A stretch of DNA of 14,279 bases from positions 1-14,279 of the forward strand of contig JABDLH010000192.1 of assembly GCA_013003145.1 (NCBI GenBank), in the 5' to 3' direction. A program made the translations under genes and the position numbers. The notes beneath the pieces are model-generated. The model saw nothing but the letters and a program-made list of their open reading frames with translations. It searched no databases and was not told the DNA's origin. Below, in pieces: positions 1 through 14,279 of this stretch. Source of the stretch: Flavobacteriaceae bacterium. GTDB taxonomy: Bacteria; Bacteroidota; Bacteroidia; Flavobacteriales; Flavobacteriaceae. The stretch's first letter is position 1. Each line of letters begins with the position of its first letter.

Positions 1-900
1 GAGTGGTTTTAACACGTAGTTCTCCAGGTCTAAACCTTCCGGGCGTTTATCCAGGTAATACGATGTTGGGATGTACTCGTGCTGCAGCATGGGCATGATC
101 GATTTAGAGATCAGGTTAAACCAATCAGGGTGTGAAATCCAGTTCACATCCAGGTCTTCGTTAAACCTGAAAGGTAATTGGAGGTCCGGGTATTGCAGCA
201 GGTCATCCTGGATCACCCGGTTGTATATCCTGCGTATGGGCACCTTCTTTCCATCTTTTTCATAGAAAAGCTGTCGCCCTTCTTTAAGTATTTTAGTGGC
301 ACAGACCACCTCTATCCCCAAAGCTTTTTTTGTGGCCCAGAAATCGATCCTCGTCTTCTGCTTTTCCGGGAAAAGCTCTAATAATATAACCTGCTCTTTG
401 GGTTGAGGCCCTAATATTACCTTTCTCATTTTCTCCAGGTAGGCTGTAGCAGTCATATCGCCGAAAAGGTAATCAAAGCGATCCACCGGTACGGCAGGAT
501 AAAATTTACGGTACGCTGCACCCAGATAGTTCTGGTACAGGAATAATGAAGGGAAAGCCTGAAGCTCTATCAGCTGCGGAACTAATTTTCCGTCGGCTCC
601 TGCGCATATCCCAAAATCGATCGCCAGGAAATGAGGGTCTTCCAAAGGTGTGTTACTGCGTAGCGTTTCGGGAATGTATTTTTCGCGAAGTGCGTAAAAA
701 TCCAGCTGATCTATCTGCTCAATGATGGCTTCACAGGCACTGAAGATCATCTCCTTGGTTTCTTTATTGATAAATACCGGGGTTTCAGAGATCCGGAAGC
801 CGGCCGGTTCATCAAACCTGGTTTTCATATCCTCGAGCAGCGCCTTGTATTGCGATTCGTCAAATGAATGGTTAAATGAGGCGCGTACTTCGGGTATCAT
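1..900 (-). CDS. Probable circularly permuted ATP-grasp-like protein (partial, C-terminus off left edge)
   Basis: The reading frame opens with ATG at 900 and stays open for exactly 300 codons to the window edge, so only the N-terminal part is visible. Its start overlaps the stop of the upstream amidotransferase gene by 4 bases (ATGA), which implies translational coupling. Visible motifs, in order: an acidic strand 'AIDFGI' near residue 95, then 'LIELQAFPSL' near 112, then 'VILLELFPEKQ' and 'RRIYNRVIQDD' further on, and finally 'NYVLKPL' at the edge, with Lys298 in the position expected for an ATP-binding lysine. This order (acidic metal-binding segment first, ATP-lysine segment last) is that of circularly permuted ATP-grasp proteins related to the DUF404/glutathionylspermidine synthase group. 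The family call is my inference from motif order; a hypothetical protein of another fold remains possible. If correct, it would form an amide bond at ATP cost, as the last visible enzyme of the amidoligase operon. Confidence 0.75.
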   Translation of the reverse strand, partial: MIPEVRASFNHSFDESQYKALLEDMKTRFDEPAGFRISETPVFINKETKEMIFSACEAIIEQIDQLDFYALREKYIPETLRSNTPLEDPHFLAIDFGICAGADGKLVPQLIELQAFPSLFLYQNYLGAAYRKFYPAVPVDRFDYLFGDMTATAYLEKMRKVILGPQPKEQVILLELFPEKQKTRIDFWATKKALGIEVVCATKILKEGRQLFYEKDGKKVPIRRIYNRVIQDDLLQYPDLQLPFRFNEDLDVNWISHPDWFNLISKSIMPMLQHEYIPTSYYLDKRPEGLDLENYVLKPL

Positions 901-1733
901 GCGGAGACATATTTTGATTGAACAATAGCATCGGTTGCATTCCGCAGAAATTGCGGAATCAGGATGCCGTGAGTCTTCAGGATCTTATCCTCATCTCTGA
1001 GGTGTAGCAACATTTCCTCAAACTTAGCTTCGCCCTTGTGCTTAATGATGAGTTTTTGTTTTTCTTCTTTCTGGAAGTGCATATGCATCCCGTCTGCATC
1101 GGCTTCGGGGTGAAACTGCACGCCGACGATCTCATCGGTAAAACGGATTGCCATGACCGCCCTTTCCAGGGGTACTTTCGGACGTTCTTTTTCCCTGCAA
1201 AGCACTTTAGCGCCAAAGGCGTTCATATTCTTCTGCCGTACCTCAACCACTTGGTATTCCCTGGAATCTACAGCGTAAAATGGGTCATCCAGGTCTTTAA
1301 GCAAAGGCTCTTCCTTTCCGTGGGCCGTCTTATGCACCGGCATGACACCAAAGGCCATAGAGCGTCTCTTCGTAATCTTTGCCAGTTTCCAGTGCTGGCA
1401 TGCCAACTGGAAGGAATGACAAATAAGGAACACATGTTTTTTATCCTCGCTCAGGGTATTGTGATCTTTCAGCTCATCCAGGAAAAGCTGGAATTCAGTT
1501 TCCCAGGTCTTCCCTGTGCTTTTTGGACTTCCGGGGCCGCCGGAACCGATAAAAATATCGAAATCCTCAATCTTGGGTAGTTTGTTATCCACCCTTACAT
1601 CAAAGACCTTGTATGTGCCATCTACTCCATCCTCTGCCAGGAAATTCTCCACGAGACTCCGGATACAACGCATCCCCTCGTTGGGTTCGCCGGCATTCAT
1701 ATCCAATACGGCTATTTTAATTAATTTCTTCAT
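897..1733 (-). CDS. Class I glutamine amidotransferase-like protein
   Basis: A 278-residue protein with a class I amidotransferase fold. An oxyanion-type loop 'GSGGPGSP' lies at about 63-70, the candidate nucleophile Cys105 sits in 'LICHSFQ', and the His208/Glu210 pair sits in 'VQFHPEAD', so the Cys-His-Glu triad is complete. The family releases ammonia from glutamine or hydrolyses gamma-glutamyl bonds; which applies here cannot be read. Cys105 is flanked by Ile and His instead of the usual glycine-rich GxCxGxQ setting. An in-frame ATG at 1754 would add seven residues (MLMKERV), but I chose 1733 because AAGGA lies 9-13 bases before it and an internal -7-like box lies just upstream. The gene follows the GCS2 ligase by 65 bp, and its last codons overlap the next gene by 4 bases. 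There is no signal peptide, so it is cytoplasmic. Co-transcription with three ligases suggests it feeds or edits an amide-bond pathway. Confidence 0.88.
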   Translation of the reverse strand: MKKLIKIAVLDMNAGEPNEGMRCIRSLVENFLAEDGVDGTYKVFDVRVDNKLPKIEDFDIFIGSGGPGSPKSTGKTWETEFQLFLDELKDHNTLSEDKKHVFLICHSFQLACQHWKLAKITKRRSMAFGVMPVHKTAHGKEEPLLKDLDDPFYAVDSREYQVVEVRQKNMNAFGAKVLCREKERPKVPLERAVMAIRFTDEIVGVQFHPEADADGMHMHFQKEEKQKLIIKHKGEAKFEEMLLHLRDEDKILKTHGILIPQFLRNATDAIVQSKYVSA

Positions 1734-1758
1734 CACTCGTTCCTTCATTAACAAGCTG

Positions 1759-1766
1759 CAAATCTA
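1759..1766 (-). promoter_or_regulatory. Internal -7-like promoter box before the amidotransferase gene
   Basis: On the minus strand the 65-bp gap between the GCS2 ligase and the amidotransferase contains TAGATTTG, an exact match to the Bacteroidota -7 consensus TAnnTTTG. It lies 25 bp ahead of the ATG at 1733. No convincing TTTG-type -33 element is found 19-21 bp upstream, so this may be chance in an AT-rich gap. Confidence 0.3.
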
Positions 1767-1798
1767 CGCATTATATAAGGTGCATCCCTTAATTTTAA

Positions 1799-2896
1799 CT
1801 AAAGCCCTTTAGATGTCTCGCAGATAATATAATCAACCACCTTCACCAGGTCACCGGTCTCATGGAAAACCTTTAACTGGCGATCCGCACCGGAGCCCTG
1901 TTCCAGCATTTGGTACACGTAATTCACCTCTCTCCGACAAGCGAGGTCATCCACTACATCATCGATAAAATCGAGCAACTCGATCATGAGGCTCTTAAAC
2001 GGCACTTCAGTTTCTTTCCCGAAATCGATCAGTTTGGCTTCTACACCATATCGTCCTGCTCTCCACTTATTCTCATTGATCAGGACACGCCTGTAGGTCC
2101 TGAAGCTCTGGTTCTTCCGGTGCAATTTGATTAGTTTGCAAATTATGCATTGCATCAACGCGGCAACACAAATTACCTCGTCCACGGTCATCATCATGTC
2201 GCAGATACGAAACTCCACCGTAGGGTAGAAAGGGTGCAGCCTTAAATCCCACCAGATCTTTTTCCCATTATCGATACACCCGGTTTTAACCAGCACGTTG
2301 ATAAACCTGTCATATTCTTCCACACTGGAGAAATAAGGGGGGATGCCTGTACGTGGGAATTTATCAAAAATCTTAGAGCGGAACGACTTAAATCCCGTCT
2401 CGTGACCTTCCCAGAAAGGGGAGTTGGTTGATAAAGCGTAGAGATGTGGTAAAAAATACCGGGCGACATTCATGATCTGCATGCCTTCTTCCCGGTTGGG
2501 GATGCCGACGTGGACGTGCATCCCAAAGATCAGGTTAGAACGGGCCACATCCTTCATTTCCTCTATAAGTTGATCATAGCGGGGGTCCGGAGTAATCAGC
2601 TGGTCCCTCCAATGCGAACAGGGGTGGGTGCCGGCAGCGGCAACTTTTAAGCCTTCGTTTGCAGCAAGGGCGATGATCTGCTGTCGCAGGTATGAAACCT
2701 CGTCCCGGGCCTGCTGAATGTTCTCGCAGATATTGGTTCCCATTTCCACCACAGATTGGTGCATTTCCTGTTTTATGCGTTCCTTGAGAATGATCTGTCC
2801 GTCCTTGATAATTTTAGACATCTGTGAACGCAACATCAGGCTATCGCCGTCCAGGATCTGAAATTCTTCTTCTATGCCCAGTGTGAACTTTTCCAT
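1799..2896 (-). CDS. GCS2-type carboxylate-amine ligase (YbdK-like)
   Basis: A full-length 365-residue cytoplasmic enzyme of the glutamate-cysteine ligase type 2 family, whose members condense the gamma-carboxyl of glutamate (or another carboxylate) with an amine using ATP. Seen motifs: 'GIEEEFQ' at 7-13 (metal-binding glutamates), 'SVVEMGT' at 48-54, 'GTHP' at 89-92, 'GMHVHVGI' at 125-132, 'STNSPFW.G..TG' at 156-168, 'PRTGIP' at 181-186, and 'LHPFYPTVEFRICD' at 220-233. All segments associated with activity appear intact and the length is normal for the family. Known members such as E. coli YbdK have weak glutamate-cysteine ligase activity in vitro, but the physiological substrate of most is unknown. 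It starts 21 bp after the stop of the ATP-grasp gene. The neighbouring ATP-grasp and amidotransferase genes argue for a dedicated metabolite pathway and not plain glutathione synthesis. Confidence 0.93.
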   Translation of the reverse strand: MEKFTLGIEEEFQILDGDSLMLRSQMSKIIKDGQIILKERIKQEMHQSVVEMGTNICENIQQARDEVSYLRQQIIALAANEGLKVAAAGTHPCSHWRDQLITPDPRYDQLIEEMKDVARSNLIFGMHVHVGIPNREEGMQIMNVARYFLPHLYALSTNSPFWEGHETGFKSFRSKIFDKFPRTGIPPYFSSVEEYDRFINVLVKTGCIDNGKKIWWDLRLHPFYPTVEFRICDMMMTVDEVICVAALMQCIICKLIKLHRKNQSFRTYRRVLINENKWRAGRYGVEAKLIDFGKETEVPFKSLMIELLDFIDDVVDDLACRREVNYVYQMLEQGSGADRQLKVFHETGDLVKVVDYIICETSKGL

Positions 2897-2917
2897 CGGA
2901 TGTTTTTTGGTCTGCTG

Positions 2918-4015
2918 TTATTTCTTTTTCGGGCTGCTCTTAGCCTTGGGAGCTGCCTTTTTTTTGGGAGTCGCTGCCTTTTTTGCTGCTACCTGCTTTT
3001 TAACCTCCGTTTTAGCAGCTTCTGAAGCTGACTTCAATCCCATACTCGATTTCCTGGGTGCAGGTCCGGAAACCGCCTCCTGCAGGAAGGTCCCCCAGGT
3101 ACAATTGTTTTTCTTGGCCTTGTAAGCCTTTGCTTTATCAATAGCCAGCTTGGCCGAGTGTTCCACGATCCAGTCAAAATTTTGCTGTCCTACCGAATTA
3201 ATATCCGCATCCGGGGCAGGGTTACAGAAATCTATGGCATAGGGAATACCGTTTCTCACAGCAAATTCTACGGTATTAAAGTCGTAGCCCAGGGCCTTGT
3301 TCAGTTTTATGGTCAGGTCGTGGATGGTCTTCATCAGTTTCTTATGTTCGTCCCCCTTAGTCTTTGGCTCCGTAGCATAACGCTGGTGAAATTCGTTCCG
3401 GGGTTCATAAGGCATGATATGTACATATTTCTGCCCCAGGCAGTACACCCTATAGTAATCATCAAAAACGATCTCTTCCTGTAGCATCATCACCAGCTGT
3501 TCAGTTTCACCGTGTTTGGCAAAAAGATCTTCCGGGCTATCCACCTTGTAAACGCTTTTCCATCCGCCTCCTGAATGTGGTTTCATATAGGCAGGGAAGC
3601 CGATATAGTCAAACATATAATCCCAATCCAACGGTGCCCTGAGATTGCGGAAAGATTTCTCAGAAGTGTCATCCGGCCTTTCTTTGGACGGCAGTAATAC
3701 CGTCTTAGGGACGGGAACACCCAATTTCACGGATAGACAGTTGTTAAAGAATTTCTCATCTGCACTCCACCAGAAAGGGTTGTTGATCACCGCAGTTCCC
3801 ATCAGGGCAGCATTTTTAAGGTAAGACCGGTAGAAGGGGACCTCCTGTGAGATCCGGTCTATGATCACGTGGTACCCATAGTCAATACCCTGTTGCACTT
3901 TATCTATCTGTACGGCTTCGGCCATGACCTTACCGTCTCCCATCTGGTTCACTCGCTCTATAAATGCCCATGGAAAAGTATCTTCCATTCCAAATAGTAT
4001 TCCGACTTTTTTCAT
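2918..4015 (-). CDS. ATP-grasp ligase with lysine-rich C-terminal tail
   Basis: A 365-residue protein. Residues 1 to about 310 form an ATP-grasp ligase: an N-terminal 'KKVGILFGMED' strand-loop, the ATP-binding Lys145 in 'AYMKPHSGGGWKSVYKV', a central 'LQEEI' hinge near 178-182, and the metal-binding set Glu250, Asp262 and Asn265 in 'VEFAVRNG...AIDFCNPAPD'. The family activates a carboxylate as an acyl phosphate and joins it to an amine, thiol or alcohol. Residues 320-365 are a separate low-complexity tail made of Lys, Ala, Pro and Ser with almost no acidic residues, like a histone H1 C-terminus; this is not part of the ATP-grasp fold. The DNA of the tail carries two A-runs matching the A-AAA-AAG slippery heptamer. 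The gene lies 27 bp after the esterase gene and 21 bp before the GCS2 ligase. Its substrate is unknown; it resembles small-molecule or peptide ligases more than D-Ala-D-Ala ligase. Confidence 0.9.
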   Translation of the reverse strand: MKKVGILFGMEDTFPWAFIERVNQMGDGKVMAEAVQIDKVQQGIDYGYHVIIDRISQEVPFYRSYLKNAALMGTAVINNPFWWSADEKFFNNCLSVKLGVPVPKTVLLPSKERPDDTSEKSFRNLRAPLDWDYMFDYIGFPAYMKPHSGGGWKSVYKVDSPEDLFAKHGETEQLVMMLQEEIVFDDYYRVYCLGQKYVHIMPYEPRNEFHQRYATEPKTKGDEHKKLMKTIHDLTIKLNKALGYDFNTVEFAVRNGIPYAIDFCNPAPDADINSVGQQNFDWIVEHSAKLAIDKAKAYKAKKNNCTWGTFLQEAVSGPAPRKSSMGLKSASEAAKTEVKKQVAAKKAATPKKKAAPKAKSSPKKK

Positions 4016-4042
4016 AATGTTTTGGTTTATTCTAGTTAATGA

Positions 4043-4753
4043 TCAAAAATAGCGGCCGATGTATTCGGGGAATACCATCTTCCAAAGGGGCCAGTCATGG
4101 TCTATCCATTGCTTTTCATCATACCAATAAGGAATTCCCTTATTGGCCAGGATGTTGGCCATATGTTCATTTTTTGGTTTACAGCTGTCCCAGTTAGAAG
4201 TGCTCAGCACTATTTGCATATGCATGAATTTCCATGACTCCTCATTCTGCATAAACTCGTCCGGGCAATTAAAGTAGATCCTCATGTCATCAGACAATGG
4301 GGTGAAGTTCCTGATGTTGAAGACCCCGGACATGGAAAAAAGGTGAGATACCAGGTCGGGTAAGCGGAAGGCTGTATTCGCCGCGTGGTAACCCCCGAAG
4401 CTAACGCCGGCTACGCCTATCCTATGTGTATTACATTCCTGTTGAATATAAGGGATAAGTTCATCTTTCAGGAATTGCATGTACAGTTCATAATTGTGGA
4501 TCTTCACTTCGGAAGAAAGATCGTCCGCGTAGAATGATAGCCCGTCTATAGTCTCTACGTTATATAGTTTGATCTTCCCCTGATCTATAAAATGCATTAC
4601 GGACTGGTTAAGTCCAAAATCACGGTTCTGGGTATAACTCCCGTATGATGAGGGGAACATTAGAATAGGGTGGCCCCAATGCCCGGTAATTTCCAAATTG
4701 ATATCACGCCCGAGAATATTGGAGTAATATTGTATATGTCTTGCTGTTGCCAT
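4043..4753 (-). CDS. Esterase-domain protein, COG4947-like alpha/beta hydrolase
   Basis: A 236-residue cytoplasmic alpha/beta hydrolase (no signal peptide). The N-terminus has the pattern 'YYSNILGRDINLEI.GHWGHPILMFPSS', typical of the COG4947 group of esterase-domain proteins. The nucleophile elbow is GVSFGG at 116-121 (Ser118), and 'DHDWPLW' near 218-224 supplies the likely catalytic His219. The acid residue is uncertain, with Asp189 as a candidate. Family members are distant relatives of esterase D and antigen 85, and their substrates are largely unknown. It is the first gene of the minus-strand ligase operon and lies directly downstream of a good Bacteroidota-type promoter that leaves almost no 5' leader. 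Its place in the operon suggests it hydrolyses or transfers an acyl group on the pathway's product or intermediate, which is inference. Confidence 0.87.
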   Translation of the reverse strand: MATARHIQYYSNILGRDINLEITGHWGHPILMFPSSYGSYTQNRDFGLNQSVMHFIDQGKIKLYNVETIDGLSFYADDLSSEVKIHNYELYMQFLKDELIPYIQQECNTHRIGVAGVSFGGYHAANTAFRLPDLVSHLFSMSGVFNIRNFTPLSDDMRIYFNCPDEFMQNEESWKFMHMQIVLSTSNWDSCKPKNEHMANILANKGIPYWYDEKQWIDHDWPLWKMVFPEYIGRYF

Positions 4754-4758
4754 TATCT

Positions 4759-4789
4759 TAAATGTAGCTTATTTTACATTCTTTAACAA
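4759..4789 (-). promoter_or_regulatory. Promoter of the ligase operon (-33 TTG, -7 TACATTTA)
   Basis: On the minus strand TTG (4787-4789) is separated by exactly 20 bp from TACATTTA (4759-4766). This fits the Bacteroidota arrangement TTTG-N19-21-TAnnTTTG with one mismatch in the -7 box. The -7 box ends only 5 bases before the ATG at 4753, so transcripts would be leaderless or nearly so. Confidence 0.55.
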
Positions 4790-4828
4790 CTAATTACCTC
4801 GTACTGAAGCATTTTTGTTAGCTGTCGG

Positions 4829-4861
4829 GTTCGGATAAATTCCCGGGAATAAGTATACTTG
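4829..4861 (+). promoter_or_regulatory. Weak candidate promoter for the divergent esterase gene
   Basis: TATACTTG (4854-4861) is one base off TAnnTTTG and stands 17 bases before the ATG at 4879. A degenerate -33 (GTTCGG, 4829-4834) lies 19 bp upstream of it. The better TTTTTG at 4812-4817 is 36 bp away, too far to pair with this box. The 125-bp gap 4754-4878 holds both divergent promoters and no other recognisable element. Confidence 0.3.
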
Positions 4862-4878
4862 CACTTATATAGCCGATC

Positions 4879-5742
4879 ATGTCGTTTGAAATTGATATCA
4901 TAAGCCTGAAAGGGCGTTTTTATTCCAAGAATCTTAAGAGAAAAGTAGTATTCCGCTGGGTGGCCCCGGCCGATTACCAGAAAGAAGGGGGAACATTCCC
5001 GGTGCTCCTGATGAATGACGGGCAGGATTTCAGGGCTATGACCCTGGAAAACACCCTCATCAATGCCTTTAATGATGCCACCCTGAGTCCTTTTATATAT
5101 ATTGGGATAGAGACTGATCATCGCAGGATGCAGGAATACGGGATTTCAGGTTCTCCAGATTATAAGGGCCGAGGCGAGCGGGCCACAGCTTACAGCAAGT
5201 TTATCATCGAAGAGTTTATTCCTTTTCTTCAACGGGAATTCAAGGTGTCTGATAAAGCAGCAGACTGGGTTTTCTGCGGGATGTCCCTCGGAGGACTATC
5301 TGCCTTTGACATCGCCTACTCCCACCCTGATCATTTCAGGGGAATAGGGGTTTTCAGCGGTTCATTTTGGTGGCGCGATAAGGCCTATGTTCCGGGGGAT
5401 CTTGAAGATAGGAGCAGGATGGTACTCAAACTGGTAGAGGACAATCCCATGGCCGAAGATATGCGGTTCTGGTTTCAGTGCGGCACCCAGGACGAAATTG
5501 CAGACAGGAATAAAAACGGCGTGATCGACGCCATAGACGATACAAAAGATCTTATCCGCGAATTACAGAAAAAGGGATATAGCTACCCGGGGGATATCGC
5601 ATACGTTGAGGTAAAAGGCGGGCGACACGACCTTCCTACCTGGGCAAGAGTCTTCCCTGATTTCCTGAAATGGGCTTTCCCGGTGACCAAAGAGGTGCCG
5701 GTGAGTATTCCCGTTGAGACTGGCCCTCCGTCTAAATCCTGA
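4879..5742 (+). CDS. Esterase D/Fes-type alpha/beta hydrolase with EF-hand-like loop
   Basis: The only plus-strand gene: a 287-residue alpha/beta hydrolase of the putative esterase family (PF00756 type), without a signal peptide. 'PVLLMNDGQDF' at 41-51 is the typical early strand and oxyanion region. GMSLGG at 134-139 is the nucleophile elbow (Ser136), 'CGTQDE' at 201-206 offers the acid Asp205, and 'GGRHDLPTW' at 247-255 provides His250, so the triad looks complete. Right after the acid strand comes a 12-residue loop, Asp209 to Asp220 (DRNKNGVIDAID), with EF-hand spacing of Asp/Asn ligands and the central Gly; it could bind calcium. The family includes enterochelin esterases, feruloyl/acetyl esterases and mycolyltransferases. 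The substrate is unknown here. It diverges from the ligase operon across a shared 125-bp promoter gap, suggesting co-regulation, and converges with the acetyltransferase gene with 7 bp between stops. Confidence 0.9.
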   Translation: MSFEIDIISLKGRFYSKNLKRKVVFRWVAPADYQKEGGTFPVLLMNDGQDFRAMTLENTLINAFNDATLSPFIYIGIETDHRRMQEYGISGSPDYKGRGERATAYSKFIIEEFIPFLQREFKVSDKAADWVFCGMSLGGLSAFDIAYSHPDHFRGIGVFSGSFWWRDKAYVPGDLEDRSRMVLKLVEDNPMAEDMRFWFQCGTQDEIADRNKNGVIDAIDDTKDLIRELQKKGYSYPGDIAYVEVKGGRHDLPTWARVFPDFLKWAFPVTKEVPVSIPVETGPPSKS

Positions 5743-5749
5743 TTAGTTA

Positions 5750-6838
5750 TCAAACCTTTATAAAGATCTTCTTCCTGTACATAATATAGGCGAGCAGCAG
5801 GTAAAAAGCGGTAACACTTAATCCATACAGCAGTGAAGAAGTTTTAAGAGAAATTGATTCGTAGACGAACAGCGTCTTGTAGAGCCAGCCGTGAACCGAG
5901 TTACTTTCAGATACCCTGACCAGGTAAAAAAGTTTGGTGAAAAAGCTGGAGAGGAAATAAATGGTTATGGCATTGGCACCTGCGTATCTGAATATACTTC
6001 CAAACCGGTATCCTTTTACATCAGTGAGATAATAGATAAGGGCAAGTAAAAGGTTAGCCCAGCCTGCAGTTACCAAAACATAACTACTGGTCCATAGCGG
6101 TTTATTGATAGGGAAAAATACATCCCAGATGTGGCCGGTCAATAGTAAACCGAATCCCATCAGGGCCAGTATACCGACCTTTGCACTCCTCTTAGAGATC
6201 AAAATACGACCTGTAAATATTCCCAGCAAGGCAGATACAATAGCCGGGAAAGTGCTCAGTATTCCTTCGGGGTCATAATCTTCCTTATACATATGCGTGC
6301 CCAGCACATTGAGATCTATGTAATTAGCCCAGTTGTTGGGAGCTCTTTCATAGGTTGGCGCCACCCCGTCTATAGGGATATAGCCCAGCCATACCCAATA
6401 TCCCAGGAGTATGATAACGCTTACGGCCAGGATCACTCGCCAGTTGGTGTAGAGGTAGAGCAATGCCGCGAAAAAAAATACGATCCCGATACGTTGCAGC
6501 ACCCCGGGAAATCGTATCGACTCAAAATCCTTGAAAAAAGGAAAGGTGATGGTGAATGCCCCGAGGAATAATCCCAAGCCGATCAACTTAAGGCTTCGGA
6601 TACTGATCTTACTCAAGCTGGCGCCGTCGGGTTTTCGGTCCCTGTATGCCAATACTATTGAAGTACCCACGATGAACAGGAAAAAGGGAAACACCAGGTC
6701 TGTAGGCGTATACCCGTGCCACTGTGCATGCAGGAAGGGAGCATACACATGTTCCCAGTTGCCGGGAGTGTTTACAAGGATCATCAGGGCGATGGTGAGG
6801 CCCCGGAATATGTCTACCGAAATAATTCGTTCTTTCAT
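5750..6838 (-). CDS. HGSNAT/NagX-type membrane acetyltransferase (COG4299)
   Basis: A 362-residue polytopic inner-membrane protein with about ten hydrophobic segments. Diagnostic segments: 'SVDIFRGLTIALMILVN' at 7-23, 'HAQWHGYTPTDLVFPFF' at 37-53, 'DPEGILSTFPAI' at 189-200, and 'NKPLWTSSYVLVTAGW' at 245-260. These match the family of human heparan-alpha-glucosaminide N-acetyltransferase (HGSNAT) and bacterial NagX/DUF5009 proteins. His37 aligns by eye with the active-site histidine of HGSNAT, which carries acetyl from cytoplasmic acetyl-CoA to glucosamine across the membrane. The bacterial activity is not firmly established. It starts 4 bp after the stop of the symporter gene, so the two are co-transcribed and probably translationally coupled. 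In this carbohydrate cluster it may acetylate an amino sugar during uptake or processing; that is inference. Confidence 0.9.
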   Translation of the reverse strand: MKERIISVDIFRGLTIALMILVNTPGNWEHVYAPFLHAQWHGYTPTDLVFPFFLFIVGTSIVLAYRDRKPDGASLSKISIRSLKLIGLGLFLGAFTITFPFFKDFESIRFPGVLQRIGIVFFFAALLYLYTNWRVILAVSVIILLGYWVWLGYIPIDGVAPTYERAPNNWANYIDLNVLGTHMYKEDYDPEGILSTFPAIVSALLGIFTGRILISKRSAKVGILALMGFGLLLTGHIWDVFFPINKPLWTSSYVLVTAGWANLLLALIYYLTDVKGYRFGSIFRYAGANAITIYFLSSFFTKLFYLVRVSESNSVHGWLYKTLFVYESISLKTSSLLYGLSVTAFYLLLAYIMYRKKIFIKV

Positions 6839-6842
6839 ATCA

Positions 6843-8675
6843 TCAGAGAATATCGCCCCTTAGCCTGTTCCAAATAAGCTTTAACAGCACTGCGGCAATG
6901 ATAACGACTACAGTTAATATACTGGCCAGGGTATAATTGCCATAGATCCAGTTCCCGGTGGCAAACATACATCCGTACACCAGTATGCAGCCTACGATCA
7001 TCGCAAGGATACCTGAAGGAACCGTCCATTCTTCATTCCTATTTACGATCTGTACATCTTCTGCACGGGAAGAATCGATGATCTTTTTCCAACCCGGTCC
7101 TCCCGGTTGCGTTTGCTTATAAAATTCGTATAAAGTCTCTTTGGTCTCCGGCCTGGTCAGGAAGGTCACCGTCACCCAGACTATGGTAGTGATCAGAACT
7201 ACTGCCGGGAACCTGGCCCATCCCGGGAAGATTCCCTCTGCCTCAACACCAAAGGTGTCTACCCCACCAAAGAGGTAGGGCCCTAAGGAGGTCATGCTGA
7301 AAAGTATGGATATGATCCCCGAGCTGAACATAGCAGAGATCTCGCTCCAGGCATTGATCCTCCACCAGAACCAACGCAGTATAAAAATCAACCCGGTACC
7401 GGCTCCGAACATCAGGATGATATCAAAAAGCTGCAGGGCATTGGTAAGGTATAGGGCAAAGATTGCACTGGCTACCATCAGGATAACGGTAGTGATTCGC
7501 CCCACGAGTACCAGCTCTTTCTCAGTAGCATCCGGTTTCAATTGTTGTTTGTAAAAATCATTCACCACGTAGGAAGAACCCCAATTAAGGTGAGTTGAGA
7601 TCGTTGACATATATGCAGCTCCAAGCGAAGCCATAACTAAGCCGAGCAAACCGCTGGGTAGCTTAGTCAGCATTGCGGAATACGCCAGGTCATTCCCCAA
7701 CTTACTCTCCTCTATATTTGGAAACGCTTCCTGAATACTGGCTACATCGGGAAAGACCACCATAGAAGCGAGGGCTACGAGGATCCAGGGCCAGGGCCTG
7801 AGTGCATAGTGCATGATATTGAAAAAGAATGTGGCACCAATGGCGTGGTTCTCATTCTTTGCTGCGAGCATACGCTGGGCAATATAACCCCCTCCTCCCG
7901 GTTCAGCACCCGGGTACCAAGCGCTCCACCATTGTACGGCAAGGGGGATGACCAGTATCCCGATCAGGGCTTCAGTATCAGAAAAATCGGGGAGGATGGA
8001 TAACTTTCCCGCTACATTCTCATGGGCAATAAGTGCACTTACCCCACCTACCTCGGGTAGGTTGACCAGGTAATAAGCCGCCCCTACAGCACCGATAATA
8101 GCGACGAAAAAAAGGACAAAATCTGTATATATTACTCCCCTGAAACCACCGGCCGCACTGAATATGACGGTAACCGTACCCCCGATAAGTACCGTTTCTA
8201 CGGGCGTGAGGCCTAACATGATCTGCCCGATCTTTATAGCCGCCAGGGTCACGGCAGACATCGCCATGATATTAAAAGCGATACCCAGGTAAACTGACCT
8301 GAAACCCCTTAAGAAATGAGCGGGCTTGCCCCCGTAGCGCAGATCGTAAAACTCCATATCGGTCTTTACATTAGACCTTCTCCAAAGCTTTGCATAGACG
8401 AACACGGTCAATAAACCGGTGAGCAGGAAGGCCCACCAAATCCAGTTCCCTGAAACCCCGTTGGTCCGGACGATATCCGTAACCAGGTTGGGCGTGTCTG
8501 TTGAAAAAGTAGTTGCCACCATGGAAAAACCAAGCAGCCACCAGGGCATATTCCTGCCGGAGAGGAAGAATTCTGTAGTGTCTTTTCCGGATTTGCGGGA
8601 TACCCAGATTCCTATGGCGAGAACAAGGGCGAAGAACCCGATAATGATTACATAATCAAGGGTGCTTAATTGCAT
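6843..8675 (-). CDS. Sodium:solute symporter (SSS family)
   Basis: A 610-residue inner-membrane transporter with about 14 hydrophobic segments. The N-terminus 'LDYVIIIGFFALVLAIGIW' is TM1, and 'FFLSGRNMPWWLLGFSM' at 36-52 is the family's signature early loop. 'YMSTISTHLNWGSSYVVNDF' at 355-374 matches the TM8 segment carrying the sodium-site serines in SSS transporters. A cytoplasmic stretch near 505-555 precedes two final TM helices (about 553-573 and 582-602), so it is slightly longer than the SGLT core. SSS members co-import Na+ with sugars, sialic acid, amino acids and similar solutes; the solute is not predictable from the motifs. The gene sits between the secreted hydrolases and the HGSNAT-like gene, which suggests import of the released sugar. 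It has its own candidate promoter 25-60 bp upstream and ends 4 bp before the acetyltransferase start. Confidence 0.95.
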   Translation of the reverse strand: MQLSTLDYVIIIGFFALVLAIGIWVSRKSGKDTTEFFLSGRNMPWWLLGFSMVATTFSTDTPNLVTDIVRTNGVSGNWIWWAFLLTGLLTVFVYAKLWRRSNVKTDMEFYDLRYGGKPAHFLRGFRSVYLGIAFNIMAMSAVTLAAIKIGQIMLGLTPVETVLIGGTVTVIFSAAGGFRGVIYTDFVLFFVAIIGAVGAAYYLVNLPEVGGVSALIAHENVAGKLSILPDFSDTEALIGILVIPLAVQWWSAWYPGAEPGGGGYIAQRMLAAKNENHAIGATFFFNIMHYALRPWPWILVALASMVVFPDVASIQEAFPNIEESKLGNDLAYSAMLTKLPSGLLGLVMASLGAAYMSTISTHLNWGSSYVVNDFYKQQLKPDATEKELVLVGRITTVILMVASAIFALYLTNALQLFDIILMFGAGTGLIFILRWFWWRINAWSEISAMFSSGIISILFSMTSLGPYLFGGVDTFGVEAEGIFPGWARFPAVVLITTIVWVTVTFLTRPETKETLYEFYKQTQPGGPGWKKIIDSSRAEDVQIVNRNEEWTVPSGILAMIVGCILVYGCMFATGNWIYGNYTLASILTVVVIIAAVLLKLIWNRLRGDIL

Positions 8676-8705
8676 GGTTGGTCTGGTATTGGTCAGTCCT
8701 TAAAG

Positions 8706-8738
8706 ATATTATATTTTACATATAACCTCTTTTCAAAA
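8706..8738 (-). promoter_or_regulatory. Candidate promoter for the symporter-acetyltransferase pair
   Basis: In the 119-bp gap 8676-8794, the minus strand has TTTTG (8734-8738), 20 bp, then TATAATAT (8706-8713). This is a reasonable -33/-7 spacing for Bacteroidota and would give a leader of about 25 bases to the ATG at 8675. An overlapping alternative -7 box, TATCTTTA (8701-8708), lacks a properly spaced -33. No hairpin terminator for the upstream gene was recognised in the gap. Confidence 0.4.
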
Positions 8739-8794
8739 TTCACCGAATACCTAGCGTATTTTACCGTGCTTAAATCTTAGTAAGGCTTTTATAC

Positions 8795-9640
8795 TTATGG
8801 TAAGAATCTCAGCCTGGCCACTACAGGGAAGTGATCCGAAGGATACCTCCCGTTGACCGTTTCGCTGATAATGCGGTAACGCTGAACAGAGAAATCACCG
8901 GGTGATAAAAAAATGTAATCGATTCTCCTCGTCGGTAATTCATCCATATTAAACCCATTATAGGTGCCTGTGGGTCCTTTAAAATCGGTTGGAGCTAATT
9001 CGTGGGCGTCTTTCATTTCGCCGGAAAGTTGTTTTATGGAGGGGTGGTCCGGTTCAAGGTTAAAATCGCCCATCAGGATCACGGGATATTGATCCGTGTT
9101 CAATGTCTTTACTTTTTCCATTATGAGCTCCAGACTTTTTTGCCGTGCTATTTCGCCCATATGATCCAGGTGGGCATTAAAGACATAAAATTTCTTATCC
9201 CCATCCTGGGTATTAAAAAGCCCGTAAGTACATACCCGGTTCAGGGCCGCGTCCCAGCCAACGGAGGGGATATCCGGAGTTTCGGACAGCCAGAAGGTTC
9301 CCTGGTCAAGGAGGCGGAGTTGGTCCTTTTTGTAAAACACCGCGGAATATTCGCCCCGCTGATCTCCGTGGTCCCGGCCTTTTCCAAAATAATCATAATT
9401 GGGCAGGGCATTGGCAAGTTCTTCCAATTGATGATGCAGACCTTCTTGGGTTCCAAAAACGTCCGGTGCAAGGAAGTGCACTTGGGAAGATAAAAAGGCA
9501 CTGCGCTGTTCCCATCCATCCAGGCTGTCCTTGGGATTGTCATACCTGATATTATAGGTCATCACAGACAGATCCTGGCTCTTAACGATACCGCTCATTA
9601 ATACCAGGATTATTAAAAGCTTTTTATTCATTGTATGCAT
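8795..9640 (-). CDS. Secreted endonuclease/exonuclease/phosphatase (EEP) family hydrolase
   Basis: A 281-residue protein of the EEP fold, which cleaves phosphoester bonds in nucleic acids, lipids or inositol phosphates using a divalent metal. A signal peptide, hydrophobic at about 7-18 and ending '...GIVKSQ', places it outside the cytoplasm. Motifs in order: 'TYNIRYDN' at 28-35 (Asn30), 'GTQEG' at 63-67 (metal Glu66), 'NAHLDH' at 155-160 (His157), 'MGDFN' at 190-194 (Asp192, Asn194), 'RRIDYIF' at 238-244 (Asp241), and 'PSDHFPV' at 267-273 (Asp269, His270). The catalytic set looks complete. An alternative start at 9631 (MNKKLL) would drop three residues and gives an equally good signal peptide. 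It starts 5 bp after the sulfatase stop, so it belongs to the glycan operon. Such EEP genes are common beside glycan-degradation genes in Bacteroidota, but their substrate there is not known to me. Confidence 0.92.
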   Translation of the reverse strand: MHTMNKKLLIILVLMSGIVKSQDLSVMTYNIRYDNPKDSLDGWEQRSAFLSSQVHFLAPDVFGTQEGLHHQLEELANALPNYDYFGKGRDHGDQRGEYSAVFYKKDQLRLLDQGTFWLSETPDIPSVGWDAALNRVCTYGLFNTQDGDKKFYVFNAHLDHMGEIARQKSLELIMEKVKTLNTDQYPVILMGDFNLEPDHPSIKQLSGEMKDAHELAPTDFKGPTGTYNGFNMDELPTRRIDYIFLSPGDFSVQRYRIISETVNGRYPSDHFPVVARLRFLP

Positions 9641-9645
9641 AGCTG

Positions 9646-11283
9646 CTAGTTTCCTCTTAATCTCCTGAAATTACGATATGCCTGCTTAACTTCCGCATCT
9701 GATGCCTGCTCAAATTCTTTCTCGGTCACCCCGTAAGCCTGCTGTACACTATCCAGCTTGGCATGCATCATTTCAGAAATTTCATGGTATTCCGGGTCAT
9801 TGATCAGGTTTTTATGTTCCCCCGGGTCTTGTTGCAGGTCATATAATTCCCATTCATCTATATCGTCATAAAAATGGATCAATTTATAGCGTTTGGTGCG
9901 AATGCCATACTGTTTTTTGACCATATGGAAAGCAGGGTAATCGTAATAATGGTAATATACTACATCCCGGTTGTTATCCGGACTACCTGTTCCTGTGAAC
10001 AGCGTTGCAAAAGATGCCCCCTGCATCTCCGAAGTATCATCAGATGCCCCTGCAAGCTCCAGGAATGTCGGCGCAAAATCGAGATTCTGCACCATGGTCT
10101 CTTCCACTTTCCCCGGAGGTATTACCCCGGGCAGTTGCATCAGTAATGGCATCCTCAGTGATTCCTCGTACATGAACCGCTTGTCAAACCAGCCATTCTC
10201 GCCAAGATAAAACCCCTGGTCAGAGGTGTACACCACCAATGTGTTTTCATCCATTCCAGTGGCTTCCAGGTAATCCAGTAATTGCCCCACTCCTTCATCT
10301 ACAGAAGCCACGGTAGCCATATAATCCTGTAAGTATCGCTGCCCTTTCCAGCGATCCAGTTCCCTGCCCTGGAGGTTTGCCCTGTGCATAGCGTCATTTT
10401 TGGGCTGGTATGCCTCATCCCATTGTGTGCGTTGTTCAGGTGTCATCCGGTCAAAGTCCGTGGTCCACGGGTTGTGGGCCAGGGTGGTCTCTCCCAGCCC
10501 GGTAGACATTTTCAGGTCGTGTCCCTCGTACATATCCTCGTAAATGGTCTGCTGTTGTTCCTGTGCTGCTACCTGGTTGACGAACTTGGGAAAATACGAG
10601 TCCGGTAGCGGGAAATGAACAGAATCATACAAGTTCAAATGGCGGGGAGCAGGCATCCAGTTCCGGTGTGGCGCCTTATGATGAAGCATCAGGAAAAATG
10701 GTTCTTCCCGACCTTGTTGTTCCTTTAACCAGGAAAGACCCTTGTTGGTAATGATATCCGTAACATATCCTTCAATTATGGTAGTATCCTGTCCTTTAAT
10801 AAATTCCGGGTTGTAATAATTCCCTTGGTCGTTCACGATCTCCCAGTGGTCAAAACCGGTGGGTTCTCCATGAAGATGCCATTTCCCGATCACCGCAGTA
10901 CGGTAACCCTTGTCCCTTAAATATTTTGGCAGCGTTGCCTGGTTCCCATTAAATTGTTCCCCGTTCATTCGGAAACCGTTGACATGGCTGTGTTTCCCTG
11001 TCAGGATCACTGCACGGCTGGGACCACAAATAGCATTGGTACAAAAGGCATTAGTGAACCGCATCCCGTTCTTTGCGATCCGGTCAATATTGGGAGTCGG
11101 AGCTTTTTTTGAGAGTGGATGTCCGTAGGAGCTGATCGCCTGGGCCGCATGATCATCAGACATGATAAAAATGATATTCGGCCTCAGCGGTGGCGCTGTT
11201 TCTGCTTTCTTTTCTTCACCACAAGACGCTATGGCAAAGGCCAGGCAAGTGAAGATCATCCAAGGTTTATACTTTAAATCCAT
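9646..11283 (-). CDS. Lipoprotein sulfatase, S1 family, resembling GlcNAc-6-O-sulfatases
   Basis: A 545-residue type I sulfatase. The N-terminus is a lipoprotein signal peptide with the lipobox 'AIASC' (Cys21), so the enzyme is probably membrane-anchored. 'IMSDDH' at 40-45 gives metal ligands Asp43/Asp44. 'CGPSR' at 86-90 is the C-x-P/S-x-R signature whose Cys86 must be converted to formylglycine, followed by 'LTGKHSH' at 94-100 (Lys97, His99). 'GKWHLHG' at 133-139 contains Lys134/His136. 'TSDQGFYLGENGWFDKR' at 353-369 supplies Asp355 and Lys368. The overall pattern, with 'SYGHPLSKKAPTPNIDR' before the active site, resembles the S1_11-type N-acetylglucosamine-6-sulfatases such as human GNS, but subfamily and substrate are inference. 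A formylglycine-generating enzyme or anaerobic maturase must be encoded elsewhere. The gene lies 19 bp after the GH3 gene and 5 bp before the EEP gene. Confidence 0.95.
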   Translation of the reverse strand: MDLKYKPWMIFTCLAFAIASCGEEKKAETAPPLRPNIIFIMSDDHAAQAISSYGHPLSKKAPTPNIDRIAKNGMRFTNAFCTNAICGPSRAVILTGKHSHVNGFRMNGEQFNGNQATLPKYLRDKGYRTAVIGKWHLHGEPTGFDHWEIVNDQGNYYNPEFIKGQDTTIIEGYVTDIITNKGLSWLKEQQGREEPFFLMLHHKAPHRNWMPAPRHLNLYDSVHFPLPDSYFPKFVNQVAAQEQQQTIYEDMYEGHDLKMSTGLGETTLAHNPWTTDFDRMTPEQRTQWDEAYQPKNDAMHRANLQGRELDRWKGQRYLQDYMATVASVDEGVGQLLDYLEATGMDENTLVVYTSDQGFYLGENGWFDKRFMYEESLRMPLLMQLPGVIPPGKVEETMVQNLDFAPTFLELAGASDDTSEMQGASFATLFTGTGSPDNNRDVVYYHYYDYPAFHMVKKQYGIRTKRYKLIHFYDDIDEWELYDLQQDPGEHKNLINDPEYHEISEMMHAKLDSVQQAYGVTEKEFEQASDAEVKQAYRNFRRLRGN

Positions 11284-11302
11284 ATAACAAATGGGGTAGT
11301 AA

Positions 11303-13582
11303 TTAATTAATGAGTTTAAATCCAGCTTTCAGCGTCTGTTCGGAATTTCCGCCGACATACACCTCAAAGTCCCCGGGTTCTGAAACAAATTCGATCTGGC
11401 TGTTATAGAATTTTAGATCCTCCGCTTGCATGGTGATACTCACATCGACAGAAGCTCCCTTCTCAATCTTGACCTTTTTAAAGCCCTTGAGTTGCTTTGA
11501 AGGCGGGGTGATAGACCTCACCAGGTCTCTCAGGTATAACTGCACAACTTCTTCCCCGTCATAATCACCTGTATTCTTTACGGTCACTGTTGCTGTAATG
11601 GTCTCTCCCTGCCCTATTTCCGGTTTGTTTAAGCGCAGGTCACTATATTCAAAATCGGTATAACTCAGTCCATACCCAAATGGATAAAGGGGCGTATTTG
11701 GAGCGTCCAGGTAATTGGATTTAAATTTCTGGAATTCACTGTCCGGACCAGGTCTCCCGGTGATCTTTGCACTGTGGTAAATCGGGATCTGCCCCACGTT
11801 CCTGGGCCAGGTGGCCGTAAGTTTCCCGGCGGGATTATACTCCCCGTACAATACTTCAACAATGGCGTTACCTGCTTCCACACCCGGGTGCCAGGTCTGT
11901 AGAATGCTGACCGGCAATTGGGACTCATCCGCTATGGTCAATGGACGCCCGCTCATCAATACGACAACAACAGGTTTGCCGGTATCGACAAGGGCTTTTA
12001 GTAATTTCTTCTGGCTTGGAGGCAGGGAAAGGTCTGTCCTGCTGGCGGCCTCACCACTCATTTCCGTAGCCTCTCCTAATACGGCAACAACCACATCCGA
12101 TGCATTAGCCAGTTCAACGGCCTCTTCCAGCAATTCTGTAGGTTCCTGCTCTGCGATCTGTACCCTGGGGCCAAAAACATTTACCTTTTTGGCCAATTCA
12201 ACATCATCCGTAATATTGGCTCCTTTAGCATAACTGACAGCTACATCAGGCATGGATTTCCTGAAACCCTCCAATACCGGGATGGCGTTTTTCACATCCC
12301 CTGTAGGAGCCCAGGTCCCAAGCATATTATTCTGGCTGTCCGCCAGTGGCCCTACCAATGCAATTTTAGCCGTAGGATCTAAAGGCAGGGTATTTCCGTG
12401 TTTTTTAAGCAGTACAAAGGTCTTCTTTGCAATCTCCTTAGCTGCTTCCCGGTGTTCAGGGCTCAGTATATCTTTTGCGGGCCTGCTCTCGTCCAGGTAG
12501 CGATAAGGGTCCTGGAAAAGACCCAGCCTGAATTTAGCTTCCAGGATACGCCTTGCCGCGATGGTAATCGATTCTTCGGACACTTTTCCTTCTTTTACGG
12601 ATTTCTCCAAAGTGGTTAAAAAGCCTTCCCCGACCATATCCATATCCAGGCCTGCATTGAGTGCCAGGGCCGAAACTGCCTGCAGGTCCCCGAGCCCATG
12701 GGCGATCATTTCATTGACAGAGGTATAGTCTGACACTACCATCCCGCTAAACCCCCATTGGTCTCGCAGAAGATCTGTCAATAACCATTTGTTACCCGAA
12801 GCCGGAACTCCGTCTATATCATTGAACGAGGTCATCACACTGGCAACACCCTCGTCCACAGCTGCTTTATATGGCGGCAGGTATTGGTTGAACATTTTTA
12901 TGCGGCTCATATCGACCGAGTGATAGTCTCTCCCCGCTTCTGCAGCACCATAAAGCGCCAAATGTTTAACTGTTGCCATCATGGTATTGGGTTCAGAGAG
13001 GTCATCTCCCTGGTAGCCCCTTACCATTGCCCTGGCAACCATAGATCCCAGGTATGGATCCTCACCGGCTCCTTCGGCTATTCTTCCCCACCTCGGATCA
13101 CGGGCGATATCTACCATGGGTGAGAAATTCCAGTTGATCCCATCCGCAGTGGCTTCCCTGGCCGAAATCCTTGCAACTTCTTCCATGAGCTGCATGTCCC
13201 AACTCGCTGATAAGCCCAGCGGGATTGGGAAAGTAGTTTTATAGCCATGGATAACATCTGAACCAATGAGCAGTGGAATTTTTAAACGCGAATGATTAAC
13301 GGCCAGTTCCTGGGCAACTCTTACCCGCTCCGGACCCGCAACTCCGAAAAGTCCGCCAACCTGTCCCTTCCTGATCTTTGTTTCAACATTTTCACTAACT
13401 ACAGAACCAGTCGCTACACCTCCACCCGGAGTCAGCAGGTTCAGCTGACCGATTTTTTCCTGCAGGGTCATTTCCCCAAGTAGTTCCTCTACTTCCGGTA
13501 TACGTTCCTGGGCCCCAATACCGTGTATAGACAGTAGTGATAGCGTAAAGATGATGCTGTATATTTTCAGGTATTCTATCAT
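11303..13582 (-). CDS. bglX: Periplasmic beta-glucosidase, GH3 (BglX type)
   Basis: A 759-residue secreted glycoside hydrolase family 3 enzyme, close in length to E. coli BglX (765 residues). A signal peptide ends at '...GIGAQ' (about residue 25). The (beta/alpha)8 domain spans about 30-375: 'IPLLIGSDVIHG' at 102-113, 'RDPRWGRIAEGAGEDP' at 161-176, 'VKHLALYG' at 205-212, and 'MVVSDYTSV' at 281-289 with nucleophile Asp285. The alpha/beta sandwich follows; 'MSGEAASRTDLSLP' at 508-521 holds Glu511, a candidate acid/base. 'LYPFGYGLSYT' at 632-642 leads into a C-terminal fibronectin-III-like domain (about 655-750). The family releases terminal beta-linked glucose, or sometimes xylose or N-acetylglucosamine, from oligosaccharides; the sugar is not fixed by these motifs. 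It starts 17 bp after the discoidin-FnIII gene and ends 19 bp before the sulfatase. Confidence 0.95.
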   Translation of the reverse strand: MIEYLKIYSIIFTLSLLSIHGIGAQERIPEVEELLGEMTLQEKIGQLNLLTPGGGVATGSVVSENVETKIRKGQVGGLFGVAGPERVRVAQELAVNHSRLKIPLLIGSDVIHGYKTTFPIPLGLSASWDMQLMEEVARISAREATADGINWNFSPMVDIARDPRWGRIAEGAGEDPYLGSMVARAMVRGYQGDDLSEPNTMMATVKHLALYGAAEAGRDYHSVDMSRIKMFNQYLPPYKAAVDEGVASVMTSFNDIDGVPASGNKWLLTDLLRDQWGFSGMVVSDYTSVNEMIAHGLGDLQAVSALALNAGLDMDMVGEGFLTTLEKSVKEGKVSEESITIAARRILEAKFRLGLFQDPYRYLDESRPAKDILSPEHREAAKEIAKKTFVLLKKHGNTLPLDPTAKIALVGPLADSQNNMLGTWAPTGDVKNAIPVLEGFRKSMPDVAVSYAKGANITDDVELAKKVNVFGPRVQIAEQEPTELLEEAVELANASDVVVAVLGEATEMSGEAASRTDLSLPPSQKKLLKALVDTGKPVVVVLMSGRPLTIADESQLPVSILQTWHPGVEAGNAIVEVLYGEYNPAGKLTATWPRNVGQIPIYHSAKITGRPGPDSEFQKFKSNYLDAPNTPLYPFGYGLSYTDFEYSDLRLNKPEIGQGETITATVTVKNTGDYDGEEVVQLYLRDLVRSITPPSKQLKGFKKVKIEKGASVDVSITMQAEDLKFYNSQIEFVSEPGDFEVYVGGNSEQTLKAGFKLIN

Positions 13583-13599
13583 GGTAAGCTTTTTAATAT

Positions 13600-14279
13600 C
13601 TATTCTGTTTCAATAATCTTCACACGTTCAGAGAGCCCGTTTTCATTATAGGCTTCAATGGTGAAATAGTAGTTTTGATCTGTATTCAGGGATTTCAGCT
13701 CCAGGGAAGTTTCCCCGTATAACTGCCAGCTGCTGTACATCTTGTCCGGGGCTATTCCCCAGATTACATTATAACCCGTAGCTCCTTTTACCGGGCTCCA
13801 GCTGATCCGGGCATCCCGGCGGTCTTCATTTCGGTCTACCTTAAAATTCTTCACTTTTTTTGGAGCCTTGCCATTGCCTTTACCAAATACGCGCAGGTCT
13901 GATATCGCCAGGTTCCCGGTAGGAACATGGAGATTTTTAAACCGTATAAAACGCGCAGATACCGGGGCTTCTAAAGCGACGTAATCATTAGGTACGTCCT
14001 GCTTATTCTCGCTTTTGTCCACTAGTATTTCCCACTGCTCCCCGTCTTTGGAACCTTGTATAATATACTGGTGGTAAAGGCCAGGAACCTTGCCGTATAA
14101 ATCTGACTTGTAATCGTGGTAATTTACCTGGAAGGCGCGAACTTCAGAAACAGCTTCGAGGACCATTTGTATCCATTCTCCTTCTCCATTCGTTTCGGCC
14201 ACCCAAAAACTCTTGATGTTTTCATCTACCAGGTTTTCCGCGGTAAACCCATCCTTAGATGAAGAAGTCTTAACGGGTT
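13600..14279 (-). CDS. C-terminal part of a protein with F5/8C (discoidin) and fibronectin-III domains (N-terminus off right edge)
   Basis: The frame is open from the right edge to TAG at 13600-13602, giving 225 visible residues; the start lies outside. Residues about 5-130 form an F5/8 type C (CBM32-like) domain: 'AENLVDENIKSFWVAE', then 'GEWIQMVL', 'DLYGKVPGLYHQYIIQGS', 'DGEQWEIL', 'ARFIRFKNLHVP' and 'ISDLRVFG'. Residues about 138-225 form a fibronectin-III domain with 'RDARISWSPVKGATGYNVIWG' near its start and 'YYFTIEAYNENGLSE' near its end. This two-domain ending is familiar from Bacteroidota secreted glycosidases, GH43-type proteins in particular, so the missing part is probably a catalytic domain; that is inference. 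The discoidin domain likely binds a sugar. GTG at 14202 is not the real start, because homology to the F5/8C domain continues upstream of it. It is the first visible gene of the glycan operon, 17 bp before GH3. Confidence 0.85.
   Translation of the reverse strand, partial: PVKTSSSKDGFTAENLVDENIKSFWVAETNGEGEWIQMVLEAVSEVRAFQVNYHDYKSDLYGKVPGLYHQYIIQGSKDGEQWEILVDKSENKQDVPNDYVALEAPVSARFIRFKNLHVPTGNLAISDLRVFGKGNGKAPKKVKNFKVDRNEDRRDARISWSPVKGATGYNVIWGIAPDKMYSSWQLYGETSLELKSLNTDQNYYFTIEAYNENGLSERVKIIETE

Follow-up and report, generated by a model that had tools for sequence, protein, structure and literature searches.

Predicted amidoligase operons are a known kind of gene cluster. The likeliest precedent for the locus described here is Iyer et al. 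2009 (Mol Biosyst 5:1636), which reportedly covers predicted amidoligase operons that combine ATP-grasp enzymes, glutamine-synthetase-like ligases and peptidases. Multiple instances of linked ligases are noted in an excerpt of PMC4431377. In the open-licence literature searched (titles and abstract openings, among the matches listed), the exact gene set of our locus was undescribed, which is no proof of novelty, and we found in that literature no description of the exchange of its hydrolase gene reported below.

Like glutathione biosynthesis, the operon couples a GCS2-family ligase (GCS2) with a ligase of the glutathione (GSH)-synthetase ATP-grasp fold (CPgrasp). Unlike glutathione biosynthesis, it adds a third ligase (GRASP), a protein of the glutamine-amidotransferase fold (GAT) and esterases, and its GCS2 falls far below the cut-offs of the glutamate-cysteine ligase equivalogs TIGR02048 (58.6 vs 249 bits) and TIGR01436 (37.4 vs 463 bits). 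CPgrasp shares only 12–15% identity with GspS and with YgiC and YjfC of E. coli, and, compared with glutathionylspermidine synthetase/amidase, the hydrolase of the operon is a separate gene, GAT or an M29 peptidase. The described amide steps of the fungal E-64 pathway use an ANL-family enzyme and Cp1B, whose substrates are epoxysuccinate and L-amino acids; in CPgrasp, which reads A93-I94-D95 up to its catalytic Asp, no Cp1B-like Arg is evident two residues ahead of that Asp.

Organization of the operon

The window analysed here is a stretch of 14,279 nucleotides that forms one whole contig of a draft Flavobacteriaceae genome (309 contigs, 68% complete). Five minus-strand open reading frames (ORFs) were found at the positions given in the preliminary description, with gaps of 27, 21, 65 and −4 bp, the 65-bp gap counting GAT from the ATG at 1733. 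The operon's first gene, EST1 (4043..4753), encodes an alpha/beta-hydrolase esterase (PF00756). It is followed on the same strand by GRASP (2918..4015), a RimK/LysX-fold ATP-grasp ligase, GCS2 (1799..2896), a carboxylate-amine ligase of the PRK13515 group, GAT (897..1733), a class I glutamine-amidotransferase-fold protein with a Cys-His-Glu triad, and CPgrasp (1..900), a partial ATP-grasp ligase of the GSH-synthetase/GspS fold. On the plus strand, a second PF00756 esterase, EST2 (4879..5742; 86.5 bits against Pfam), diverges from the operon across a 125-bp intergenic region (4754..4878) that is likely a control region. EST2 possibly belongs to the same system; it is divergent and at most 400 bp from EST1 in 23 of the 71 complete loci drawn from the best 80 of 570 candidates. 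The pattern TTTG-N17..23-TANNTTTG, which we take to be a Bacteroidota-type promoter, had no match in the window (0.46 expected by chance), no RNA element reached the Rfam gathering level and no tRNA was found.

Properties of the ligases and EST1

GCS2 scored above the family cut-offs of NCBIfam NF010039 (551 vs 371 bits) and Pfam PF04107 (222 bits, cut-off 21), and below that of the YbdK equivalog NF010040 (247 vs 425 bits). Residues G7, E9, E10 and E11 of its GhExE signature, a metal/ATP signature taken from an excerpt of PMC2588565, were invariant in 10/10 aligned sequences. EST1 matched PF00756 at 39.5 bits (cut-off 22), with Ser118, Asp189 and His219 kept in 9/9 aligned sequences. The closest folds to GRASP were RimK and LysX/ArgX, RimK being nearest by Z; its score against the RimK family TIGR00768 was below cut-off (31.4 vs 143.4 bits).

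The contig end cuts CPgrasp just inside the K-P-L of its ATP-binding loop, and the window holds the first 300 of about 398 residues. The proposal that the 1–900 protein is an ATP-grasp enzyme was borne out: its family has the GSH-synthetase-type ATP-grasp fold, the fold comparison giving 26.4 for YgiC, 26.3 for YjfC, 24.7 for GspS and 23.8 for human GSH synthetase. A PDB sequence search with this protein returned chance aspartic-protease matches only (E 0.13), and neither CPgrasp nor GRASP reached a Pfam or NCBIfam cut-off in the scans run. Against Pfam GSP_synth (PF03738), the first CPgrasp member, with the best E-value, scored below the gathering cut-off (17.8 vs 29.3 bits), and four of eight members matched the model at E 0.1. 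The Glu-x-Asn position reads Glu-x-Gln in CPgrasp. In PMC12568646, YgiC and YjfC are termed peptidylpolyamine synthetases, and the title of its reference 48 presents them as peptide-spermidine ligases. The fold does not by itself give the substrate, since YgiC is reported to be without glutathionylspermidine synthase activity in an excerpt of PMC12506659.

Conservation of gene order and co-occurrence

Using the window's proteins as queries, we compared the best 80 of 570 confirmed candidate loci, mostly from Chryseobacterium and its kin. ORFs were called with a simple longest-ORF picker that mis-called some genes (e.g. GCS2 and GAT in locus L021), and cluster counts are approximate. The order EST1-GRASP-GCS2-GAT-CPgrasp, on one strand, was found in 71 of these 80 loci, with median gaps of 55, 30, 35 and 81 bp along that order (64–68 pairs). 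The nearest of the 80 came from Zeaxanthinibacter enoshimensis (L024; identity of 98% for EST1, 93% for GRASP, 97% for GCS2, 82% for GAT and 89% for CPgrasp). With genera taken from record titles, the full-order loci include those of Maribacter, Muriicola, Eudoraea and Aureibaculum (Flavobacteriaceae), of Chryseobacterium, Epilithonimonas and Elizabethkingia (Weeksellaceae), of Chitinophaga, and of Hymenobacter, Spirosoma, Arcicella and Larkinella (Cytophagales). Four of the 80 loci keep three or four genes in order (L019, on a 3955-base contig; L081; and L082 and L087, labelled Spartobacteria/Verrucomicrobia), and five carry CPgrasp without the other four genes (L072, L080, L084, L085 and L089).

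We then turned to an even sample of 345 Bacteroidota genomes and ran profile searches for CPgrasp, GAT, GRASP, GCS2 and EST1. CPgrasp spans 25 family labels in this sample. EST1 profile matches occurred in at least 142 of the 345 genomes at 1e-20, and the co-occurrence table covers the other four genes. With the window's own genome excluded, CPgrasp was present in 102 of 344 genomes, GAT in 75, GRASP in 117 and GCS2 in 114, and the ligases were strongly associated (CPgrasp and GRASP together in 98 genomes, CPgrasp and GCS2 in 97, GRASP and GCS2 in 100; Fisher p < 1e-50 for each pair, N = 345, relatedness ignored). All three ligases were found in 93 genomes, 38 of them without GAT. The four genes occurred together in 55 genomes, in only 32 of which they lay within 8 kb of GCS2, and 38 genomes carried at least one of the four in some other combination. 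Ligases that are present at a distance from one another were seen, for example, in families f37, f39, f42, f43 and f62: in drafts they are mostly on separate contigs, and in genomes G101 and G117 they fall at distant sites on one contig. The expectation that homologues would be co-located therefore held in many families and failed in others, where the dispersed genes still co-occur; the retention of the set where its genes are dispersed supports a shared function. The distribution is patchy: among the nearest relatives, CPgrasp was found in 3/3 congeners and in only 2/33 sampled genomes of the family's other genera.

Two other ideas were set aside: spread by plasmid, as GRASP had no match in 72,556 plasmids at 1e-10, and a role in anti-phage defence, as the PADLOC models returned no family for six proteins at E 1e-3.

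Exchange of GAT for an M29 peptidase

GAT matched PF00117 (GATase) at 40.2 bits (cut-off 22.8), and a PDB profile search with it returned nothing at 1e-3. Its triad, Cys105-His208-Glu210 when numbering starts from the ATG at 1733 and 103/206/208 by alignment numbering, is intact and is present in 9/9 aligned sequences. In the Verrucomicrobia-labelled locus L087, a Peptidase_M29 protein (52.8 bits, cut-off 27) lies between GCS2 and CPgrasp. The same protein type fills the GAT slot in Bacteroidota families f34, f45, f49, f53 and f61 (loci L112, L126, L127, L128, L136 and L137, and genome G304 by coordinates).

An M29-type profile was searched in 152 genomes, a strong match being one with E ≤ 1e-160 (the next best reached 3e-37). 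Strong matches occurred in eight genomes, all within the 38 that have the three ligases but lack GAT; none was seen in the 75 GAT-bearing genomes, in the 38 others searched or in the window's own genome (8/38 vs 0/75, Fisher p 1e-4, relatedness ignored). M29 sits between GCS2 and CPgrasp in seven of the eight, G262 being the exception, and 30 of the 38 genomes without GAT are also without an operon-type M29. As M29, a metallo-aminopeptidase, replaces a Cys-triad protein, the job of this slot is most easily explained as amide hydrolysis, and GAT is likely a peptide or gamma-glutamyl hydrolase. Of the two roles first suggested for the amidotransferase-like protein, ammonia supply is downgraded, because M29 occupies the slot in genomes without GAT, and removal of a glutamyl (or aminoacyl) group fits better with the M29 found there in seven genomes.

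Loss, replacement and gain of other genes

GCS2 was absent from 4/4 sampled CPgrasp-positive genomes of family f19. The remaining genes are arranged there as EST1-GRASP-GAT-CPgrasp (L131, L132) or GRASP-GAT-CPgrasp (L133), and in G233, the last of the four genomes, GAT lies apart from CPgrasp (L134, L135). A gamma-glutamyl bond made by GCS2 is thus not obligatory. Fifteen genomes have GAT and GRASP without CPgrasp, and in all 10 inspected (L091–L096, L114, L116–L118) a CP_ATPgrasp_2-like protein, a relative of that in L091 and L092, adjoins GRASP or GAT. It lies between the two in 9/10, GAT being on another contig in G343; its Pfam score exceeded the cut-off of 32 bits in L091 (37.3 bits) and fell short of it in L092.

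Of the best 80 of 570 loci, 48 carry an additional gene pair, for a third ATP-grasp protein (ATPG3) and an aminopeptidase of family M17. Among solved structures, those nearest in sequence to ATPG3 are L-amino acid ligases (4wd3, 5.6e-14). The pair lies upstream of EST1 in Weeksellaceae, and downstream and on the other strand in L059; G016 (L110) and G280 (L139) have it convergent with the operon, so that the adjacency survives rearrangement. It is absent from the window's genome and its congeners (G000–G003). Amide-bond ligases and peptide/ester hydrolases account for many of the recurrent additions, and this mixture of ligases and hydrolases gives a make-and-trim pattern for a small peptide or amide.

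Two further neighbours of CPgrasp were observed. A class III aminotransferase abuts it in L072 and L077 and comes after it in L078. In G182 (L111), a single open frame of 867 residues joins a sodium:solute symporter to CPgrasp; in L142 a stop divides the two into adjacent genes, so the joined frame may reflect a missing stop, while the adjacency itself recurs.

Alternative explanations

We weighed four other explanations. GCS2 and GRASP might build an oligo- or polyglutamyl chain on a cofactor or metabolite, which CPgrasp would cap and GAT would trim like folate gamma-glutamyl hydrolase, an enzyme of the class I GAT fold. The RimK and LysX/ArgX folds closest to GRASP are those of glutamate-type ligases, and the window's GRASP ends in a Lys/Ala-rich tail of 55 residues (311–365); many lineages have Lys-rich GRASP tails, which could hold a polyanion. 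ATP-grasp enzymes are also proposed, in an excerpt of PMC8141765, to assemble the polyglutamate chain of methylofuran. However, the tail is just 4–5 residues long in the Weeksellaceae loci measured, and cofactor genes recognized by eye among the 40 commonest clusters (riboflavin synthase-like, PdxA-like and biotin carrier-like) occur only in 9–11 loci of one related group. We consider polyglutamylation unlikely. A separate idea, that the Lys-rich tail substitutes for the M17/ATPG3 genes, was rejected on finding that G280 (L139) carries both.

The RimK fold of GRASP would also suit the tagging of a protein or peptide, in which the ligases modify a protein (cf. RimK-RpsF, or PafA, a GCS2 relative, attaching Pup) and aminopeptidases or GAT remove the tag. 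This is improbable in our judgement: the 40 commonest clusters (ORFs ≥ 70 aa) include no small conserved ORF inside the core operon, the 78-aa cluster of 24 loci being located in the cyanophycin block, and the nearest folds of CPgrasp act on small peptides and amines.

Still less probable is a part in cyanophycin-like amino-acid storage, an idea prompted by genes for cyanophycin synthetase (cphA), cyanophycinase (cphB) and a beta-aspartyl peptidase-like protein (Asparaginase_2) close to the operon in genomes of the Chryseobacterium type. Among the best 80 of 570 loci, 31 carry cphA, 27 cphB and 26 an Asparaginase_2 gene, and every locus with cphA is of the M17/ATPG3 type; CphA scored 1267 bits (cut-off 850), an Asparaginase_2 relative (32% identity) lies beside the variant operon in L091, and G016 and G378 have a full-length CphA relative at another site in the genome. 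Yet cphA among the loci represents one synteny block of one family. Full-length CphA was absent, with weak matches only, from the window's genome (G000, 68% complete), its congeners (G001–G003, 99–100% complete), G027, G071 and G164, and the cyanophycin pathway was downgraded on its absence from the window's genus despite the block in 26–31 of the 80 loci. Least probable of all is that chance or regulation has placed unrelated enzymes, serving no common pathway, on one transcript, as the dispersed copies in several families and the five loci with CPgrasp but not the other four genes might suggest; many genera conserve the order, and the genes still co-occur where they are dispersed.

Proposed pathway and implications

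The claim of one operon with three ATP-dependent amide ligases, probably serving one pathway, is upheld by the conserved order, the co-occurrence and the catalytic residues kept. To our knowledge, this three-ligase set has no known product. Our preferred explanation, held at somewhat better than even confidence, is that the five genes and EST2 form one dedicated non-ribosomal peptide/amide pathway, with ATP-dependent ligases paired with hydrolases, leading to a gamma-glutamyl peptide conjugate that resembles glutathione or glutathionylspermidine. Its two parts differ in strength: we hold a single pathway to be quite probable, whereas the resemblance of the product to those of glutathione synthesis or GspS is tentative. 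Within this explanation, a gamma-glutamyl peptide conjugate is the most likely product, because enzymes with the folds nearest to the core ligases use glutamate or glutathione-type substrates, and because YgiC and YjfC are reported as peptide-spermidine ligases (title of reference 48 of PMC12568646).

In such a pathway, GCS2 would attach an amine or an amino acid at the gamma-carboxyl of glutamate, and GRASP would add a further residue, probably acidic. The carboxylate of the peptide would be capped by CPgrasp, the cap being an amino acid or an amine and perhaps a polyamine. Either GAT or M29 would hydrolyse one of these bonds, deprotecting an intermediate or recycling the product, and the esterases would take off an ester or acyl group.

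A bolder extension, which we advance as doubtful, is that a widespread and undescribed class of Bacteroidota small molecule, an amine-capped gamma-glutamyl peptide and possibly a polyamine conjugate, is made by GCS2, the RimK-fold ligase and the GSH-synthetase-fold ligase and turned over by interchangeable GAT and M29 hydrolases. In at least one lineage, CPgrasp would use a substrate imported by the SSF symporter whose gene directly precedes its own. If true, this class would be the bacterial equivalent of glutathionylspermidine and trypanothione. The exchange of GAT and M29 offers a testable clue to which bond is cleaved, and the conserved logic of ligases and hydrolases allows a direct search for the missing metabolite by comparative metabolomics.

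Genes accompanying the operon

Cyanophycin genes recur near the operon. A cphA gene was found in 31 of the 80 named loci, which are the best of 570 confirmed candidates. Downstream of the operon, Chryseobacterium-type loci carry a cyanophycin synthetase gene on the opposite strand, a cyanophycinase gene and a gene of the Asparaginase_2 family, all adjoining the operon or only a few genes away (for example L035, 10899–15700).

Other genes accompany CPgrasp, the ATP-grasp ligase with a glutathione-synthetase/GspS fold. Family f43 (L111, L113, L141 and L142) has a sodium:solute symporter gene in front of it; the two form one open frame in L111 (2637–5240), and the symporter part is interrupted by frame breaks in L113 and L141. 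A class III aminotransferase abuts or neighbours CPgrasp in L072 (4913–6106), L077, L078, L083 and L090, with top NCBIfam scores for ArgD-like enzymes and lower ones for putrescine aminotransferase, all below cut-off. Just downstream of CPgrasp, two genes recur in 10–11 related loci (L013, L015, L016, L018, L020, L022 and similar), which, naming them by eye, we take to be riboflavin-synthase-like (opposite strand) and PdxA-like (ORF clusters 19 and 16).

Variation in operon composition and in GRASP

In L091–L096, L114 and L116–L118, a CP_ATPgrasp_2-like protein occupies the slot of the carboxylate-amine ligase GCS2 after GRASP, the RimK/LysX-fold ligase, and is followed by GAT, the amidotransferase-fold protein; the esterase EST1 usually heads this variant, and several of its members have a Fes-like esterase after GAT. 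Family f19 (L131, L132 and L133) has a compact GRASP-GAT-CPgrasp operon without GCS2, preceded by EST1 in two of the three. The GCS2 gene is doubled in tandem in L082 (5509–7873), a Spartobacteria-labelled locus.

The C-terminal end of GRASP in the window (2918–3085, minus strand) is a histone-H1-like tail of 55 residues, rich in Lys, Ala, Pro and Thr. Tails of this kind, about 32–129 residues long, occur in L011–L025 (where measured), L070, L075, L083, L088, L131, L133 and L139; a few loci have 12–17 residues, and the measured Weeksellaceae loci just 4–5.

The carbohydrate region

Window positions 5750–14279 apparently constitute a carbohydrate region separate from the operon, encoding an HGSNAT-like acyltransferase, an SSF transporter, an endonuclease/exonuclease/phosphatase-family protein, a sulfatase with an SGSH C-terminal domain, a GH3 glycosidase and an F5/8 type C-fn3 protein, the last of which is truncated where the contig stops.
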